A DNA stretch of 64,000 nt from a bacterium (lineage in GTDB: Bacteria; Desulfobacterota; Desulfocorpusculales; Desulfocorpusculum), in contig JBBFLE010000002.1 in NCBI GenBank assembly GCA_037481695.1, forward strand, positions 204,661 to 268,660. The letters are read 5' to 3'. The translations under genes and the position numbers were made by a program. Position 1 is the stretch's first letter. The number at the start of each line of letters is the position of its first letter. Below the pieces are notes generated by a model. The model was given only the letters and a program-made list of their open reading frames with translations. It did no database searches and was not told the DNA's origin. This document shows positions 1-64,000 of this stretch, piece by piece.

Positions 1-1014
1 CTGATTCTCCTCAAAACCCAACTTGGTCATGTCCAGCTGCAAGTTGGACTTATCCAGAAGCCTGAGCACTACCTTCTCGCCCCAAAGCGTGGGCACCACC
101 GAAACACGGAAATCCATCTCTCTGTTTCTACCGAACCTCATCTTGATTCGGCCGTCTTGAGGCAGTCTCCTCTCGGCGATGTCCAGCTGGGCCATTATCT
201 TTATTCGAGAGATCACGGCATTTCGTATTTTAAGGGGCAGGCCCATGGCCTTCCTGAGAACCCCATCCAGGCGATATCTAACCCTAAAACTCTTCTCGTA
301 AGGTTCTATGTGGATATCGCTGACACCTAGTTTTATTGCCTTTATGAGAATACCGTTTACGAGCCTCACTATGGGGGCATCCACCTCCAAGGTGAGCACC
401 TCGTCCCTTACATCCTCCACCACCTCCACATTTTCCACAGCCACATTCACCAGGCTTTGAAAATCGTCCTCAGAAAAACCCGAGAGGGCGCTTTCTTCCT
501 CCTCACCAAAGCCCGGAACCTCCTCATGCTCCTCCTCTGTATGGAAATAGTCCTTGGCCTCCATGATCGAAGGCCCAGTGTCCATCCCCTTTCCGCCATA
601 ATACCTCTTGATGGCTTCCAGAAGTTCAGCCTCTGCCACCAGCACTGGTTCTATGTTGTACCCAGTCATGAACTTGATATCGTCCAGGGCCACCAGCTGG
701 GTAGGATCGCTCATGGCCACTGTGAGGGTGGATCCCACTCTTTGCACCGGGATGAGCAGAAACTTTTTGGCCAGTGATGCAGGAATGAGTTTTATCAACT
801 CGGGCTGGATCTCCACCTTCCCGAGTTCCAGGGTGCGGATCTTAAACTGGCGGCTCATGAACTCCACGAGGGTTTTTTCGCTCACAAAACCCATTCGTAT
901 GAGGATGCCGCCCAGCCTGCCCCCGTGTTTTTTCTGTTCCTCCACGGCCCTGGCAAGCTGTTCCATGGTTATCAAACCGTTTTTAACCAGGAGCTCGCCT
1001 ATGCGAAGCGCCAT
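1..1014 (-). CDS. pilB: Type IV pilus assembly / type II secretion ATPase PilB (GspE family), C-terminus outside window
   Basis: This is the N-terminal 338 residues of a hexameric cytoplasmic ATPase that powers pilus extension or type II secretion. Residues 1-150 form the GSPII_E N-terminal domain (RIGELLVKNGLITMEQLA). An acidic Glu-rich linker follows at about 155-190. The start of the N2/ATPase region comes next (DAPIVRLVNGILIKAI, VSDIHIEPYE, then RRLPQDGRI). The window ends just before the Walker A loop. I chose the ATG at 1014 because AGGGG lies about 10 nt upstream and family members begin at this point. The same frame stays open upstream, with further ATGs at 1122 and 1200, so a longer N-terminus is possible. 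PilB is preferred over GspE, but the two cannot be separated firmly without the C-terminus and neighbours. Confidence 0.88.
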   Translation of the reverse strand, partial: MALRIGELLVKNGLITMEQLARAVEEQKKHGGRLGGILIRMGFVSEKTLVEFMSRQFKIRTLELGKVEIQPELIKLIPASLAKKFLLIPVQRVGSTLTVAMSDPTQLVALDDIKFMTGYNIEPVLVAEAELLEAIKRYYGGKGMDTGPSIMEAKDYFHTEEEHEEVPGFGEEEESALSGFSEDDFQSLVNVAVENVEVVEDVRDEVLTLEVDAPIVRLVNGILIKAIKLGVSDIHIEPYEKSFRVRYRLDGVLRKAMGLPLKIRNAVISRIKIMAQLDIAERRLPQDGRIKMRFGRNREMDFRVSVVPTLWGEKVVLRLLDKSNLQLDMTKLGFEENQ

Positions 1015-1384
1015 GGAAGCACCCCTAAGATACCTGAGCTCAGCAGTCCACTGGGCTGCATCGAATTGTAGGGAGCCCATGAGGCCCATGTCAAGCCGAA
1101 AGAATTCTTTAGCAGTGATCATTCCCAAGGATCCATGAGCTTGGAATCCAAGCTTAATCCCCAGTACCTCTTTGGGGCCCTCAATGGAGAAGGCCCCCAT
1201 GGGGCAAATCAGGCTACGTTAGGGCCTAGATGAGTGCACCCCAGGATATCCCTTGCCCCCCATTGTTAACTTATCCTGAATGATGTGGGTGGGCTGCCCG
1301 GCGTTTCTTGACATCCATGGGGCTTCTGGTAGGCTAAGGTTTCCATGTGTTAGGTGGCAGCAGCGTGATGGAGGATCGAATCTC
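1015..1384. other. Divergent intergenic region between pilB and ileS
   Basis: This 370-base stretch separates the divergent pilB and ileS genes and should hold both promoters. I see no convincing -35/-10 pair, T-box or hairpin. On the minus strand the pilB frame remains open back to about 1200. The only clear signal is GGAGG at about 1370-1374, which is the ileS ribosome binding site. Confidence 0.4.
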
Positions 1385-4183
1385 ATGGACTACAAGGAAA
1401 CTCTCAATCTGCCCAGGACTCAGTTTCCCATGAAAGCCAACCTGGCTCAGAAAGAACCAGAAGTAATGGCCCAGTGGGAGGCCATGCACATCTATTCCAA
1501 GATCAAAGAAGTCTCCAAAGGCAGGCCCAAGTTTATCCTCCACGATGGGCCGCCTTATGCCAATGGCCATATACACATAGGCACGGCCATGAACAAGATC
1601 CTGAAGGACCTCATCGTGAAATCAAAGTTTATGGCCGGATACGACAGCCATTATGTGCCAGGCTGGGACTGTCACGGGCTTCCCATCGAGCATCAGGTTG
1701 ATCTCATGCTGGGTGGGAAAAAGGCCCAGCTTTCCACTTCTGAAGTCAGGCGCCAGTGCCGCAAGTATGCTGAAAAATTCATAGCAATCCAGAGGGAGGA
1801 ATTCAAGAGACTGGGGGTCTTCGGCGACTGGGAAAAGCCATATCTCACCATGGCCTTTCCGTATGTGGCAGCCATTGTCAGAGAGTTCGGACGTTTTTTC
1901 CTTCAGGGTAGCGTGTACAGGGGCAAGAAACCGGTTTACTGGTGCTACTCATGTAAGACTGCTCTGGCTGAAGCCGAGGTAGAATATGCTGAGCACAAGA
2001 CCCCTTCCATATTCATCTCCTTCCCCATGCGATCGGACATCTCGGGCAGGGTGAGCTCCCTCAAAGGAAAACAGATTTCGGTGGTCATATGGACCACAAC
2101 CCCTTGGACAATACCTGCCAATCTGGCCATAGCCGTGCATCCGGAGTTCGAGTATGTGGCCGTGGAAAACCAGGGGCAAGTATACATCCTGGCCCAAGAG
2201 CTGCTTTCCTACGCCTCAGCCAGCTTTGGATGGCCTCCGGCAGATCCCATTGCCAGGTTCAAAGGAGCCGTCTTGGAGGGCCTAACATGTAGCCATCCCT
2301 ATCTGGAAAGGGACTCCAAGCTCATCCTGGCTGATTTTGTCACCCTGGATGCTGGGACCGGCTGTGTCCACATAGCGCCAGGACACGGGAAAGAGGATTA
2401 TGAGATTGGAGTCAGATATGGGCTTCCAGTGTATGCACCCGTGGATGACGAAGGTCGTTTCACCCATGAGGTGGAGTATTTCTCAGGCCAGTTCGTTTTC
2501 AGCGCTAACAGGGCTGTGATCTCCAAACTCCAGGATGTGGGCAGACTCCTGGCACAGGAAGAAATAACCCATGAGTACCCCCATTGCTGGCGTTGTAAGA
2601 AACCCATAATCTTTAGGGCCACAGAACAGTGGTTTATCTCCATGGAGGCCAATGGATTCAGAAACAGGACCCTGGAAGAGATAGACAAGGTGGAGTGGAT
2701 ACCTCCCCAAGGACGGGACCGCATCTATGAGATGATCAAACACAGGCCGGATTGGTGCGTTTCAAGGCAACGCTCCTGGGGAGTTCCCATAACTGTTTTC
2801 TACTGCGTTTCATGTGGAGAGGTCCTGGCCAATGAGCAGACCTTTTCAAAGGTGGCATCCATTTTCCAGGAGGAGGGAGCCGAGGCCTGGTTCGAAAAGG
2901 ATGCAGGGCAACTTCTTCCAGAGGGATCCAGCTGTTCCAAGTGCGGTAACAAGGAATTCCGAAAGGAGACGGACATACTGGATGTTTGGTTCGATTCGGG
3001 GGTTAGCTGGGCTGCGGTGTTGGAGTGCAATCCAGAGCTGGAGTATCCAGCCCATATGTACCTGGAGGGAAGCGACCAGCACCGTGGATGGTTCCACAGC
3101 GCTCTTCTCACCTCTGTGGGGACCAGGGGCAAGGCACCCTACAAGAGCGTTTTGACCCATGGCTTTGTGGTGGATGGGCAAGGCAAGAAGATGTCCAAGA
3201 GCCTGGGAAACGTGGTAGTGCCAGAGGAGGTAATAAAGCAGTACGGTGCAGAGGTTTTGAGACTGTGGGTCTCAGCCGAAGACTATAGAGACGATATGAG
3301 GATCTCTGGAGAGATACTGCAGAGGTTGAGCGAGGCGTACAGGAGGATTCGCAACACGGCCCGGTTCATGCTGGGTAACCTCTTTGACTTTCAGCCAGCC
3401 CTCCACCAGGTTCCCTATGAGCAGCTAAGAGAGATAGACCGATTTGCATTGCACAGACTTCACGGGGTCATCAACAGAGTCCGCAAGGCTTATGAGACAT
3501 ATTCCTTTCACACCGTGTTTCACACCCTTCACCAGTTCTGTGCAGTGGACTTAAGCGCCTTGTACTTGGACGTGCTTAAGGATGTGCTCTATGTACAGGC
3601 CCCCACGGATCAGCAACGCAGATCCGCTCAAACGGTTATTTTCGAGACCCTGCGCAGCCTCACCTTGCTCATGGCACCTGTTCTGAGCTTCACGGCCGAA
3701 GAAATATGGCACCACATGCCACAGTGGGAAGGCAAACCTCAAAGCGTCCACCTGGCAAGTTTTCCTCAGGCTCCTTCCACCTGGGAAGACCGGGATCTGG
3801 CACTTCGTTGGGAAAAGTTTCTGAGCCTCAGGGCAGAAGTGACCAAAGCCCTGGAAATGGCACGCAGGGAAAAGAGGATCGGACTTGCCCTTGACGCCAG
3901 AGTGATCCTGGAGCCACCGCCTGACTGGAGGGAGCTCCTCAAGAACAACCGCAGTGTCCTGGAAGAGCTTTTCATCGTGTCGCAACTGGAAATCGCAGAG
4001 GTTCCCATCACCGGAGAGCTCCTAGAGAGTGAGGAATTGCCGGGGTTACGAATCCGCGTGGAGCAGGCCTCGGGGAGCAAGTGTCCTCGATGCTGGAAAT
4101 GGGATGAGTCGGTGAGCAGCCGGGCGGATCGTCACAATGTCTGTGCCCGTTGTGCCGGCGTTTTGGACAGGATAGCCATTTGA
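1385..4183 (+). CDS. ileS: Isoleucyl-tRNA synthetase
   Basis: This class I aminoacyl-tRNA synthetase charges tRNA-Ile in the cytoplasm. The protein has 932 residues, normal for the bacterial type. It carries the HIGH-type signature ([10 protein letters not shown], about residues 57-66), the KMSKS loop (602-606) with the LGN that usually follows it, and the CP1 editing domain between them ([11 protein letters not shown]). The C-terminal zinc-binding Cys pairs CPRC (900-903) and CARC (920-923) are present. The start at 1385 has GGAGG 10 nt upstream. An upstream in-frame start at 1280 would add 35 residues that do not resemble the family. The stop overlaps the lspA start (TGATG), so the two are probably translationally coupled. 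Confidence 0.97.
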
Positions 4184-4674
4184 TGCAGTTCTACCCTCGA
4201 CGGGCTTACCTGGGTGTATTGGTGGCGGTCACTGTGCTGGTTTTGGATCAGTTGACCAAGGCAGCGGTGGCTGAGCATATGCGTCTTCACGAGTCCCTAA
4301 CGGTGATCCCTGGGTTCTTGAACCTAACTTATGTGCGTAACACCGGAGCGGCCTTTGGACTCCTGGCCACCCAGTCCCCAGGGATCAGGTCTTTGGTTCT
4401 GATCGCCTCTAGCTTGATTGCCATGGGATTCATTGTTTGGATATGGTGGCGCGAAAGGGTCTCTTCATGGTGCCGAGTGATCTCCCTGGGATTGATCCTG
4501 GGAGGTGCCTTGGGCAACCTGGTGGATCGAATACGCTTGGGAGAAGTGGTAGACTTCTTGGACATCTACTGGGGTAAATACCACTGGCCTGCATTCAACG
4601 TGGCAGACTCTGCTGTGACAGTGGGAATCCTGGTGTTGCTGCCCTCCTTGATCCTATCTCCCAAAGCAAGATGA
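4183..4674 (+). CDS. lspA: Lipoprotein signal peptidase (signal peptidase II)
   Basis: This inner-membrane aspartyl protease cleaves prolipoprotein signal peptides after diacylglyceryl modification. The 163 residues contain four hydrophobic segments. The catalytic aspartates are D115 (GNLVDRI) and D142 (FNVADS), and the conserved VRNTGAAFG motif lies at 51-59. The start codon overlaps the ileS stop; ileS-lspA is a very common gene pair. Several predicted lipoproteins in this window (MltA, RlpA, the DUF2318 protein and the 54923 lipoprotein) would be its substrates. Confidence 0.97.
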   Translation: MQFYPRRAYLGVLVAVTVLVLDQLTKAAVAEHMRLHESLTVIPGFLNLTYVRNTGAAFGLLATQSPGIRSLVLIASSLIAMGFIVWIWWRERVSSWCRVISLGLILGGALGNLVDRIRLGEVVDFLDIYWGKYHWPAFNVADSAVTVGILVLLPSLILSPKAR

Positions 4675-4811
4675 AAGCCTTGATTCTGGCTATTCCCCAA
4701 GATCATTTGGGTTTGTCTTCCAGCATGGCCGTGGGGATTTGGGGCATGGCCGTAATGTCACCCATCCTGGGAAATAATGCAGGTCAAGTCACATGTGCTT
4801 CCCGAAATTGA
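4671..4811 (+). CDS. Candidate 46-residue small ORF overlapping the lspA stop
   Basis: An ATG overlaps the lspA stop codon (ATGA) and opens a 46-codon frame starting MKALILAIPQDHLG and containing a mildly hydrophobic stretch (MAVGIWGMAVMSPILG). The overlap would allow translational coupling. I recognise no family. Against it, CCCAA (4696-4700) and TTGGG (4707-4711) around a 6-nt loop, followed by a T-rich run, could be a weak terminator for ileS-lspA within the same bases. The rest of the gap to 5042 shows nothing else. Confidence 0.2.
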   Translation: MKALILAIPQDHLGLSSSMAVGIWGMAVMSPILGNNAGQVTCASRN

Positions 4812-5042
4812 GCTCTGCTCCAAAATGGAACCAAAAGCATATTCACGGGCCAAAAGCTGCGCAATGGATCGCTTTGGCCCCAAGCCCATGTTGCATATGG
4901 CCGCTTTTAAGTTTCCATTCCAGGCCGCAAGCCCAAATCAAAGGTCAAGGTACAACTGCTTAGAAGGCGTATCATAATCTTGGAATTGGGATTTGGTCTT
5001 TGTCTTGTTTGAGGTGATATGGGGCAACTGGCAGAAACCCAG

Positions 5043-5729
5043 CTAGTCAGGCACAACCAGTACAACATAACCCCTCTTGGCCAGCTCGCTGGCTTTGGCT
5101 GCGGCCTCCTCCCTGCTCTCGTAACGGCCAATCCTCACCCGATGAAGTTCCAAACTTCCCATGCGTACTTGACTTATCCTGGCTGTGGGAGAACCCATCA
5201 GGCCATCCAGCTCTTTCTTGAGTGCCTGAGCCTTGCTTATGTCGGAAAATGCTCCCAGCTGCAGGCAGTAAAAAGGCTTGGCCGAGAAGTCAGCCACCTG
5301 ACCGCCTGGAGGATCCCCTAAGATCTCTAGGCGCACCCTGGTGGTACCAGGCCCCACCATGCCCAGAATCCGTGCAGCAGAATAGGAAAGATCTATCACC
5401 CTGTCTTTTACAAAAGGGCCCCTGTCGTTCACCGTAACTTCTACTGTTCTGTGATTCTCCAGGTTGGTGACAAGAACCCTGGTGCCCAGAGGCAAGGTAC
5501 GATGCGCTGCTGTAAGCTGGAACATGTCGTAAATCTCTCCGCTAGAGGTAGGATTACCATGAAAGCCAGGCCCGTACCATGATGCAACCCCTTCCTGAAC
5601 TCTCACGGGTTGGGGAGTTTCAGATCTGGACTCAGGCTGCACAGCGGGACTTGCAGGCGCTCTTGAAACAGGAGGTTGGGCTGGGGTATGGGAACAGCCC
5701 CAGATCCCCATGGCAAAACACACCATCAT
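5043..5729 (-). CDS. rlpA: RlpA-like septal-ring lytic transglycosylase lipoprotein (DPBB + SPOR)
   Basis: RlpA proteins bind denuded peptidoglycan at the division septum, and several cleave naked glycan strands. The protein shows a hydrophobic signal ending in a lipobox-like GIWGC, then a Pro-rich linker. The double-psi beta-barrel follows (GVASWYGPGFHG, TAAHRTLPLGTRVLVTN, VNDRGPF). A C-terminal SPOR domain completes it (FYCLQLGAFSDISKAQALKKEL to YVVLVV). The start is uncertain. The ATG pair at 5726/5729 leaves only about 11 residues before the lipobox Cys and no basic n-region. The frame is open far upstream, through the preceding receiver gene, but has no ATG in the right place. A non-ATG start (for example CTG or TTG) near 5790-5830 would supply a basic n-region (HGKSLPR...GPK). 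Confidence 0.85.
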   Translation of the reverse strand: MMVCFAMGIWGCSHTPAQPPVSRAPASPAVQPESRSETPQPVRVQEGVASWYGPGFHGNPTSSGEIYDMFQLTAAHRTLPLGTRVLVTNLENHRTVEVTVNDRGPFVKDRVIDLSYSAARILGMVGPGTTRVRLEILGDPPGGQVADFSAKPFYCLQLGAFSDISKAQALKKELDGLMGSPTARISQVRMGSLELHRVRIGRYESREEAAAKASELAKRGYVVLVVPD

Positions 5730-5821
5730 CAAGGCGGCTATGCTACATGAGAACAGCCCCCCTTGGAACTTAGGCCCAATAAGCCTTGGGAGGGATTTCC
5801 CGTGGGACAGAACACCTGATG

Positions 5822-6247
5822 TCAGGCCACGGCCCCCCTTTTTCCCCTCATGGGCTTGAGTTCCTTGCCCCTTAGGGCTTCCCTGATGGCCATCTTGAGT
5901 TGCTCGAATCCAAAGGGTTTGGGTAGCACAGCCTTTACCAGGCCTTCTTCCAGAGCCATCTTGGCCAGGCGGCCCTCCGGCACTCCAGTAAGCAACAAGA
6001 TCACGGCCTCCTGATCCATGTCCCGAATTGCTTTGGCTGCGGCATGGCCGTTCATCACAGGCATTTCCACATCCATGATCACCAGATCCGGATGAGTGAA
6101 CCCATAGCGCTCCACAGCCTCTGAACCATCTGATAAGAGCTCCACCTGCTCGCACCCCCAATGAGCCAGGAGTGCCCCCATAAGGGAATGAATAGATAGA
6201 TCGTCGTCCACAACCATGACCCGGGAACCTGCCAGAGTAAAGTCCAT
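5822..6247 (-). CDS. Stand-alone response-regulator receiver protein
   Basis: This is a single CheY-like receiver domain of 141 residues with no output domain. The acidic pocket is D14-D16 (VVDDD), the phospho-acceptor is D59 (LVIMDVEMP), the switch Thr is T87 (LLLTG) and the conserved Lys is K110 (LPKPF). A basic tail follows. GGAGGA lies just upstream of the ATG. It immediately precedes rlpA on the same strand and may share its transcript. No cognate kinase is visible in the window, so its partner is unknown. Confidence 0.9.
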   Translation of the reverse strand: MDFTLAGSRVMVVDDDLSIHSLMGALLAHWGCEQVELLSDGSEAVERYGFTHPDLVIMDVEMPVMNGHAAAKAIRDMDQEAVILLLTGVPEGRLAKMALEEGLVKAVLPKPFGFEQLKMAIREALRGKELKPMRGKRGAVA

Positions 6248-6407
6248 GGATTCCTCCAGTTGGCTGGGCCTTCTGTGCTGGATACATGTGATCAGAACCT
6301 AACAGAGCATATCCGGGACCCACGAAGGAGTCAAGTAAATTATCAATATATTGTATCTGATTGATATCAAAATCCATATCTTGTGTCTTGCCAGATCCCA
6401 TAAAGGT

Positions 6408-6791
6408 TCAATCAGGCTGCGGCAAGATCTTCTCCATGATCTCGTCGTCCAGACCAAAATAATGCCCCAGCTCATGGAGGACTACTTCCTGGATCAGCCG
6501 GATCATCTCCGCCTGGTTGCTGCACTGGGCTTCTATGGGTTTTCTGTAAAGGCTGATACGATCTGGAAGCACATTCCCATAATAAAACCCTCGCCTGGCC
6601 AGGGAAACGCCTTGGTAAAGCCCCAATAGCTCTTGAGGATCCTCGAGTCCCAGTTGATCCAATACCTCCGGGGAAGCCACATCCTCCACCACCACAGCCA
6701 AGTTGCTAATCCTGCTTCTGAATGGCTCAGGAAGCCCTTCGATGGCTTTCTTGACAGCCCTCTGGAATTGCACTCTATTCACACCTGACAC
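6408..6791 (-). CDS. Small zincin-like metallopeptidase family protein (PF06262 type)
   Basis: This 127-residue protein carries a zincin motif HELGHYFGLDD near its C-terminus, the hallmark of a small bacterial metallopeptidase-like family (MPN/zincin_1, formerly DUF1025). Two His and a downstream Asp or His would bind zinc. The N-terminal half is helical (VQFQRAVKKAIEGLPEP), followed by a VVVEDVAS strand. It starts at GTG with GGAGGT 8 nt upstream. There is no signal peptide, so it is probably cytoplasmic. The physiological substrate of this family is not established. The gene lies upstream of the receiver gene on the same strand, separated by about 160 nt. Confidence 0.85.
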   Translation of the reverse strand: MSGVNRVQFQRAVKKAIEGLPEPFRSRISNLAVVVEDVASPEVLDQLGLEDPQELLGLYQGVSLARRGFYYGNVLPDRISLYRKPIEAQCSNQAEMIRLIQEVVLHELGHYFGLDDEIMEKILPQPD

Positions 6792-6870
6792 ACCTCCATG
6801 GAGTTTGATTATGACAAAGGCCAGATTGCGAATCCAGCTGTCCTGAAATCCCGGCTAAACACAAGATTTC

Positions 6871-6880
6871 TTGTATCCAA
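6871..6880. promoter_or_regulatory. TTGTATCCAA motif (candidate GntR/FCD operator)
   Basis: The 10-mer TTGTATCCAA is nearly palindromic (ideal TTGTATACAA). The same motif or its complement occurs at 7057-7066 and 13527-13536, with a one-mismatch copy at 13680-13689. This copy lies in the divergent region between the metallopeptidase gene and the GntR gene. FadR-subfamily GntR regulators commonly bind short palindromes of this kind, so an operator role is inferred, not shown. Confidence 0.4.
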
Positions 6881-7001
6881 AAAATCTGTTTCCTGAGCTT
6901 CCTAGGTCCTGGAGGGTTTCTCAACACCCCCTGCTCAAAATAAGACTCTATAATGCTATTAGCTTGATATCAAAAGATTATTCATTGGATCTTTTTTTTA
7001 G

Positions 7002-7030
7002 TTGACAGTCCAATATTTATTGGATAGTCT
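7002..7030 (+). promoter_or_regulatory. Sigma70-like promoter with embedded palindrome, upstream of gntR
   Basis: A consensus -35 TTGACA (7002-7007) is followed after 17 nt by TAGTCT (7025-7030). The spacer contains a perfect inverted repeat TCCAAT-ATTT-ATTGGA (7009-7024). A repressor bound there would block polymerase directly. The region is clearly more AT-rich than its surroundings. Confidence 0.6.
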
Positions 7031-7056
7031 TAGGCTCTCATTTTTATGCTGATTAT

Positions 7057-7066
7057 TTGGATACAA
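7057..7066. promoter_or_regulatory. TTGGATACAA motif upstream of gntR
   Basis: This is the reverse complement of the 10-mer at 6871-6880 and 13527-13536. It lies downstream of the predicted -10 and 22 nt before the gntR start, a position that fits autorepression. It includes TACAAT, which could also be read as a -10 element, so a shared promoter element rather than an operator remains possible. Confidence 0.45.
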
Positions 7067-7088
7067 TGGTTCCAGGCGGGCCAAGCCC

Positions 7089-7811
7089 ATGGTGACCTCC
7101 AAATGTTTGGAGCGTAAGGAGTCCATTCGAGAGCAGGTACATGAAAGGCTCAAGGCCATGGTGCTTTCAGGCGAGATTGGGCCAGGTGAGAGGCTCACTG
7201 AGGAGCACCTTGCCCAAAGGCTGGGAGTAAGCCGCACACCCATAAGAGAGGCGCTCCACAAGCTGGCCTCAGAGGGGCTGATTCAAGCTCTTCCTACAAG
7301 GGGGTTCAAGGTCTCTGAGGAATCCAGGGAAGAGATGGAAGAGGTCTTTGAGCTAAGGGCTGTGTTAGAGGGCTATGCCATGGGACTGGTCGTGCGCAAG
7401 ATTGATCAGGAAACCCTCCACCAACTGGAAGATTACATTGAGAAGGCCGAAGAGGCATACGCCAGAAAAGATACCAACCAGGTCTTCCATTGGAACACCA
7501 AATTTCACGATACCCTCAACGCCCTCGTTTCTCATAGGCCCAGGCTTCACCAGCTCATAGCCGATCTGAGGAAATATGTTCTTCGCTACCGCAAGAACAC
7601 CCTTTCCTACCTTTCTGGGGCCAGGCGAAGCATAGAAGGCCACAAGAAGATCATGATGGCCTTGCGGCTAGGAGATCCGGAAATATGCGAGAGGATCATG
7701 CGCGAGCATGTAGGGGAAGCCATGGAGGACGCTTTCCAAGGAATCCAGAAACCACCTTCCCAAACAAATGGAAAGTTGAAATCCAAAAGTAGAGGAGGTC
7801 AAAGGAGCTGA
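7089..7811 (+). CDS. GntR-family transcriptional regulator, FCD (FadR) subfamily
   Basis: This 240-residue protein has an N-terminal winged helix (about residues 10-75; VSRTPIREALHKLASEGLI is the recognition region) and a C-terminal all-helical FCD ligand domain (about 85-215). The FCD metal-binding His pattern is visible in NTKFHDTL, EGHKKI and MREHV. Members typically repress carboxylate or sugar-acid catabolic genes and are released by the substrate. The adjacent aminotransferase and TRAP genes on the same strand are the likely targets. The tail is basic and low complexity. The Shine-Dalgarno before ATG 7089 is weak (GGCGGG), so the start is less certain than the gene. Confidence 0.92.
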   Translation: MVTSKCLERKESIREQVHERLKAMVLSGEIGPGERLTEEHLAQRLGVSRTPIREALHKLASEGLIQALPTRGFKVSEESREEMEEVFELRAVLEGYAMGLVVRKIDQETLHQLEDYIEKAEEAYARKDTNQVFHWNTKFHDTLNALVSHRPRLHQLIADLRKYVLRYRKNTLSYLSGARRSIEGHKKIMMALRLGDPEICERIMREHVGEAMEDAFQGIQKPPSQTNGKLKSKSRGGQRS

Positions 7812-7815
7812 GCTC

Positions 7816-9021
7816 ATGAATCACAAAAGCGGAAGACATTTCTTACAGATCCCAGGGCCCACCAATGTACCGGACAGGGTTCTGCGTGCCATGTCCAGGC
7901 CCACCATAGACCACAGGGGACCTGAATTCGCTCGTATGACCAAGGAAATCCTGGAGGGTCTAGGCCGAATATTCCAGACCAAAGGCCCGGTGCTTATCTA
8001 CCCGTGTTCTGGAACCGGGGCCTGGGAAGCCGCCCTCGTAAACACCTTATCCCCTGGTGACAAGGTTCTCATGTTTGAAACAGGCCATTTCGCCACACTC
8101 TGGTACAACATGGCCTTGGCCCTGGGCTTGGATGTGGAATTCATCTCCACTGACTGGAGGCGAGGTGCGGATCCAGCCCTAGTAGAGGAGAGGCTCACAA
8201 AGGACAAGGCTCACCAGATAAAGGCTCTGGCCGTGGTGCACAACGAGACCTCCACAGGTGTTACAAGCCGCATTGAGCAGATAAGGCAGGCCATGGACAG
8301 AGCCGGCCATCCTGCCCTTCTTCTGGTGGATACCATTTCTTCCCTGGCATCCATAGATTACAGACATCAAGAGTGGAGAGTGGATGTCACGGTGAGTTGC
8401 TCCCAGAAGGGTCTTATGCTTCCTCCTGGCTTGGGCTTCAATGCCATCAGCAACAAGGCATTGGAGGCCAACCAAAAAGCCAGACTTCCTCGCTCCTTCT
8501 GGGATTGGAAACCCATGCTGGAGGCCAACAGCTCTGGCTTCTTCCCCTACACCCCGGCCACAAATCTCCTTTACGGGCTCCAAGAAGCCATTGGCATGCT
8601 GGAAGAGGAAGGGCTCCCCAGGGTCTTTGCACGTCATGCCCGCCACGCCGAGGCCACCCGAAGGGCCGTGAGGGCCTGGGGCCTTGAAACCCAGTGCGCC
8701 CATCCCCAGGAACACAGCAACACCCTCACAGGAGTGAGAATGCCCCATGGAATAGATGCAGACCGTGTAAGAGCAGTCATCCTGGAGAAATTTGATATGT
8801 CCCTCGGGACAGGGCTTGGAAAGCTCAAAGGCAAGATGTTTCGCATAGGGCATTTGGGAGATTTCAATGACTTGATGCTGGTGGGAACTCTGGCCGGAGT
8901 AGAGATGGGGCTTGCCCTGGCGGGAGTTCCCCATAAGAAGGGAGGGCTTCAGACAGCCATGGATTATCTCACGGACACCCAGGAGGATCTTCAACAAAAA
9001 ACCAAAACAAAGGAGGAGTGA
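7816..9021 (+). CDS. PLP-dependent class V aminotransferase (alanine/serine-glyoxylate aminotransferase family)
   Basis: This 401-residue class V aminotransferase belongs to the AGT/serine-glyoxylate group. It shows the N-terminal PGPTNVPDRVLRAM, CSGTGAWEAAL (phosphate cup), VHNETSTGV, the cofactor-binding Asp in LLVDTISSL, and SQKGLMLPPG with K198 as the expected Schiff-base lysine. The family transfers amino groups from serine or alanine to glyoxylate or other 2-oxo acids; the exact substrate here is not determined. It starts 4 nt after the gntR stop and ends 1 nt before dctP, so it is in an operon with the TRAP genes. Together with the 2-hydroxyacid-oxidase-like gene at 13736, this suggests catabolism of an imported 2-hydroxy or 2-amino acid. 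Confidence 0.92.
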   Translation: MNHKSGRHFLQIPGPTNVPDRVLRAMSRPTIDHRGPEFARMTKEILEGLGRIFQTKGPVLIYPCSGTGAWEAALVNTLSPGDKVLMFETGHFATLWYNMALALGLDVEFISTDWRRGADPALVEERLTKDKAHQIKALAVVHNETSTGVTSRIEQIRQAMDRAGHPALLLVDTISSLASIDYRHQEWRVDVTVSCSQKGLMLPPGLGFNAISNKALEANQKARLPRSFWDWKPMLEANSSGFFPYTPATNLLYGLQEAIGMLEEEGLPRVFARHARHAEATRRAVRAWGLETQCAHPQEHSNTLTGVRMPHGIDADRVRAVILEKFDMSLGTGLGKLKGKMFRIGHLGDFNDLMLVGTLAGVEMGLALAGVPHKKGGLQTAMDYLTDTQEDLQQKTKTKEE

Positions 9022-9022
9022 G

Positions 9023-10015
9023 ATGAAGGCCAGGATCCGGATTGCGTGCTTGGTTACTGGGGTGTGCCTGGGTCTTTTCATTTGGGCCGCCAAGGCATTC
9101 CCTGCAGAGGAGATCAAATTCGGCCATGTGGGAGCTCCAGGGTCACTCTTTGCAGTATGTGCAGATGAATTCGCCAAGAGAGCCAACGCCAAGCTGGGCG
9201 ACAAGGCAAAGGTGGTGGTATTCGGCTCAAGCCAGCTGGGTGGGGACAGCGAGCTTCTGAAAAAACTGAAATTGGGAACCGTGGATTTGGCTCTTCCCTC
9301 CACTGTAATGTCCTCTGTGTCAGACATCTTTGGTATTTTTGAAATGCCCTATCTGGTTAAGAACCGCTGCCACATGAAAAAGATTGGAGAAGAGCTCTTC
9401 TGGAAGCAAATTGCCCCTGCGGCAGAGGAAAAGGGTTACAAGATAATAGGGCTGTGGGAGAACGGCTTCAGGCACATCACCAACAACAAGAGTCCCATAA
9501 CCGTGCCGGAGGATCTAAAGGGAGTGAAGCTGCGCATACCAGAAGGGGAGTGGCGGGTTAAGATGTTTAAGGCCTACGGTGCCAATCCCACACCCATGGC
9601 GCTCTCAGAGGTATTCGTGGCCCTCCAGACAGGGGTGGTGGACGGGCAGGAAAATCCCTTTCCCCAAATCTTCAGCCAGAAATTCCATGAGGTGCAAAAG
9701 TATCTTTCCCTCACAGGCCATGTGTACACGCCGGCTTATGTTACAGCAGGCAAGACTCGCTGGGCCAAGCTTCCCGAAGATGTAAGAAAGGTCTTGGAGA
9801 GCACAGCCAGGGAAATGCAGGAGTTCGTTTATAAGACTGCAGAGAAGATGGACAACGAGCTTTTGGACAAGATGAAAAGTTCTGTTAGGGTCAACGAGGT
9901 CAACAAGGATGCCTTTGTCAAAGCCAGCCAGCCCGTTTATCAGGAATTCGGCAATGCAGTCAAAGGCGGCAAGGAGCTCATAGACAAAGCCTTGGCTCTG
10001 GCCCAGGGATGCTGA
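9023..10015 (+). CDS. dctP: TRAP transporter periplasmic solute-binding protein (DctP family)
   Basis: This 330-residue protein has a Sec signal peptide (basic MKARIR, hydrophobic core, cleavage near AKAFPA) and a DctP fold. Recognisable parts are FGSSQLGGDSELLKKLKLG, the solute-carboxylate region LKGVKLRIPE with its conserved Arg, and ALQTGVVDGQENP. It binds an organic acid in the periplasm and hands it to DctQM. AGGAGG sits 8 nt before the ATG. It is translationally close to the aminotransferase. Ligand class (carboxylate) is family knowledge; the actual ligand is unknown. Confidence 0.95.
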   Translation: MKARIRIACLVTGVCLGLFIWAAKAFPAEEIKFGHVGAPGSLFAVCADEFAKRANAKLGDKAKVVVFGSSQLGGDSELLKKLKLGTVDLALPSTVMSSVSDIFGIFEMPYLVKNRCHMKKIGEELFWKQIAPAAEEKGYKIIGLWENGFRHITNNKSPITVPEDLKGVKLRIPEGEWRVKMFKAYGANPTPMALSEVFVALQTGVVDGQENPFPQIFSQKFHEVQKYLSLTGHVYTPAYVTAGKTRWAKLPEDVRKVLESTAREMQEFVYKTAEKMDNELLDKMKSSVRVNEVNKDAFVKASQPVYQEFGNAVKGGKELIDKALALAQGC

Positions 10016-10087
10016 ATCTGCTGAAACTACAGAGGTTGGGCAGCACATGGGCACTGTTTTGGAGAGCCCGACACCCTGCTGATTTGG

Positions 10088-10107
10088 AAAAACCTGGTTT
10101 GGTTTTT
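10088..10107 (+). terminator. Weak AU-rich hairpin in the dctP-dctQ gap
   Basis: AAAAACC (10088-10094) and GGTTTTT (10101-10107) flank a 6-nt loop and are followed by TCTCTG. It sits in the 153-nt gap between dctP and dctQ. A partial terminator or mRNA-stabilising stem-loop here would give more binding protein than permease, which is common in solute-binding-protein operons. The stem is weak, so this is tentative. Confidence 0.35.
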
Positions 10108-10168
10108 TCTCTGTGCAGGAAAACAAAAAAATCTTCGGCTCGCTCCCAAGAAGGAGGCCAGCAAGATA

Positions 10169-10696
10169 ATGGCAAGTTTCAGGAGTGTTTTTCAGAGGGC
10201 TTTGGAGACATGGGTCATACTGCTCATGTTCTCCATGACAACTGTAGTGGTGGGAGCTGTGATCTTTAGAAAGATGGGGCACTCCCTAGGCTGGGCGGAC
10301 GAGATTTCCAGGGTGCTTTTGGCCTGGGTCACCTATTACGGCTCTGCACTGGCTGCCCTCAAGAGAGCCCATATAGGCTTTCCCGGTCTCCTGGAGAGAT
10401 TCTCCCCCAAGAGACGTCTGCCTCTGGTGATCCTGGGAGAGCTTTTCGTGATCGGGTTTTTCCTTCTCATGGCATGGGTGGGAATGCAGGTCTATGAGGT
10501 TTTGGAAGGGGATACCCTGGTTAGCCTCACATGGGTTCCCCTTCGCCTTACCCAGTCCGTGATACCTGTGGGTGCGGCCCTATTTGTGATAGCCGAGCTC
10601 TTGAGCCTCCCGGAGATCTTGCGCTCCCCGAGAGTCAGTGAGCTTGAGGTCAAATCCACGGTCCCTGGCAGAGCTTCTGGGGAGGCAAGGCCATGA
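10169..10696 (+). CDS. dctQ: TRAP transporter small permease (DctQ family)
   Basis: This 175-residue membrane protein has four hydrophobic helices (about 17-37, 50-68, 88-112 and 128-148). It carries the DctQ signature region (WADEISRVLLAWVTYYGSALAALKRAHIGF). DctQ forms the scaffold complex with DctM in the inner membrane and is required for Na+-coupled uptake. AAGGAGG lies upstream of the ATG. Its stop overlaps the dctM start (ATGA), indicating coupled translation. Confidence 0.94.
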   Translation: MASFRSVFQRALETWVILLMFSMTTVVVGAVIFRKMGHSLGWADEISRVLLAWVTYYGSALAALKRAHIGFPGLLERFSPKRRLPLVILGELFVIGFFLLMAWVGMQVYEVLEGDTLVSLTWVPLRLTQSVIPVGAALFVIAELLSLPEILRSPRVSELEVKSTVPGRASGEARP

Positions 10697-11985
10697 CAAC
10701 CACCGTTATATGGATGGCCTTACTTCTTTTCGGGCTGGTGCTCATCAACGTACCCATTGCCATTGCCCTGGCCGTGGTGGCGGTGGGGGCCATGGTGCTC
10801 ACACAGGGAGTCCAGGTGCTGCCCAACGTGGCTTTGGTCATGTACGACGGAGCCACTTCCTTTTCACTTCTGGCCATCCCGCTTTTCATATTCGCCGGAG
10901 CCATCATGAACGCCACGGGCATTTCCAGGAGGCTCATAGCCTTTGCCTCAGCCCTGGTGGGGTTTATCCGGGGGGGACTGGCCATGGTTAGCATAGTCAC
11001 CTCTATGTTTTTTGCGGAGATGTCGGGCTCTGCTGTGGCAGACGTTGCCGCCTTGGGCACCATCCTGGCTCCTGCCATGAAGAAATCCGGCTATCCCAGG
11101 CAGTTCGCGGCCGCAGTGCTTTCTTCTGCAGCCACCATAGCCGTGATCATACCCCCTTCCATCCCCATGATCCTTTATGCAGTGATGTCGGAGAGCTCCG
11201 TGGTCAAGCTCTTTCTGGCAGGGGTGGTACCTGGGGTACTGGTGGGAATCTTGATGATGCTCATGTCTTACTGGTTCGCCAGAAGGCACAACTACCCCGT
11301 GGCAGAGGCCTTTGAGTGGAAAAAACTCTGGAGAACTTTCAAGGAGGCCTCCTGGTCCTTTCTCTTGCCGGTGGTGATACTGGGGAGTATCTTCGGAGGG
11401 CTGGTTACTGCCACCGAGGGAGCTGGCCTGGCTGTTGTCACGGCTTTGCTGGTAGGTGGGCTCATTTATAGGGAACTTCGCTGGAAGGATCTGCGAAAGG
11501 CCATGTTGGAGGGTGCAGTCTCCACAGCGGTCGTGATGCTCCTTGTGGCATCCTCGGCTCTTCTGGGCACCTATCTCACAGAGCTACGAGTCCCCCAGAA
11601 GCTTGCCGAGACCATAATGGGGCTCACGGGAAACCGCTATGTTATTCTGGCCCTGCTAAACCTATGCTTCTTGGTCTTGGGATGCTTTCTACACTCGGCT
11701 GCAGCCATAATACTGGTGGTGCCCATAGTGATGCCCCTGATCCACGCCTCTGGCATAGACCCTGTTCATTTTGGCATAGTGGTTACCCTGAACCTGGGCA
11801 TAGGTCAGCAGACCCCTCCAGTGGCAAGTGTTCTCATAACAGCTTGCTCTGTGGCCCGGGCAGACATCTGGGAGGTAACCAAGGTAAATGTCTATTTCGT
11901 TGGAATAATTTTCCTTGTCTTAATGCTTTGCACCTATGTGCCCAGCATTCCCATGTGGCCCGTTTATCTTTTCTACGGGGGTTGA
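10693..11985 (+). CDS. dctM: TRAP transporter large permease (DctM family)
   Basis: This is a 430-residue, highly hydrophobic elevator-type transport subunit of the TRAP family. Typical features are the N-terminal VLINVPIAIALAV, AIPLFIFAGAIMNATGISRRL, MFFAEMSGSAVADVAALG and the C-terminal GIVVTLNLGIGQQTPPVASVL. Length and topology fit full-length DctM with about 11-12 membrane segments. It overlaps dctQ by 4 nt. It is the last gene of the gntR-aminotransferase-dctPQM run; the next two genes are on the other strand. Confidence 0.96.
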   Translation: MTTTVIWMALLLFGLVLINVPIAIALAVVAVGAMVLTQGVQVLPNVALVMYDGATSFSLLAIPLFIFAGAIMNATGISRRLIAFASALVGFIRGGLAMVSIVTSMFFAEMSGSAVADVAALGTILAPAMKKSGYPRQFAAAVLSSAATIAVIIPPSIPMILYAVMSESSVVKLFLAGVVPGVLVGILMMLMSYWFARRHNYPVAEAFEWKKLWRTFKEASWSFLLPVVILGSIFGGLVTATEGAGLAVVTALLVGGLIYRELRWKDLRKAMLEGAVSTAVVMLLVASSALLGTYLTELRVPQKLAETIMGLTGNRYVILALLNLCFLVLGCFLHSAAAIILVVPIVMPLIHASGIDPVHFGIVVTLNLGIGQQTPPVASVLITACSVARADIWEVTKVNVYFVGIIFLVLMLCTYVPSIPMWPVYLFYGG

Positions 11986-12060
11986 TCAGGAAACGCTCAG
12001 GGCTGCAGGTATGCTTGTTTTTTGGGACCCAGGGTGAGCATCTTTGCTCCCAGAAGCTCT

Positions 12061-12696
12061 CTATGTGATCCCCTTACTGAATCTCTCTAGGAGCTGCTCG
12101 GCCCTCTTGGGGTTGAAGGCCCCGCACTCACAGCACTTGGCCAGTATCTTGCTTGCTTTCTTGGCACTCAAGCGTCTTAGTTTAACCTGTTCTATCATCT
12201 TGCGGATAAGATTAAAGGAGACCATACCATGCCCACACATGGTGTGGATCTCCAGGATATGCCTTTCCGGAAGCCTGTCTTTGGCACCCCAGAAGCCAAG
12301 GGAGTGCTCCACGCTGTGGCGCTGGATTCCGGCCTTAACGCAGCAGGCCCGCACCTCCTCCAGAAGCCCGCTTACATTGATGCAGATCCCCAGATCCGCA
12401 CGAATCAGGTCCTCTATGACCTTCTGTAAGCTTTCCATGTCAGCAAAGACAGCAGCTGCTGCAGCCCCGTCCCCCTGTTGGGAAATGAGCTTGTTTATGT
12501 CTATGTCGTCCTGATGCACGTTTCCCTGTTTGGCATCACCTATATTCACAGGATTGTGCCTCAGGCAGATGCGCATGAACTCTCTTATTTTAGGACCTGA
12601 GCCCTCCCTGTTGCGGGACTTGGCCGTATGGGCAAAAACCACGAAATCCCCCTTGAGGGATTCCACATCCCCCTGACGGTGAAGTGTGTTGGTCAT
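12061..12696 (-). CDS. Uncharacterised protein (partner of the adjacent ferredoxin-like gene)
   Basis: I do not recognise this 211-residue protein. It has no signal peptide or membrane segment. Notable residues are a CGHGMVS motif (HTMCGHGMVSFNLI) and a C-terminal Cys cluster, AKCCECGAFNPKRAEQLLE, which suggest metal or Fe-S binding or a Cys-based active site. The N-terminal part has FVVFAHTAKSRNREGSG and a NIGDAKQGN segment. It begins 3 nt after the preceding ferredoxin-like gene with AGGAGAG as ribosome site, so the two are surely co-transcribed. Its position between a TRAP transporter and a FAD/Fe-S oxidoreductase suggests a role in the same substrate pathway. The function is unknown. Confidence 0.75.
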   Translation of the reverse strand: MTNTLHRQGDVESLKGDFVVFAHTAKSRNREGSGPKIREFMRICLRHNPVNIGDAKQGNVHQDDIDINKLISQQGDGAAAAAVFADMESLQKVIEDLIRADLGICINVSGLLEEVRACCVKAGIQRHSVEHSLGFWGAKDRLPERHILEIHTMCGHGMVSFNLIRKMIEQVKLRRLSAKKASKILAKCCECGAFNPKRAEQLLERFSKGIT

Positions 12697-12699
12697 CTG

Positions 12700-13509
12700 T
12701 CATCTCTCCTGAAATAGAGGCCTTCCAAGCCCCAGGTTGGTCTTCCCATTGGGAGACAACTTGTACCCTGCTTGTCTTACCAAAGACTCATGGACAACGC
12801 TTCCATCGGCTGCGCATTTGGAAGCGATCCCAACGCTTATGACTGTGTCCACCTGGTGTTGCACTTCTTCCAAGACCCTCAGCACCTGTCCAATATTCTC
12901 CATGCGGGTCTTGAGTTCTATGATGGCTGACAAAACCTTCTCATCCAGCACATCCTCCCTGATCCGACCGGTCTTGGTATCGGTCATGAGCTGGGTGACG
13001 GGATTCTCTGGCTCGAATTGCACCTGCGCCTGCGCCAGGGCCATACTCACCTTCTGGATGTCCCTGAACCTGGCACCTATCCCAGGCCGCCCCAGCTCTA
13101 CCACAAAGCCCACATCCCCTTCCCTGAGCCTGCCCGTGACCTCATTGCTCTTGATTTCGTCCGTACCCCTTCCATGCACCCCTGTGCCCTCATGGACCGT
13201 GGAAGGATCGCTGAAGGTGGCCCTTATGGATCTAGGCCATTGCAAGGGGGGAGGAGTCAGAGCCCCTGTAGGACAAACGTCAGGCTCGGCCAGGTACCCG
13301 AGGCGAAAAACGCCCAGAATCTTCCTAACCGCTCTGACAAACCAGGGGCGGTAACCCTCATTGCGAAGCACCCTGTAGCAGGTCCTGCACTCAACGCATT
13401 CCTCCTGGTTGACTACCGACTTGCCATCCTCATCCAGATAAATCACACCCATGGTGCAAACCGCATGGCAATTCCCACAGCCTACACACTTTTCTTTGTC
13501 TATTTCCAT
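12700..13509 (-). CDS. 4Fe-4S ferredoxin-domain protein with uncharacterised C-terminal domain
   Basis: The 269-residue protein begins with a ferredoxin-like module. CVGCGNCHAVC (residues 8-18) is a full 4Fe-4S motif. A second cluster, CVECRTC, has its fourth ligand displaced about 35 residues to VCPTGAL. The remaining 170 residues are unfamiliar: a Gly-rich EGTGVHGRGTDEIKSNEV stretch, then a long helical part (LSAIIELKTRMENIGQVLRVLEEVQHQVDTVISVG). The start at 13509 has CTGGAGG upstream; an earlier ATG at 13536 lies inside the shared 10-mer and is less likely. Probable electron carrier or regulatory partner of the 12061 protein and the 13736 oxidoreductase, by context only. Confidence 0.8.
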   Translation of the reverse strand: MEIDKEKCVGCGNCHAVCTMGVIYLDEDGKSVVNQEECVECRTCYRVLRNEGYRPWFVRAVRKILGVFRLGYLAEPDVCPTGALTPPPLQWPRSIRATFSDPSTVHEGTGVHGRGTDEIKSNEVTGRLREGDVGFVVELGRPGIGARFRDIQKVSMALAQAQVQFEPENPVTQLMTDTKTGRIREDVLDEKVLSAIIELKTRMENIGQVLRVLEEVQHQVDTVISVGIASKCAADGSVVHESLVRQAGYKLSPNGKTNLGLGRPLFQER

Positions 13510-13526
13510 GAATCCTCCAGGAATAA

Positions 13527-13536
13527 TTGTATCCAA
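13527..13536. promoter_or_regulatory. TTGTATCCAA motif upstream of ferredoxin-like gene
   Basis: This is an exact copy of the 10-mer at 6871-6880 and the reverse complement of the one at 7057-7066. It lies 18 nt upstream of the ferredoxin-like start, so a bound repressor would interfere with transcription of the minus-strand pair. Its minus-strand reading contains TACAAT. Confidence 0.45.
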
Positions 13537-13661
13537 AATTTCACCAGGCTAGCTTCTGAGTTTAGTCGCTCTGATGGGCTTCGTCAAGGTTTATGCTCTT
13601 AATCATTGGGAAAAAAGAAAGCTAGAAAAGACGCAGATAAGGCAAATTAAACCTTTACAAG

Positions 13662-13690
13662 TTGATCCACTATGGAAATTTGCATACAAT
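13662..13690 (+). promoter_or_regulatory. Sigma70-like promoter overlapping a TTGCATACAA motif
   Basis: TTGATC (13662-13667), a 17-nt spacer and TACAAT (13685-13690) form a good promoter for the FAD/Fe-S oxidoreductase gene. The 10-mer TTGCATACAA (13680-13689) overlaps the -10 and differs by one base from TTGGATACAA before gntR, so the GntR protein may repress here. Confidence 0.5.
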
Positions 13691-13735
13691 AAACACTAGT
13701 TTCTTTTTTCCCACCCAGGATTCCGGAGGTCTGAA

Positions 13736-16582
13736 TTGAAACCATCTGTGCTTGGAGCTTTGACTGAACTCAAGAAAAGCATACGAGGCGAAATAAGTTG
13801 GGACCCTGTTACAAGATCTCTATACGCTTCAGGGGCATGTCTCTACAGGGTATTGCCCAGTGCGGTGCTCTGGCCTAGAGAGCTCAGGGATGTGGTTCTT
13901 ACCCTGGAACTGGCCAGGAAGGAATCCATACCTGTGACAGCCAGAGGTGGGGGCACCAGTCGGACAGGAAACGAACTAGGAGAAGGAATTGTCATTGATT
14001 TCTCAAAGTACATGAACCGCATCTTGGAGCTGGATACCCATGCCAGGACTGTTAGGGTGGAGCCCGGGGTGATCTTGGCGGATCTAAACGCATTTCTAAA
14101 ACCCCACGGTCTCTTCTTTCCCCCTGATCCTTCCACCAAAGATCATTGCACCATAGGTGGCATGATTGCCAACAACTCCAGCGGCCCCATGTCGGTCAAG
14201 TACGGCACCACCAGAAGATACGTGAAGTGGCTTCAGCTGGTTTTGAGCAATGGTGAAATCATTGGTACAGGCCCTGTAAGTTTGGATGAAACTTTGGAGG
14301 CGCGGGGCAGCAGGGAAAAGAATATTTACAAGGCCATGGCCGAGATAATGGAACGTTACAGCCAGGCCATGGAACAGGAGCGCCCAGAGGTCACCAAAGA
14401 CTCCTCAGGTTACCATTTGTGGGAAGTCAGGAAAACAAAAGGCATGCTGGATCTGACACCCATGTTGGTGGGTTCTGAGGGCACACTGGGAATAGTGACC
14501 CAGGCAGACCTTCAACTCGTGCCTCTTATGCCGGCCAGACTAAGCGGGTTGGTATACTTTGATGATCTTTCAAAGGTGGGAGAGGCCACCCAAAGAATAC
14601 TGGAATTTCAACCAGACATGCTGGAGATCATGGAAAGACAGATCCTGGATCTGGCTAGAAAGAGCTACCCTACCTTGGCCCAGCACCTGCCTGAAGCCAC
14701 AGAGGCCATGCTGGTGGTGGAGTTGGAGGGCCAGGAGCAAGGTGCTCTGAGGGAACTCTTTTCCCAAATGGCCCATGAGCTCTTGGAAAGGAGACTGGCC
14801 AGGGAATTCAAGGTGGCATCCGGGCCCCAGGAAATGGAGCTTTTCTCGAGAATCAGGAGCATCTCGGGCCCGATCCTAAACAGAATCAAGGGTTCGCGCA
14901 AGCCCAGGGCATTCATAGAGGATCCGGCGGTACATCCCAGCCGGCTTCCAGAATATATAGAGGGTTTGAGACAGTTGTTCAAGAAACATGAAGTGGAGGC
15001 TTCCATTTACGGACACGCAGGTGATGGGAACCTCCATAGCATGGTCTTCTTGGATCTCAGCCGGCCTGAGGAGATCCAACGTATGGTGGCCCTCTCTAGG
15101 GATGTGTACGATCTGGTCTTAAGACTCAAAGGTACCATTAGCGGAGAGCACGGTGACGGCAGGCTTCGCAGCCAGTTTCTTGCCCTCCAGTACCCAAGGC
15201 TTCATATGGCCTTCAAGGAGATAAAGCAGGTTTTCGACCCAGAGGGGATCTTGAATCCAGGGGTCATAGTGGCCCAGACCCCAGAGCTGCTTCAAGAGAA
15301 TCTTCGATTCAAGCTACTTGAAACCAAAGGCACAAAGGGGCACTTGGATCATCCCCAGGTCCATGAGGAGGTAGAGGGTTGTTCGGGGTGCGGAAAATGT
15401 CGCTCTTACTGTCCCGTTGCAAGGGCATCTAGGAGCGAGTGGGCCTCTGCCAGGGGCAAAATAAACCTGATCAGAGACATCTTGGCCGGGGATCTACCAG
15501 ATCTGTTAATCAGTTCCGAGGAGTTCAGGCATGTAATGGAGTCGTGCATAAACTGCAAGAGGTGCTTGAGAGAGTGTCCCTCAGGAGTGGACGTGCCTTG
15601 GGTTGCCCTTCGTGGTCGTGAACAGCTTACGGCCATGAAAGGGGAACACCTTGCCCAGCGCATAATCACCGATACCCGGCTTCTTTGTGCCTTGGGAAGC
15701 TCTACTGCACCTTTTTCCAACATGGCCCTTTCCTCTCCCACCATACGAAAGCTCCTGGAGAGGGTTCTGGGGCTGGACAAGACCAGAGAACTTCCCCCAT
15801 TTTCCAAAAGCACGGCCAAGGGCCGGGGAAAGGGGAGAGCTAAGCAGTCAAGAGATCGGGTGGCCCTTTTCTTGAGCTGCCATGCCAATTTCAATGACCC
15901 TGGTGGAGAGGGGCTGGCTGCCATTGAAATACTGGGCAAAAACGGGCTGGAAGTACTCCTTCCCGAGGTGCAGTGCTGTGCCATGGCCCGTATAAATGCC
16001 GGGGCCTCCAGCAAGGTCAAGGACCAGTTACTCCAAAACATAGAAGTCCTGGAGCCCCTTGCCAAGGCTGGAATTCCCATTCTGTTTACTGAACCCACAT
16101 GTCTCTTGGCACTGAAGATGGAATATCCCAGGCTCCTGGCATCAGAGCAAACCCAAACAGTGGCACAGATGTGCATGGACATCCATGAGTTCCTCTTGAA
16201 TCTTCACCAGAGGGGCTTGCTGAGTCCACCAATGTATCCCATCCAAAGGAAGGTGGGACATCACTCCCCTTGTCACCTTAGGGCCCTGGGTGATGGGCAG
16301 ACCCCCGGCAAACTCCTCTCCCTGATTCCTGGACTGGATGTGGTTCAGTTGGAAGATGTCTGCTGCGGAATGGGAGGCACCTTCGGGTTGAAGGCCAAGA
16401 ATGCAGAACTCTCTTTGCAAATGGGCAAGCCTCTGCAGGAAAAAATACTAGACTCTGGCGTGGATCTTGTGGCCACCAGCTGTGGAGCCTGCAAGATGCA
16501 AATACATCAGATTACAGGCTTGGAAGCAGTACATCCACTCAAGCTTGTTCTCGAGGCCTATTCAAGGGGCACAACTAACTGA
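13736..16582 (+). CDS. FAD-linked oxidase fused to 4Fe-4S/CCG heterodisulfide-type domains (GlcD-GlcF-like 2-hydroxyacid dehydrogenase)
   Basis: This 948-residue fusion joins the two halves of glycolate or D-lactate oxidoreductases. Residues about 35-215 are the FAD-binding PCMH-type domain (VTARGGGTSRTGNE, GGMIANNSSG). About 215-520 is the FAD-oxidase C domain (YGHAGDGNLH, GTISGEHGDG). Two 4Fe-4S motifs follow: CSGCGKCRSYCP from C549 and CINCKRCLRECP from C604. Two CCG-type domains end the protein (CCAMARINAG, CCGMGGTFG). It probably oxidises a D-2-hydroxy acid and passes electrons through the clusters to quinone or a ferredoxin. It starts at TTG with GGAGGT 5 nt upstream. The substrate is unknown; glycolate, D-lactate and D-2-hydroxyglutarate are options. 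Confidence 0.92.
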   Translation: MKPSVLGALTELKKSIRGEISWDPVTRSLYASGACLYRVLPSAVLWPRELRDVVLTLELARKESIPVTARGGGTSRTGNELGEGIVIDFSKYMNRILELDTHARTVRVEPGVILADLNAFLKPHGLFFPPDPSTKDHCTIGGMIANNSSGPMSVKYGTTRRYVKWLQLVLSNGEIIGTGPVSLDETLEARGSREKNIYKAMAEIMERYSQAMEQERPEVTKDSSGYHLWEVRKTKGMLDLTPMLVGSEGTLGIVTQADLQLVPLMPARLSGLVYFDDLSKVGEATQRILEFQPDMLEIMERQILDLARKSYPTLAQHLPEATEAMLVVELEGQEQGALRELFSQMAHELLERRLAREFKVASGPQEMELFSRIRSISGPILNRIKGSRKPRAFIEDPAVHPSRLPEYIEGLRQLFKKHEVEASIYGHAGDGNLHSMVFLDLSRPEEIQRMVALSRDVYDLVLRLKGTISGEHGDGRLRSQFLALQYPRLHMAFKEIKQVFDPEGILNPGVIVAQTPELLQENLRFKLLETKGTKGHLDHPQVHEEVEGCSGCGKCRSYCPVARASRSEWASARGKINLIRDILAGDLPDLLISSEEFRHVMESCINCKRCLRECPSGVDVPWVALRGREQLTAMKGEHLAQRIITDTRLLCALGSSTAPFSNMALSSPTIRKLLERVLGLDKTRELPPFSKSTAKGRGKGRAKQSRDRVALFLSCHANFNDPGGEGLAAIEILGKNGLEVLLPEVQCCAMARINAGASSKVKDQLLQNIEVLEPLAKAGIPILFTEPTCLLALKMEYPRLLASEQTQTVAQMCMDIHEFLLNLHQRGLLSPPMYPIQRKVGHHSPCHLRALGDGQTPGKLLSLIPGLDVVQLEDVCCGMGGTFGLKAKNAELSLQMGKPLQEKILDSGVDLVATSCGACKMQIHQITGLEAVHPLKLVLEAYSRGTTN

Positions 16583-16756
16583 CATTAATCACGATCATTC
16601 CATGGTGAGGGCTGAGGCCACGCACATGGGAGCCTTCTCTAAGGATTAGAAGGTCAAGACCACCGCCTTTTCGATAATCGCTATCCTTATGATATCATTG
16701 GGCGGCATTGCCCATTTCCTTTTAGAAAGGCTGGCCAGCACAAGGAGAGGTCCATC

Positions 16757-18001
16757 ATGTCTTGGAAAGCCTGTCTGCTCTTTCAGCAAATCCCAAGGAG
16801 TCCAGCTTTCTTGGTCTTGATGCTGGGGATCTTGATTCTGAGCTCCTGCCAAAAACCCATTCCCCAAGAGCTCATGGAGCCATCGGATGCCATGGTGGCC
16901 CTTGAAGGCTCAGAGGTTCCTCTTATCCAGGATGACATGGACTGGGACTCCTTGAAGCACGCCATAGAGCAAAGCTTGGTTTATCTAGGAAAACTCCCAC
17001 CGGAGAAGAGGTTTCAATACGGCCCAAGGCTCGTAGGGGTTCAGGAGCTCCGTGTTACCCTTCAACGAGTGATCCAGATCATCCAGGAGGTGAAAGACCC
17101 CCATGAGCTGGGACTAAGATTAAGGGCAGATTTCTCCTGGTTTCAGGCTACAGGAAGTCTATCTTCCCCAAGGCGAGTGCTTCTGACCGGCTATTACCTC
17201 CCTAGCCTGGAAGGCAGAAGGAGCCCTGGCCATGGATTTATCTATCCTGTTTACTCCTTGCCGCCTGATCTTGTAGAGGTGGACCTGGGGCTTTTCAAGC
17301 AGGAGCTCAAGGGTCAGAGATTAGTGGGACGGCTGCAAGGCAGCAGGCTTGTGCCTTACTTCACCAGGGCACAGATAGACAGGGAATCCAGCCTCGCTGG
17401 CAAGGGTCTGGAAATACTGTGGCTTCGCAATCAGGTGGATCTCTTTTTCCTTCACATCCAGGGATCAGGGGAGGTGTTCTTGGAGGATGGAAGCAGAGTT
17501 CTCCTAAATTATGCAGGGACTAACGGCCATCCTTATCGGAGCATAGGCAGAGTTCTCATAGAAAAAGGCATGATCAGCCAAGAGCAAGTCTCCATGCAGG
17601 CCATCCGGGAATATCTTGAAGCCCATCCCGATCAAGCCCAAGAACTTCTTTTTTCCAACCCCAGCTATGTTTTTTTCAGGGCCACATCTGAGGGTCCTTT
17701 GGGCTACCTGGGAGTCCCTCTAACTCCAGGCCGAAGCATAGCCACTGACAGCAAGCTTTTCCCTCCCGCAGCTTTGGCCGTGGTTTGTTCTTCACTGCCA
17801 CAACCTGGTGCTTGGGGCCGCACAGGACCTAGGAAACCCTTCTGCAGAATCGTTTTGACTCAGGACACAGGAGGGGCCATCCGGGGGCCTGCAAGGGCCG
17901 ATCTTTACTGCGGCTCTGGTCCCCAGGCCGAGTTCCTGGCAGGTCACCTTCAGGACTCCGGAACCCTTTACTTCCTTCTGAGCCCTTCCAATGATCCCTG
18001 A
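16757..18001 (+). CDS. mltA: Membrane-bound lytic murein transglycosylase A, lipoprotein
   Basis: This 414-residue outer-membrane lipoprotein cleaves peptidoglycan glycan strands, forming 1,6-anhydromuramyl ends. A hydrophobic signal ends in the lipobox LSSC. The MltA barrel domain follows (LLTGYYLPSLEGRR, YFTRAQIDRE, DLFFLHIQGSGEVFLEDG), then the C-terminal 3D domain with its conserved Asp residues (TQDTGGAIRGPARADLYCGSG). AGGAGAGG lies upstream of the ATG. The preceding 174 nt carry its promoter region, which I cannot define. A weak AT-rich hairpin (18018-18033) follows the gene, converging on larB. Confidence 0.95.
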   Translation: MSWKACLLFQQIPRSPAFLVLMLGILILSSCQKPIPQELMEPSDAMVALEGSEVPLIQDDMDWDSLKHAIEQSLVYLGKLPPEKRFQYGPRLVGVQELRVTLQRVIQIIQEVKDPHELGLRLRADFSWFQATGSLSSPRRVLLTGYYLPSLEGRRSPGHGFIYPVYSLPPDLVEVDLGLFKQELKGQRLVGRLQGSRLVPYFTRAQIDRESSLAGKGLEILWLRNQVDLFFLHIQGSGEVFLEDGSRVLLNYAGTNGHPYRSIGRVLIEKGMISQEQVSMQAIREYLEAHPDQAQELLFSNPSYVFFRATSEGPLGYLGVPLTPGRSIATDSKLFPPAALAVVCSSLPQPGAWGRTGPRKPFCRIVLTQDTGGAIRGPARADLYCGSGPQAEFLAGHLQDSGTLYFLLSPSNDP

Positions 18002-18062
18002 ACTTAAAGATGGGGGCAAACTTTGTAAAGTTTTTCTGTGCTGGCCCCCTGGCTTACTCCCC

Positions 18063-18833
18063 TCAGGTCCGGCTTGCTCCCCCCGTGACGCACAAGCTGT
18101 TTATCATGTGGGCCTGGTACCCGGCTCCGAACCCATTGTCGATGTTTACCACCGATACCCATGGGACACAGGAGTTGAGCATGGTCAGCAGGGCAGCCAG
18201 TCCTCCCATGTGGGCACCGTATCCCACACTGGTGGGAACAGCTATGACCGGGCGATTTACCAGCCCACCGACCACACTTGGAAGAGCACCTTCCATCCCG
18301 GCCGCCACCACCACTGCGTTACAGCAAAGGAGGGCGGCTCTGTGGGCCAAAAGCCGATGGATTCCAGCCACCCCCACATCGTAGAATCTCATAACCCGAC
18401 TGCCCATCACCTCGGCCGTAAGTGAGGCCTCCTCGGCCACAGGCAGATCAGCGGTGCCTGCACTGAGCACTGCCACCAGTCCAATGCCTTCCTTGGCCTG
18501 CGGTCTGGCAACCACCAGCTTTGCAAGGCCATGATACTGGGCCTCAGGACTGATCTTTTTAATCTCTTGAAAAACCTCTTCTGTGGCCCGGGTGGCCAGG
18601 ACATTGGGAGCCCGCTGAATGAGTCTGGAGACTATCTCTCTTACCTGCTCGGGTGTCTTGCCTGGACAATATACAACCTCTGGTGCCCCATTCCTGAGGA
18701 GCCTGTGGTGATCTACCTTTGCAAAACCAAGGTCTTCAAAGGGCAGGTGCTTGAGGGTCTCCAGAGCCTGATCCACCTCCACCAGGCCTCTGGAGACCCC
18801 CTCCAGGAGTTCCCGCAGGTTCTTTTCATCCAT
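18063..18833 (-). CDS. larB: LarB-type pyridinium-3,5-biscarboxylic acid mononucleotide synthase (nickel-pincer cofactor pathway)
   Basis: LarB carboxylates and hydrolyses nicotinic acid adenine dinucleotide, the first step to the nickel-pincer nucleotide of lactate racemase and related racemases. The 256 residues show the LarB N-terminal part (FAKVDHHRLLRNGAPEVVYCPGKTPEQ) and the PurE-like C-terminal domain (VLSAGTADLPVAEEA, GVAGIHRL, VVVAAGMEGALPSVVGGL, VPTSVGYG). The start is 10 nt after the dnaJ stop, so it is the last gene of the leftward trmFO - ClpX-like - dnaJ run. No larC, larE or larA lies in the window, so the rest of the pathway must be elsewhere or absent. Confidence 0.93.
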   Translation of the reverse strand: MDEKNLRELLEGVSRGLVEVDQALETLKHLPFEDLGFAKVDHHRLLRNGAPEVVYCPGKTPEQVREIVSRLIQRAPNVLATRATEEVFQEIKKISPEAQYHGLAKLVVARPQAKEGIGLVAVLSAGTADLPVAEEASLTAEVMGSRVMRFYDVGVAGIHRLLAHRAALLCCNAVVVAAGMEGALPSVVGGLVNRPVIAVPTSVGYGAHMGGLAALLTMLNSCVPWVSVVNIDNGFGAGYQAHMINSLCVTGGASRT

Positions 18834-18843
18834 ACCTTATACC

Positions 18844-19794
18844 TCAAAGGCCCTGATTCCGCAGTTGCTGGATCAGCTCCCTTTGCGACTTGGTAAGCTT
18901 GGAAGGAACTCTCACTCTTATGCGCACGTAAAGATCCCCACGAGTTTGACCCTTCATGTCTGGAAGCCCATGCCCCCTGACCCTGATGCGCGAACCCGGC
19001 TGAGTTCCTGGAGGGATCTTCACACTAAGGGTCTTACCCTCCACCGTGGGCACCAGCAGCTTGGCGCCCAGGGCCGCATCGGAAAAAGATATCTCCTTTT
19101 CCACTGTTAGATCCCTTCCCTCCCTTTCAAAAACCGGATGTTCCAGGACCTCCAGTTTCAAGTAAAGATCCCCAGGGGGTCCCCCATAGGGAGACTGAGC
19201 TCCCTTGCCCGGAATTCTCAACCTCTTTCCAGATTCTATTCCCTTGGGGATTTTCACGGAGAGTGTCTCGGTTCGTTCCCCCACAGGGTAAGAGATCCTT
19301 CTTTCCGCACCTTGGGCTACCTCTTCCAGGGTCACCTTCACGACCATTTCCAGGTCTTGACCTCTGGCCGATTCAGACCTGTAACCCGCACCCGGTGTCT
19401 GGAACCCTCCGAAGTCAAAGCCTCCGAATCTTATCCCTGCCCTCCTGCCACCTCTGCCCCAAGAAGCCCCGAAAATGCGGCTGAAGATGTCATCGGTGCC
19501 GAAGCCAAGATCCCGAAAAAGGTCTCCAACATCAAATCCCCTAAAGATGTCTTCCTGACTGAACCTTTGGCTAAACCCCTCTGCCCCAAAAGCGTCATAC
19601 TGCTTCCTTTTTTCGGGATCGCTCAGGACTGCATAGGCCTCGTTTATCTGTTTGAACTTCTCCTCGGCACTCTTGTCGCCGGGGTTCTTGTCAGGATGGT
19701 ACTTGACGGCCAGCTTACGGTACGCCCTTTTGATCTCCTCTGCAGTAGCCGTCTTGGACACACCCAATATTTCGTAATAGTCTTTGCCTGCCAT
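18844..19794 (-). CDS. DnaJ-class co-chaperone without zinc finger (CbpA-like)
   Basis: This 316-residue J-domain protein stimulates DnaK ATPase and delivers clients. The J domain spans residues 1-70 with the HPD motif in [10 protein letters not shown] Gly/Phe-rich region follows (about 75-135), and then the two C-terminal substrate-binding barrels ([29 protein letters not shown]). The CxxCxGxG zinc-binding repeats of canonical DnaJ are absent, which makes it CbpA/type II. It lies 31 nt downstream of the ClpX-like gene and 10 nt upstream of larB, so it probably works with the AAA+ protein in protein quality control. Confidence 0.94.
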
Positions 19795-19825
19795 TGCTCA
19801 ACCCACCGGTGTCTCGGACTGGATT

Positions 19826-21586
19826 TCAAAAACGGGCATAGTGCTCACGCACCAAGCGGCTCAGGAACTCCTCAGGAGCATCCACTGCTTGGGCAGTCAG
19901 AATGAACTCATCCTGACCCGTTTTATCGTGGATCAGTCTCAAGCCCGGCTCACAGTTCTCTAGCAGCTCGTCCAAGAACCGCTTGGCCGCCACTCCCTCC
20001 AAGAAAACCTTTTCCAGAATCCTGTCCACAGCCCCTTCATCAAAGGTTACCCGCAGGTCAAACCGCTCGTAGAATCGCCTCTCGTGGAAGCGTATTATCC
20101 TCTGAAGCTTGGCCAACTCCTCGAAAACCCTAGGGATTTCAGAGCCTTCCCTTATAACGTGCTCTGCCAGGCACTCAACACGCCTCTCCGAGAGCATCTC
20201 CCCGTAAAGCCTCTGATGTTCCCCGAGCCTCTCTCTTATCATATTCTTTACAACCCTTCGCTCCTCTTCCAGACATTGCTGGAACTGCTCCTGGAGGGCT
20301 GGTGCGTCCGGATCCTCAAGCACCTTCTTAAGGGTGCCCTCTGGGTCCTCCACCAGCTCCTCGGTCACAGCCAGCCTGGAGACAGAAGCCGAGGGAAGTT
20401 TCTTTTCAAAACCCATCAGCACTTTTTCCACTGAGCTCACCAGCCCCCTTGCGCCGGTGCGCTCCTGAGAAGCCATCTCCGCCAGCTTGCGCAAAGCCCC
20501 ATCAGAAAATCTTATGTCTATCCCATAGGCTCTGAAGTCTCTCTTCTTACCCTGTATGATGGGGCTGTTGGGATTGCGCAGGATATGGTAAAGGTCTTCT
20601 GTCTCCAGCCTGTCGAAAACCACCACCACCGGAAGCCGCCCCACGAATTCGCTTTCAAAGCCGTACTCTATCAAATCTTCGGCCTTGACATGCTGGAGAT
20701 ACTCAAAACGATCTTCTCTTGAACGCACATCTGCGGTAAAACCCATCCCTTGTGCGTTGAGCCTCTTTTTGATTATGTCCTCAAGGCCGTAGAAGGCTCC
20801 GCTCACTATGAAGAGAATGTTCTTGGTATTGACTTTCTTTTTCTCCCTCTTGCCAGTCTTTCGATACTGCTCTATGGCCTCCATCAGGGAGATGGGATCA
20901 TGCGGCACCCTAAGCTCCACATCCGTTTCTTCCATGGGCTTTAGTAAGGCCCTCTGCACTCCTGCCCTGGACACATCAGGCCCTATGAGGTGACCGCTGG
21001 AGGCTATCTTGTCAATCTCGTCTATGTAGATGATCCCGTACTGAGCCAACTGGATATCGCCTTCTGCCTCATGCACCAAATCCCTGACCAAATCCTCCAC
21101 ATCCCCGCCCACATAGCCCGTCTCGCTGAACTTGGTGGCATCCCCTTTCACGAAGGGCACTCCAAGTTTCTTGGCTATGAGCTTGATGATGTAAGTCTTT
21201 CCCACTCCCGTGGGCCCGATCATGAGAATGTTGTTCTTTATCTGGCCCACTCCATCGAAACGCTCCTCTAGGCGGTTCTCCTCCATGTAGCGGATACGGT
21301 TGAAGTGTGTGCAGATCTTGGTGGCCAAAACCTCTTTGGCCCTTCTCTGCTTGACCACAAACTCGTCCAAGAAGGCCTCCAGCTCCTCTGGCTTCATCTG
21401 AAACTGGATCCTGGAGATTCCCTTGGGCTTATCCTGGCCCCCAGTATCAGAATCCTCCATGGCTGTCTTGGGAACCAGCATGGACACCCCTAGTTTGATC
21501 CTGTCTCCATACTTCTTGGAAAGATACTCGTTTAACTCCCGTTCGAGTTCCTTTTGATCCGGGAGTTTGTCCTTCACTTCACTCAT
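19826..21586 (-). CDS. ClpX-like AAA+ ATPase lacking the zinc domain, with long C-terminal extension
   Basis: This 586-residue AAA+ unfoldase is related to ClpX. It has Walker A GPTGVGKT (124-131), pore loop GYVG (157-160), Walker B IIYIDEID (185-192), and VGRLPVVVVF with the sensor region TGARGL. The N-terminal Cys4 zinc domain of ClpX is missing, replaced by about 60 charged residues. The ClpP-docking tripeptide position reads MGF (281-283) instead of IGF. About 150 extra helical residues follow the AAA+ core (from EQFQQCLEEERRVVKNMIRERLG onward). The start at 21586 has GGGAGG upstream. A perfect TATAAT on the minus strand at 21619-21624 could be a -10, but its -35 is poor. It could work with ClpP or be a protease-independent chaperone. 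Confidence 0.88.
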   Translation of the reverse strand: MSEVKDKLPDQKELERELNEYLSKKYGDRIKLGVSMLVPKTAMEDSDTGGQDKPKGISRIQFQMKPEELEAFLDEFVVKQRRAKEVLATKICTHFNRIRYMEENRLEERFDGVGQIKNNILMIGPTGVGKTYIIKLIAKKLGVPFVKGDATKFSETGYVGGDVEDLVRDLVHEAEGDIQLAQYGIIYIDEIDKIASSGHLIGPDVSRAGVQRALLKPMEETDVELRVPHDPISLMEAIEQYRKTGKREKKKVNTKNILFIVSGAFYGLEDIIKKRLNAQGMGFTADVRSREDRFEYLQHVKAEDLIEYGFESEFVGRLPVVVVFDRLETEDLYHILRNPNSPIIQGKKRDFRAYGIDIRFSDGALRKLAEMASQERTGARGLVSSVEKVLMGFEKKLPSASVSRLAVTEELVEDPEGTLKKVLEDPDAPALQEQFQQCLEEERRVVKNMIRERLGEHQRLYGEMLSERRVECLAEHVIREGSEIPRVFEELAKLQRIIRFHERRFYERFDLRVTFDEGAVDRILEKVFLEGVAAKRFLDELLENCEPGLRLIHDKTGQDEFILTAQAVDAPEEFLSRLVREHYARF

Positions 21587-21661
21587 CACCATGCCTCCCA
21601 GCTTTTTCAAGCCTTGCAATTATACTAACCACCCCTGGGGAGCCTGGCAAGCCGGGCTCTC

Positions 21662-22981
21662 TCACCAAGAGCCTTTCCACTTCTCCAGGTCTTCCAGCGC
21701 CCTTTGGGCCAAGGCCGATCTTCTTTTTTGCTTGGGCACTTGCTTTTTCAAAGGAGGAAACAAGCCGTAGTTGACGTTCATGGGTTGAAAACCCTCGGGC
21801 GAAGCCTGGGTCAGGTATCGAACAAGGGCTCCCATGGCCGTGGTCTCAGGAGGAACCAGCAAAGGAAGTCCCAATGCCCTACGGGCTGCATTTAGCCCTG
21901 CCAGCAGGCCCATGGCCGTGGATTCCACATACCCCTCTACTCCGCTGAGCTGCCCTGCTATGAACAGACCCGGCCTTTCCCTGGTTTGAAGGGTGGGAAG
22001 AAGGAGCCTTGGAGCGTTTATGTAGGAGTTGCGGTGAAGACTGCCCAGACGATGGAACCGGGCATTGGCCAAACCTGGTATCATGCGGAAGACCCTCAGC
22101 TGTTCGTCGTGGGTGAGCTTTGTCTGAAAACCCACCATGTTGTAAAGATTCCCAAAACGGTCCTCCTGCCGCAATTGCACCACAGCATAGGGTTGTTTCC
22201 CTGTTCTAGGATCCACCAGACCCACTGGTTTCATGGGCCCAAAGGCCAGAGTCTGTACCCCCCTTTGAGCCATGGCCTCGATGGGCATACAGCCCCCGAA
22301 AAGTATTTCCTTCTCGAACTCCCTTGTGGGGACTTTCTTGGCCTTCAGTAGTTCCTGAACGAAGTTCAGGTACTGCTCCTGATCCAAGGGGCAGTTGATA
22401 TAATCTTCCCCTCCTTTACCATATCTCGATCCCCTGAAGCATTTGGACATGTCTATGGTTTCCCCGGCCACTATGGGCGCTATGGCATCATAGAAGTAAA
22501 GGTCCTCTCCACCGGCCAGGCAGGAGAGTTCACGGGCCAGGCTGCCTGCGGTCAAAGGCCCGGTGGCCACCACCACTGGGTCTGTCTGGGGAATTGACTC
22601 TATTAGCTCTCTTTGGATCCTCACCCGGGGATTCATCTCCAACTCCCTGGTGATCATCTCAGAGAAGGCTTTCCTGTCCACGGCCAAGGCGCCGCCGGCA
22701 GGCACCCTTGTGGCCTCCGCTGCTTTCATGATTAAAGAATTCATGCGCCTGAGTTCTTCCTTGAGAAGCCCCACTGCGTTTTCCAAAGATTCGGCCCTCA
22801 GAGAGTTGCTGCACACCAGCTCTGCCAGCAAAGCACAGCGATGGGCCGGAGAGAAGCTGATGGGTTTCATTTCCACCAGCAAGACCTCCACCCCAAGATG
22901 GGCCGCCTGGTAAGCAGCCTCACATCCAGCAAGTCCCCCTCCTACCACCATGAGCTGTCTTGATCCCATGGCTTCAAGCAT
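21662..22981 (-). CDS. trmFO: Methylenetetrahydrofolate-tRNA-(uracil-5-)-methyltransferase
   Basis: TrmFO forms m5U54 in the T-loop of tRNAs using folate and FAD. The Rossmann FAD motif [12 protein letters not shown] lies near the N-terminus. Further family marks are [44 protein letters not shown], and the C-terminal [17 protein letters not shown]. The start is uncertain: ATGs at 22969 and 22981 give the usual short N-terminus, while ATG 23044 would add 21 residues not typical of the family. All have weak ribosome sites. It heads the leftward ClpX-like - dnaJ - larB series. In many bacteria trmFO follows topA directly; here ilvD intervenes on the opposite strand. Confidence 0.95.
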
Positions 22982-23201
22982 ACCCCCGCCCAGCCACTGC
23001 TTCAACCTTTCCAGATCCAAATCCCAGTTCTGGTTCTTCACCATTGGAAAGCAGGGATGGTAGTGAATAAAGACCCATGCATGTGTTAAGCTGGATCAGG
23101 CCGTGGCAGGGTTGCCAGAGAGAATCAGCTGGAGCTCGAATCCTTGGACACTAGTTTTGAGCAGCCTGCCTGAGCCCGCAGATCTCAGCAGGAGGGAGAA
23201 A

Positions 23202-24863
23202 ATGAGAAGCCATAGAATAAAACTAGGCATCGAAAGAGCCCCACACCGTTCACTGCTTCATGCCACAGGCATGCCCCGCTCGGAGATGAACAGGCCCTTT
23301 GTGGGAATTGCCAGCAGCTTCACGGACCTGATTCCTGGCCATGTGGGCATGAGGGACTTGGAGAGATTTGTGGAAAAGGGAGTGCATTCCAATGGCGGAT
23401 ATCCCTTTATTTTCTCTGTGCCGGGCATCTGTGACGGAGTGGCCATGGGCCACATGGGAATGCACTACTCCCTGCCTTCAAGGGAACTCATAGCGGACAT
23501 GATAGAGTCAATCACCCAGGCCCATGCCTTGGACGGGCTCGTGCTGATAACCAACTGCGACAAGATAACACCCGGCATGTTAATGGGGGCAGCACGGTTG
23601 GACATACCAGTTGTTGTTCTTACAGCAGGGCCCATGTATTCGGGGCGACTAAGGGGCAGAAGACTCTCCCTGGTGGGTGACACATTCGAGGCAGTGGGGC
23701 GTTTCCAGCGTGGAGAGATAGACGAGAAGGAATTGGCCTGTCTGGAGCTAGAAGCCTGCCCGGGCGAGGGCTCCTGTCAAGGTCTTTACACTGCCAACAC
23801 CATGGCTTGTCTTGTGGAAGCGCTCGGGCTTTCTGTTCCGGGCTGCGCCACCGCCATGGCCGGAAGCGGTCGCAAGAAAAGGATCGCCTTTGAGAGCGGA
23901 TCCCGGGTGGTGGATCTCATAAGAGGAGAGGTTACGGCCAGGAGATTCCTCACAGAGGACAGCTTTGAGAATGCCATTAGAGTGGATATGGCCCTGGGAG
24001 GATCAACCAACACGGTCCTGCATCTCACCGCAGTGGCTCATGAGGCAGGAGTAAAACTGCCCCTGGATGCCTTCGACAGGATCAGCAGGGAAACCCCCCA
24101 CTTGGTAAACCTCTTGCCCGGAGGAGAGCATTTTATGGAAGATCTGGAGTGGGCAGGAGGGATTCCCGCGGTGCTCTCAAGGCTCCTGCCCCAGCTTCAG
24201 GACACCCCCACGGTGTACGGTCCTTCCATCTACCAGGTGGCCAAACAAGCCCAAGTTTGCGATGAGGAGGTGATTCGGCCTCTGGATCGGGCTTACAGGC
24301 CCGAAGGGGGGCTCGCTGTCTTGAGCGGGAACCTGGCTCCCCAGGGGGCAGTGGTAAAACAGGCAGCGGTGAGCCTTTCCATGCTCAGGTTCCAGGGTGA
24401 AGCCCTGGTCTTTGATGCCGAGGAGGAGGCCATGGAGGCCATAATGACAGGAAGGGTTAAGCCCGGTCATGTTGTGGTCATAAGGTATGAAGGCCCCAAA
24501 GGGGGACCGGGGATGAGGGAGATGCTATCTCCCACGGCTGCCTTGGCTGGCCTGGGTCTGACAGAAGGGGTAGCTCTCATAACAGACGGACGTTTTTCGG
24601 GTGGTACAAGGGGACCCTGCGTGGGGCACATATCTCCCGAGGCCGCCAGCGGGGGACCCATAGCCTTGGTGGAAAACGGAGACCTCATACGCATAGACAT
24701 ACCCCAGCGCCGCATAGAACTTCTGGTGGATGAGCTCACCTTGAGGGCCAGGAAGGCCGCCTGGCGAGCCCCGGAGCCTAAGATACGCTCTGGTTACTTG
24801 GCCAGGTACGCCCGCATGGTGACGTCCGCCAATACCGGAGCAGTGCTGCGGCCGGACAAATAG
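23202..24863 (+). CDS. ilvD: Dihydroxy-acid dehydratase
   Basis: This Fe-S-dependent dehydratase converts 2,3-dihydroxy-3-methylbutanoate or -pentanoate to the 2-oxo acids of valine, leucine and isoleucine synthesis. The protein has 553 residues, normal for the family. Cluster and active-site regions are visible: [66 protein letters not shown] and [30 protein letters not shown] precedes the ATG. The gene runs against its neighbours topA and trmFO, ending 15 nt from the topA stop. Confidence 0.96.
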
Positions 24864-24878
24864 GGGTGTGCGCAAAGA

Positions 24879-27266
24879 TCAGGTTTGCTCCTGATACCCA
24901 CAGCCCTTTTTTACGCAGGCTACTGTGCGCCCGCTCTTGCGGAGCTTCTCCACCAGAAAGGGAGCTCCGCAGGAAGGGCATGGCCTTGCCAAAGGTCTGT
25001 CCCAGGACAGAAACCTGCACTTAGGGTAATTGCTGCAGGCAAAGAAGGATTTTCCCTTTTTGGAGCGTCTTTCCACCAGGTGTCCCTCGCAACCCTCCAG
25101 TGGACAAGCGATCCCCAACTTCAAGGGGGCTGCACCTTTACACTTGGGGTAACGGGTGCAGGCCAGGAATCGGCCAAATCTGCCGGTTCTGACTACCATG
25201 GGTGAACCGCACTGGGGGCAAGGGGGCGATTGCTTTGCTGAGGAATCCTCATCTTCAGGGCCGGCTTCTGCGTTTAGGGGTTTGGTGGTGCGACATTGGG
25301 GATATCCACTGCAGGCCAGGAAAGGACCGAAACGCCCCTCCCTGACCACCATGGGAGCGCCGCAGGAAGGGCATGATTGGTGGGTCTCTTGGGATTGGGT
25401 AACCATCAGGTTACCCTCCGAATCCCTGGCATAGGGTCGGCTGAAGCTGCACTTCGGGTAGGCAGAGCAAGACAGAAATGGCCCCTTTTTACCAACTTTT
25501 ATGACCATGGGGGAACCGCATTTCTCACAAAGCATCTCCGTGGGAATCCCTTCCCTCTTCAGATTCCTCATTTCCCTCTCGGCCCGGCTGTAATCCTCTC
25601 TGAAAGCCCCGTAGAACTCCTCCAGGACCTTGAGCCTGTCCAACTGGCCTTCCTCTATCTTGTCCAGCCTTTCTTCCATCTCGGCCGTAAAGCCCACATC
25701 CAAGAGGGCTGGAAAGCTCCTCACCAGCAAATCCGTGACCAGCAACCCCAGCTCCGTAGGCCTAAAAACACCTTTTTCAACTTTCACATATCCTCTTTCC
25801 TGGATGTTGCTCAAGATTGTTGCATAAGTGGATGGCCTGCCTATACCCTTTTCCTCCAACTCTTTGACCAAGGTGGCCTCTGTGAAAGGCGCAGGAGGTT
25901 GCGTGAAGTGCTGCTGAGGGCTCAACTCCACGGGCCTGACCATCTGCCCTGGACTCAAGGGTGGGAAAAGGGCTTCCTGCTCTGCCTCTTCTCCGTCTAC
26001 CACCTGACCATAGAGTACCGTGAAGCCCTGGAAGACCATGATCGCCCCAGTCCCTCTGAAGAGGTATGGGCCTGCTTCCAAATCCACCACCGTACGCTCG
26101 TAAAGCGCAGGCTTCATCTGACTGGCCACAAACCGCTCCCATATCAAGCGATACAGAAGGTATTGCTCATGGCTCACGTATGGTCTTACTTGCTCAGGAT
26201 GCCTATCAACCATGGTGGGACGGATGGCCTCGTGAGCCTCTTGTGCACCTTTGCTGCTCTTGTAAAGATTAGGCTTGGAAGGCAGGTACTGTTCTCCAAA
26301 CTTGTTTAGTATGTAGCTCCTGACCCCCTCCAGGGCATGATCCGCAACTCTCACCGAGTCGGTCCTCATGTATGTTATCAGACCCACAGACCCTTCTGGG
26401 CCCAGCTCCACTCCCTCGTAAAGCTGTTGGGCCAGCATCATGGTGCGCTTGGCAGAAAACTTAAGACGTCTGTAAGACTCCTGCTGAAGCTTGCTGGTGG
26501 TGAAAGGAGCTGGGGGCTTTCTCTTGGCAGGCTTTTTCTGAACAGATGCGATCTTGAAAGAACATGCCCGGAGCTCTTCCAGGATCTTCTGGGCCGTCTC
26601 ACCATCCGGGATCTGAATCTTCCTGCCATGAGATTGTATCAGCTTGGCTTCGAACTCAGGCGGTTCATCGGCCTCCAGCTTTGCTGTGATACTCCAGTAT
26701 TCCTGGGGAACAAAGGCCTCTATCTCCTTTTGCCTTTCGCAAACCAGCCGCACGGCCACAGACTGAACCCGCCCAGCACTAAGACCCCTCTTGACCTTCT
26801 TCCACAGCATGGGGCTTATTTCATAGCCCACCAGCCTGTCCAGAATTCTCCTCGCCATCTGGGCCTGTACCTTGCGCTGGTCCAAAGAAGTTGGATTGGC
26901 CAGAGACCGCAAAACAGTCTCTTTGGAAAGATCATTGAAAAGTGCCCTGTGAATCCTCTTGCCCGGGCCGTTCACCTCTTCGGCTATGTGCCATGCAATG
27001 GCTTCCCCCTCTCTGTCAGGATCAGAGGCCAGGTAGATGTCCTCGGCAGCTTGGGCAGCTTTCTGGATCTCCTTTATGAATTTGGCCTTGCCCCGCACTA
27101 CCTCATATTCTGGCCTAAAGCCCTGCTCTACGTTGACTCCCAAGCGGTTCTTGGGCAGATCCTTCACGTGTCCTACAGAGGCCAAGACCTTGAAATCCTT
27201 TCCCACATAGCGCTGAATGGTCTTGGCCTTGGCTGGAGACTCCACTATTATCAATGACTTAGACAT
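24879..27266 (-). CDS. topA: DNA topoisomerase I with five C-terminal zinc ribbons
   Basis: This type IA topoisomerase relaxes negative supercoils. It has 795 residues: Toprim domain (IIVESPAKAKTI; acidic SDPDREGE 81-88), active-site Tyr299 (GLITYMRTDS), and the GIGRPSTYA motif. Five tandem zinc-ribbon modules then each carry a CxxC-type pair and a distal CxxxxxC-type pair, beginning at MLCEKCGSP, CPSCGAPMV, CPQCGSPMV, CPLEGCEGH and CPSCGAPFL. Many homologues have three or four. It lies just downstream of dprA on the same strand, a common order. Confidence 0.96.
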   Translation of the reverse strand: MSKSLIIVESPAKAKTIQRYVGKDFKVLASVGHVKDLPKNRLGVNVEQGFRPEYEVVRGKAKFIKEIQKAAQAAEDIYLASDPDREGEAIAWHIAEEVNGPGKRIHRALFNDLSKETVLRSLANPTSLDQRKVQAQMARRILDRLVGYEISPMLWKKVKRGLSAGRVQSVAVRLVCERQKEIEAFVPQEYWSITAKLEADEPPEFEAKLIQSHGRKIQIPDGETAQKILEELRACSFKIASVQKKPAKRKPPAPFTTSKLQQESYRRLKFSAKRTMMLAQQLYEGVELGPEGSVGLITYMRTDSVRVADHALEGVRSYILNKFGEQYLPSKPNLYKSSKGAQEAHEAIRPTMVDRHPEQVRPYVSHEQYLLYRLIWERFVASQMKPALYERTVVDLEAGPYLFRGTGAIMVFQGFTVLYGQVVDGEEAEQEALFPPLSPGQMVRPVELSPQQHFTQPPAPFTEATLVKELEEKGIGRPSTYATILSNIQERGYVKVEKGVFRPTELGLLVTDLLVRSFPALLDVGFTAEMEERLDKIEEGQLDRLKVLEEFYGAFREDYSRAEREMRNLKREGIPTEMLCEKCGSPMVIKVGKKGPFLSCSAYPKCSFSRPYARDSEGNLMVTQSQETHQSCPSCGAPMVVREGRFGPFLACSGYPQCRTTKPLNAEAGPEDEDSSAKQSPPCPQCGSPMVVRTGRFGRFLACTRYPKCKGAAPLKLGIACPLEGCEGHLVERRSKKGKSFFACSNYPKCRFLSWDRPLARPCPSCGAPFLVEKLRKSGRTVACVKKGCGYQEQT

Positions 27267-27374
27267 GATTCCATGACCTCTTTCTGGCTAGACTCCACCT
27301 GAAGCAAAGACTTCCCAGCCAACAAATCCCCCACATCCCAAAAGACTCGTGCCTGTTCATCCGGGTAGCTCCCA

Positions 27375-28502
27375 TCAATGGCAACGGGTGAACCTCTTGC
27401 CAGGCAGTTGTCTGACCTTTCCTTTCAACTCCAGCTGAAGGAGCAAGAAACTGGTCTTGGAAGGAGGAAATCCGCTTTTCATTATTATGGAGTCTATATG
27501 TGTCTGTTCATCCTCCAAAACAGAAAGCAACTTTTGCTCCTCAGGGGAAAGTTTTTCATCCACCTGGAGCTGCTCCTGCCTAGAATTTGCTGGCATTCCT
27601 GACCACGTGCCCAAAGCAGGTCCCAACTCCTCCAGTATATCCTGGACCGACTCCACCAGTTTGGCCCCCTGTTTTATGAGCCTGTTGGTTCCACGGCTGC
27701 GCATGAAATCCACATGTCCTGGAACTGCAAAAACTTCTCTTCCCTGCTCCAGGGCCAAACGGGCGGTTATGAGGGAACCGCTCTGGGGCGCTGCCTCCAC
27801 CACCGTGACCCCCAAGCATAGCCCGCTGATTATCCTGTTGCGGGAAGGGAAATGCACTGCATCTGGCCCCACATCCAGGGAATACTCGGACAAGACCGCC
27901 CCATGCTCCATTATCCGAAAAAAAAGCTCCCGATTCTCAGGTGGATATATTATGTTGAGACCACAGCCCAGCACCGCAATGGTCCTGCCTCCAGCAGACA
28001 AAGCCCCCCTGTGGGCCTCGGAATCTATGCCTCTGGCCATTCCGCTCACCACGGTTATCCCTGCACAGGCCAATTCCCTGGCCAGCCGCCTGGTGACCGC
28101 CAGGCCCTGTTGGGATGCAGCCCTTGAGCCCACTATGGCCACCGCAGTGCTGTCCTGGGGGAGAATCTGACCCCTGGCAAACACAATAGGAGGAGGATCT
28201 GGTATGTTGGCCAGCAGGGCTGGATATTCCGGGCTCTTATAGAGCAGCATTTTCACCCCCAGCTGGTCCAATCTGTCCAGCTCCTTCTCCACCTCGTCCT
28301 GTCCTGAAAAGTCAAGTATGGCTCTTGCAAGAGTGGGACCTATCCGTTCCAGTCGAGTCAAAGATTCAAAGCTGGCCTGGAACACATTCCTGGGAGACCC
28401 GAACTTCTCCAGGAGCCTCAAGAAAATAAGGGGGCCCACACCTGGGACCTTGCTCAAGGCCAGCCACCAGAAACGATCCTCCAGATCGGGAAGTCTTCTC
28501 AT
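27375..28502 (-). CDS. dprA: DNA-processing protein DprA (Smf)
   Basis: DprA loads RecA onto incoming single-stranded DNA during natural transformation and binds ssDNA. The 375 residues contain an N-terminal helix-hairpin-helix/SAM-like part, the Rossmann-like DprA core (AIVGSRAAS, VSGMARGIDSEAHRGAL, PPENRELF, HFPSRNRIISGL, VVEAAPQSGSLITA) and a C-terminal winged helix. The start at 28502 is favoured because the alternative GTG at 28547 lies inside a strong terminator hairpin (28530-28553). The next gene downstream is topA. With the pilB at the left edge, natural competence is conceivable but not shown. Confidence 0.94.
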   Translation of the reverse strand: MRRLPDLEDRFWWLALSKVPGVGPLIFLRLLEKFGSPRNVFQASFESLTRLERIGPTLARAILDFSGQDEVEKELDRLDQLGVKMLLYKSPEYPALLANIPDPPPIVFARGQILPQDSTAVAIVGSRAASQQGLAVTRRLARELACAGITVVSGMARGIDSEAHRGALSAGGRTIAVLGCGLNIIYPPENRELFFRIMEHGAVLSEYSLDVGPDAVHFPSRNRIISGLCLGVTVVEAAPQSGSLITARLALEQGREVFAVPGHVDFMRSRGTNRLIKQGAKLVESVQDILEELGPALGTWSGMPANSRQEQLQVDEKLSPEEQKLLSVLEDEQTHIDSIIMKSGFPPSKTSFLLLQLELKGKVRQLPGKRFTRCH

Positions 28503-28518
28503 CCCCAGGCCCTTCCCA

Positions 28519-28553
28519 AGAAAAAAGAAGCGAGGGCTGTCCTTCACCCTCGC
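28519..28553 (-). terminator. Rho-independent terminator after the OmpA-type gene
   Basis: On the minus strand, GCGAGGG and CCCTCGC (28553-28547 and 28536-28530) form a perfect 7-bp GC-rich stem with a 10-nt loop. The T-rich run TTCTTTTTTCTT follows. It ends the OmpA-type gene and separates it from dprA. Confidence 0.85.
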
Positions 28554-28580
28554 AACTTCAGCCTTCCATGAAGAACCGCG

Positions 28581-29801
28581 TCATTTCTCCTGCAGCACAA
28601 AGTGCGCCCTGCGGTTCTTGGCCCAGGCCTCCTCGTTGTGACCGGGGTCCACAGGCCTCTCCTTGCCATAGCTAACAGTCTTCATCCTTTCGGGAGATAT
28701 TCCAAGACCCATCAGATATCTCTTGGCGGCCTGCGCCCTTCTATCTCCCAAGGCCAGGTTATATTCCTTGGTCCCCCTCTCATCGCAATGCCCCTCGATG
28801 AGGGTCTCCATGGTGGGATTCTGCTGCAGGAACTTGGCCTTGTCTTGTAAGATGGCCCGCGCCTCGGGGCTGAGTACGTAGGAGTCATAAGGGAAGAGCA
28901 CATCCCTCTCTTGAAACTCCTTCATGGCCTTTTTCAACTCGTCTTCCCCCTCGGCTGCAGGCTTAGGCGCTGCTGCAACCTGAACAGCTCTTAGCTCCTT
29001 TTCCAGCCCACAACCCGCTCTGAAACGGTCTCCCCGCTCCAATGGTAGACTGCTCTTGCGCACCAGGGCTGCTGAGGTGGCCTCCTCTGTCCTCAAGACT
29101 ATTAGCTCTCCCACAGCGGCTGCTATGTGGTCCCTCTTCTTATCCCGCTCAGACGGTAGCAAACGCTCCACCTCTTCCATGGGAGTCCTGAAGACCTGGT
29201 AACACTGTCCTGGTTCCACTCCATGAAGCCTTCCCTTGTCCAGGAAGACCACATCCCCTTCACCGAAGCTCACCAGGTTTTCATAGCTCCATATGATCCT
29301 TCCCGTCAGGGATGGAACAGCAGGCTTCAGTTTTATCTTGGATTCCATGGGCTCATATCGCTCCACCCTCGCCCCAAGAGAAAGGGACCGGTAGGAATCC
29401 TCCACCTTGGCCTCTGCCTCATCCTCTTTGACTGCTGTAACCACCAGCCTGGCCTCCATTACCACCACCCGTAGATCCTTGAGATCCTTGGGCTTGTCCA
29501 GGCTGAAAGCCTTAAGCCTGTCTCCAACCAGGATGCCTTGACGGCTTCCCACATCCAGGTACACGGTCTCTCCCTCTCCTATATGGACCGCCTTCTCAGC
29601 CAAGGTTGTCCTCACTCTCCCAATGCCTTGGGGAACCTTGTCCGTAAGGTACCCCACCCCGTCTATCCTGGGATAGACAAAGATCCCCTCCTTGGGGAGT
29701 AGCTTCCATGCCAAAGCCTCTTCTGCAGCCAAGAAACACAAGGAGAAAAAAATCAAAAGACCCACTGCCCACCCAAGAGACCGCGGTTCCCTAGCCCTCA
29801 T
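28581..29801 (-). CDS. OmpA/Pal-domain outer-membrane protein with FlgT-like repeats
   Basis: This 406-residue exported protein has a Sec signal peptide (MRAREPR, hydrophobic core, AAEEALA). Two similar domains follow with the pattern hydrophobic-D-x-G-x-x-x-G-hydrophobic-x-x-G-D (VYLDVGSRQGILVGDRL and VFLDKGRLHGVEPGQCY), resembling the FlgT/LysM-adjacent fold. A C-terminal OmpA/Pal peptidoglycan-binding domain completes it (residues about 300-405; IEGHCDERGTKEYNLALGDRRAQAAKRYL). It would tether the envelope to peptidoglycan. GGGGGAAACG precedes the ATG. A strong terminator lies just downstream. Confidence 0.88.
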   Translation of the reverse strand: MRAREPRSLGWAVGLLIFFSLCFLAAEEALAWKLLPKEGIFVYPRIDGVGYLTDKVPQGIGRVRTTLAEKAVHIGEGETVYLDVGSRQGILVGDRLKAFSLDKPKDLKDLRVVVMEARLVVTAVKEDEAEAKVEDSYRSLSLGARVERYEPMESKIKLKPAVPSLTGRIIWSYENLVSFGEGDVVFLDKGRLHGVEPGQCYQVFRTPMEEVERLLPSERDKKRDHIAAAVGELIVLRTEEATSAALVRKSSLPLERGDRFRAGCGLEKELRAVQVAAAPKPAAEGEDELKKAMKEFQERDVLFPYDSYVLSPEARAILQDKAKFLQQNPTMETLIEGHCDERGTKEYNLALGDRRAQAAKRYLMGLGISPERMKTVSYGKERPVDPGHNEEAWAKNRRAHFVLQEK

Positions 29802-29879
29802 CGTTTCCCCCTGTGATATGGATATTGCTGTCCAAGGCCCTTTCTTGGCCCAACGGCCTCAAGCCGTTTTGGCGCATTC

Positions 29880-30812
29880 TTAACCTCTTGCCCCGGGCTT
29901 GTCAAGAAAAAAGCCCCGTCTCACCCTATGAATGGCTTTCTCCAGTTGCTGGGCCCATTCTAAAGGCACCCTCAGGCTTCCCCTACCAAATCCCAGGTTG
30001 ATATGGGGTTTTACCAGGCCGTGGAAATCCGTGCCTCCTGTCAAGAGCAGATTCTTCCATCCGGCCATCTTCTTGCATAGTGGGATTAGAGCAGGGGGGG
30101 CATCAGGATAGAGGGTCTCGATGCCCATGAGTCCGCAATCCGCAAGGGCTCCAATCAAACGCTCCAACTGGTAAAAATCCTGGCATCCAGCCGTGTGGGG
30201 ATGGGCCAACACCGGCACCCCACCAGCTTCAAGAACCGCCCTTATGGCTTCGCGACAGAAAGGCCTTTTTCTGGAAACATATGCTTTCCCTCTTTTTCCC
30301 AGCAGCTTTACAAAAGCCTCTTCAGTTGTGGCCACATAGCCCCTTTTAACCAGTGCCGCTGCTATATGGGGTCTTCCGGCCTCAGCAACAGGCTTCTCCA
30401 AGTCCCTTTCCTTCAGAGGGTAGCCCAACTGCGCCAACCTCTCCATTACCCGCCAGTTGCGCTCAGCCCTGCTTTGCCTCATGGCCTTCAGGAAATTCTC
30501 CATTGGAGAATTGTGCGGCTCCACACCGTAACCCAACAAATGAAAACTCCTGCCCTCTCCCCCATTCACAGAGATCTCCACCCCGGGAATGACCCAGACT
30601 CCGAGACTCTTGCCTTTGTCCAGGGCCTCCTGCAATCCATCCAGAGTGTCATGGTCAGTGATGGCCAAGGCCCCCAGTCCTATCTGAAAGGCCTCTTGCA
30701 CCAGTGTGGCAGGCTCCATGGAACCGTCTGAAGCCGTGGTGTGGGTATGGAGGTCAGCCCATGGGGCTCTTGCCCCCTTTGGCTTGGAGACTATGGGTTG
30801 ATGCGCATTCAT
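29880..30812 (-). CDS. PHP-domain phosphoesterase (RNase AM / 3',5'-nucleoside bisphosphate phosphatase type)
   Basis: This 310-residue PHP-fold metal-dependent phosphoesterase has all expected metal ligands: DLHTHTTASDG, ITDHDTLDG, PGVEIS, LAHPHTAG and GGTDFHG. Length and motif spacing match the YciV/TrpH group, whose members hydrolyse 3',5'-bisphosphate nucleotides and trim 5' ends of short RNAs. The exact substrate is not certain. It is divergent from the Nudix gene with only 44 nt between starts. No clear ribosome site precedes the ATG at 30812. Confidence 0.9.
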   Translation of the reverse strand: MNAHQPIVSKPKGARAPWADLHTHTTASDGSMEPATLVQEAFQIGLGALAITDHDTLDGLQEALDKGKSLGVWVIPGVEISVNGGEGRSFHLLGYGVEPHNSPMENFLKAMRQSRAERNWRVMERLAQLGYPLKERDLEKPVAEAGRPHIAAALVKRGYVATTEEAFVKLLGKRGKAYVSRKRPFCREAIRAVLEAGGVPVLAHPHTAGCQDFYQLERLIGALADCGLMGIETLYPDAPPALIPLCKKMAGWKNLLLTGGTDFHGLVKPHINLGFGRGSLRVPLEWAQQLEKAIHRVRRGFFLDKPGARG

Positions 30813-30856
30813 TTAGCTTTTATCTTACCCTTAAGAATGCCTGATGAGGAGAAAAA

Positions 30857-31462
30857 GTGTCGGCCCAGGATTCCAATGCTTTGGAGTTCTCCAGGTCCTT
30901 TGCTCGGCTGGAGCAAGCCCTTGCAGCCCACAGGCCTTCTTTTCATGAGCTGGATGGTTTCATTCCAGCAGCCGTGGTGGTGCTGCTTTGGATAGAGGAA
31001 CTTGAGCCTTACCTGCTTTTGATCCGTAGAAGCAAGACCTTGCACATCCACCCCGGGGAGATAGCCCTGCCTGGAGGCCGCAAAGACCCATGGGATCCCC
31101 ATCTCCGGGCCACAGCCCTCAGAGAACTGCAGGAAGAAGTAGGAGTCAAAGCCAGCCAGGCTAGACTGCTGGGAAGACTGGATCAGGATTTCAGCTTCAG
31201 TGGTTACTCCATAGCCCCCTTTGTTTGCACAGTGGATTCCCCTCCTGTTTTCAGGCCCAATAAAAAAGAGGTTATGGAAATCCTTCCCATGCCTCTGGCC
31301 CATTTGCGCCTGGAGGATTTCGAATCCGAGGAGCGCTGGTTCCTGGATCGCAGCATTCGCTCCTGGAGGCTGGAGACTAAATACGGTCCCATCTGGGGCG
31401 CCACGGCCCGCATCTTGAGAGGTTTTTCCCTTTTCCTGAAGGAGCATTCGATATTTCCCTAG
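30857..31462 (+). CDS. Nudix hydrolase, coenzyme A pyrophosphatase-like (NudL/UPF0035 type)
   Basis: This 201-residue Nudix protein has a catalytic box in ALPGGRKDPWDPHLRATALRELQEEVG; read in short parts, PGGRKDP, TALRELQEEVG. The preceding LLLIRRSKTLHIHPGEIA matches the UPF0035 motif typical of CoA pyrophosphatases. Such enzymes cleave CoA or acyl-CoA to 4'-phosphopantetheine and 3',5'-ADP. The neighbouring PHP protein is of a type that can dephosphorylate 3',5'-bisphosphates, so a functional link is conceivable. It starts at GTG with AGGAG 5 nt upstream. Confidence 0.9.
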   Translation: MSAQDSNALEFSRSFARLEQALAAHRPSFHELDGFIPAAVVVLLWIEELEPYLLLIRRSKTLHIHPGEIALPGGRKDPWDPHLRATALRELQEEVGVKASQARLLGRLDQDFSFSGYSIAPFVCTVDSPPVFRPNKKEVMEILPMPLAHLRLEDFESEERWFLDRSIRSWRLETKYGPIWGATARILRGFSLFLKEHSIFP

Positions 31463-31485
31463 TCCTACCCTGCCGTGCCATGGGC

Positions 31486-32160
31486 TCAGGCTATGATCCT
31501 GTGGAATCTCTCTACGATCTCCACCACCTCCTCGGGATCATCGCTTAGGTGCAAGAGATCCAAATCCTTGGAACAAATTTTCCCCTCGGCCAACATGGTC
31601 TCCCTTATCCACCTCATGAGCCCTTCCCAATAGCTCTTGACCATTAGCACAACTGGAAAAGGCTTTATCTTGTTGGTCTGTATCAGGGTGACGGCCTCAA
31701 ACAGCTCATCCACTGTCCCAAAGCCCCCGGGCATCACTATGTAGGCTATGGCATACTTCACGAACATGACCTTGCGCACAAAGAAATACCTGAAGTTCAA
31801 TTGTAGATTAGCATAAGGATTCGGCCTCTGTTCAAAAGGCAACTCTATGTTTAGCCCCACCGATTGCCCTCCTGCCTCGGCTGCCCCCTTGTTGGCCGCC
31901 TCCATTATGCCGGGGCCCCCACCAGTTATGACAGCATAGCCCCTTTTCACCAGAAGACCGGCCAGCCTTTGGGTAAGCTGATACTCAGGAGCATCGGGTC
32001 TCACTCGAGCTGAGCCAAAGATGGACACAGCGGGTGAGATGTCTGCAAGATGTTCGAAACCCTCTACGAATTCAGCCATGATCCTGAACATGCGCCAGGT
32101 GTCCCCCACGGTCATGGCATCTATCACGTACTGCCTTTCCATCATGGAACGCTCTCTCAT
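31486..32160 (-). CDS. LOG-family protein (TIGR00730-like nucleoside 5'-monophosphate phosphoribohydrolase)
   Basis: This 224-residue Rossmann-fold protein carries the LOG motifs SIFGSARV, VITGGGPGIMEAANKGA and the diagnostic PGGFGTVDELFE. The family removes ribose 5-phosphate from nucleoside monophosphates (cytokinin riboside monophosphate in plants); the bacterial substrate is usually unknown. The start at 32160 has GAGGT 6 nt upstream; an earlier ATG at 32205 lacks one. It converges with the Nudix gene and diverges from the beta-CASP gene. Confidence 0.9.
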   Translation of the reverse strand: MRERSMMERQYVIDAMTVGDTWRMFRIMAEFVEGFEHLADISPAVSIFGSARVRPDAPEYQLTQRLAGLLVKRGYAVITGGGPGIMEAANKGAAEAGGQSVGLNIELPFEQRPNPYANLQLNFRYFFVRKVMFVKYAIAYIVMPGGFGTVDELFEAVTLIQTNKIKPFPVVLMVKSYWEGLMRWIRETMLAEGKICSKDLDLLHLSDDPEEVVEIVERFHRIIA

Positions 32161-32274
32161 GCTTGCCACCTCTTCTGTTCTTGCAGTGTTCTGCCCTGAG
32201 AGCATATAGTAACCCGAGGGTCTAGTCCATATGTGCCCTCAAGATATGGTAAAGATGCCAAAAGGAGAAGCTTG

Positions 32275-33900
32275 ATGCGGATTGAGTTTCTGGGTGGGGC
32301 CCGCACGGTCACGGGTGCTGCATATAGGGTACAAGGGGCAACGAGTTCGGTTTTGGTAGACTGCGGACTGTTTCAAGGAGCCAGGGATTTGGAGGAGAGA
32401 AACCGCCGGATTCATGTCTATAGGCCTGCACAGACAGACGCCGTGGTCCTGACCCACGCTCACATGGATCACGCCGGGCTGTTGCCTGCCTTTGTGAAGG
32501 CAGGCTATAGCGGGCCCATTTACTGTACAGCGGCTACAAAAGACCTTTGCCACATACTGCTTTTGGACAGCGCCCACATCCAGGAAATGGAAGCCGAGTG
32601 GAAGACCCGCAAGAACCTAAGAAAGGGAATGCGGCCTCAAGAGCCCCTCTACACCCAGGAGCATGCCAGGCGCGCCTTGGAACTTCTCAGGCCCATGGAT
32701 TACCAGGAACGCAGGGAGGTGGCCCCTGGTATATATGTAAGGTTTCAGGATGCAGGGCACATCTTGGGATCTGCGGCAGTGGAGATGTGGCTCAATGATC
32801 CCAACCAGACCGTGAAGGTGGTTTTTTCAGGAGATTTAGGCCGCAAGCATCAACCCATAATAAGGAATCCTCAGGTCATAGAGGAGGCCCAGGTACTCTT
32901 GGTGGAGTCCACTTACGGAGACAGGACTCACAAGTCCCAAGAGGAAACAGTGGAGGAATTCAGAACCATTCTGGAGACGGCCTTCAGGGACCGGGAGAAA
33001 ATGATTATTCCAGCCTTTGCAGTGGGAAGGACTCAGGAAGTGCTTTACATCCTCCATGAATTGAACCGCAAAGGGCAACTGCCTTCCATGCCTGTTTTCG
33101 TAGACAGCCCTTTGGCCACTGCAGCCACGGAGATCTTCAGGAAACACCCGGAGTGTTTCGATGGGGAAGCCAGGGCCATGATTCGCAACAATGAGGAGCC
33201 TTTGGATCTGCCAAACCTAGTATTTACCCGCACAGTGGAAGAGTCCAGGTCCATCAACGAACTCAACGGGCCTGCCATAGTCATATCTGCAAGCGGCATG
33301 GCCAATGCAGGAAGGATTCTCCATCATCTGAAACACAATCTCTGGAGACCCAAGGTTCATGTATTGTTCATAGGATTCCAGGCCCAAGGCACTCTGGGAA
33401 GGCTTTTGGTGGAAGGGGCCAGAAAAGTCAGGATTTTCGGTGAATCAGTTGCCGTGAGGGCGCAAATACACACTCTCGGGGGCTTCTCGGCCCACGCTGA
33501 CAGGGATGAGATTCTAGATTGGGTATCCCATTTCAGAACCCCAGGCATCAGAATCTTTGTGATTCACGGAGAGGAAAAAAGTTCTCTGGCCCTGGCAGCC
33601 AGCCTGAGGGAGAAGGGGTTTTCCAGGGTCGAGGTTCCTTCCTATCTGGAGTCCGCTGACCTGGCTGCTTGGGCCCCTCAGGAGATCGCCGAGTTGCCTC
33701 AGGCTGGTGTTTCTATCACGGAAAGGCTTACACTTGTGGAGCGAAGATTGCGAAAGCTAAGAAAGAAGTTTTCCAGGACTGAGACCTCTCGGCAGGTTGA
33801 ATCGGCCGTGGACAAAAAAGCCCAGATGCTGGAAGAACTCCTGGATCAGATTGAGGTAATCGCCGGCCTGGGAGCAAGATCCAGTGATCCCACGGCTTAG
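32275..33900 (+). CDS. Metallo-beta-lactamase/beta-CASP family RNase-like protein
   Basis: This 541-residue protein of the beta-CASP family has zinc ligands in LTHAHMDHAG and GHILGSAAV, the Asp in VVFSGDLGR, the beta-CASP region (PAFAVGRTQEVLYIL, VDSPLA, ISASGMANAGRI) and the C-terminal HTLGGFSAHADR and IHGE motifs. Relatives act as RNA exo- or endonucleases (CPSF73/YSH1-like). The C-terminus ends in a charged helical tail of about 60 residues. AAGGAG lies upstream of ATG 32275. It converges on recJ with 157 nt between stops. Confidence 0.92.
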   Translation: MRIEFLGGARTVTGAAYRVQGATSSVLVDCGLFQGARDLEERNRRIHVYRPAQTDAVVLTHAHMDHAGLLPAFVKAGYSGPIYCTAATKDLCHILLLDSAHIQEMEAEWKTRKNLRKGMRPQEPLYTQEHARRALELLRPMDYQERREVAPGIYVRFQDAGHILGSAAVEMWLNDPNQTVKVVFSGDLGRKHQPIIRNPQVIEEAQVLLVESTYGDRTHKSQEETVEEFRTILETAFRDREKMIIPAFAVGRTQEVLYILHELNRKGQLPSMPVFVDSPLATAATEIFRKHPECFDGEARAMIRNNEEPLDLPNLVFTRTVEESRSINELNGPAIVISASGMANAGRILHHLKHNLWRPKVHVLFIGFQAQGTLGRLLVEGARKVRIFGESVAVRAQIHTLGGFSAHADRDEILDWVSHFRTPGIRIFVIHGEEKSSLALAASLREKGFSRVEVPSYLESADLAAWAPQEIAELPQAGVSITERLTLVERRLRKLRKKFSRTETSRQVESAVDKKAQMLEELLDQIEVIAGLGARSSDPTA

Positions 33901-34057
33901 CCTGCACCGCTGACCAGGCGGGATCATTTGTAAAATAGTTCTTTCTTGGATACAGCCATTCAACCAAGGATTATGCTTTGGCCATCTTCTATTGTCCTTG
34001 TGTTTGCCGACAATTTTGGCCCATGTGGAAAGGGCTGGCCTGGGGCTCAGATCTTGC

Positions 34058-35740
34058 TTACACAAGCTGCAAATCTCTTAGCTTCAGTTGGATCATTGTG
34101 CGGCCTTGCCAGTCATTCAGCTGAGGAAGACAGGCCAGCCTTGCAGGGCCCTTTACATCTTGGGGAAAGGCCTCTGCCATGCCAAAGCCAATGGCATCGA
34201 AGCCCATGGAACCGCACGATACCTTAAGTTTCAAATGGGCCTGGCCCACACGTCTTGGCTCAGAGATCTTCATGCCTTCTACCTGGAACACAGGTTCAGG
34301 GTTTCCCATGCCATGAGGTTCCAACTTCTGAAGACACCTCACAAGCTCCTCTGTGATATCACCCGGGCTCAACGTGTCGTCTATGCGCAGCACCCTGCCA
34401 GCCCCACTCCCTTTCATCATCTGCCTGGCATGGTCGCTCAGCACATGCCCTAGTTCTTCAACAGCCTTGGCCTCAAGGGTCAAGCCGGCTGCCATCTTAT
34501 GGCCCCCAAAGCGTTTCAGCAGATGGGCACAGCTACTCAATCCCTGCATCATGTGGTAACCCTCTGGAGCCCGGGCAGAACCTTTTCCCACTCCATCTTC
34601 CAGTGAGATAAGAACCACGGGTAGCCCGAAGCGATCCACAAGGCGGGAAGCCACTATCCCGAGCACACCTGGATGCCATCCCTCTTTTGCCAGGACCAAG
34701 GCTGCCTTGCCCCCTTTGAAAGCCTCCAGGGCCTTGGGCTCAGCCTCCTTGAAGACCTCCTCTTCGACCTGCTGTCTTTTCCTGTTCATGCCCTCCAGCA
34801 GGCCCGCCAGCTCCAGTGCCGTGGGAAAATCCCTTGTGAGAAGAAGCTCCAGGCTGGGGGAAGCATCATCCAGCCTGCCAGGGGCGTTCAATCTGGGGGC
34901 AATCTGGAAACTCAGGTTTCCCACGGACATAGGCCGTTTTTCCAGGGCTGCGCTACGCAAAAGGGCCTGGATGCCGGGCCTCTGAGCCATGGCCAGCTGA
35001 GCCAAACCATGGCTCACCAGGGCCCTGTTTTCCCCCAGAAGGGATACCTGATCAGCTATTGTGCCCAGGGCCACCAGGTCCAGATAGCTCTTAAGGGAAG
35101 GCTCTTTGCCCTTGGGCCACACATTCATATTCTTGAGCCTCTTGGCCAGGGCCCACACCAGCATAAACGCCACTCCCACTCCGGCCAGGTCTCCGAAGGG
35201 GTAAAGATTGTCTTTCCTCTTGGGGTTTATGACCGCACAGGCTTGCGGAATCCTTCCATGCAACTCATGATGATCTGTGACAACCACATCCAAACCCATG
35301 GCCTTGGCCTTGGCCAGCTCCTCATGATCTCCAATACCGCAGTCAGCCGTGATAACCAGGCCACCGTATGTACTGGTCCTTGGTATCAAGGCCGAGTGGA
35401 AACCATATCCGTCTTTTTGCCTGTGGGGTATCACCCATCTCACGCTGGCTCCCACGGAATCAAAAAAACTCTTCAAGAGTGCCACAGAGGTGATGCCGTC
35501 GGCATCATAATCACCATAAATCCAGATGGGTTCTTCTCTTCTCAGGGCCAAGAGGATCCTCTCCACAGCCCTGTCCATGTCTGCCAGATCTTCAGGCGGA
35601 TGGAGGCCCTTAAGAGAAGGAGAAAGAAATCTTTCGGCCTGCTCTAACTCCTCCACCCCCCGGTTAACCAGTACCTTGGCCACAGGAGCCGGTATCCCAA
35701 GCTCCTTGCGCAGGTTTTCCACCCTGGCCTCATCTGCCAT
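34058..35740 (-). CDS. recJ: Single-stranded-DNA-specific exonuclease RecJ
   Basis: RecJ is a 5'-3' ssDNA exonuclease in RecF recombination and mismatch repair. The 560-residue protein has the DHH-family motifs DYDADGITS (77-85), ITADCGIGDHEE, VVVTDHHE and GVGVAFML, plus the DHHA1 motif FGGHKMAAGLTL and the OB-fold region ending EPHGMGNPEPVF. The chosen ATG has AGGTGGG about 8 nt upstream. A TTG at 35764 with GGAGG too close is the alternative. No terminator was recognised between its stop and the converging beta-CASP gene. Confidence 0.95.
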   Translation of the reverse strand: MADEARVENLRKELGIPAPVAKVLVNRGVEELEQAERFLSPSLKGLHPPEDLADMDRAVERILLALRREEPIWIYGDYDADGITSVALLKSFFDSVGASVRWVIPHRQKDGYGFHSALIPRTSTYGGLVITADCGIGDHEELAKAKAMGLDVVVTDHHELHGRIPQACAVINPKRKDNLYPFGDLAGVGVAFMLVWALAKRLKNMNVWPKGKEPSLKSYLDLVALGTIADQVSLLGENRALVSHGLAQLAMAQRPGIQALLRSAALEKRPMSVGNLSFQIAPRLNAPGRLDDASPSLELLLTRDFPTALELAGLLEGMNRKRQQVEEEVFKEAEPKALEAFKGGKAALVLAKEGWHPGVLGIVASRLVDRFGLPVVLISLEDGVGKGSARAPEGYHMMQGLSSCAHLLKRFGGHKMAAGLTLEAKAVEELGHVLSDHARQMMKGSGAGRVLRIDDTLSPGDITEELVRCLQKLEPHGMGNPEPVFQVEGMKISEPRRVGQAHLKLKVSCGSMGFDAIGFGMAEAFPQDVKGPARLACLPQLNDWQGRTMIQLKLRDLQLV

Positions 35741-36040
35741 GCTCAAAACCCACCTGCGGTACAAATCCTCCCCCCCTCTCGGCCAGGCAGGCCAAAAAAG
35801 ATGCTCCTTCTTGACCCTGAACTATTTTTACACCAGTGTGAATCTTGCCCCAAGTCCTCTGCTACTTTGCTACAACGGATGAACTGGATCAATCCAATAA
35901 CATCTCAAGGCCTACCCAGTTCTATTTACCTACAGGTTGAATCATGGCCCCCATTCCTATGTCAAACTCCTTCACAGGAAGGAGCCCTGAGCCCTCGCGA
36001 GATAATCTACCCTCCCAGGGGGCCTGCCCTAGCCCACAAC
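35741..36040. other. Intergenic region upstream of recJ
   Basis: This 300-base stretch lies between the recJ start and the terminator of the CBS gene. It should contain the recJ promoter on the minus strand. Short AT-rich patches occur (around 35820-35900), but I see no convincing promoter pair, RNA gene or ORF. Confidence 0.3.
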
Positions 36041-36083
36041 AAAAGAAAACCCGCCCTTACCGGCTGGCCGGAAAGGGCGGGCC
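36041..36083 (-). terminator. Rho-independent terminator of the CBS-domain gene
   Basis: On the minus strand, CCCGCCCTTTCCGG pairs with CCGGTAAGGGCGGG around a short loop, followed by TTTTCTTTTG. The stem is long, GC-rich and has one mismatch. It lies 22 nt downstream of the CBS gene stop. Confidence 0.88.
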
Positions 36084-36104
36084 TTTGAGTGAGGCAGGCT
36101 CATT

Positions 36105-36785
36105 TCAGGCAGCATGAATGTGCTTTTTCTGGCTAGAGTCTATCATGTAGAGCAGCCTGAACTGCCTATCCAATCTTTCCTTTAGCTCTTTTAGTCGCTG
36201 CCGATCCAAATCCTTTATCCTTATGAAGACCTTCCTGTAACCCTCTCTGGCCTCTTCATAAGAGGTCAAGATGCTTACCATCCTTCCCCCGAACTCCCTG
36301 ATCACGTCTGCCACTTCTTTTATGCTACCCGAGCGGTCTTCCAGCTCGAATCCAAACTGGATTCCCCCTCTGTATATTCCTGTAAGGCTTACCAAGACCT
36401 TGAAAATGTCGGTCTCGGTTATTAACCCTACCAACTCCTTCTTGTCCGAGAGTACCGGCAGGTGGGATATCTTGTGTCTGAGCATCACCACCGCGGCTTC
36501 CTCCACGGTGTCGTCATCGCAGATGGTGATGGGATCCTTGGTCATGATCTCCTTGACCTTTATCTTGGCCAAGAGGTAAAGCAGCTCGTGCATATCCAGC
36601 GTGGTTGCTGCCGAAGGGGAGGCCGCCTTTATGTCCCTGTCAGTGACTATCCCCACCAGCTTCTTACCCTTTACCACAGGAAGGCCTCGGATCTTGTTGT
36701 CCTTCATGAGGTGCTCGGCGTCCATCATGGGGGTTTCAGGGTCCACGGTTATGGGGTCGCGGGTCATCCAGTTCCTGATGAGCAT
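36105..36785 (-). CDS. CBS-pair protein with C-terminal ACT-like domain
   Basis: This 226-residue cytoplasmic protein has two CBS motifs (residues about 7-62 and 76-132; MTRDPITVDPETPMMDA, IMTKDPITICDDDTVEEA), forming a Bateman module that senses adenine nucleotides. An ACT-like segment follows (FELEDRSGSIKEVADVIREFGG). This architecture resembles the AcuB family, thought to be regulatory. A strong AAGGAGG precedes the ATG and a strong terminator follows, so it is a single-gene unit. Its target is unknown. Confidence 0.9.
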   Translation of the reverse strand: MLIRNWMTRDPITVDPETPMMDAEHLMKDNKIRGLPVVKGKKLVGIVTDRDIKAASPSAATTLDMHELLYLLAKIKVKEIMTKDPITICDDDTVEEAAVVMLRHKISHLPVLSDKKELVGLITETDIFKVLVSLTGIYRGGIQFGFELEDRSGSIKEVADVIREFGGRMVSILTSYEEAREGYRKVFIRIKDLDRQRLKELKERLDRQFRLLYMIDSSQKKHIHAA

Positions 36786-36882
36786 TGGTTCCTCCTTTCC
36801 AAGAAGATGTTGGATCGGCCCGATGTTGGCTCTCCCGAGGTCTCAGAGCTTTTTCAAGCTTGCTCTCTGACCTGAACAGGTT

Positions 36883-37350
36883 TCACGACCCCGAGAGATA
36901 TTCCCTCAGCGACTTAGAGCGATAATGCCCTCCTCGGATGTACCTAAGCACCTTGGTCAGTTCCTCGGGCTCCACATAACCAGGCAAAGAGGATATGGGT
37001 TTGCCCTCAGGGCTTAAAAACCAGATGGTGGGAAAGCCTCTCACCATATATCTTCTTGTAAGCTGTGGGCTCTTGTCACCATCCACTCTGCTAGATATGA
37101 ACTCTTCCCTCAGATATTCAGCCACCCTGCTGGCCACCAATGTCTTGGACTCCATCTTCTGGCAGTACTGACAATCCTTCACAAAGAAGTAAAGTAGAAT
37201 CGGCCTTCCGGTTCTCTCGGCCTCCCTGAGGGCCTCTTCATATCCAATCCAGTGGATCTGCTGTGCCTTTGCACTGGAAAACCCCAGGCACAAGCCAAGG
37301 GCTAAGAGCATGCACCAGCCCGCAGCTCTTGCTATGCGAAAATAACACAA
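36883..37350 (-). CDS. Exported thioredoxin-fold protein with CxxC (SoxW/DUF255-like)
   Basis: This 155-residue protein has an N-terminal signal peptide (RIARAAGW..., hydrophobic core, cleavage near SSAKA) and a thioredoxin fold. The active-site CQYC lies in LLYFFVKDCQYCQKME and the cis-Pro in RGFPTIWFLSPEG. It is probably a periplasmic thiol oxidoreductase. The start is probably TTG at 37350 with AAGGA upstream; an internal ATG would shorten the signal peptide. It lies between the CBS gene and the FmdB-type gene. Confidence 0.85.
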   Translation of the reverse strand: MCYFRIARAAGWCMLLALGLCLGFSSAKAQQIHWIGYEEALREAERTGRPILLYFFVKDCQYCQKMESKTLVASRVAEYLREEFISSRVDGDKSPQLTRRYMVRGFPTIWFLSPEGKPISSLPGYVEPEELTKVLRYIRGGHYRSKSLREYLSGS

Positions 37351-37406
37351 ATTCCTTCCCTCGATCTAAAATGCCGGGGCAGCGACCGCCGCCCACTCCC
37401 TCAAGC

Positions 37407-37610
37407 TCAGGAAAAACGAGAAGACGTGGAGCAACTGGCCCCCGAGCTTTCTCCACTAGAAGCCCCGCAGCCCGAAAAAACCGAAAGTAGCCTTTGCACC
37501 TCCTTCTTGGAACATTTGGGGCAACAAATCTCTGACATATCCAGCTGCCCCAGCACAAGCTCTTCGAATTGGTGTCCGCAAGAAGCACACTTGAACTCGT
37601 AAATGGGCAT
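37407..37610 (-). CDS. FmdB-family zinc-ribbon regulatory protein
   Basis: This 67-residue protein has the FmdB zinc ribbon: MPIYEFKCASCGHQFEE, then CCPKCSKKEVQRLLS, and a low-complexity Ser/Gly/Cys tail. The family is named after a putative regulator of formamidase but has no firmly established role. GGGGGAG lies upstream of the ATG. It may be co-transcribed with the thioredoxin-like gene that follows. Confidence 0.88.
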   Translation of the reverse strand: MPIYEFKCASCGHQFEELVLGQLDMSEICCPKCSKKEVQRLLSVFSGCGASSGESSGASCSTSSRFS

Positions 37611-37860
37611 TTGACATCTCCCCCTTTGGGCCAACTTCATTCACTGACACGCTCTTATGAACTGAGCGTGCCTGATACCACACTCCTTACATGTTCATCT
37701 AGGCAGGCTCTTTGAGCCCTCTTATTGATCAGCTTTTAACCTTCAGTTTTCAAGCCCCCCCTCAAGAATCAGAGCCCAAGCTTCCATCACCTTGGGTCTT
37801 AATAGATACGCAGAGCATCTGCGCTCATTCTATGGCCGGCTCCCTGGTGTGTCAATCACC

Positions 37861-40800
37861 TCAGAAAAGCACTCTGATCCAGATGGACACCTGCCTTGCT
37901 GGGATGCCCTTTTCACCCACCAGTTCCCATGTTTTAAGCCTGAAGGGCTGATTCCAAAGGTTGCGGGCCATCAATTTCACCGAGCAGCGCCTTCCCCAAA
38001 GGAACTTCTCCAGTTCCAGGTCTGTCCAGGAAGCCTTCTGTGTTCTGCCATAAAGCCCCAGATCTCCCAGTTGAAGCACCCCTGTTTCCCTCAGGAGAAA
38101 CTTCCATCCTGCTGGGTGTATCCATCTCAGCTCCAGGATGCCCCTGTGTTCTGTCCAGGACTCCCCCGGCCAGGTGTCCCAATGTTTCTTTACCTCCTCC
38201 CAAGCTCCGCATCTGTAACCGTATCTTCCCACCAAGGACACGCTGGGGGTCAGAAGAAGTTCCACTTCTCCCTGGGCTCTCCAATCCCGGAGGGTCCTGG
38301 CTTGAAAGCCTCTGACATCCGATGCCTGTTCCCAAGTCCTGTGATGGCGAACCCCCAACTCCACATGTGTAGAAAGAGCCTCTGACCACATTCGATCCCA
38401 GGCCATCCTGGCCTCGGTGTTCAATGAACCGCCCGCCGTATCTTCCCCCAAAGCAAAGCCAGCCACCTCCACGGGTTGCAATCCCTCAACCAGGGTATAG
38501 GGAGACTCCAGGTACCTGGCTGCAGCCAAGCGCAGGAGATCCCGGCCTCCTGCTCTCCAGACAATGCCCAGCCGTGGCCCGAGACAGACCCGCTTTTGCC
38601 TCTCATCCGATACTACCGGAGGACTGCTTCCCATGCTTGCTACCTGGAAGTTAACACTTCCTTCCAAATACAATTCGGGAATGATTTCCCAAATGTCCCC
38701 TGCGTGCATTTCCCACATGTACGTGGGCACCTCCAGCGCCTTGTCCTGCAAAACCCTTCCCAGCAAAGCCCCCCCATACCTGAAGCTGGTCAAGACCCAC
38801 GGCTCCAGCCTTTCCCTTCCCCTGGCCCCGTGCATGCCCCATTCCAAGCGGTGACTGCCCCACCTGCTCATGCCAAGCAGGCCTGCCTGGAAATGCTCCT
38901 CCTTGAATCGCCAATTCAGGTCCATGTGGGCCTCTATGGCAGGAGGAACTGTGAACCACAGATGGTCTTCCAGACGGAATCCCTGGCTGCTCCAGATCCC
39001 GTAACTCAGAAGCTCCTGTTTGGGACCCAGGTGCAGCCTGTGGCCCAGTGTGGCTGTATGCACATGTCCCCGCTGATTAAGGTACGGGTCTTGAATCCAC
39101 TCGGCATCAGCGTCCCCGCTGTGGTCCCCGCGGGCCCACAGCATGGACCCCCAACGAAACAAGAGCTCTTGGGATGGATCCAGAGAGATCTTCCAGTCGG
39201 TTCTCCAGTAATGGTCCCTTTCTCGGTGGTTCTCCTTGTGAAAGCCCTTTTCCTCCTGAGCCCATATCAGCAGATCCCCTGCAGTCCTGGATGTGCCGCC
39301 TTGGAGAAAGAGATTGGAATTCCAAAGCCCCAACTCCCCCATTGCACCCTCTAGCTCCCCTTGAATCCTGGGACCTTCGAACATGACCGTATAGTCATGA
39401 AAGGTGTTAAAGGTATTCACGTTGGCTGGGGCCAGCATCTGAGCTCTCAGAAGTTCGCGAATTCCAGCCCTGGCCTTCCCTTCTTCCCTAAAGGGAGTCG
39501 AGAGAAAAAGCCTGGCGCTGGAATTGGTGGGATCTTCCCTCACCGACAAAATGGCATGTGCTTTTGCCCGGGACAGAAGGCCCAGTTCCCTGTATGCCTG
39601 GGCCAAATCCACGTTTCTGACTGCCCGATCCTGATCCAACAAAAACCTGGAGCGGTAAACGGACCTGCTGTTATTTCTGGCCATGGAATTTTCCAGGGCC
39701 CGCACAGCATCCGCCGGCCTGTGCAAATCCCTCAGTATCAAGGCCTGGTACAGATAGGGGGTTGGATCCATGGGGTCCAGCTCAGCCGCTCTATTCAAAA
39801 CCACAAGCGCTTCCCTGTGACGTCCTAGCTGGTGCAGGGATTTCCCCAGATAGCTAAGGGGCAAAGAAGCCATGGGCTCTACCAGTGAAGCCGACAAGAA
39901 CTCTTCCAAGGCCTTTTCAGCACTTCCTTCTCGCATTTCCAAGATGCCTAGGCCCATGTGAGCCTCGCTGGAAAAAGGCTCCAACTCAAGGGCTGCTTGG
40001 AGCTTTTCCCTGGCCTTGAGATGCTCACCCACTGCCAAGAGCATGAAACCCTTGAGCACCAGGATGCCTGAATTACCAGGGCTAAAGAGCTCTGCTAGCT
40101 CCAGGAAGCCCCTGGCTTCCTTGGATCTTCCCATACCCCATGACAGCTCAGCCGCCTGTATCAGGGCCGGCACGTACCTTGGATCCCTCTCCAAAACATT
40201 CAATACTGCCTCGAGGGCCCCCTCCAGATCTCCCTCTGACCTGAGGATGACAGCTCTGGCAAGTTGCGCGGTGGGGGAACCGGCATATACTTGCAGGGCC
40301 TTGCCTGAGAGCGCCTCGGCTCTAGCCGGATCTTTCTGGACCAATGCCATCAAAGATCGTTGGGCAATTACCAAGGCTGGCAGCTCCTCCTCCAAGCCAT
40401 CTGGACCGCCCAACTTCTTAAGGGCTTCGTCCATTTCCCCCATGCCAAGACTGGCTATGCCCCAAAGGCTGTCAAACAACCTGCTCCATCCCCACATGAC
40501 CTGGCCCTCCAACAAGAGCTCCCTGGCCTCCTGAAAAAGACCTTGTTGGATCCTCCCCAATGCCAGGCCTGCCCATTTCAGCCCCAAGTTGGAGGGCAAG
40601 GCTTCAAATTTTTCTTGAGCTTCTTGCCCTTTGCCTTGATCCATGAGAATCCAGGCCAGCAAAAGCTTAGCCATGGGATCGGCCAGTTGCTCCTGGCACA
40701 AATCCATGGCCTTTTGAGTCTCCCCAGCATTCCTGGCTTCCAAGGCCTGGAGGAGCCCCTCAGGCCATGTTTCCTCCTCTTCCAGACGCACATCCAAAGG

Positions 40801-41472
40801 GCTGATCCATATGGGATGTCTCAAGACCCATTGAACACTCTGTGCAGGGTGAAGCCTCAGACTTTCTATTCTGGGAGGTCTTGCAGGGCTCAGGCTGGCC
40901 TTCTGCCCTGAATCCAGTACGGTCTGGCCCCAGGCGTGGATTAGGTACACCTGGCCTGCCAGGATCCATATCTCTCCTTCTCCCGAATACTCATCCAGCA
41001 TGAGGCCCATGTCAGTTCCTCTCACTCCCACCATCACACTTCCCACTTCCCAGTCCACAGGATGCAGCGCCCTGACCCATACCCGTCCTCCAAGAAGCTT
41101 GTAAAGGCTCTGGGGGGGCTTGAAAAAGCCTTGCCGGCTGCCTGCCTTTTGCACTTGGAACCCAACTTTTCCCATGCGTTTTATCTGGATGCGGCTTTGC
41201 TCGTGGAGCTGTACCTGGGTTTGGTCCTGGAAAAGGAGGGCGGCACGAGCCCCTTTAGCTGTTACCACCATATCCCCTTCTGCCAAAGACATGCCTGTCC
41301 TGGCCTTTACCCAGGGTCCTTGGGACGAGGAGGCCACCAGCACCTCCCCCTGGATGTGGACTATCTTTCCCTGAAACTCCTGGGCCCGGGCAGTTGACAG
41401 AGGCAAAAGAATCATCAACAGGCTCGCAACGCAAGCCATTGCCTTTTGCCCTGAAATGGAGGCACCCCACAT
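37861..41472 (-). CDS. Giant FecR-TPR-outer-membrane beta-barrel protein
   Basis: This roughly 1,200-residue exported protein has three recognisable parts. A signal peptide (ACVASLLMILLPLSTARAQ) is followed by a FecR-type domain (VHIQGEVLV, EGDMVVTAKGARAALLFQDQT, VRGTDMGLMLDE). A long TPR array comes next (about residues 230-700; ALILRSEGDLEGALEAV-type and MGLGILEMREGSAEKALEEF-type helices). The C-terminal 450 residues are rich in alternating aromatic or hydrophobic residues and end KLMARNLWNQPF... with a terminal Phe, as in TonB-receptor-like barrels. It may be a secretion porin with periplasmic scaffold. The start is uncertain: ATGs at 41472, 41505 and one further in all lack good ribosome sites. 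Confidence 0.8.
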   Translation of the reverse strand: MWGASISGQKAMACVASLLMILLPLSTARAQEFQGKIVHIQGEVLVASSSQGPWVKARTGMSLAEGDMVVTAKGARAALLFQDQTQVQLHEQSRIQIKRMGKVGFQVQKAGSRQGFFKPPQSLYKLLGGRVWVRALHPVDWEVGSVMVGVRGTDMGLMLDEYSGEGEIWILAGQVYLIHAWGQTVLDSGQKASLSPARPPRIESLRLHPAQSVQWVLRHPIWISPLDVRLEEEETWPEGLLQALEARNAGETQKAMDLCQEQLADPMAKLLLAWILMDQGKGQEAQEKFEALPSNLGLKWAGLALGRIQQGLFQEARELLLEGQVMWGWSRLFDSLWGIASLGMGEMDEALKKLGGPDGLEEELPALVIAQRSLMALVQKDPARAEALSGKALQVYAGSPTAQLARAVILRSEGDLEGALEAVLNVLERDPRYVPALIQAAELSWGMGRSKEARGFLELAELFSPGNSGILVLKGFMLLAVGEHLKAREKLQAALELEPFSSEAHMGLGILEMREGSAEKALEEFLSASLVEPMASLPLSYLGKSLHQLGRHREALVVLNRAAELDPMDPTPYLYQALILRDLHRPADAVRALENSMARNNSRSVYRSRFLLDQDRAVRNVDLAQAYRELGLLSRAKAHAILSVREDPTNSSARLFLSTPFREEGKARAGIRELLRAQMLAPANVNTFNTFHDYTVMFEGPRIQGELEGAMGELGLWNSNLFLQGGTSRTAGDLLIWAQEEKGFHKENHRERDHYWRTDWKISLDPSQELLFRWGSMLWARGDHSGDADAEWIQDPYLNQRGHVHTATLGHRLHLGPKQELLSYGIWSSQGFRLEDHLWFTVPPAIEAHMDLNWRFKEEHFQAGLLGMSRWGSHRLEWGMHGARGRERLEPWVLTSFRYGGALLGRVLQDKALEVPTYMWEMHAGDIWEIIPELYLEGSVNFQVASMGSSPPVVSDERQKRVCLGPRLGIVWRAGGRDLLRLAAARYLESPYTLVEGLQPVEVAGFALGEDTAGGSLNTEARMAWDRMWSEALSTHVELGVRHHRTWEQASDVRGFQARTLRDWRAQGEVELLLTPSVSLVGRYGYRCGAWEEVKKHWDTWPGESWTEHRGILELRWIHPAGWKFLLRETGVLQLGDLGLYGRTQKASWTDLELEKFLWGRRCSVKLMARNLWNQPFRLKTWELVGEKGIPARQVSIWIRVLF

Positions 41473-42433
41473 TGGGCTCAACCGGCAACTTATTTTCTGA
41501 AGCATGAGTAGGTGATAGGCAATTGGTAATTCAAAGCCCGGCTTGATGTCAAGAAAAAATGGATCACATGAGCATTTCCGAGAATATTGATTGACAATCT
41601 CTAAGGCAGGTTCTATCTTAGCAATCAATGGGTGCAAATACCCAAGGCAAGGGCGCCAGAGGAAGCATATGGCTTTTGTTGGAAAGCTCTCCAGAAAAAA
41701 AATGAGATGGGTCAGTATGTTTGCGGCTGGGTGGCTTTGCATCTGGCTCTTGCAGGTTCCCCCAGCCCTTCAAGAAGCTCCTTGCAACTCATTAGAGGCC
41801 ATTTTATTTCCGCTGCAAGACCCAGCAGAGTGCTGCTGTCAAGGTAAAGATCCAGAAAACCTCTCTCACCCTCCTTGTGGTTCACATCAAAGTTGCAGTA
41901 GCCCTTCCATCCCGGAATCAGGAAAGCTCCTTTTCGCTCACACTTCTTCGGGCCAACAGTTTCCCCAGACAGAGTGTCTCTCTGAGAAGGCTTTCTTGAC
42001 CGGGTCTTTTCAAAACCTCAATCCATTGTCTTACAAGCCGTGCAAGACACCTAGACAAGTGTACCTCTTGAATCAGATTCTGCTTATTTGAATTCCTACT
42101 CATGCATTCCAAAAATCTGCCAGGCAACCCATGCTCCTTGAACTGTCGATCTGAGGCCTGGATCATTAGCCCTTACTGTTTATGAGCAGCGGTTTTCAGG
42201 TAGGCTTGGCCTACCCTGTGAGGGCAAAAAGAATGATCCTGTGGGTCAAGGCTGATGAGCCTGGCATAGGAGTTTGGGCCCAAAGCATATCTGTCCAAGC
42301 ATGGTCAGAAACGCTATTGGGGACTTGTTGGAGTCCGCATCAGGTGGAGGGTTCTCATTTGGGTTTTCTAAGATGGCCTTCCATCTGTAAGTGGTAAAGG
42401 ACAAGAAAACAAATTCTTGGGAGGAGTAACTCC
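41473..42433. other. Long intergenic region between the FecR-TPR gene and the DUF2318 gene
   Basis: This stretch of about 960 bases has no convincing gene. Several frames of 70-166 codons exist on both strands, but none has a recognisable domain or good start context. It must hold the promoters for both divergent genes. AT-rich stretches occur around 41570-41620 and 42080-42120. A perfect 7-bp inverted repeat lies at 42199-42215. It could contain a degraded gene or an unrecognised regulatory RNA. Confidence 0.35.
42199..42215. repeat. Perfect inverted repeat upstream of the DUF2318 gene
   Basis: GGTAGGC-TTG-GCCTACC is a perfect 7-bp inverted repeat with a 3-nt centre, about 220 nt before the DUF2318 start. 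It could be an operator or a small hairpin in a leader RNA. No known motif (for example a Fur box) was recognised. Confidence 0.4.
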
Positions 42434-42991
42434 ATGGAAGATTCTAAGAGCATGAAAGACTCTTGTGGCAAGACCGCTTATGAAAATGGGCACAGGAGGC
42501 ACAATAGACTCTCTCGGAGTGGGATGAGAGCTGTTTTGCAAATTCTCATTGCAGGGGTGGCCACATTGGGCCTTACATCTGGATGCTTTTCCCCTGGGGA
42601 TTCATCCTCTTCACCCCAGGTCAAGGGAGACCAGTGGCGGCTTTCGATTAAGGACTTTCAGGAGGGCAAGGCCCGCCACTTCCATTACAGATTAGCTGAC
42701 AATACCACAGTTAGGTTCTTCCTCATCAAGACCTCTGACGGGACCTTTCGGGCCGCACTGGATGCTTGTGATGTTTGTTGGCCGCAGGGAAAGGGATATG
42801 TTCAGGATGGGAATTACATGGTCTGCAAGAACTGCGGACGTACATTCCGGAATCAAGACATAGGGCTGTACAGAGGGGGCTGCAATCCACACCCCTTGCA
42901 GTCCCGGCTTGAGGGAAAGGAGTTGGTGATAGAGCTGAAGGAGCTTCAGGAAGGCGCAAGATACTTCAGATCCACCAACCAGGTTTATTAG
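42434..42991 (+). CDS. DUF2318-domain lipoprotein (P19-type iron system component-like)
   Basis: This 185-residue protein has a long charged N-region, a hydrophobic segment ending in a lipobox-like TSGC and a DUF2318 domain. The domain is marked by four cysteines in a zinc or Fe-S-like pattern: DACDVCWPQGKGYV, MVCKNCGRTF, then GGCNPHPL. DUF2318 proteins occur in P19/FtrABCD-like iron-uptake clusters (Cj1660 in Campylobacter), next to FtsX-type permeases, an ABC ATPase and thioredoxins, exactly the genes that follow here. Their biochemical role is unproven. GGAGG lies 9 nt before the ATG. The first gene in its cluster; no p19 or FTR1-like gene is visible. Confidence 0.88.
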   Translation: MEDSKSMKDSCGKTAYENGHRRHNRLSRSGMRAVLQILIAGVATLGLTSGCFSPGDSSSSPQVKGDQWRLSIKDFQEGKARHFHYRLADNTTVRFFLIKTSDGTFRAALDACDVCWPQGKGYVQDGNYMVCKNCGRTFRNQDIGLYRGGCNPHPLQSRLEGKELVIELKELQEGARYFRSTNQVY

Positions 42992-43193
42992 CCATGGCCC
43001 ATAAAGTTGGGGGCTACGCCCAAAGCCCCAGTCACATGGAGTTGCTCTAAGGTGAAAAACCAGGGGGAAACCACAGAGTGAAGAACCAGAGTGCATTTGA
43101 TCAGGACAACATTTATCACAGAATATCAATAAGTTAGCCTGAATCTTTCACTCATCGTGAATGATGCGGGCTATTTGGGGGGGGTAGCAGATC

Positions 43194-44360
43194 ATGAAGA
43201 TGCAGGACATGGTCTGGAAAAGACTTCAGAGAAAAAAGGCCAAAGCCTTGTTTGTGCTCCTGGGTCTTTTGATAGGCGTGGGGGCTGCTGTGGGCTTTCT
43301 AAGCCTCACCCGTGCCCTCACTATGGAGATACAGCACAAGATGGAGCTTTACGGGGCCAATATCCTGATAACCCCTGCCACAGACAACCTCTCCTTGTCT
43401 TTCGGGGGAATTACCTTGGGGAGCATTTCCTTTGACATGAAGGAACTCCAGCAGAAGGAATTGGGAAATCTCTTGAGCATTCCCAATGCTCGCAATATAG
43501 CTGCCGTGGGCCCCATGCTGCTGGGAGCTGTGGCACATGGGGACAGAAGGCTTATTCTGGCCGGCATGGAATTCAGCTCCTTGGGCGCCCTTAGGCCCTG
43601 GTGGAGAATAAATGGGGAGTATCCTACTCAGGGTCAGGTAGTACTGGGAGCAGAGGCTGCAAGAATAATGGGTTTGAAGCCGGGGGAGGAATGGTCCATT
43701 CTGGGATCCAGATGGAAGATCTCTGGGGTCCTTGAGCCCACCGGGTCCCAGGAGGATCTGATGGCTTTCGCCCCTCTCTCAGAGGTTCAATCGGCCCTTG
43801 GGAAAGAGGGAAAAATAAGCATGGTGGAGGTGGCGGCCCTTTGCGCGGGATGCCCCATAGAAGAGATGGTGGCCCAGATTTCAAAGGTGCTGCCAGAGGC
43901 TAGGGTGCAGGCCATCAAACAGGTGGTGGAGGGTCGCATTGAAGCCATGAAACAAATGCAAAGGGTGGCCATGGGTCTTTCGGGGCTGGTGCTCTTGGTG
44001 GGATCCCTGGTGGTGTTTGTCACCATGATGGCCAGTGTAAGAGAGCGTACATCAGAGATAGGAGTTCTGGGAGCCATTGGATTTCCCAAGAAACAAATCG
44101 CAAAACTCATTCTCACGGAAGCAGCAGTCCTCTCTTTCTTGGCCGGAATTCTGGGATATGGCATTGGCATGCTTTCGGCCAAGGTGGCCTTACCATTTTT
44201 CTCAGAGGGGCACTCCCACAGTGCAGCCCATCTTCTTTTCCAGCCGGAGCTGGCCTTGGGGGCTGTGGCCCTTTCAACTGGCTTGGGGCTTCTGGCCAGC
44301 CTTTACCCTGCTTTGGCCGCATCCAGATTGGATCCTGCGGAGGCCATTCGCAGCCACTAG
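43194..44360 (+). CDS. FtsX/MacB-type ABC transporter permease
   Basis: This 388-residue permease has an N-terminal membrane helix (KALFVLLGLLIGVGAAVGFL), a large periplasmic MacB-PCD-like domain (about residues 45-240) and three C-terminal helices forming the FtsX domain (GLSGLVLLVGSLVVFVTMM; TEIGVLGAIGFPKKQI coupling helix). Type VII ABC systems of this kind use mechanotransmission rather than classical transport. In the Campylobacter P19 cluster two such permeases are present; here there is one. It is followed by its ATPase. ATG 43194 or 43200 could be the start; both lie behind a G-rich tract. Confidence 0.92.
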   Translation: MKMQDMVWKRLQRKKAKALFVLLGLLIGVGAAVGFLSLTRALTMEIQHKMELYGANILITPATDNLSLSFGGITLGSISFDMKELQQKELGNLLSIPNARNIAAVGPMLLGAVAHGDRRLILAGMEFSSLGALRPWWRINGEYPTQGQVVLGAEAARIMGLKPGEEWSILGSRWKISGVLEPTGSQEDLMAFAPLSEVQSALGKEGKISMVEVAALCAGCPIEEMVAQISKVLPEARVQAIKQVVEGRIEAMKQMQRVAMGLSGLVLLVGSLVVFVTMMASVRERTSEIGVLGAIGFPKKQIAKLILTEAAVLSFLAGILGYGIGMLSAKVALPFFSEGHSHSAAHLLFQPELALGAVALSTGLGLLASLYPALAASRLDPAEAIRSH

Positions 44361-44565
44361 GCGCCATGATTCCAAAGAAGCGCAAAGTCAGGGTTGTATC
44401 GAGGATATGAATGAATGACTTGATTCATGCTAAAAAGCAAACAGATTGGGGATTTCAGATCCCACCCTGGTTCCAGAGGGATTACCTGGAGGTGCTGTGG
44501 GGTTTCGGGCCTCCCCAATGAGGGGGCTACAGGAGCAATCCAGGCTGGAAATTGGGAGGAGTGAC

Positions 44566-45237
44566 ATGTGCTTGATAAGAGCTGAGGGAATAGTCAAGAG
44601 ATACGGCCATGGGCCTGGTGTGGTGGAGGCTTTAAGAGGCATTGACCTGGAAGTTCCCGAAGGGGATTGGCTGGCCATAATGGGGCGCTCAGGCTCAGGG
44701 AAATCAACGCTTCTGACCGTGTTGGGAGGCTTGAACTCTCCAAGTGGAGGCAATTATTGGGTGGAGGATGTAGAACTCTATTGTCTGCCCCTCCAGCAGC
44801 GAGCCGAGTTCAGAAGGGAGAAGATGGGCTTCGTATTCCAAAGCTTCCAGCTTCTGGACTATCTTTCAGCCATAGAAAATGTAATGCTACCTTTGGTGAA
44901 CAGCCCCATGCCTTCCCGCCGAAAGAAGCAACTGGCCAGGGAGGCCCTGGAAAAGGTGGGCCTGTACCACAAGGGATCAAGGCTGCCTGCCCAGCTCTCA
45001 GGAGGAGAACAGCAGAGAGTGGCCATTGCAAGGGCCATAGTGAACCGTCCAGTGCTTCTTCTTGCGGACGAGCCTACAGGCAATTTGGATTCAGCCACTG
45101 CCGAGCAAGTCATGGAGCTCTTCGGGGAGCTCAACAGTCAAGGAATGACAATAGTGATGGTCACCCACAGCGAGCAGTGGGCAGCCATGGCAAAAAGGAT
45201 CACAAGAATATCCGATGGTCGCGTGATGGGAAATTAG
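44566..45237 (+). CDS. ABC transporter ATP-binding protein (LolD/MacB-type)
   Basis: This 223-residue ATPase has Walker [11 protein letters not shown]-loop VFQSFQLL, signature LSGGEQQR, Walker [13 protein letters not shown] and H-loop VTHS. It belongs to the LolD/FtsE/MacB group that partners FtsX-like permeases, fitting the gene just upstream. The start at 44566 has GGGAGGAG upstream; a longer frame from 44446 adds non-family sequence. It is followed at 64 nt by the selenocysteine thioredoxin gene. Confidence 0.94.
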
Positions 45238-45300
45238 TTGGTGCACCCCATGCTCCTTGGGGAGCCTGTTTTCTGAGTCTCAATGATGAGGGAGGATGAA

Positions 45301-45840
45301 ATGAAACGTGTTGTTCTATGGGGCCTGATCTTACTGGGAGGGCTCTTTTTTTGGATGTGGCTTCGAGGGGGATTGGTCAACTCAGGGCTCAGAAGCCCAC
45401 GAGAGCTCTTCCCTTCGGCACATCGCCAATCAGCCCCTGAGATCCTGGTCAGGGATTTGGGCGGTACAACGGCCAGCATCCCAGGGCAGCTCCGAGGGCC
45501 TGCATTGGTGGTTTTCTGGGCCAGTTGGTGACCGGCCTGCAGGAGGGAGTTGCCTTCCTGGGAAAAGCTATATAAGGAGGTGGGGGATCAACCCATCCGG
45601 CTCATTGCAGTGGCGGTCAGAGACAGCAAGAATGAACTCAGAAGGCTCGTGGCTGGGGAGGGCTTGACTCTGCCTGTTTTTCTGGATGAGCTTGGGAACT
45701 CTGCTTCCAGTTGGGGTGTTAGGGCTCTGCCCACTGCAGTTTATTTGGATCATGGCGGAAGGCTGGCGGGCAGGTTCGTAGGCCCCCAGAGCTGGGACAA
45801 GGAGACACTTCTAAAACTGGCCCAAGAAGACATGAAATGA
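45301..45840 (+). CDS. Selenocysteine-containing thioredoxin-like (TlpA/ResA-type) protein
   Basis: This is one reading frame of 179 residues interrupted only by TGA at 45529-45531, read here as Sec77. The context is FWASW-U-PAC-RRELPSW, the thioredoxin active site WCxxC with the first Cys replaced by Sec. Downstream the fold continues in the same frame (IRLIAVAVRDSKNELRRL, LPVFLDELG, cis-Pro in VRALPTAVYLD). An N-terminal membrane anchor (VVLWGLILLGGLFFWMWL) places the domain in the periplasm. A SECIS-like hairpin lies directly after TGA. GGGAGG precedes ATG 45301. The alternative, a nonsense mutation at exactly this codon, is much less likely. It may serve the adjacent DUF2318/ABC system as reductant. 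Confidence 0.9.
45529..45560 (+). promoter_or_regulatory. UGA selenocysteine codon with bacterial SECIS-like hairpin
   Basis: The TGA (45529-45531) is followed by CAGGAGGG (45540-45547), a 5-nt loop AGTTG (45548-45552) and CCTTCCTG (45553-45560). This gives an 8-bp stem with one G-U pair. The apical loop contains GU and lies 17-21 nt after the UGA, the spacing expected for SelB-binding bacterial SECIS elements. Confidence 0.75.
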
Positions 45841-45936
45841 GGGGAAGTCTCCCTTGGCCTTGTTTGCAGAATTGACAGGAGTCCACTCCCTCACCTAGAA
45901 TCCCCCTAATTAGGCAGGGGAATCTGGAGGAAGATC

Positions 45937-46509
45937 ATGATTAAGCTCTTGGCCGTGCAGGGTAGTCCTCGAAAGGGCGGTAACACAGAGATCCTGCTGG
46001 AGAAGGCCATAGAAGGGGCTTTGGCCGCTGGTGCCCAGGTCAAGAAGGTTGAGCTTAGGCTGCTTCATATAACACCTTGCCTTGAAATCTATGAATGTAA
46101 GAAAACCGGGCTTTGCCCCATCCAAGACGACATGACTCCGCTTTACTCGGAGATAGACTCTTCTAACAGACTCATTCTGGCCTCGCCCATATTCTTTTAC
46201 AGTGTCACAGCCCATGCCAAGGCTTTTATAGACAGGTGCCAGGCCGGATGGGCCCGCAGATATGTTCTTGGCAGGCGTGTGGAGTCCCCTGTGGCAAGAA
46301 AGGGCGCCTTCATATCTGTGGGAGCCACCAGGGGCAAGAAGCTCTTTGAGGGTGTGAAGCTAACCGTCAAGTATTTCTTCGACGCACTGGACATGGAGTA
46401 TGCCGAGGAATTGCTGGTGAGAGGGGTGGACGAGAAAGGTGAGATCCTCAATTATCCTGAGCACCTTCAGGCGGCTTACGAGCTGGGAAGGCGCATGGGC
46501 ACTCCCTGA
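45937..46509 (+). CDS. NADPH-dependent FMN reductase / flavodoxin-fold iron-sulfur flavoprotein-like
   Basis: This 190-residue flavodoxin-fold protein begins LLAVQGSPRKGGNTEILL, the FMN phosphate loop. It then carries the Cys motif region CLEIYECKKTGLCPIQDDM, seen in iron-sulfur flavoproteins and multimeric flavodoxin reductases; one Cys of the usual CxxCxxC pattern appears missing. ASPIFFYSVTAHAKAFIDR is the flavin-contacting segment. It probably transfers electrons to a quinone, metal or redox partner. GGAGG precedes the ATG. It starts 96 nt after the selenothioredoxin gene and heads a run of DUF2889 and PHP genes. Confidence 0.87.
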   Translation: MIKLLAVQGSPRKGGNTEILLEKAIEGALAAGAQVKKVELRLLHITPCLEIYECKKTGLCPIQDDMTPLYSEIDSSNRLILASPIFFYSVTAHAKAFIDRCQAGWARRYVLGRRVESPVARKGAFISVGATRGKKLFEGVKLTVKYFFDALDMEYAEELLVRGVDEKGEILNYPEHLQAAYELGRRMGTP

Positions 46510-46524
46510 ACAAGAGGTTTCATA

Positions 46525-47010
46525 ATGATCTTGAGCTTCCTCAGGAACAAGGTGATGGACGTGAGCCAGGAAAAAGACGGCTCTCTTAGGGTTTCCTGGA
46601 GACTTACGGACACCTTTTGGGATGCAGCTCTGGAGATAGTTGTAACACTGCCTGATCTCGAGATAAGAGCCGCATCAGGCACCATCCGTAGATCTCCCTA
46701 CAAGCAGTGCAGTTCTGCTCCAGAGCTGCTTTCAAGGGTTGTGGGAGTAAGAGTGGGAGCAGGGTTGAGAAAAATAGTGGAGGGGTTAGTGGGAGGCCCC
46801 TCGGGCTGCCCGGAGCTGGCAGAAGGGGTCTTGGAATGCTGTAATGCCGTGATACTGCACTTTACCGTGCCCCAGCTCCAGGCCACTGAGACAGGTACAG
46901 AGGAGCAAAAAAGGGAGAGCTTCCAGGCCATGCTAAGACTCAATCCCCGCCTGGTGAGAAGCTGTGTGGCCTTTGCCGAGGACAGTCCACTGATGCAAGG
47001 TCTTGTTTGA
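46525..47010 (+). CDS. DUF2889-family protein (first of two)
   Basis: This 161-residue protein of the DUF2889 type has an N-terminal beta part (LRVSWRLTDTFWDAALEIVVTLPDLEI) and the family Cys motif in GPSGCPELAEGVLECCNAV. It is probably cytoplasmic: no signal peptide. GAGGT lies 7 nt before the ATG, 15 nt after the flavoprotein stop, so the two are co-transcribed. The function of the family is unknown. Confidence 0.8.
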   Translation: MILSFLRNKVMDVSQEKDGSLRVSWRLTDTFWDAALEIVVTLPDLEIRAASGTIRRSPYKQCSSAPELLSRVVGVRVGAGLRKIVEGLVGGPSGCPELAEGVLECCNAVILHFTVPQLQATETGTEEQKRESFQAMLRLNPRLVRSCVAFAEDSPLMQGLV

Positions 47011-47089
47011 ATGGGCGTTTGTTTTCTTGGTCCAGTCCCAAGGCGGCAAGCCAGGGCGACTTTGACTTGATCCCAAAGGAGACACCCGG

Positions 47090-47545
47090 ATGATCTCTTT
47101 TAGCAGAACCATGCTCGTGGGAGCCGAATTCCCTCAAGAGGATCTGGTTCGCTTTCACGGAATGCTTGAAGACCGCATATATGCCATGGAAATTCTCATG
47201 GATGTGCGCATATCGGACGGTGTGGTCCAGGCCATTCGAGGCCGGATGAAGAGATTTACGACTCCTGTGTGCCCCAAGGCAGAGGACATATTACAAGTGG
47301 CAGTGGGGATGTCCTTGAGGGAACCAGGCTGGATCTCCAGAATCAATAAGGAAGTGGGCCGAAAGGGCTGCCAGCATTTTGCCGAGATATTGGTGGAGTG
47401 CGGCAGATGCCTGGATGCGGCCTGCATGGCCCATGATGTGTTTGCCAAGATCAAGGAGACTCCGGATGTTGACCCCTCATGGCTGGCTCAGGCTTATAGC
47501 GCTTCCCACCCAGAGCTTTCTGGCAGATGTATGGCCTCACCATAA
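47090..47545 (+). CDS. DUF2889-family protein (second of two)
   Basis: This 151-residue paralogue of the preceding gene has FHGMLEDRIYAMEILMDVRISDGVVQ at the N-terminus and RKGCQHFAEILVECGRCLDAA at the Cys motif. The GC-x(2,3)-[LF]AE-x(2-4)-EC pattern matches that of its neighbour, though overall similarity is modest, which suggests an old duplication or a heteromeric pair. AAGGAG precedes the ATG. It is followed closely by a PHP gene. Confidence 0.8.
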   Translation: MISFSRTMLVGAEFPQEDLVRFHGMLEDRIYAMEILMDVRISDGVVQAIRGRMKRFTTPVCPKAEDILQVAVGMSLREPGWISRINKEVGRKGCQHFAEILVECGRCLDAACMAHDVFAKIKETPDVDPSWLAQAYSASHPELSGRCMASP

Positions 47546-47566
47546 AACTCCATCGTGGGTTTCAGC

Positions 47567-48196
47567 ATGCGAATAGACCTTCATGTGCACACATCCCCAA
47601 GATCTCAGTGCAGCTCCATAGACCCAATACAGCTCATGGAAAGAGCCCAAAGTATTGGGCTTCAAGGCGTTTGTCTCACAGAACATGGAATCATGTGGGA
47701 CAAACAAGAAGTGGAAGAGCTGCAAAGGACTCATGAAAATGTGCGCATATTGCGTGGAATGGAGGTAACCACCAACCAAGGAGATGTGCTTGTATTCGGG
47801 CTCTCGAGGGACATAAAGAACATAGTGCCCATAGAGGAACTCAGAAGGGAGGTCCTGGCTGCAGGGGGCTTCATGGTGGCGGCTCACCCCTTCAGGGGAT
47901 TTCTTCTTTTTGGAATAACTCAACTTCAGGTAAGCCCGGAGCAGGCCTGCCGCAGACCCTTGTTTCAAAATGTGGATGGAGTGGAGATAGGAAACTGCAA
48001 GGTCACCCAACCCGAAAACGAAATGGCAAGACAGGTGGCCCTGAGGCTGGGCCTGGCAAAAGTCGCGGGAAGCGACGCGCATAGTTTGGAAGAGCTGGGA
48101 AGATGGGTAACCGTATTTCAGAGGGAAATAAGAAATGAATTAGAACTGGTGGAGGAGTTGCGTCAGGGACGATTTTCGGTGGAGCAGGCTCTGTAA
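47567..48196 (+). CDS. PHP-domain protein (DNA-polymerase-III-alpha-like phosphoesterase domain)
   Basis: This 209-residue PHP-fold protein has metal-binding motifs DLHVHTSPRSQ, CLTEHGIMW, GMEVTT, AAHPFRGF and the C-terminal GSDAHSLEELGRW. It is shorter than, and different from, the PHP protein at 29880. Members of this short group are probably metal-dependent phosphoesterases with unknown substrates. The ribosome site before 47567 is weak. It ends the run of flavoprotein and DUF2889 genes. The 262 nt that follow (to 48458) show no convincing gene. Confidence 0.88.
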   Translation: MRIDLHVHTSPRSQCSSIDPIQLMERAQSIGLQGVCLTEHGIMWDKQEVEELQRTHENVRILRGMEVTTNQGDVLVFGLSRDIKNIVPIEELRREVLAAGGFMVAAHPFRGFLLFGITQLQVSPEQACRRPLFQNVDGVEIGNCKVTQPENEMARQVALRLGLAKVAGSDAHSLEELGRWVTVFQREIRNELELVEELRQGRFSVEQAL

Positions 48197-48458
48197 AGGG
48201 GCTGATTGAATCTTCGTGCTATTCTGGAGCTGGAAAGGCTCAAGAACACCGCCAAAGCCGGAAAAATGGGAAATGACTCTTTTGGCCCGAATTATTGAGG
48301 ATTACTGGATGATTCCGCCTGATTTTCCCTATCGGGTCCTTTTCGCTGGTCTGGGCCTGAACATGGGTAAGTGCAGTGAATGGGCAGGGACATGCCCCCC
48401 AACCTCATCCATCATATGGAATCATCCAGCCTAGAAATATTGGATGTCTTCTTGTCCA

Positions 48459-49571
48459 TCAGCCACCCAATATTTTTGATATGAAAAGTACAGGCCTGTA
48501 TTGCCAACCGCTTGAGGTGATCACCTCCACGATGGGCCTTTCAAGCTCCCTTTTGTCAAATCTGTACTCGTAGACCTTTTCAAAACGAATCCTTCCTTCC
48601 CGGAAGGTAAAGCCGTACTGGGCCTCGTACTCCCACTGTGCCAGTGCCACTCCACGGAAGAAATATCCCATCATGGAAAATCCCAGTTCGAGGCCGTCCC
48701 CACTGGACCTGACGGACTTGCCTATGTCCAAGGCCCGGCAAATCTTCTCCTTATCTGACAGTCTGAGCTGTAAGGTCCTTACCTCCTTGACCTTGTTGAG
48801 GGTCATGATGCCTGCCCACTTGGCGTCTGCCAGGCGCCAGGTGGCCTCTAACTTATTGCCTTTTGCTTCCACCACCCTGAACGGGACGTCCTCTTCGTTT
48901 ATTGCCAAGAGCCTTCTTCTGAGCTCCTCTTCGCTTACGGGCTCGATCCCTGGCTTGGCTGGAACCCTCGTTGCCCAGCCTGTCACTCGATTCCAGAGGC
49001 GCAATTGTATTGCTGCGTAAAGAATTGCTAAAATGACCATGTGAGGAATATATGTCTTTGTCCCGAAAAAAGCTGTCAACCAATTGGCCTCTGGGTTGGG
49101 GCGCATGATCCCAGAGCCCTGTATAAGCTTTTCTGCTGAAACAGGGTCCTTGGCTTCAGCGTGAAGGATCACCCGACCTATGCGCTCCACCCTGCCAGCA
49201 ATCCCCTTTTTATGGAGCTCATATGAATGATAACCGGGGCCGCTAAACTGGCTTGTACCGGCCTCCTGTGCCACATTCTTGGAGTAGGTCTCAAAGGATT
49301 GTTTTGCCTGCTTTTCCCCCTCGCACAGGAAAGCCTTTATGGTGCCGCCCTCTTGACGCCCCATCACTGCGGCCACTGCGCCGGGGTAGTGGAATCTCTC
49401 TTTGACTGCAGCCTTTGGAAAGATGCCCGTCAGCTTGCCGGCCTCCATGTTATGGAGGATCTCCTGGTCCAGGATCAGCCTTGGTGGGGCCAAAATTGCT
49501 CCTAGAAACAAAAGTCCGCTTGGTGCCAGTACTGAAGCAAAGAAGTAAAAAAGAGCTATAAATACCCTCAT
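48459..49571 (-). CDS. Uncharacterised membrane-anchored protein
   Basis: I do not recognise this 370-residue protein. It has an N-terminal hydrophobic segment (IALFYFFASVLAPSGLLFLGAIL) and a second one near residue 175-192 (MVILAILYAAIQL). An extracytoplasmic loop of about 145 residues with one Cys lies between them. A C-terminal half of about 175 residues, predicted cytoplasmic, is rich in beta-strand-like segments (LEATWRLADAKWAGIMTLNKVKEVRTLQLRL, FRVVEAKGNK). It reads as a genuine coding region. It is a single gene on its strand with no functional context. Confidence 0.75.
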   Translation of the reverse strand: MRVFIALFYFFASVLAPSGLLFLGAILAPPRLILDQEILHNMEAGKLTGIFPKAAVKERFHYPGAVAAVMGRQEGGTIKAFLCEGEKQAKQSFETYSKNVAQEAGTSQFSGPGYHSYELHKKGIAGRVERIGRVILHAEAKDPVSAEKLIQGSGIMRPNPEANWLTAFFGTKTYIPHMVILAILYAAIQLRLWNRVTGWATRVPAKPGIEPVSEEELRRRLLAINEEDVPFRVVEAKGNKLEATWRLADAKWAGIMTLNKVKEVRTLQLRLSDKEKICRALDIGKSVRSSGDGLELGFSMMGYFFRGVALAQWEYEAQYGFTFREGRIRFEKVYEYRFDKRELERPIVEVITSSGWQYRPVLFISKILGG

Positions 49572-49742
49572 GCTCTCTCAATACCTCAAGTTAGCCTGAA
49601 ATACCACAAATGGCCTTCTTTGATTGGAGAAGAAGAAGAAGAAGTCTGTCAAAATCAAGAATCAGCTCCCTCCTCCCCAAGAGCACGCAAACCCCCAAAT
49701 ACCCACTCTATCTCCTCTTTTCATTTGCTCAAGGAGGTTTTC

Positions 49743-50147
49743 TTAGCGATCTAGCAAATCCAGCCAGTTTTCCAAGATTCTGAGCCTTTCCTTGGTAAGC
49801 TCCACCTGACATTCCATCAGCTCCAGCTTTCCCATGGATCCCTCTGAGAAGTAGCTGTAGCGAGCCCTGCACTCCTCATCGCGAAAACTGATCCATGCCT
49901 TCTGGGCTTTTACGAACAGATCCCGAACATTGGCCTTGCGGTCTTGGGAGGTCTGTTTTGCCGAAGGGCCCAGCTGATCCAGGATACGCCTGTAAAGGTG
50001 GTTCAATTTGGAGTCCAGTTCCTTGTATTTCTTTTCCAGACATTCCAAGATCTCAAGGGTGTTACCATCGCAGTCCGACCCCAGGGCTCCTCCCCAAGGT
50101 ACCAACAGCAAGAGACCCAAACCCGCAGCCAACACAAAGGCCCCCAT
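49743..50147 (-). CDS. LprI-type (lysozyme inhibitor-like) secreted protein
   Basis: This 134-residue protein has a hydrophobic signal sequence (MGAFVLAAGLGLLLLVPWGGALG) followed by a PF07007-like domain. The domain shows the typical Cys and helix pattern: SDCDGNTLEILECLEKKYKELDSKLNHLYRR, then VKAQKAWISFRDEECRARYSYFSEGS and MECQVELTKERLRILE, with four cysteines. Family members are periplasmic or lipoprotein; some inhibit lysozyme. The start at 50147 is chosen because the signal sequence begins there; no good ribosome site is present. The open frame upstream to 50330 is not protein-like. Confidence 0.82.
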   Translation of the reverse strand: MGAFVLAAGLGLLLLVPWGGALGSDCDGNTLEILECLEKKYKELDSKLNHLYRRILDQLGPSAKQTSQDRKANVRDLFVKAQKAWISFRDEECRARYSYFSEGSMGKLELMECQVELTKERLRILENWLDLLDR

Positions 50148-50609
50148 GAGAGATGAATCCCATGCTTTGTTACTCTTTAGAGCCTGCAATGGATATCCTT
50201 TCCTGGCAGTGGAAGCCGGCCCCAAGGCCAAAAGAAAACTGGGCATCCCTGTAGCAGACATCGAGTGTGTACAGCCCGGAACTCGCCAATTATCCTTGAG
50301 GGCCAGGGGGGATGTCAACCTTTGGCTCAAAGAGATGTGCCATTTCTTTCGGCCAGCAAAGCCCCAGGCGCCAAGACCGATTGAGCAAGAAACATTCTAG
50401 AGGTTACAGACCCGCATTACTGAGGATAGGTAAACACTACCAGCCAAGTTCACGACATCTTAGGACAAGATCATTTGTGCTCAAATCTTGGCAACCAATC
50501 TGACAATAGAGATCCCTTTGGGCCGGATAGGGCAGCGCATTGACTTCCCACTGTTTTGCCCCATAATCTTCTGCAAGGTCTTTGTTCCCGAAAGAGAGGT
50601 ATGTAAATC
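50148..50609. other. Divergent intergenic region between the LprI-type gene and the acyl-CoA synthetase gene
   Basis: This stretch of about 460 bases should contain two promoters. I see no RNA gene, strong hairpin or clear -35/-10. The ribosome site GAGAGGT just before 50610 serves the downstream gene. Confidence 0.35.
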
Positions 50610-51995
50610 ATGGTGAATCTGGAAGAGGTCTTGGGCGCCAAGAGCGTTGCAGTCATAGGTGCATCCAGGGATCCATCCAAGCCTGGAGCCATGCTTCTGG
50701 AGGTTCTCAAGAATACTGGTTTCAAAGGTCCGGTGGCAGGGATAAATCCCCAAGGAGGAAGCGTAAACGGACTTAAGCTTTACCGTAGCCTGGAGGAAGT
50801 GCCTTTTCAGATCGATCTGGCCGTCATGCTAATCCCCCCTAGGTTTGTTCCCCAGGCGGTTTCGGCCTGTGCCCAAAAGGGGGTCAAGGGGGTTGTGATT
50901 TCTGCCGAAGGATTTGCCGAAGCAGGCCCCGAGGGAGCGCGCATCCAGGATGAGGTATACCGGATACTCCGCTCTTGCGGCATGAGGGGCTTCGGCCCCA
51001 ATACGCTGGGACTGGTGAATACCTCCACTGGACTCACAACCTCTTATTTCGCCACAGCCCGCATGCTCCAACCTGGCTCTGTGGGCTTTGCAGCCCAGTC
51101 GGGCATCTTCGTTGGGGCTCTGCTCAGATACCTTAGTTCCATGGAAGGGCTCAGGCTCTCCAAGGGAATAGGGTTGGGCAATAAGATGGATGTAAACGAG
51201 TGCGATGCCCTGGAATATCTGAACTCAGACAGTCAGACCCGCATCATAGGCATGTACCTGGAGGATGTGAGGGAGGGAAGGCGCTTCCTGGAAACAGCAC
51301 GGAGGGCTGTTGAGAACAAACCAGTGGTTCTTCTCAAGGGGGCCACAACTCCACAGGGGGCCATGGCCAGCAGTTCCCACACAGCCAGCCTGGCTGTGGA
51401 GGACAGGGTGATGGATGGGGCTCTTAGGCAGGCAGGAGTCATAAGAGTACAAAGCATAGAGGAACTCATAAGCTCCCTGAAGGGCTTTCTCAGCATGCCC
51501 CTTCCCAAGGGAGACAAAATAGCTCTTGTGACCTACAGCGGAGCCCAAGCCATCTTGAGCATAGACCAGGCCGCAAGGCAAGGGCTTCAGGTGGCCCGCT
51601 TCAGTGAAAGCACATTGCTTAGGTTGTCTCAAGTGATCGCCACAGCGGCCAAGGCAGCAAATCCTGTGGACCTGTTTCCAGACATGATGGTACATGGGTT
51701 TGAGCGCACCTCCACCACCATTCTTGAGGCCCTGTTGGAGGACGACGGAGTGCACTCTGTGGTTTTCATCTCTTTTGCTGTAGAGGGCCCAGAATCCTAT
51801 GGGCCCTTGGTAGAACTGATACGGGAAAGGAATACCAAGCCAGTGTTTTTCTCCCTCTTGGGGGCCAAAGAGCATCTGGAAGCATGCCGAGATTTCCTAG
51901 AAGGCCACGGGATCCCTTGCTTTGCCTATCCGGAGACGGCAGTCAAGGTGATTTCCCATATGCTCCGTTATGCCAGCCTACGTGAGGCTGCCTGA
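50610..51995 (+). CDS. ADP/GDP-forming acyl-CoA synthetase alpha subunit-like CoA-binding protein
   Basis: This 461-residue protein has the alpha-chain architecture of NDP-forming acetyl-CoA synthetases. The CoA-binding Rossmann domain comes first (SVAVIGASRDPSKPGAMLLEVLKN), then two ligase-CoA domains. H257 (SSSHTASLA) matches the phospho-His of the family and IGLGNKMDVNECDALEYL is conserved. The beta chain with the ATP-grasp domain is absent here, so a partner must be encoded elsewhere. Such enzymes make ATP from acyl-CoA in anaerobes and archaea. GAGAGGT lies upstream of the ATG. The helicase gene begins 3 nt after its stop. Confidence 0.93.
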   Translation: MVNLEEVLGAKSVAVIGASRDPSKPGAMLLEVLKNTGFKGPVAGINPQGGSVNGLKLYRSLEEVPFQIDLAVMLIPPRFVPQAVSACAQKGVKGVVISAEGFAEAGPEGARIQDEVYRILRSCGMRGFGPNTLGLVNTSTGLTTSYFATARMLQPGSVGFAAQSGIFVGALLRYLSSMEGLRLSKGIGLGNKMDVNECDALEYLNSDSQTRIIGMYLEDVREGRRFLETARRAVENKPVVLLKGATTPQGAMASSSHTASLAVEDRVMDGALRQAGVIRVQSIEELISSLKGFLSMPLPKGDKIALVTYSGAQAILSIDQAARQGLQVARFSESTLLRLSQVIATAAKAANPVDLFPDMMVHGFERTSTTILEALLEDDGVHSVVFISFAVEGPESYGPLVELIRERNTKPVFFSLLGAKEHLEACRDFLEGHGIPCFAYPETAVKVISHMLRYASLREAA

Positions 51996-51998
51996 GCC

Positions 51999-54944
51999 GT
52001 GGAAGACGTAAAGCAATTTGTGGAACGTCTCAAGGCCCACAGGGGTTTCTCGGCCAGTATAGCCCACCACAGGTATTTGCCGGCCCAAGCCCCTTGTTTC
52101 AAGAGACCTTGGGTTCTTCTAGACCATAGGCTGCAAAGGGCCCTGGCCGAAGAAGGAATTCGTGGCCTCTACACCCACCAGGCAGAAGCCCTGGAGAGAC
52201 TGTACAGAGGTGAAAACGTGGTGGTGGCCACCCCCACCGCAAGTGGGAAGACCCTCGTTTACACCCTGCCAGTGCTTCAGGCCATCCTGGAGGATCCTTT
52301 GGCCCGCGCCATGTATATATTCCCCTTGAAAGCCCTGGAACAGGACCAGCTAAGGGTGGCAAAAACATGGATAAGGGCTCTCGGGGCAAACCAAACCATT
52401 CGCACGGCTGTCTTTGACGGCGACACCCCTTCCACACAAAGAAAAAAACTCAAGGAATCGCCACCCCACATCCTTATCACCAATCCGGATATGGTGCACC
52501 TCTCTCTCCTGCCATTCCACGAGCAATGGAAGGAGTTCTTGGAAAACCTGAGGTTCGTGGTGCTAGACGAGCTTCACACTTATAAGGGCATATTTGGCTC
52601 CCACATAGTGCAGGTTTTAAGAAGGCTCAGAAGGCTGTGCCAGCTCTACGGATCCAAACCACAATTCATCACCTTGTCCGCAACCATAGCCAATCCAGGG
52701 CAGTTTGCAGAGGCCCTCACAGGACTGCCTTTCTCGGTGATTGAGCAAAGCGGAGCGCCCCAGGCCGGGAGACACGTGCTTTTCTTGAATCCTGTGGGAA
52801 GCCCATACACTATGGCTGTACAGCTTTTCCGCCTGGCCCTCCAGGAGGGCTTCAAGACCATAGCCTTCACACAAGCCCGCAAGATCACTGAGTTGATGCA
52901 CACCTGGCTCATACAGGACAAACCGGAGCTGGCCCAAAGGGTCAGCTCTTATAGGGCTGGCTTTCTGCCCGAAGAACGCCGGGACATCGAGCGCAAACTG
53001 GCTTCCGGAGAACTGTATGGAGTCATCACTACAAGCGCCCTGGAAATGGGAATAGACATCGGCGGGCTGGACGTGTGCATTTTGGTGGGCTACCCGGGCA
53101 CCATAGTGCAGACCTGGCAAAGGGGAGGCAGAGTGGGTAGAAATGACAGGGACTCCCTCTTGATATTGGTGGCCCAGCCTGATGCCTTGGACCAGTATTT
53201 CATGCGTCACCCCCATCGTTTCTTTGAAAGCGGGTATGAGAAAGCCGTGGTGGACCCAGGCAACAGGGTAGTGCTTAAGGGACACCTGATATGTGCTGCT
53301 TCGGAGTTGCCCTTGAGGGAAGAGGGGGATGTCTTTGACCTCAAAGGAGAACTCAAAGGCCTTCTTAGTCAGATGGAAAGGGAACACCTCCTGCTAAGAA
53401 GCGCTGAAGGCAGGCAATGGTACAGTACCAAGCGCAGACCCCAAAGGGAGGTAGACATCCGGGCCGCTGGCGAGACCTTCACCATACTGGAGGAAAAAAC
53501 CCGCAGGGTCGTGGGAAAAAACTCAGGCATACGAACTCTGACCGAGTGCCACCAGGGTGCCATCTACCTGCACCGGGCAGAGCACTACCTGGTCACAAGA
53601 CTGGAGCTGGAAACAAAGAACGTGAGGGTCAAGCCGGTTCGCACGTCTTACTATACAAGAGCCCGCTCAGAGAAAGAGACCGAGATCCTGGAGAGGCAAA
53701 GATCCAGGCCCATAGGGAACTTCGTTTTGCGCCAGGGCAGACTGAAGGTTACAGAGCATATCACCGGATATGAGAAAAGGCGCATCTCAGGCCAGGATCT
53801 CTTGAGCGTGCATCCTCTGGAGTTACCCCCTGTGGTCTTCGAAACCGTGGGGATCTGGCTGGAGATAGAGGATTTCATAAAGGAGGCCGTACAGAAGTCG
53901 GGCACCCATTTCATGGGAGGGATCCATGCCCTGGAACACGCCATCATAGCCCTTTTCCCTTTGTTTGCCTTGTGCGACAGGGAGGATGTAGGGGGAATAA
54001 GCATTCCCCTCCATCCCCAGCTGGGCAAGGCGGCCATCTTCGTATATGACGGGCACCCTGACGGAGTGGGGCTGGCCGAAAGGGCATACGATGTATTGGA
54101 AGAACTGCTGGATGCGGTGCTGTCAACCCTGGAAGGGTGTGACTGTGAGGAGGGATGTCCGGGCTGCATCCATTCCCCCAAGTGCGGCTCGGGAAACAAA
54201 CCTTTGGATAAACAGGCGGCTTTGCTCATATTGAAGGCTCTCATGGGGAAAGTCAGTCCCAAGGAGCTGGGAGTGGCATCATGTGTCGGAAATTCAGAGG
54301 AGGAAAATGCCCTGCCGGAGATCCAGGGAATCCCAACCCCCAGAAAAAACGCCCCCAGGGTTCTTTTCTTTGACCTGGAGACCCAGAAGACGGCCGAGGA
54401 TGTGGGAGGATGGTCCAACAAACACCTCATGAGGCTTTCGGTGGCAGTCATTTATGACACCAAGAACAAGGAATTCCGAAGCTTCCATGAAAGACAAGTA
54501 GGGGAGCTCGTAGCCATGCTCAAGCAAGGGGATCTGATAGTAGGTTTCAATATCAGATCCTTTGACTACAGGGTGCTTTCGGCATATACCGCCGAGGCAT
54601 TGGAGCAGCTTCCCACCTTCGACATACTGGATGATCTGAGGGGCCGGCTGGGCTTTAGGCTTAGCTTGGAGCACCTGGCATTTAATACTCTGGGTGAAAG
54701 AAAAAGCGCCGATGGCCTCCAGGCAGTGGATTGGTTTAAACAGGGTCGCATGGAAGAACTTGTGGCTTACTGCCGCAAGGATGTGGAGATCACCCGGGAT
54801 CTGTTCGAGTTTGGCTGCAGGGAGGGTTACCTGATCTACGAAACCAAAGAGGGCAGAAGGGTGAGGCTCCCTGTGGACTGGAATGTGGAAGCTATTTTGG
54901 AGAACCTCAAGGAGGCCTCAACATGGGGAAAAACAAGACAGTAG
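51999..54944 (+). CDS. MrfA-type helicase fused to an MrfB-like RNase H-fold exonuclease
   Basis: The 981-residue protein has an SF2 helicase core: Walker A ATPTASGKT (77-85), DELH box (about 190), VITTSALEMGIDIGG and QRGGRVGRND. An MrfA/Hrq1-type DUF1998 region with the CDCEEGCPGC...SPKCG cysteine cluster (C714-C729) follows. A C-terminal DnaQ/RNase H-like domain (about residues 785-945) completes it: FDLETQK, IVGFNIRSFDYRVL and YCRKDVEITRDLF supply the catalytic acids. In Bacillus subtilis MrfA (helicase) and MrfB (exonuclease) are separate and repair mitomycin C damage; here they are one polypeptide. It starts at GTG, probably coupled to the gene upstream. A lipoprotein gene overlaps its end by 22 nt. 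Confidence 0.92.
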   Translation: MEDVKQFVERLKAHRGFSASIAHHRYLPAQAPCFKRPWVLLDHRLQRALAEEGIRGLYTHQAEALERLYRGENVVVATPTASGKTLVYTLPVLQAILEDPLARAMYIFPLKALEQDQLRVAKTWIRALGANQTIRTAVFDGDTPSTQRKKLKESPPHILITNPDMVHLSLLPFHEQWKEFLENLRFVVLDELHTYKGIFGSHIVQVLRRLRRLCQLYGSKPQFITLSATIANPGQFAEALTGLPFSVIEQSGAPQAGRHVLFLNPVGSPYTMAVQLFRLALQEGFKTIAFTQARKITELMHTWLIQDKPELAQRVSSYRAGFLPEERRDIERKLASGELYGVITTSALEMGIDIGGLDVCILVGYPGTIVQTWQRGGRVGRNDRDSLLILVAQPDALDQYFMRHPHRFFESGYEKAVVDPGNRVVLKGHLICAASELPLREEGDVFDLKGELKGLLSQMEREHLLLRSAEGRQWYSTKRRPQREVDIRAAGETFTILEEKTRRVVGKNSGIRTLTECHQGAIYLHRAEHYLVTRLELETKNVRVKPVRTSYYTRARSEKETEILERQRSRPIGNFVLRQGRLKVTEHITGYEKRRISGQDLLSVHPLELPPVVFETVGIWLEIEDFIKEAVQKSGTHFMGGIHALEHAIIALFPLFALCDREDVGGISIPLHPQLGKAAIFVYDGHPDGVGLAERAYDVLEELLDAVLSTLEGCDCEEGCPGCIHSPKCGSGNKPLDKQAALLILKALMGKVSPKELGVASCVGNSEEENALPEIQGIPTPRKNAPRVLFFDLETQKTAEDVGGWSNKHLMRLSVAVIYDTKNKEFRSFHERQVGELVAMLKQGDLIVGFNIRSFDYRVLSAYTAEALEQLPTFDILDDLRGRLGFRLSLEHLAFNTLGERKSADGLQAVDWFKQGRMEELVAYCRKDVEITRDLFEFGCREGYLIYETKEGRRVRLPVDWNVEAILENLKEASTWGKTRQ

Positions 54945-55357
54945 GCTGGGCTGCTGCGCTCTTTTTGTTGATGGGAGGCTGTGCAGGCCTAGAACCAGTG
55001 AGCCAGAGGGACATGGAATCCAGAACATACGACGCTCCCTACGATATTGTCTTTAAGGCCGTGGTTTCGCTCTTGGAGCAAAAAGGCCACAGGCTGACCA
55101 GGCAGGACTTTCAACAGGGCCTGATAGATACAGAGCCCGTAGAGATCAAATACAGAAGGATCAAAATCTCGGCAGAGATCAAACCCTTGGGAAAACAGCG
55201 CACCGAAGTCAGGGCCAGGATAGATCTGGCAGAGCGCGGCTTGATGGGCAGCACATACAAGCCTGAGCCTGCAAAACTAACCATGTATGACGACCTCTTC
55301 ACAGAGATAGAGTTGCAGGTGTACAGGGAACATTTCCTCAAGATAGAACGCAAGTAG
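54923..55357 (+). CDS. Small lipoprotein (BamC/DUF4136-like alpha-beta fold)
   Basis: This 144-residue protein has a short signal ending in a lipobox-like MGGC, then a domain starting ESRTYDAPYDIVFKAVVSLLEQKGHRLTRQDFQQGLIDT. The pattern (one helix, then beta-hairpins) is that of many bacterial outer-membrane lipoproteins. I cannot assign a specific function. It overlaps the end of the helicase gene by 22 nt in another frame and ends just before a 10-bp inverted repeat. Confidence 0.8.
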   Translation: MGKNKTVGWAAALFLLMGGCAGLEPVSQRDMESRTYDAPYDIVFKAVVSLLEQKGHRLTRQDFQQGLIDTEPVEIKYRRIKISAEIKPLGKQRTEVRARIDLAERGLMGSTYKPEPAKLTMYDDLFTEIELQVYREHFLKIERK

Positions 55358-55832
55358 AGAAAAGAAATTGTCTTGCGCCTTGGCTGGACCAGCCCACCAC
55401 GGCTCATGGTCCAGCCCACGGGACCCAGTGGGCAAGCCAGGACAGTAGGCAGCCACGGGAAAGGATCTCGATGGAGACTCTGATTCCTGCTGATCGAATC
55501 CGACTTTGACACTTGCTGCCCTAACTTACCGTGATCATTTGGCTCGCTTTTCACTTTCGTAGCTACAGACTATGTGATTAGTTGGGAGTAAACTACCCCC
55601 CACCTTGTCGGGGGCTTTCTTCGGGCCAGCGACTCCTGACAATGTCATTCGCCGCTGTCCCTCCAAAGCCCAAGCTGTTCCACAGTAGTTTCACAGACAG
55701 GCCTGGTTGTGAACTTTTTCCAAAATAATTTTGCTGAGTTAGCCTTACTTGCCCTGTAGAACCCATGTGATGAAACATTTTTTTGTTTCTAGTTGGCGCT
55801 ATTTTTCACTTTTTGCCTGACACGTATTACCA
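55358..55832. other. Intergenic region with inverted repeat, up to the IS element
   Basis: This stretch of about 475 bases lacks a credible gene. It holds the inverted repeat at 55382-55416 and a CCCCC/GGGGG short stem near 55598-55614. An AT-rich segment from about 55700 to 55830 probably contains the IS left end and transposase promoter. I could not identify terminal inverted repeats of the IS by eye. Confidence 0.4.
55382..55416. repeat. Perfect 10-bp inverted repeat downstream of the lipoprotein gene
   Basis: GGCTGGACCA (55382-55391) and TGGTCCAGCC (55407-55416) are perfectly complementary around a 15-nt loop. No T-tract follows, so it is not a classical intrinsic terminator. It could be an RNA-stabilising hairpin, a protein binding site or a scar of a mobile element. 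Confidence 0.7.
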
Positions 55833-57551
55833 GTGATATATTGCCTTTTCATGCCTCATCTATACAAGAAAACCTCTGGCGGTAGAACCTACTGGTACCT
55901 GCGTGAGACCCACCGTGTGGGCGGTAAGGTGAAGCTCAAGTGGCAGAAGTACCTTGGGACCGCACAGAGCATCGCCTCCCGACTGGAGCAGGCCGAGGCT
56001 GGAACAAGGCCCCTGAGGCAATCCAGTGCTCCATATGGAGCCTTGTTCGTGGCCAACCTCATCGAGCAGGAGCTGGACACCATTGGGATCGTGGATTCGG
56101 TGGTGCCCAGGGCGCGCAATGAGACCGGGCCCACGGTGGGACAGTATTTCTTCTACGCGTGGGTCAACAGGCTCATTGCGCCCAAAAGCAAGCGATCTCT
56201 CCAGCAGTGGTATCGCAAGACAGCCATCCAGGATATCCGACCCGTGAAGTTGGGCCAACTGAGCTCGGAGCGCTATTGGCAGAAGTGGGATCGGGTGGGT
56301 GAGGCCCAGGTGGAGGAGATTGGCAGGCGCTTTTTCCAGAGGCTTTGGAGCCAAAGGGGGGAGAGTCCTGAGAGTCTCTTTTTCGACACCACCAACTACT
56401 ACACCTATATGGCCACCAAGACCAAATCCAAACTGGCCGTACGGGGGCATAACAAGGCAGGCAAGCACCACCTGCGTCAAGTGGGGGTAGGGCTGCTGGT
56501 GGACCGACAAAGCCAACTTCCCCTGTATTACACCCTGTATCCTGGCAACCTCCATGACTCCAAGCTATTCCATCAGGTCATGGATGAGCTCTTTGGGGTC
56601 ATGGTGGGGCTGAGCGAAGGCAAGAGGTAGCTCACGGTGGTGTTCGACAAGGGGATGAATGCCGAGGAGAACCTGGCGTTTTTCGACACCAGGGGGCAGA
56701 TCCACTTCATCACCACCTACTCCCCTTACTTCGTGGAGGATCTTGCCACAATCGATCCCAAGCATTTCCAGGTGCTCGATACCCCAAAAAACCAGAAGCT
56801 TCGGGCCATGGGTAGAGAAGAGGATCAGCTTTTGGGGTATCGTTGTTGTCGGGAGCTTTGGGGTCAGCCACGCACCGTGGTGGTCACATTCAACCCTATC
56901 ACCAAGCGCAAGAAGCTCCATGATTTCCAACGCAAGATGGCCGAGCTTCGCGTGGAGCTTCTTGAGTACAGAAGGAAGTATCGACAGAAACAGCCTCAGT
57001 GGCGAAGCCCCAAACAGATCGCCACACGCTACCGAAGGCTTTGCGATCACCTCCACATAGGGCATCGCTTCTACAAGCTGAGCTTTACCAAGGATGCCAT
57101 GAGCTTTACCAAGGATCTGGGTGAGATCCATCATACCCAGGCCATGATGGGCAAGAGCATCATCGTGACAGACCACCACGACTGGAGCACCGAGCAAATC
57201 GTTCAGGCCTGCCTGGACCGATACTGCATAGAGAAACAGTTTCGGGTCAGCAAGGCCCCGTGCCACATTCGCATCAATCCCCTGTTCCACTGGACCGACA
57301 GCAAGATCCGCTGTCACCTGCTTACCTGCGTGATGGCCATGGCTGCCCTCAGGCTCGTGGAGCTCAAGGTTGGCGGAGGATTATCGGGCAGGGCCATTAT
57401 GGAGGAGATGCACAGCCTCAATAGAGTCATATCACTATATCCCCAGGCACGCACCCCAGAGGTTCGGGTGGATGACCCCACCCCCCTGCAGGAGCAGATC
57501 CTGGCAGCCCTGGGCTACCGATTCAAGGACGGTTGGGTTCTACAAGCTTGA
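55833..57551 (+). pseudogene. IS1634-type (IS4-group) transposase with in-frame amber codon
   Basis: This reads as one 573-codon frame with TAG at 56628-56630 splitting it after SEGKR; the frame resumes LTVVFDKGMNAEENLAFFD without a shift. N-terminal features: PHLYKKTSGGRTYWYLRE, then SLFFDTTNYYTYMAT (first catalytic Asp region). After the TAG: TVVFDKGMN (second Asp), VVTFNPITKRKKLHDFQRKM, and IVQACLDRYCIEKQFRVSK (DDE-type Glu). Length fits the IS1634 family. The amber is probably an inactivating mutation (one step from CAG). Pyrrolysine readthrough is conceivable in some Desulfobacterota, but nothing else supports it. Confidence 0.85.
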
Positions 57552-57579
57552 CCCCTAATTCGTCCTTGATAACAAGCAA

Positions 57580-57936
57580 TTACACCCACTCTAACAATCT
57601 GTCTGTGAAAGTCCTGTCATACTGCTGACAACGAGGAAGCACCTGGGTCTGATACTCACCCCGGCGATCCCTGGGGACATTCACATGAACCTCTCCAATC
57701 CCCTTCAGAGCAAATCTTCGACCATAAGAACCATTACGATAATTGGGCCTCTGTCCATTTCTCTCATAGGGCTCCCTTCCCAAGAAATGGGTAAGCTCGG
57801 CCTTCATCACCTCAGACAAATACCTCCCCACCAACTCTCGCACATCCAGCCGGATCATCTCGAAGATCTTCCTGGGTTGCCTTTGAATCTCCTTGAAAAC
57901 ATCCACGACTTCTGTCACACTCAGTTCCATCTTCAT
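57580..57936 (-). pseudogene. IS256-family transposase, N-terminal fragment
   Basis: The 118 residues match the start of a mutator-type transposase: LSVTEVVDVFKEIQRQPRK, FLGREPYERNGQRPNYRNGSY, NVPRDRRGEYQTQV, TFTDRLLEWV. The frame stops at TAA just where the catalytic core should begin; full proteins have about 400 residues. The break lies next to the right end of the IS1634-type element, so it was probably cut off by that insertion or an associated deletion. The C-terminal part is not found on the other side. Confidence 0.88.
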
Positions 57937-57999
57937 GGGCGCTTTCTCCTTTCTTTGAGGTTCTTATCTTGTCAACCCCTCTTTAAAGGAAAAGCGCCC
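57937..57999 (-). repeat. Inverted repeat bracketing the IS256 leader
   Basis: GGGCGCTTT (57937-57945) and AAAGCGCCC (57991-57999) are perfect inverted copies, extending to about 15 bp with one bulge. In the minus-strand RNA the downstream arm covers the ribosome site and abuts the ATG, so readthrough transcripts would have a closed start. The IS end itself probably lies near 58005-58045 (AT-rich, CCCAAAAATTTACAC). Confidence 0.65.
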
Positions 58000-58120
58000 T
58001 TTTTTCTAGTCCCAAAAATTTACACAAAAGTTTTTACACCACCGCTTCCGCAAGGCATTATTTACCCAAATCAGCTCAAAGCACTTTTGGGTAAAAAACT
58101 TATGTGAGCTTTCAGGTAAC

Positions 58121-58185
58121 TGACCCACTTTGAGGGCTGATTTTTCACGGATATGACCCACCTGGTTTTCATCTAATTGACCCAC
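58121..58185. repeat. IS21-type terminal region with three TGACCCAC repeats
   Basis: TGACCCAC occurs at 58121-58128, 58154-58161 and 58178-58185. Multiple direct repeats of this kind are typical of IS21-family ends. The neighbouring IstB-like remnant supports this. No istA gene is present. Confidence 0.65.
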
Positions 58186-58198
58186 CTCTGGGGCGTGG

Positions 58199-58316
58199 CG
58201 AAGTAGAGGAACTGATGGGACCATGGTCCGGCTTTGGGCACAGGCGATACCTAAAGCCCGACTCGCTGCTGATCGAGGACTTCGCCATGAATGACTTTAG
58301 CCTCCACCAAGTTTGA
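58199..58316 (+). pseudogene. IstB-like ATPase remnant
   Basis: A 38-codon frame without a proper start reads GHRRYLKPDSLLIEDFAMNDF and ends at TGA 58314-58316. The LLIEDF segment resembles the Walker B of IS21 IstB helper ATPases (LLILDDF). Directly preceding it are the IS21-type end repeats, so the element has suffered a large internal deletion. Confidence 0.5.
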
Positions 58317-58355
58317 TTCTGCAATTTACTGAAAGTGTTTCGTGGATCAGTCAGT

Positions 58356-58626
58356 CTATTCTAGAAACATCTTGTCCAAGTCGTCCAGTATCAGCTCCTG
58401 TGCCAGTTCCGCCGGTACCCCCTGGCGGGACACCAGGTCCGCCAACATCTCTGCCGCCCTGTCCGACATCTCCTCCGCAAACTCCCTCAGCTCCCCCGCC
58501 TCTTCCAATTCCTTGACCTGGCGCGGGAACTTCTCCTTCCACCTCCGTATCAGAAAACTTGGCCCAATCATCGAGGGAGACATCTTTGACCTCCTTGACG
58601 GGAACGACGTTTGTTAGTTCGTTCAT
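58356..58626 (-). pseudogene. Small acidic helical protein gene with apparent frameshift
   Basis: From ATG 58626 the frame reads MNELTNVVPVKEVKDVSLDDW and SDTEVE. It then turns into Gly-rich nonsense-like sequence. The frame that becomes protein-like at the same point reads FPRQVKELEEAGELREFAEEM, MLADLVSRQGVPAELAQELI and ends DDLDKMFLE. Joined, they give a plausible 90-residue acidic helical protein. The shift lies at about 58530-58550. No function is recognised. It lies in the mobile-element region. Confidence 0.5.
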
Positions 58627-59017
58627 TTTAACCAGTTGTAAATTGTGCCCAAAACATTCCTCGGCAGTCAAAGCTCTGTAGCCGACAGCTCCTACCCCGG
58701 AGAAACTTTCTTGAGGAAACGAATCGTCATAGGTATCGTAGTCTCCTTCCTACATGCAGGGCAAACCTCGGAATGCTCGGAATGTAAAAACAAGCCATTA
58801 CCGGACACATCCCATGTAAAATTTGCAAAATTGAGGGAAACAGCGCCGATCACAAAGGCGATCGCGACTCTTGGGTTTATCCGGAATAGAACTTGGAGCA
58901 CAGGGCATGGAGGCTGGTGTAATGAGCTTTGTTGGTGGCTCGATTTTTCAGTCTGTGCTCCGTGCTGGCTAAGCCCAGGGATCGTAATCCTCTTAAATAT
59001 GCTGCCAGGCATCAACC
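58627..59017. other. Gene-poor stretch in the mobile-element region
   Basis: This stretch of 391 bases has frames of about 100-180 codons on both strands, but none is convincing. On the minus strand, a segment near 58710-58790 encodes HSEHSEVCPACRKE, a possible zinc-knuckle remnant. I call no gene here. Confidence 0.3.
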
Positions 59018-59055
59018 CAAGAAAAACAGCCGAAGCACGAGCGCCCCGGCTGTTT
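59018..59055 (-). terminator. Rho-independent terminator of the CARDB-protein gene
   Basis: On the minus strand AAACAGCCG (59055-59047) pairs with CGGCTGTTT (59032-59024) around a 14-nt loop and is followed by TTCTT. It lies about 30 nt beyond the stop of the CARDB gene fragment. Confidence 0.8.
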
Positions 59056-59085
59056 GGTATCCCATTACCATCTCGGTTCTATGTC

Positions 59086-59718
59086 CTACTGAATATTGAT
59101 CTCCCCGCTCACAAGGATATTGTTGGTCTCATCTGTCTCTTGGACCACATCCTGATGATCAGCCTTTGCCTTGACATAATATGTGCCAGCCACTGTGTCT
59201 GACGGGATCCTGAGTCGTTTCTTGGTACTGGATGTCTTGCCCGGTGCAAGCTTTCGCGGACCCGCTGGCGGGGGAACACTCCTTGAGCCCATCAATAGAT
59301 CCTCGGGGCCTATGGTCGGGTCGTCATTGGCGGACAGATAAAAACCCACCTTTGAGCGGCCTGCTTTTTCGGTGCCCTGATTTGTCACAGAGTTCATTAC
59401 ACGTATTAAACCTCCCGGTCTTGCTGATTCCGGCGCTGTCAGAGAGCTTACCACAAGATCAGGACCGCTTACCGGTGACAAATCAAATGTCGCACTGCAG
59501 GCCTTGTCCACATCCATGGTTATGTTGCAGATGGTCTGCGTCCCGCAGGAACCGCACTCATCACCCCAGCTCACAAACCTTGAGCCGCTATCAGGAATCG
59601 CCGTCAGGCTTACACCCGTTCCTTCGTTAAAATCAGCATCGCACGTTTCACCGCAGTCAATTCCAGCAGGACTGCTTGTGACTGTGCCGCTTCCTGTCCC
59701 ATTTTTGGGTGTTCTGCT
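59086..59718 (-). pseudogene. 5'-truncated surface protein: beta-repeat plus CARDB domain
   Basis: The frame is open from just after a TGA at 59719-59721 to 59086 but has no plausible start. The N-terminal part reads GTGSGTVTSSPAGIDCGE, FVSWGDECGSCGTQT and CNITMDVDKACSATFDL, typical of the divergent InlB-like/Flg_new-type beta repeats with paired Cys. A CARDB adhesion-like domain follows (PDLVVSSLTAPESARPGG, VGFYLSANDDPTIGPEDLL, VAGTYYVKAKADHQDVVQETDETNN). It is the C-terminal end of a larger exported adhesin-type protein, cut by rearrangement. It retains its own terminator. Confidence 0.75.
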
Positions 59719-60289
59719 TCAGCTGGAATTGGAGTTTTTCTATGTTAGTGATAACACTTGGGCTATTGGGAGGAAGAAGGAAATTGCAAGAATGGTATTG
59801 TGGATTTTGTAGGCTATTGCTCTAGGCGAACAGGGATTGATATTTGCTCGTTTGTGGGATGGATGGGGATCAGTTCTAGTAAGTTCTGACCAGGAGATCT
59901 TCGCTGAAAAGACCGTAAGCTCCAGGAGGCCACAGACAAAAGAAGGCAGAGGCGCATTGCAAGCAGGGCCGGATTTCCAATGCCAGTCCCACAGTTGGTT
60001 GCCTCTGTCTAATGACCGAGCCAATCTGGGACTCGGTAACATAGCTTATTCCCAAAAAAGGTTTTTCCAATTCACGCTGAGCCAGTACACCCAAATCAGC
60101 CAGACCACATACACCCGGGTCTTTCTTACCACAGCCTGATCCCGGGGATTCGACCTGGAAAGATCTTCAGAGAAGATCAAGGCTGCAAGCTCTTCCTGGG
60201 AAGGCTTTCCATGATGTTTTCCTGAAATCCCTGGCGCTTGCTGGGGCCAAAGGCCCAGATCAACCTGAGCCGTTGCTCCAAACTGTTTC
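59719..60289. other. Gene-poor stretch between the CARDB fragment and the PfpI gene
   Basis: This stretch of about 570 bases has no recognisable gene. Frames of about 100 codons occur on both strands without family features or starts. It may contain debris from the rearrangement that truncated the CARDB gene. Confidence 0.35.
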
Positions 60290-60922
60290 CTATCCCCCAA
60301 GTCTGATTCTACGAGCATTGCTATCAGGGTAGGGGTATTCCATATGCCTGGCTGTGGCCCTCGCAATTTCTTCTCCACAAAAACGAGCAACAACTTTGAG
60401 AGCCATGTCGATTCCGGCAGAGATGCCCGCAGATGTTATTACAGCCCCATCTTCGACTACGTGTTTGTCATACTCAACGGTCACTTCCGGAAATGACTCT
60501 CTCATCCAATCCAGTGATCGCCAGTGAGTTGTGGCGTGATGCCCGTCAAGCAATCCGGCAAAACCGAGTAGCATTGAGCCTGTACAAACCGAAGTCAAAG
60601 CTTCCACCTCCGAGGCACGGCTTCGCAGCCAGTTTAGCATTGCTGGATTCTTGAGCTCCTTGCGGACACCCCACCCACCAGGGACAACCAGGATATCTAG
60701 CCTAGGACAGTTATCAAAGCTGCTATCTGGAATCACCTTCATGCCACCAGTTGTGACCACAGGAACATTCTTTTCTGCCACCAGAAGCACTTCAAAGGGC
60801 GATGGTTCTTCCCTTCTTCTGTGTTCATTCAGCCGGGTGACGGAAAATACTTCGAAAGGACCGCAAAAATCCAGAACCTCGACATTGTCAAACACCACTA
60901 TACCAACACGTTTCCTTTCCAT
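60290..60922 (-). CDS. DJ-1/PfpI-family protein (isonitrile hydratase-like)
   Basis: This 210-residue protein of the class I glutamine amidotransferase-like superfamily begins VGIVVFDNVEVLDFCGPFEVF, as in isonitrile hydratase and the N-terminal half of GlxA-type regulators. The nucleophile elbow is TSVCTGSMLLG with C113. THWRSLDWM and ITSAGISAGIDMAL follow. No DNA-binding domain is attached, which favours an enzyme over a GlxA regulator. The isonitrile substrate is family knowledge only. It is a single gene on the minus strand, with no clear terminator. Confidence 0.9.
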   Translation of the reverse strand: MERKRVGIVVFDNVEVLDFCGPFEVFSVTRLNEHRRREEPSPFEVLLVAEKNVPVVTTGGMKVIPDSSFDNCPRLDILVVPGGWGVRKELKNPAMLNWLRSRASEVEALTSVCTGSMLLGFAGLLDGHHATTHWRSLDWMRESFPEVTVEYDKHVVEDGAVITSAGISAGIDMALKVVARFCGEEIARATARHMEYPYPDSNARRIRLGG

Positions 60923-61057
60923 TGGGTTTTCCCTTCTCCAGAGTCCTGAACTCTGTGTTCAGCCCACACTCCCAAAGGCCGCTCTACTTCAAAGATTCCA
61001 TCAAATTGTCTGGCCAGCATCACCCCTGCTCTTCATGTCACCCTGGCCAGGTGAGCA

Positions 61058-61423
61058 TCACCTTCTATTGTGACTCACTCCGGTACAAGCCTCTCCGCCC
61101 ACAAGCTTCCAAACTACAGGACTTCTCTGATCGTCGTAACGCTCCAGGTAAAGTGTGGACTCGCCTTCAGGCACACCTGGCCTCCAGCTGTAAGCGATCA
61201 CAGACAGCTCATTGGCCAGAGTCGTCTCCAGAGGACTCTTGAACACCTTGAGCACTCTGACTCTAAATCGTGCATACTTGTCCGCTCCTTCCAAGTAAAG
61301 CAGCTTTGCACGAACTACGACCTCGGCCCCTGCCGCCAACTGCTCATCCATCAAATCATAAGAGGCCGAGGCCAGGGAACCAAGCGAAATGGCAACAAGA
61401 AAAATAGCCGCCTTCATAGCCAT
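61058..61423 (-). CDS. Small secreted protein of unknown function
   Basis: This 121-residue protein has a signal peptide (MKAAIFLVAISLGSLASA) and a compact domain: DEQLAAGAEVVVRAKLLYLEGADKYARFRVRVLKVFKSP, then ELSVIAYSWRPGVPEGESTLYLERYD and VVWKLVGGEACT. The pattern resembles short OB-like or tissue-inhibitor-like (netrin/TIMP) folds seen in bacterial secreted proteins. I assign no function. ATG 61423 or 61417 is the likely start; 61468 adds non-signal residues. Confidence 0.7.
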   Translation of the reverse strand: MAMKAAIFLVAISLGSLASASYDLMDEQLAAGAEVVVRAKLLYLEGADKYARFRVRVLKVFKSPLETTLANELSVIAYSWRPGVPEGESTLYLERYDDQRSPVVWKLVGGEACTGVSHNRR

Positions 61424-61648
61424 TTTTCGGTGAGCACGACCTGATATTTCCATCCTGCCCCCAGCCAAGAGCCACGGCTCCAGGCCATCTTCTCCTTTAG
61501 CAGTTGACTCTTTTTCCCAAATTATATTCTGGTCTTCTAAGAGCTCTCAACCTGAAAGATTGCTTTGATGGCCAAAGCTTTTTCCAGGTGAAGGCTAGCG
61601 CGGCTTCTGCTCTTGTGTTGCAGAAAAACAGATTCTATTATTTCCCCC

Positions 61649-61954
61649 ATGCTGAAAAAAATTCTTGTTGGGACAATCTTTTTCTGCCTGGGCGCCCTGG
61701 GGTGGATGCTTTTGAAAGGAACCTCCACCGGCAGCTCCCGTAGTATGTGGATTCTTATAGAAGCAATAGGCCTACTGTTTCTGGCCAACGGTGTCTATGG
61801 CCTTTTTTCAGGCAGGGTCTTCGGCCGCTCCTGGAAGAATTACTGGGGAGGCTGGATCTACAGGCAGGAGGAGCCTTTCCATTTCTGGAGCTTCGCCTTG
61901 GGCCACCTGATTGTGGGCATCCTTTTGTTGGCAGTAGGATGGAGCAAGTCATGA
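61649..61954 (+). CDS. Small three-helix membrane protein
   Basis: This 101-residue protein starting MLKKILVGTIFFCLGAL has three hydrophobic segments: about 5-25, 33-53 and 80-98 (WSFALGHLIVGILLLAVGW). A basic cytoplasmic loop (GRVFGRSWKNYWGGWIYRQEEP) precedes the last one. No family is recognised. Its end overlaps the end of the convergent MFS gene by 6 nt. A start further upstream at 61613 is possible but adds no clear feature. Confidence 0.65.
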   Translation: MLKKILVGTIFFCLGALGWMLLKGTSTGSSRSMWILIEAIGLLFLANGVYGLFSGRVFGRSWKNYWGGWIYRQEEPFHFWSFALGHLIVGILLLAVGWSKS

Positions 61955-63220
61955 GTCTTTCCCATTCCCGGGCGGCAAGGCCACATCCCGTCCAAAGATG
62001 GCAAACCCGATGGTCCCTAGAAGTCCGAAGGCAAAGGCCGTCAGGAGGTTCAGCTGGGGGGCAACCTGCCACAAAAACGCGCCTCCCATGGCCGCTAAAG
62101 AGACCACCACGTCTCTGATGAGGTAGTAAAGCCCAAACATCCCGGCTTTACAATGATCCGGAGAAAGATCCATGATCAGGGCCTTGCGGGTAGGCTCTCC
62201 AAATTCCTTTAATCCTCTTAAGACAAAGGCTCCCACGAGCCACTCGAAGGATTGGCTGAACATAAGCCCCAAGGGGAAAAGCGTGAAGAACAGGAAGGTT
62301 ATGACCACAAAAGGCTTCTTGGTGCTCTTGTCCGCCCAATAGGCTACTGGAATGTACACCAGGACCGCTGTGGCCATCTCTATGCTGGTAAGTATCCCGA
62401 ACTGGAAAGCCGAGACCGGCTCTGGGATCATCTTCATACACCATACCACCACGAAGGCATATGGGATCTGCTCGCAGAACCTGACGAGTATGTCTGTGAC
62501 CAGCAGGTTTTTCATGGCAGGATTCATCAAACTAAGCAGCTTCAGGGGGTTTTTCTCACCAGAGGCAAGGTCCCCCTTGATCCCGCCTGGTCCATCTTCC
62601 CCGCGGTGGTCTTCCTCTATCATTTTCTGCTGAAGGAACAAGGCCGCCACTGCCATTATCAAGGCTACCCCAAATGCCAGACGAACCCCGTCTCTTTCCC
62701 CCCAGACATTTATGAACAGGCCTCCCAAGAGAGGGCCAAGGGCCATGGGGATCCGCCTTACAAGAGAGTGCATGCTCACACCCATGGTGCGCTTTTGGCT
62801 TGGCAGCACCCGATAGATCAGGCTCATGGTGGCAGGAAGGGAGATGGCTGACCATGAGATGAACAAGACAGCTCCCACCAGAACCGCCTCCCAGGCAGAC
62901 ACTAGGATCACAATGGAAAAACCGCACATGGCCACCAGGTTAAAGATCATCAGAGAACGCCTGATGCCGATGCGATCCGATAGATACCCTCCGGGGAAGG
63001 AATAAAGGGCCGAAAGCAGGTTGTCCATGGCCTGGAGAACTCCCACCGCCAATACTCCTCCCCCAAGAGCCAGCATGTATATGGGCAAGAAGCGCTCGGC
63101 CATGCGCTCCCCCATGCCTACCAAAACCACCATGCTCAAAACACCGATGGTGCTGCGCTTAAGGCCCAAAAAAGCTCCGATTCCCAAGAGACTGGCTCTG
63201 ATTTTCTCCCGGCCTTCCAT
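61949..63220 (-). CDS. Major facilitator superfamily transporter
   Basis: This 423-residue protein has 11-12 predicted membrane helices and the MFS loop 2-3 signature LYSFPGGYLSDRIGIRRSL. A central hydrophilic loop (EEDHRGEDGPGGIKGDLASGEKN) lies between the two bundles. The second bundle has IPVAYWADKSTKKPFV at the equivalent loop. The substrate cannot be inferred; general resemblance is to drug- or sugar-efflux-type MFS proteins. It is a single gene with no related neighbours. Confidence 0.88.
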   Translation of the reverse strand: MEGREKIRASLLGIGAFLGLKRSTIGVLSMVVLVGMGERMAERFLPIYMLALGGGVLAVGVLQAMDNLLSALYSFPGGYLSDRIGIRRSLMIFNLVAMCGFSIVILVSAWEAVLVGAVLFISWSAISLPATMSLIYRVLPSQKRTMGVSMHSLVRRIPMALGPLLGGLFINVWGERDGVRLAFGVALIMAVAALFLQQKMIEEDHRGEDGPGGIKGDLASGEKNPLKLLSLMNPAMKNLLVTDILVRFCEQIPYAFVVVWCMKMIPEPVSAFQFGILTSIEMATAVLVYIPVAYWADKSTKKPFVVITFLFFTLFPLGLMFSQSFEWLVGAFVLRGLKEFGEPTRKALIMDLSPDHCKAGMFGLYYLIRDVVVSLAAMGGAFLWQVAPQLNLLTAFAFGLLGTIGFAIFGRDVALPPGNGKDS

Positions 63221-63769
63221 TACTCCCCCCAGCCAAAAACACCCTCAGCCCCCTAGGCTACACATGCTTTCCAGCCAGATCAAGCTCGACCCCCCTCAAA
63301 CCAAGGACTTCTATCAACCGCTCATAAAGGCTGAAGCCTGCCTGCTCTATCCTGCATTATTCACCTATGGTGAACGATGCTTCTGGGAAATGTTCCGGCA
63401 TATGATATCTCAGCATGAACCCCGCCATCTCCGGGAAAAGCCTCAGGGCTAAAGTCCTTCTAGGGGTGGCCAGTTTGAGCACCCCAGGCCAGCCAAGAAG
63501 ATCATGTTTTCCCGGCCTCTTTTGATGAGCTTGGCCTGTGGGTCCTGGAAAGCACTGCATGTAGCCGACTGCGTGCAGGAGCCCAAATGCCAAGGCTTGG
63601 ATCCAGATGCAATTTACCGGCAAGGCTCCTCACACTGGAGGGACACTGGTAGATTCGTTTGGCGCCGGCTTCCGAGCCTTGCACACAGGGTTCGGATTTT
63701 CAGCCAGGCGCCAGGAGGCTTTAAGAGCATTGGCCCATAGTCTCAAAAACCACCCGGTCTTTCACAGTT
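63221..63769. other. Gene-poor stretch upstream of the MFS gene
   Basis: This stretch of about 550 bases has no recognisable gene. It includes the MFS promoter region. Short frames of 60-143 codons on both strands lack family features and good starts. Confidence 0.35.
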
Positions 63770-64000
63770 TCAATCCACCCAGGTTGGTGGATCGCCTGAA
63801 ATCTTTGGACCAAAAGTGATGACGCTCTTATAAGAGAGTTTTTTAGTCTTGTAAACGCCGTCTACATATGCACTGACCGTGCCTTTTAGGGTCACTTTGA
63901 CTTTACCTAAAGACATATTACGCTCATTTATCTTGCACTTTGAGACCTTAAAAATGGAGATATCATAGCTTAAGTCTGTAACAGTATAGCCTGCCCTTGA
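63770..64000 (-). CDS. Partial AT-rich gene of unknown function (C-terminal end)
   Basis: The minus strand is open from the window edge to TGA at 63770-63772. It encodes the last 76 residues of a protein: GYTVTDLSYDISIFKVSK, VKVTLKGTVSAYVDGVYKTKKLSYK, VITFGPK. The alternating hydrophobic and charged residues suggest beta-strands. Codon use is clearly more AT-rich than in the neighbours, a sign of possible foreign origin. The N-terminus lies outside the window and no family is recognised. Confidence 0.65.
   Translation of the reverse strand, partial: SRAGYTVTDLSYDISIFKVSKCKINERNMSLGKVKVTLKGTVSAYVDGVYKTKKLSYKSVITFGPKISGDPPTWVD

Follow-up and report, generated by a model that had tools for sequence, protein, structure and literature searches.

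The window, the whole 64,000-nucleotide stretch of Desulfobacterota DNA that was analysed, carries on its plus strand the four genes that a first-pass annotation had placed there, in the same order. They encode a DUF2318/FtrD-like periplasmic protein (42434–42991; PF10080 match, E 9e-31), a single MacB/FtsX-type ABC permease (43194–44360; FtsX C-terminal domain, 2e-22, and MacB_PCD, 1e-11), a LolD/MacB-like ABC ATPase (44566–45237; ABC_tran, 6e-32; best NCBIfam match LolD, under cut-off) and a TlpA/ResA-like membrane-anchored thioredoxin with the active site WASWUPAC (45301–45840, alternative start 45283; AhpC-TSA/thioredoxin match). A further gene, absent from that gene list, belongs to the same unit. 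This is a Cys-rich exported leader ORF of 140 amino acids (41669–42091, plus strand), which ends in RQVYLLNQILLI-stop and is recognised by its stop motif and by the slot it shares with relatives. It is followed by a 342-bp gap before the DUF2318 gene (42092–42433), a possible control region whose predicted RNA fold exceeds shuffled sequence in stability (z −2.4). A sigma-70-like promoter, TTGACA-17-TATCTT, lies on the plus strand 50 bp 5′ of the leader ORF (41591–41619; 10 of 12 positions in a consensus scan); as the scan of the region gave 3 sites versus 3.1 in shuffles, this element is weak taken alone. A terminator-like stem-loop follows the thioredoxin stop on the same strand (45838–45856; 9 sites in the region versus 6.1 in shuffles), and an Rfam scan of positions 40000–50000 with an E limit of 5 returned chance-level matches only. 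Leader ORF, DUF2318, FtsX, ABC ATPase and thioredoxin probably constitute a five-gene operon. The DUF2318 gene is the only PF10080 gene in the whole genome, and DUF2318 is missing from the two other genomes of the organism's family.

The DUF2318 protein scores 106.4 bits against PF10080 (Pfam curated cut-off, 26.3). It has a lipoprotein-like N-terminus and is not polytopic: the predicted model shows one N-terminal helix and no membrane part. Five cysteines (C112, C115, C131, C134 and C150) are invariant in 27 DUF2318 sequences. The model, with a pLDDT of about 90 or more over residues 61–180, finds its best structural matches in Rieske ferredoxins (Z 9.5, rmsd 3.1, 101 residues), T4moC and kin, with which it shares the predicted fold and the placement of two ligand pairs. 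The [2Fe-2S] ligands of Rieske proteins are Cys-x-His and Cys-x2-His. DUF2318 does not follow this pattern but has C112-x2-C115 and C131-x2-C134 at these places, together with the fifth invariant cysteine; the prediction is a Rieske fold in which cysteines take all four ligand sites. The ABC pair resembles the MacB/LolCDE transporters in its FtsX C-terminal and MacB_PCD periplasmic domains and its LolD-like ATPase, but it falls under the curated NCBIfam cut-offs for LolD, LolC/E and MacB and is partnered by DUF2318.

The thioredoxin ORF is read through one in-frame TGA (45529–45531, plus strand). Because this codon aligns with the first Cys of the CxxC motif of thioredoxins encoded after the same gene triplet in three relatives (L074, L097 and L135), and because the genome encodes a tRNA-Sec (74.6 bits; ARAGORN anticodon tca), its reading as selenocysteine, already suggested by the first-pass annotation, is well supported. 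The SECIS-like hairpin 3′ of the TGA (45540–45560, plus strand; 8-bp stem, loop AGUUG) is of modest stability (z −0.5 to −1.1).

FtsX and ABC genes adjoin DUF2318 in 85 of the 106 loci that were fetched and have a called DUF2318 ORF; seven of the 106 duplicate earlier ones from another collection, and 10 of the 21 loci without the full triplet run into a contig edge. The order is therefore not a chance arrangement. The module is widespread among sulfate-reducing-type bacteria, and a small, rapidly changing Cys-rich gene usually stands at its head; a literature search, with subscription papers outside its reach, found no report of a stand-alone DUF2318-FtsX-ABC module. The expectation that DUF2318, FtsX and thioredoxin would recur together without p19 held for the triplet; the thioredoxin is an optional partner that lies at most two same-strand genes past the ABC gene in 5 of the 85 complete triplets. 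A tblastn search of the first 38 relatives found no genuine match to it. Five among 80 named loci have one, and the thioredoxin link is not peculiar to the window. In L102 and L111 the next protein is CcmH-like (E 2e-5 to 6e-5, slightly below the Pfam cut-off). By eye, CcmH look-alikes are also seen in L040, L099 and L119, and in L076, which has no Pfam match.

The closest described system is FetMP-FetABCDEF (P19) of Campylobacter jejuni (CJJ81176_1649-1656; PMC6083913 and PMC10783030), and the first-pass annotation had read the window locus as a reduced P19-like iron-transport module. Both have a DUF2318 protein with the CxxC / CxxC / C pattern, an FtsX-type permease, an ABC ATPase and a thioredoxin, in that order. 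The window, however, has no FTR1, no P19 and one FtsX gene instead of two; its DUF2318 protein is a 185-aa polypeptide, whereas that of C. jejuni is a many-helix membrane protein; and it is headed by the Cys-rich leader where a Fur box is reported for C. jejuni. DUF2318 genes are reported to lie nearly always in P19-type clusters (PMC6083913), and the function and substrate of the Fet ABC part are described as still unclear (PMC10783030). The word Rieske is absent from both papers.

As the first-pass annotation had noted for the locus, P19 (PF10634) and FTR1-type permease (PF03239) genes are missing, and this extends to the whole genome (4.1 Mb, rated 100% complete), which also holds no second full copy of the module. 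Of the two findings that the first-pass annotation had named as refuting its reading, a P19/FTR1 copy elsewhere in the genome and a gene order without conservation, neither occurred. P19 was found in 2 of 35 DUF2318-bearing genomes of the phylum, one by a weak match, and P19 loci occur in 12 of its 395 genomes (11 strong), so that DUF2318-FtsX-ABC without P19 is the usual state here. In an FtsX tree, a quick build with long branches, the window's among them, the window's permease falls within a set of nine stand-alone rows with a support of 99, and the P19-type FtsX proteins of this phylum lie elsewhere. The phylum's P19 loci that hold DUF2318 have two FtsX genes, and the DUF2318 proteins of P19 loci L169–L173 are different and longer (414–517 residues). 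Considering that the P19-free state is usual in the phylum and that the window's FtsX belongs to the stand-alone clade, the module does not, on these comparisons, represent what is left of a P19 iron importer.

The genes around the relatives' loci lead in the same direction. Strong CusB (copper/silver-type) genes lie within 10 kb of 9 of 38 DUF2318 places (0.24 expected) and HMA genes within 3 kb of 8 of 38 (0.16 expected), at a cut of E below 1e-50 picked after the list was seen and with an expectation that presumes random placing. The 38 places include three of P19/FTR1 or two-FtsX type (G145, G064:C34 and G063:C2) and leave out G053, whose PF10080 match was weak. For the CusB proteins of L039 and L041 the copper/silver model is the top match, at a score short of the cut-off; around the window copy, no HMA gene and no strong CusB gene lies within 10 kb. 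The relatives' surroundings speak for copper/silver-type efflux and heavy-metal domains and not for iron, which is not supported as the substrate. In place of copper, the metal could be iron-sulphur, zinc or mercury.

The strict leader motif is present in 57 of 105 stand-alone DUF2318 loci, the window included (55 distinct leaders), compared with 20 of 9017 other ORFs. A Cys-rich ORF occupies the leader slot in a further 14 loci, and HMA or SurA-like metal-chaperone proteins do so in 13; another 13 have neither leader nor HMA/SurA protein although their upstream sequence is sufficient, a count made after reassigning L090 and L113, whose leaders lie just past the 450-bp limit. The consensus end is P-[LI]-Y-L-x3-[ST]-[FLI]-L-[CI]-stop, with a conservation of 3.6–3.8 bits at P-11, Y-9, L-8 and L-2. 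Judged by codon substitution, the leader is under purifying selection: synonymous codons vary at the conserved end, and dN is below dS in 21 of 22 pairs (dS was not computable in one). The distance from the last CC to the end is 78–79 residues in 27 of 51 leaders, and 15 spacers that are mutually less than 25% identical are all at 79. Of 53 leaders (L083 and L094, short ORFs as called, were excluded from the 55), 42 have a Cys at −69 to −71, compared with an expectation of about 10, whereas spacer identity has a median of 9% versus 6.6% when shuffled. The median Cys count is 8, and 34 of 55 leaders carry PxP or PP at −17 to −10. Export is read from a hydrophobic N-terminus. Of five Cys columns that are nearly invariant in alignment A3, the window leader shares four; its end is diverged (no P at −11, I for S/T at −4) and its spacing deviates (the last CC is at −85 and the following Cys at −71). 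The leader-end DNA pattern was rejected as a stand-alone genome-wide marker: its 21 matches in 395 genomes equal the 21 of a reversed control, and only 9 end a Cys-rich ORF.

The gap from leader to next gene spans 24–432 bp and folds only mildly more stably than shuffles (mean z −1.14; 15 of 53 below −2), a suggestive result but no proof. A bias of C over G, possibly marking Rho sites, is seen in 37 of 53 gaps. The same leader type stands 128 bp ahead of an OEP-OEP-CusB-CusA operon in the relative L198, and leaders also head genes that do not look metal-related, such as that of a dihaem cytochrome (L195–L196).

CruR/CutF (DUF2946) are copper-responsive leader ORFs (PMC9426467, PMC9973294). Like the leaders here, they are short, exported, Cys-bearing ORFs at the head of metal operons with a conserved, Pro-rich C-terminal end, and CruR likewise has a fixed Cys-to-end spacing and in many cases lies far ahead of the next gene. 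Such spacing holds for the leader family, and the window copy deviates from it. However, the RAPP motif of CruR/CutF is not at the leader end, the leaders carry more Cys, and their Cys site lies 69–79 residues from the stop, compared with 45 residues between the motifs of CruR. Among 52 leaders scanned (one with N and those with fewer than four Cys were dropped), none matched DUF2946 at E 0.1; the window leader matches no Pfam or NCBIfam family. DUF2318 and FtsX are not mentioned in the CutF paper, and our literature search, confined to papers outside subscription, found no report of this leader end. By analogy, the leader may be a nascent-chain metal sensor like CruR/CutF but of a separate family.

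Combining these findings, we propose, with a probability of about 0.5, that the locus encodes a periplasmic module for a soft metal, most likely copper, and for thiol redox, that it stands alone as a leader-controlled operon and that it is not a P19 remnant; a separate periplasmic metal- or thiol-redox system, the alternative raised by the first-pass annotation, fits the evidence. In this model we infer the stalling, the metal, the direction of control and the transport cycle. The periplasm-facing, Rieske-fold DUF2318, with Cys at all four ligand positions, would hold a metal or an iron-sulphur cluster. Like other FtsX/MacB transporters, the MacB-type ABC pair would use cytoplasmic ATP to move or reshape DUF2318 or its cargo in the periplasm. 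The thioredoxin would keep the DUF2318 thiols reduced or pass the metal on, a role that CcmH-like, MauE-thioredoxin or HMA-SurA proteins may take in relatives. The leader would be exported during its synthesis; with the ribosome at the conserved end, the CC-x7-C site some 70–79 residues behind would be just emerging in the periplasm, so that metal binding could alter pausing and downstream expression.

Three other explanations were weighed against this module. The Cys-rich ORF could act as a product in its own right, as a metallothionein-like or metallochaperone protein that is secreted and docks on DUF2318 or the FtsX permease through its conserved C-terminal peptide. We consider this possible though not probable: its Cys content, its export and the metal-chaperone proteins that fill its slot elsewhere would suit such a role, but the spacer has no conserved residues while its length to the stop is fixed, as suits a ruler more than a folded protein. 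This end also precedes CusBA and cytochrome genes that have no partner in common, and the gaps to the next gene are long. It seems rather unlikely that the module serves the maturation of cytochrome c or disulphides, and not metal detoxification, as an electron or thiol relay in which the Rieske-like DUF2318 hands on electrons and TlpA/CcmH-like partners reduce targets. The predicted fold, the five thioredoxins, the CcmH-like neighbours with their look-alikes and the leader ahead of the dihaem cytochrome in L195 are consistent with a relay; against it, such a partner is missing from most loci, and metal-efflux and HMA genes occur nearby much more often than chance predicts.

A reduced P19-like iron uptake module, with the iron step left to another permease, is very unlikely. 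It would account for a gene order that is that of the downstream Fet genes, and Campylobacter fetA-D mutants are described in PMC10783030 as growing poorly without iron. Yet the genome is free of P19 and FTR1, the FtsX clade differs, there is one FtsX gene and a short DUF2318 protein without a membrane part, and the relatives' loci neighbour Cus/HMA genes.

A broader reading, which we offer only tentatively, is that nascent-chain metal sensors that form a new family guard copper handling in the periplasm of Desulfobacterota. The ribosome would pause at P-[LI]-Y-L-x3-S-F-L-C-stop and, through a ruler of free sequence, present CC-x7-C 70–79 residues away on the periplasmic side of SecYEG. The controlled DUF2318-FtsX-ABC core would be an ATP-driven copper/thiol machine, and in P19 systems this core may serve the P19 copper site and not iron itself. 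Because the core occurs across a whole phylum without P19 and next to copper-type genes, it can be studied apart from iron uptake. If the leaders stall ribosomes, they would be a second class, by sequence, of nascent chains that sense metals; their ruler can be measured, and they would offer a direct test of the distance from the ribosome at which metal is read.

The four genes named in the first-pass annotation, encoding a DUF2318 (PF10080) protein, an FtsX-type permease, an ABC ATPase and a thioredoxin, are borne out by the window sequence and by domain matches. From the window sequence, the most probable starts are ATG 44566 for the ATPase and 45301 for the thioredoxin, both preceded by a Shine-Dalgarno-like stretch. 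An in-frame TGA at 45529 aligns with the first active-site cysteine of the thioredoxins in three comparison loci (L074, L097, L135), the active site being WASWUPAC in the window versus WATWCPTC or WATWCAAC in these loci, and the genome carries tRNA-Sec. Elsewhere in the window, two tandem DUF2889 genes (46525–47545, plus strand) come after an FMN-reductase gene that has a separate promoter-like site at 45872.

The same annotation saw in the locus a reduced P19-like iron-transport module that may be a separate periplasmic metal- or thiol-redox system. Its first part, a stripped-down P19 locus, does not hold: neither P19 nor FTR1 was found in the window genome, and the permease belongs with those of stand-alone loci, which have DUF2318 without P19. 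A tree of 106 FtsX proteins puts the window permease in a starred nine-row stand-alone set with L041, L042, L045, L079, L083, L096, L113 and L134, and the P19-linked permeases fall in other clades. Nor is there a second full copy beside p19/FTR1 elsewhere, both being absent and the DUF2318 gene single. The anticipated recurrence of the triplet without p19 was found: apart from the ten P19 loci fetched separately (L164–L173), a DUF2318 ORF was called in 106 loci, and FtsX and ABC genes follow it in 85 of them, or in 84 with the P19 locus L047 set aside; ten of the 21 others stop at a contig edge. Among 118 loci searched with queries from L047, the sole P19 match is L047 itself, and FTR1 is confined to L047 and L054 (G064:C34). 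In L054 one ORF (1299–2726, minus strand) joins an FTR1-like permease and a DUF2318 domain.

PF10080 was found in 35 of 148 relatives, with P19 in two of these 35 genomes (one strong match, one weak with an internal stop) and FTR1 in three. Across the phylum P19 is present in 12 of 395 genomes, with 11 of the 12 matches strong; ten P19 loci were fetched (L164–L173), the eleventh strong one being L047 from an earlier fetch. L047 and five of the ten (L169–L173) hold FTR1, P19, a longer DUF2318 protein, two FtsX permeases and an ABC ATPase. Because the other five (L164–L168) hold P19 and FTR1 without DUF2318-FtsX-ABC, each half is found without the other. In a collection of 84,980 species, a scan for the stand-alone DUF2318 picked up 344 relatives, and nearly all of the 80 best come from Desulfobacterota-type metagenome genomes. 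MnmA-like and ThiI-like sulphur-transfer genes adjoin a divergent triplet in L061–L063 (family f8), and L124, on a contig binned as Candidatus Altiarchaeales (possibly a misbinning), shows the changed order DUF2318-ABC-FtsX.

Five cysteines are invariant in all 27 DUF2318 sequences compared. The AlphaFold2 model, confident across residues 61–180, finds its best structural matches in Rieske ferredoxins (Z 9.5, 3.1 Å over 101 residues), and by sequence offset C112/C115 and C131/C134 fall on the two ligand pairs of T4moC. Given these matches and cysteine positions, the modelled domain resembles a Rieske fold whose site is made up of cysteines only. The window permease carries MacB_PCD and FtsX domains; the MacB, LolCDE and FtsEX class couples ATP use to movement in the periplasm.

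The slot before DUF2318 is occupied in most loci by a small cysteine-rich ORF with a hydrophobic N-terminus, which we call the leader. Among the 105 stand-alone loci, 57 have a leader with the strict end motif P-[LI]-Y-L-x3-[ST]-[FLI]-L-[CI]-stop, 14 others a Cys-rich ORF whose end varies, a further two (L090 and L113) a leader slightly past the 450-bp limit, and 13 an HMA or SurA-like protein; another 13 have none of these, and a contig edge intervenes in six. The same regular expression matched 20 of 9017 other ORFs of these loci, including the leaders of L090 and L113. Over 55 distinct leaders, conservation reaches 3.6–3.8 bits at P−11, Y−9, L−8 and L−2 (counted back from the stop); the final position, either C or I, carries 2.9 bits. 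As codons at this end vary synonymously, it is, on sequence evidence, the peptide and not the RNA that is conserved; dN was below dS in 21 of 22 leader pairs, dS being not computable in the remaining one. No consistent Pfam or NCBIfam family emerged for 52 leaders: at a threshold of E 0.1, the small number of matches involved one or two sequences each, in unrelated families.

In 27 of the 51 leaders that contain CC, the last such pair is 78 or 79 residues away from the stop (interquartile range 77–79). A cysteine is found within −69 to −71 in 42 of 53 leaders, where about 10 would be expected. The spacer from CC to stop is near chance similarity (median identity 9% among 19 leaders at 79, 6.6% when shuffled), and fifteen leaders with mutually less than 25% identical spacers have the spacing of 79 in common. 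Since some 65–70 residues span the distance from the peptidyl-transferase centre through SecYEG to the periplasm, a leader with so long a ruler would read metal in the periplasm. In CruR the Cys and RAPP motifs are 45 residues apart, give or take one or two, according to PMC9426467.

The N-terminus of the window leader ORF (41669–42091, plus strand) is hydrophobic; the ORF has a CCC at −86 to −84 and a further Cys at −71, and it terminates in RQVYLLNQILLI. This leader aligns in four of the nearly invariant Cys columns, and its end has diverged, without P at −11 or S/T at −4; we put the probability that it is a true family member at about three in four. A promoter-like site lies 50 bp upstream of it, and a scan for such a site before the window DUF2318 gene found none. 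The listed start of a large FecR-TPR protein encoded divergently from the leader (37861–41742, minus strand) falls within the leader region; its true start is probably near 41470.

Of 38 DUF2318 places mapped on whole-genome coordinates, 8 have an HMA domain no more than 3 kb away, against 0.16 expected, and 9 have a strong CusB-type HlyD_D23 match no more than 10 kb away, against 0.24 expected. L039 carries, in this order on the minus strand, CusA, CusB, ABC, FtsX, DUF2318 and an HMA protein; L041 and L045 have CusA, CusB and two outer-membrane factors ahead of the triplet. The CusB adaptors score best with the copper/silver CusB model and the L039 pump with CusA/CzcA, all under the curated cut-offs. 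In several loci HMA is joined to a SurA-like domain, before or after the triplet. This unusual metal-chaperone fusion adjoins it in L078, L083, L103, L134, L140, L036, L039, L081 and L151, as assigned by Pfam in L078, L134 and L036, by HMA alone in L039 and by similarity in the others. The 10 kb on either side of the window's DUF2318 gene contain neither HMA nor a strong CusB, so the copper reading for the window module is one by kinship, its nearest kin in the FtsX tree including the metal-neighbour loci L041, L045, L083, L096 and L134. In L040, L076, L099, L102, L111 and L119 the first gene after ABC encodes a small membrane-anchored protein with a FRCACGGCGELFLIDCTCDM-like CcmH-type stretch; those of L102 and L111 match Pfam CcmH slightly under cut-off, and that of L076 has no match.

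Leader-type ORFs also occur outside DUF2318 loci, and there too the ruler is kept. In L198 (G122:C1) one (2893–3336, plus strand; CC at −80, Cys at −69) lies 128 bp ahead of the first gene of an OEP-OEP-CusB-CusA operon, the DUF2318 gene of that genome sitting on a different contig. L195, L196 and L197, of one family, have minus-strand leader-type ORFs of 129–142 amino acids whose end and cysteine spacing are those of the other leaders (Cys at −77, −72 and −69), followed by a dihaem cytochrome c gene (L195; L196 by similarity) or a membrane protein gene (L197).

Considering the copper site of P19, named in the title of a cited reference, and the copper neighbours of the triplet here, we raise the hypothesis that the FetABCD core of P19 systems may also serve copper. 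PMC6083913 places DUF2318 genes almost always in P19-type clusters, a statement that the stand-alone loci described here qualify.

Follow-up and report, generated by a model that had tools for sequence, protein, structure and literature searches.

A predicted selenocysteine-containing TlpA-like thioredoxin encoded next to a DUF2318/ABC transporter gene trio in Desulfocorpusculum

Within the window, i.e., the whole stretch of 64,000 nucleotides that was analysed, the forward-strand frame at 45301-45840 raises the question of whether a gene for a thioredoxin-like protein is broken by a stop codon or whether this codon is read as selenocysteine (Sec). Read-through translation from the ATG at 45301, which is preceded at a distance of 5 nt by a predicted ribosome-binding site (GGGAGG, 45290-45295), meets a single internal TGA (45529-45531, residue 77) before the closing TGA at 45838-45840. 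The resulting product of 179 amino acyl residues, U77 included, begins with MKRVVLWGLIL, holds the segment VVFWASW-U-PACRRELPS, and ends with EDMK. With translation table 11, the locus is divided into one ORF of 82 aa (45283-45531) and another of 96 aa (45550-45840), just as the earlier note on this DNA had expected of a gene caller. We consider it highly probable (roughly 0.93) that 45301-45840 is one uninterrupted selenoprotein gene, as judged from sequence, and that the UGA is read as Sec. Such an insertion is very likely, as the Sec machinery is complete, TGA recurs at this codon in relatives, counterparts with Cys exist, and a SECIS-like hairpin is present.

The read-through protein seems to be a TlpA/ResA-like thiol-disulfide oxidoreductase, as indicated by profile and alignment matches. 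The Pfam models AhpC-TSA, Redoxin, and Thioredoxin all match it, and PF00578 covers residues 43-155 with an E-value of 1e-15 and 58.1 bits at a gathering score of 26. Similarity to ResA extends over residues 43-166 without a break at the TGA, which bears out the earlier claim that the thioredoxin fold continues in the same frame on both sides, and the sequence also matches the solved structures of ResA, StoA, and TlpA (E 5e-15 for ResA and 6e-9 for TlpA). In the alignment to 3kcm and 4nmu, the two Cys positions of WCxxC are taken by residue 77 and C80, respectively, so that the in-frame TGA stands, exact to the base, where the first active-site Cys of FWASW-U-PAC-RREL had been placed. Alignment to solved structures and homologues indicates that both active-site chalcogens and the cis-Pro of the thioredoxin fold are present. 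Residues 4-21 are hydrophobic, as judged by eye, and probably form an N-terminal anchor; TGA-bearing relatives likewise start with a hydrophobic stretch. If the UGA were a true stop, a membrane peptide of 76 aa and a separate C-terminal product of 96 aa, starting at TTG 45550, would be expected. Both ORFs do exist mechanically and, UGA recoding being generally incomplete, a shortened form will arise at times; however, each half would be an incomplete thioredoxin devoid of the UxxC pair and the similarity to homologues spans the TGA, which makes a true stop most improbable.

A search of 198 relative genomes identified many TlpA-like proteins, several of them with one internal TGA. Twelve TGA-bearing genes were retrieved; 11 of these show U-x-x-C at this position, and the twelfth (from genome G020) is of the UGC type. 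This latter gene, L143:4955-5860 (+), codes for a long ResA-like protein with WASW-U-GC and resembles the WAxxUGC_long class. A profile search over 395 genomes of the phylum yielded further TGA-bearing homologues, and the aligned UxxC set, the window protein counted, now comprises 15 genes from 13 genomes and five families, all 15 with TGA at this codon. Position 77, C80, R81, E83, P85, and the cis-Pro P144 are invariant in 12 aligned proteins. In a control set of 140 homologues, 126 carry TGC or TGT at the codon and 139 carry TGC, TGT, or TGA; homologues with Cys or Sec at residue 77, for which the earlier note had proposed to look, are thus nearly universal in this set. One genus holds both states, with TGA in two genomes and, in a third, TGC in a homologue that shares 66% identity with a TGA-bearing protein of the genus. 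In one relative (genome G197, locus L141), a TGA-bearing TlpA gene is situated 3' of a gene whose start looks CcdA-like by eye.

A nonsense mutation, or a sequencing or assembly error, in an ordinary Cys-type TlpA gene would also place a TGA in the frame, and the window indeed comes from a single draft genome of 4.10 Mb in 52 contigs, with a stated completeness of 100%, that has one copy of the gene. Against such an accident speak the occurrence of TGA at the same codon in many other genomes, a frame that is open and conserved on both sides without any other lesion, the enrichment of the hairpin in TGA genes, and the complete Sec machinery, and we regard it as very unlikely.

Folding and homologue comparison predict a bSECIS-like hairpin at 45540-45560 (arms 45540-45547 and 45553-45560, loop 45548-45552) with 8 bp, one of them G-U, and the loop AGUUG, which occupies nucleotides 17-21 past the TGA. 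An 8-bp hairpin with a GU-containing loop at this distance had been noticed before and could be located exactly. As the hairpin overlaps the codons of the conserved CRxE peptide, constraint on the protein could mimic it, and hence two controls were employed. Among 1000 synonymous recodings of the window peptide, 36 gave equal or greater stability. Stems with 6 or more bp and a loop starting 17-22 nt after the TGA occur in 11 of 13 TGA genes versus 10 of the 126 homologues with Cys (Fisher 4e-9, a value that is too good because the sequences are related and because part of the Cys set was gathered by a Cys-containing pattern). In the loop region, all 12 TGA genes having a Glu codon there employ GAG, and the Cys genes have 57 GAG and 37 GAA. 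Covariation is weak to modest, both sides of the stem changing in two of nine pairs, and a slide by +3 scores alike on some measures. The same-genus Cys homologue has not lost the hairpin, as a 6-bp stem persists. Both the geometry of a SECIS element, i.e., a stem-loop soon after the UGA with a G in the apical loop, and its enrichment among TGA genes are found, and by these comparisons the predicted hairpin at 45540-45560 exceeds chance.

The genome encodes homologs of SelA (595 bits), SelB (370 bits), and SelD (381 bits) as well as a tRNA-Sec(UCA) (75 bits), each above the curated family cut-off, and the absence of selA, selB, selC, and selD that the earlier note had named as a refutation can be dismissed. 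A second SelB above cut-off was not encountered in a profile search of the genome. The selD gene (L018, contig C3:67670-68590 of genome G000) likewise contains a TGA in frame, within a GUASK motif, at which a standard caller would shorten it. The tRNA-Sec cut-off is narrowly passed at two more places, which ARAGORN reads as tRNA-Ser and tRNA-Cys. A tRNA-Cys (GCA) of 94 nt (L011:1500-1593, minus strand, contig C16), whose variable arm is long and whose last nucleotide is U, scores 50 bits as tRNA-Sec and looks like the selC* type described by Mukai et al. (2017; review, PMC7609411). In view of this tRNA, the UGA could be thought to specify Cys instead or, with a changed code, Trp. However, the anticodon of the selC*-like tRNA-Cys is GCA, not UCA, which rules out the reading as Cys by this tRNA, the tRNA-Trp seen has CCA, TGA ends the window gene and its neighbours, and a proper tRNA-Sec(UCA), SelA, and SelD are encoded in the genome. 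Decoding as another amino acid has therefore hardly any probability.

For the selenoprotein that we favour, the following mode of action can be proposed. SelB and Sec-tRNA(UCA) would decode the UGA at 45529-45531 as Sec, guided by the hairpin at 45540-45560, and the N-terminal hydrophobic segment would anchor the product in the membrane with its thioredoxin domain presumably outside the cytoplasm. U77 and C80 of the UPAC motif would then form the redox pair, whose selenenylsulfide might be exchanged with disulfides or dithiols in client proteins. One DsbD_TM protein, i.e., a single transporter of the DsbD_TM/CcdA type, is encoded in the genome and could supply electrons, and the adjoining DUF2318 lipoprotein with its CxxC motifs is a plausible candidate for a client.

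Upstream of the thioredoxin gene and on the same strand, three genes code for a DUF2318/FtrD-like protein (42434-42991; PF10080, E 9e-31), an FtsX/MacB-type ABC permease (43194-44360; PF02687, E 2e-22, and PF12704, E 1e-11), and a LolD/MacB-type ABC ATPase (44446-45237; PF00005, E 9e-32). The DUF2318 protein is probably a lipoprotein (LTSGC) and has two CxxC motifs and another Cys; the ATPase probably starts at ATG 44566, and its best NCBIfam model is LolD with 215 bits, under the cut-off. A weak terminator-like hairpin (45252-45265) lies between the ATPase and thioredoxin genes. Downstream, a promoter-like site (45872-45901) precedes a gene for an FMN reductase/flavodoxin-like protein (45937-46509, plus strand; PF03358, E 1e-19), which does not clearly belong to the system. 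Two adjacent DUF2889 genes (46525-47010 and 47090-47545; PF11136) and a PHP-domain gene follow.

PF10080 was found in 75 of 297 genomes, and most of 40 other DUF2318 loci show the trio of DUF2318 protein, permease, and ATPase. An HMM search did not detect a TlpA-like gene directly 3' of the ATPase in any of these 40 loci, some of which are cut at contig ends. As to the putative ABC/DUF2318 operon proposed earlier, the gene order in the window is as described, but the thioredoxin is not a standing member of the unit in the phylum, and a role as conserved follower of the trio can be rejected for the loci searched. Metal or efflux genes are situated near the trio at seven loci. Ten proteins from these seven loci were scanned, and HMA domains were identified at four loci, CusB-type adaptors at three, and OEP efflux proteins at three; as the ten were chosen for their metal/efflux look from the neighbours listed at 20 trio loci, the selection does not provide a rate. 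These neighbours suggest a metal-handling role for the DUF2318/FtsX/ATPase trio in the phylum.

A quick tree built from 117 rows shows the window protein alone on a long branch without a supported neighbour. Its best match by identity in this set is a Cys protein (35%), and a close TGA-bearing relative is lacking from the set. The label U requires seven changes on the tree, at least four of them forced by starred branches, although these counts are approximate, some rows being duplicates and one row (L117) being labelled U with its TGA unconfirmed at the active site. It is possible that the window lineage gained Sec independently. The wider proposal, that Sec was gained independently of the other TGA lineages of the phylum and that the product also works with the DUF2318/FtsX/ATPase unit in metal handling, as its dedicated redox partner, appears doubtful. 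The locus offers a well-supported predicted selenoprotein that annotation would split or lose, and TGA-bearing TlpA-like proteins are scattered across five or more families within one phylum. Furthermore, a testable link emerges that could tie a Sec thioredoxin to the DUF2318/ABC unit; this unit is poorly understood and, in some relatives, has heavy-metal efflux genes next to it.

In Campylobacter jejuni, fetA-fetF support iron uptake by FetMP, FetE being an oxidoreductase with a thioredoxin fold (PMC10783030, PMC6083913). As in this fetMP-fetABCDEF system, a thioredoxin gene, here with a presumably periplasmic product, follows genes for a DUF2318 protein, an ABC permease, and an ATPase in the window. 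In contrast, FetE and FetF have CPSC and CGVC motifs, and the Fet system possesses an 8-TM FetA and two permeases versus one in the window. Pfam profiles for FetM (FTR1, PF03239) and FetP (P19, PF10634) gave no match in the genome; with both families missing, the locus does not fit the definition of the Fet system in C. jejuni, and membership in Fet iron uptake is ruled out. Among the open-access papers listed, none connects DUF2318 or FetE with selenoproteins, which is weak evidence of absence.

The UGC-containing TlpA proteins of the WAxxUGC_long class (NF041054) share with the window protein the ResA-like character and a Sec following WAxx, but they carry UGC instead of UxxC, and the window protein reaches 49 bits at a cut-off of 300. 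With ResA, TlpA, and StoA it has in common the fold, the motif FWAxW-x-PxC-R-E, the cis-Pro, and the N-terminal hydrophobic segment, whereas those proteins have CxxC in place of UxxC; the NCBIfam models for ResA and StoA score far under their cut-offs (66 versus 170 and 71 versus 210 bits, respectively). A close known class is that of the Prx-like thiol:disulfide oxidoreductase selenoproteins (PF00578, UxxC/UxxU; exemplar WP_010940744.1), to which the window protein was matched by domain and motif. UxxC selenoproteins with PF00578 are an already listed predicted class (PMC9312934, PMC13188914), and relatives also have the N-terminal hydrophobic stretch, so that the earlier view of Sec at this site in a membrane-anchored thioredoxin as unusual was overstated. 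Like members of this class, the window protein scores above the gathering score of PF00578 and has a predicted Sec in place of the first Cys (UxxC); it differs in its isolated position in the tree and in adjoining a DUF2318/ABC trio. Very probably, on sequence grounds, this already predicted selenoprotein family gains with it a new member that stands phylogenetically isolated.
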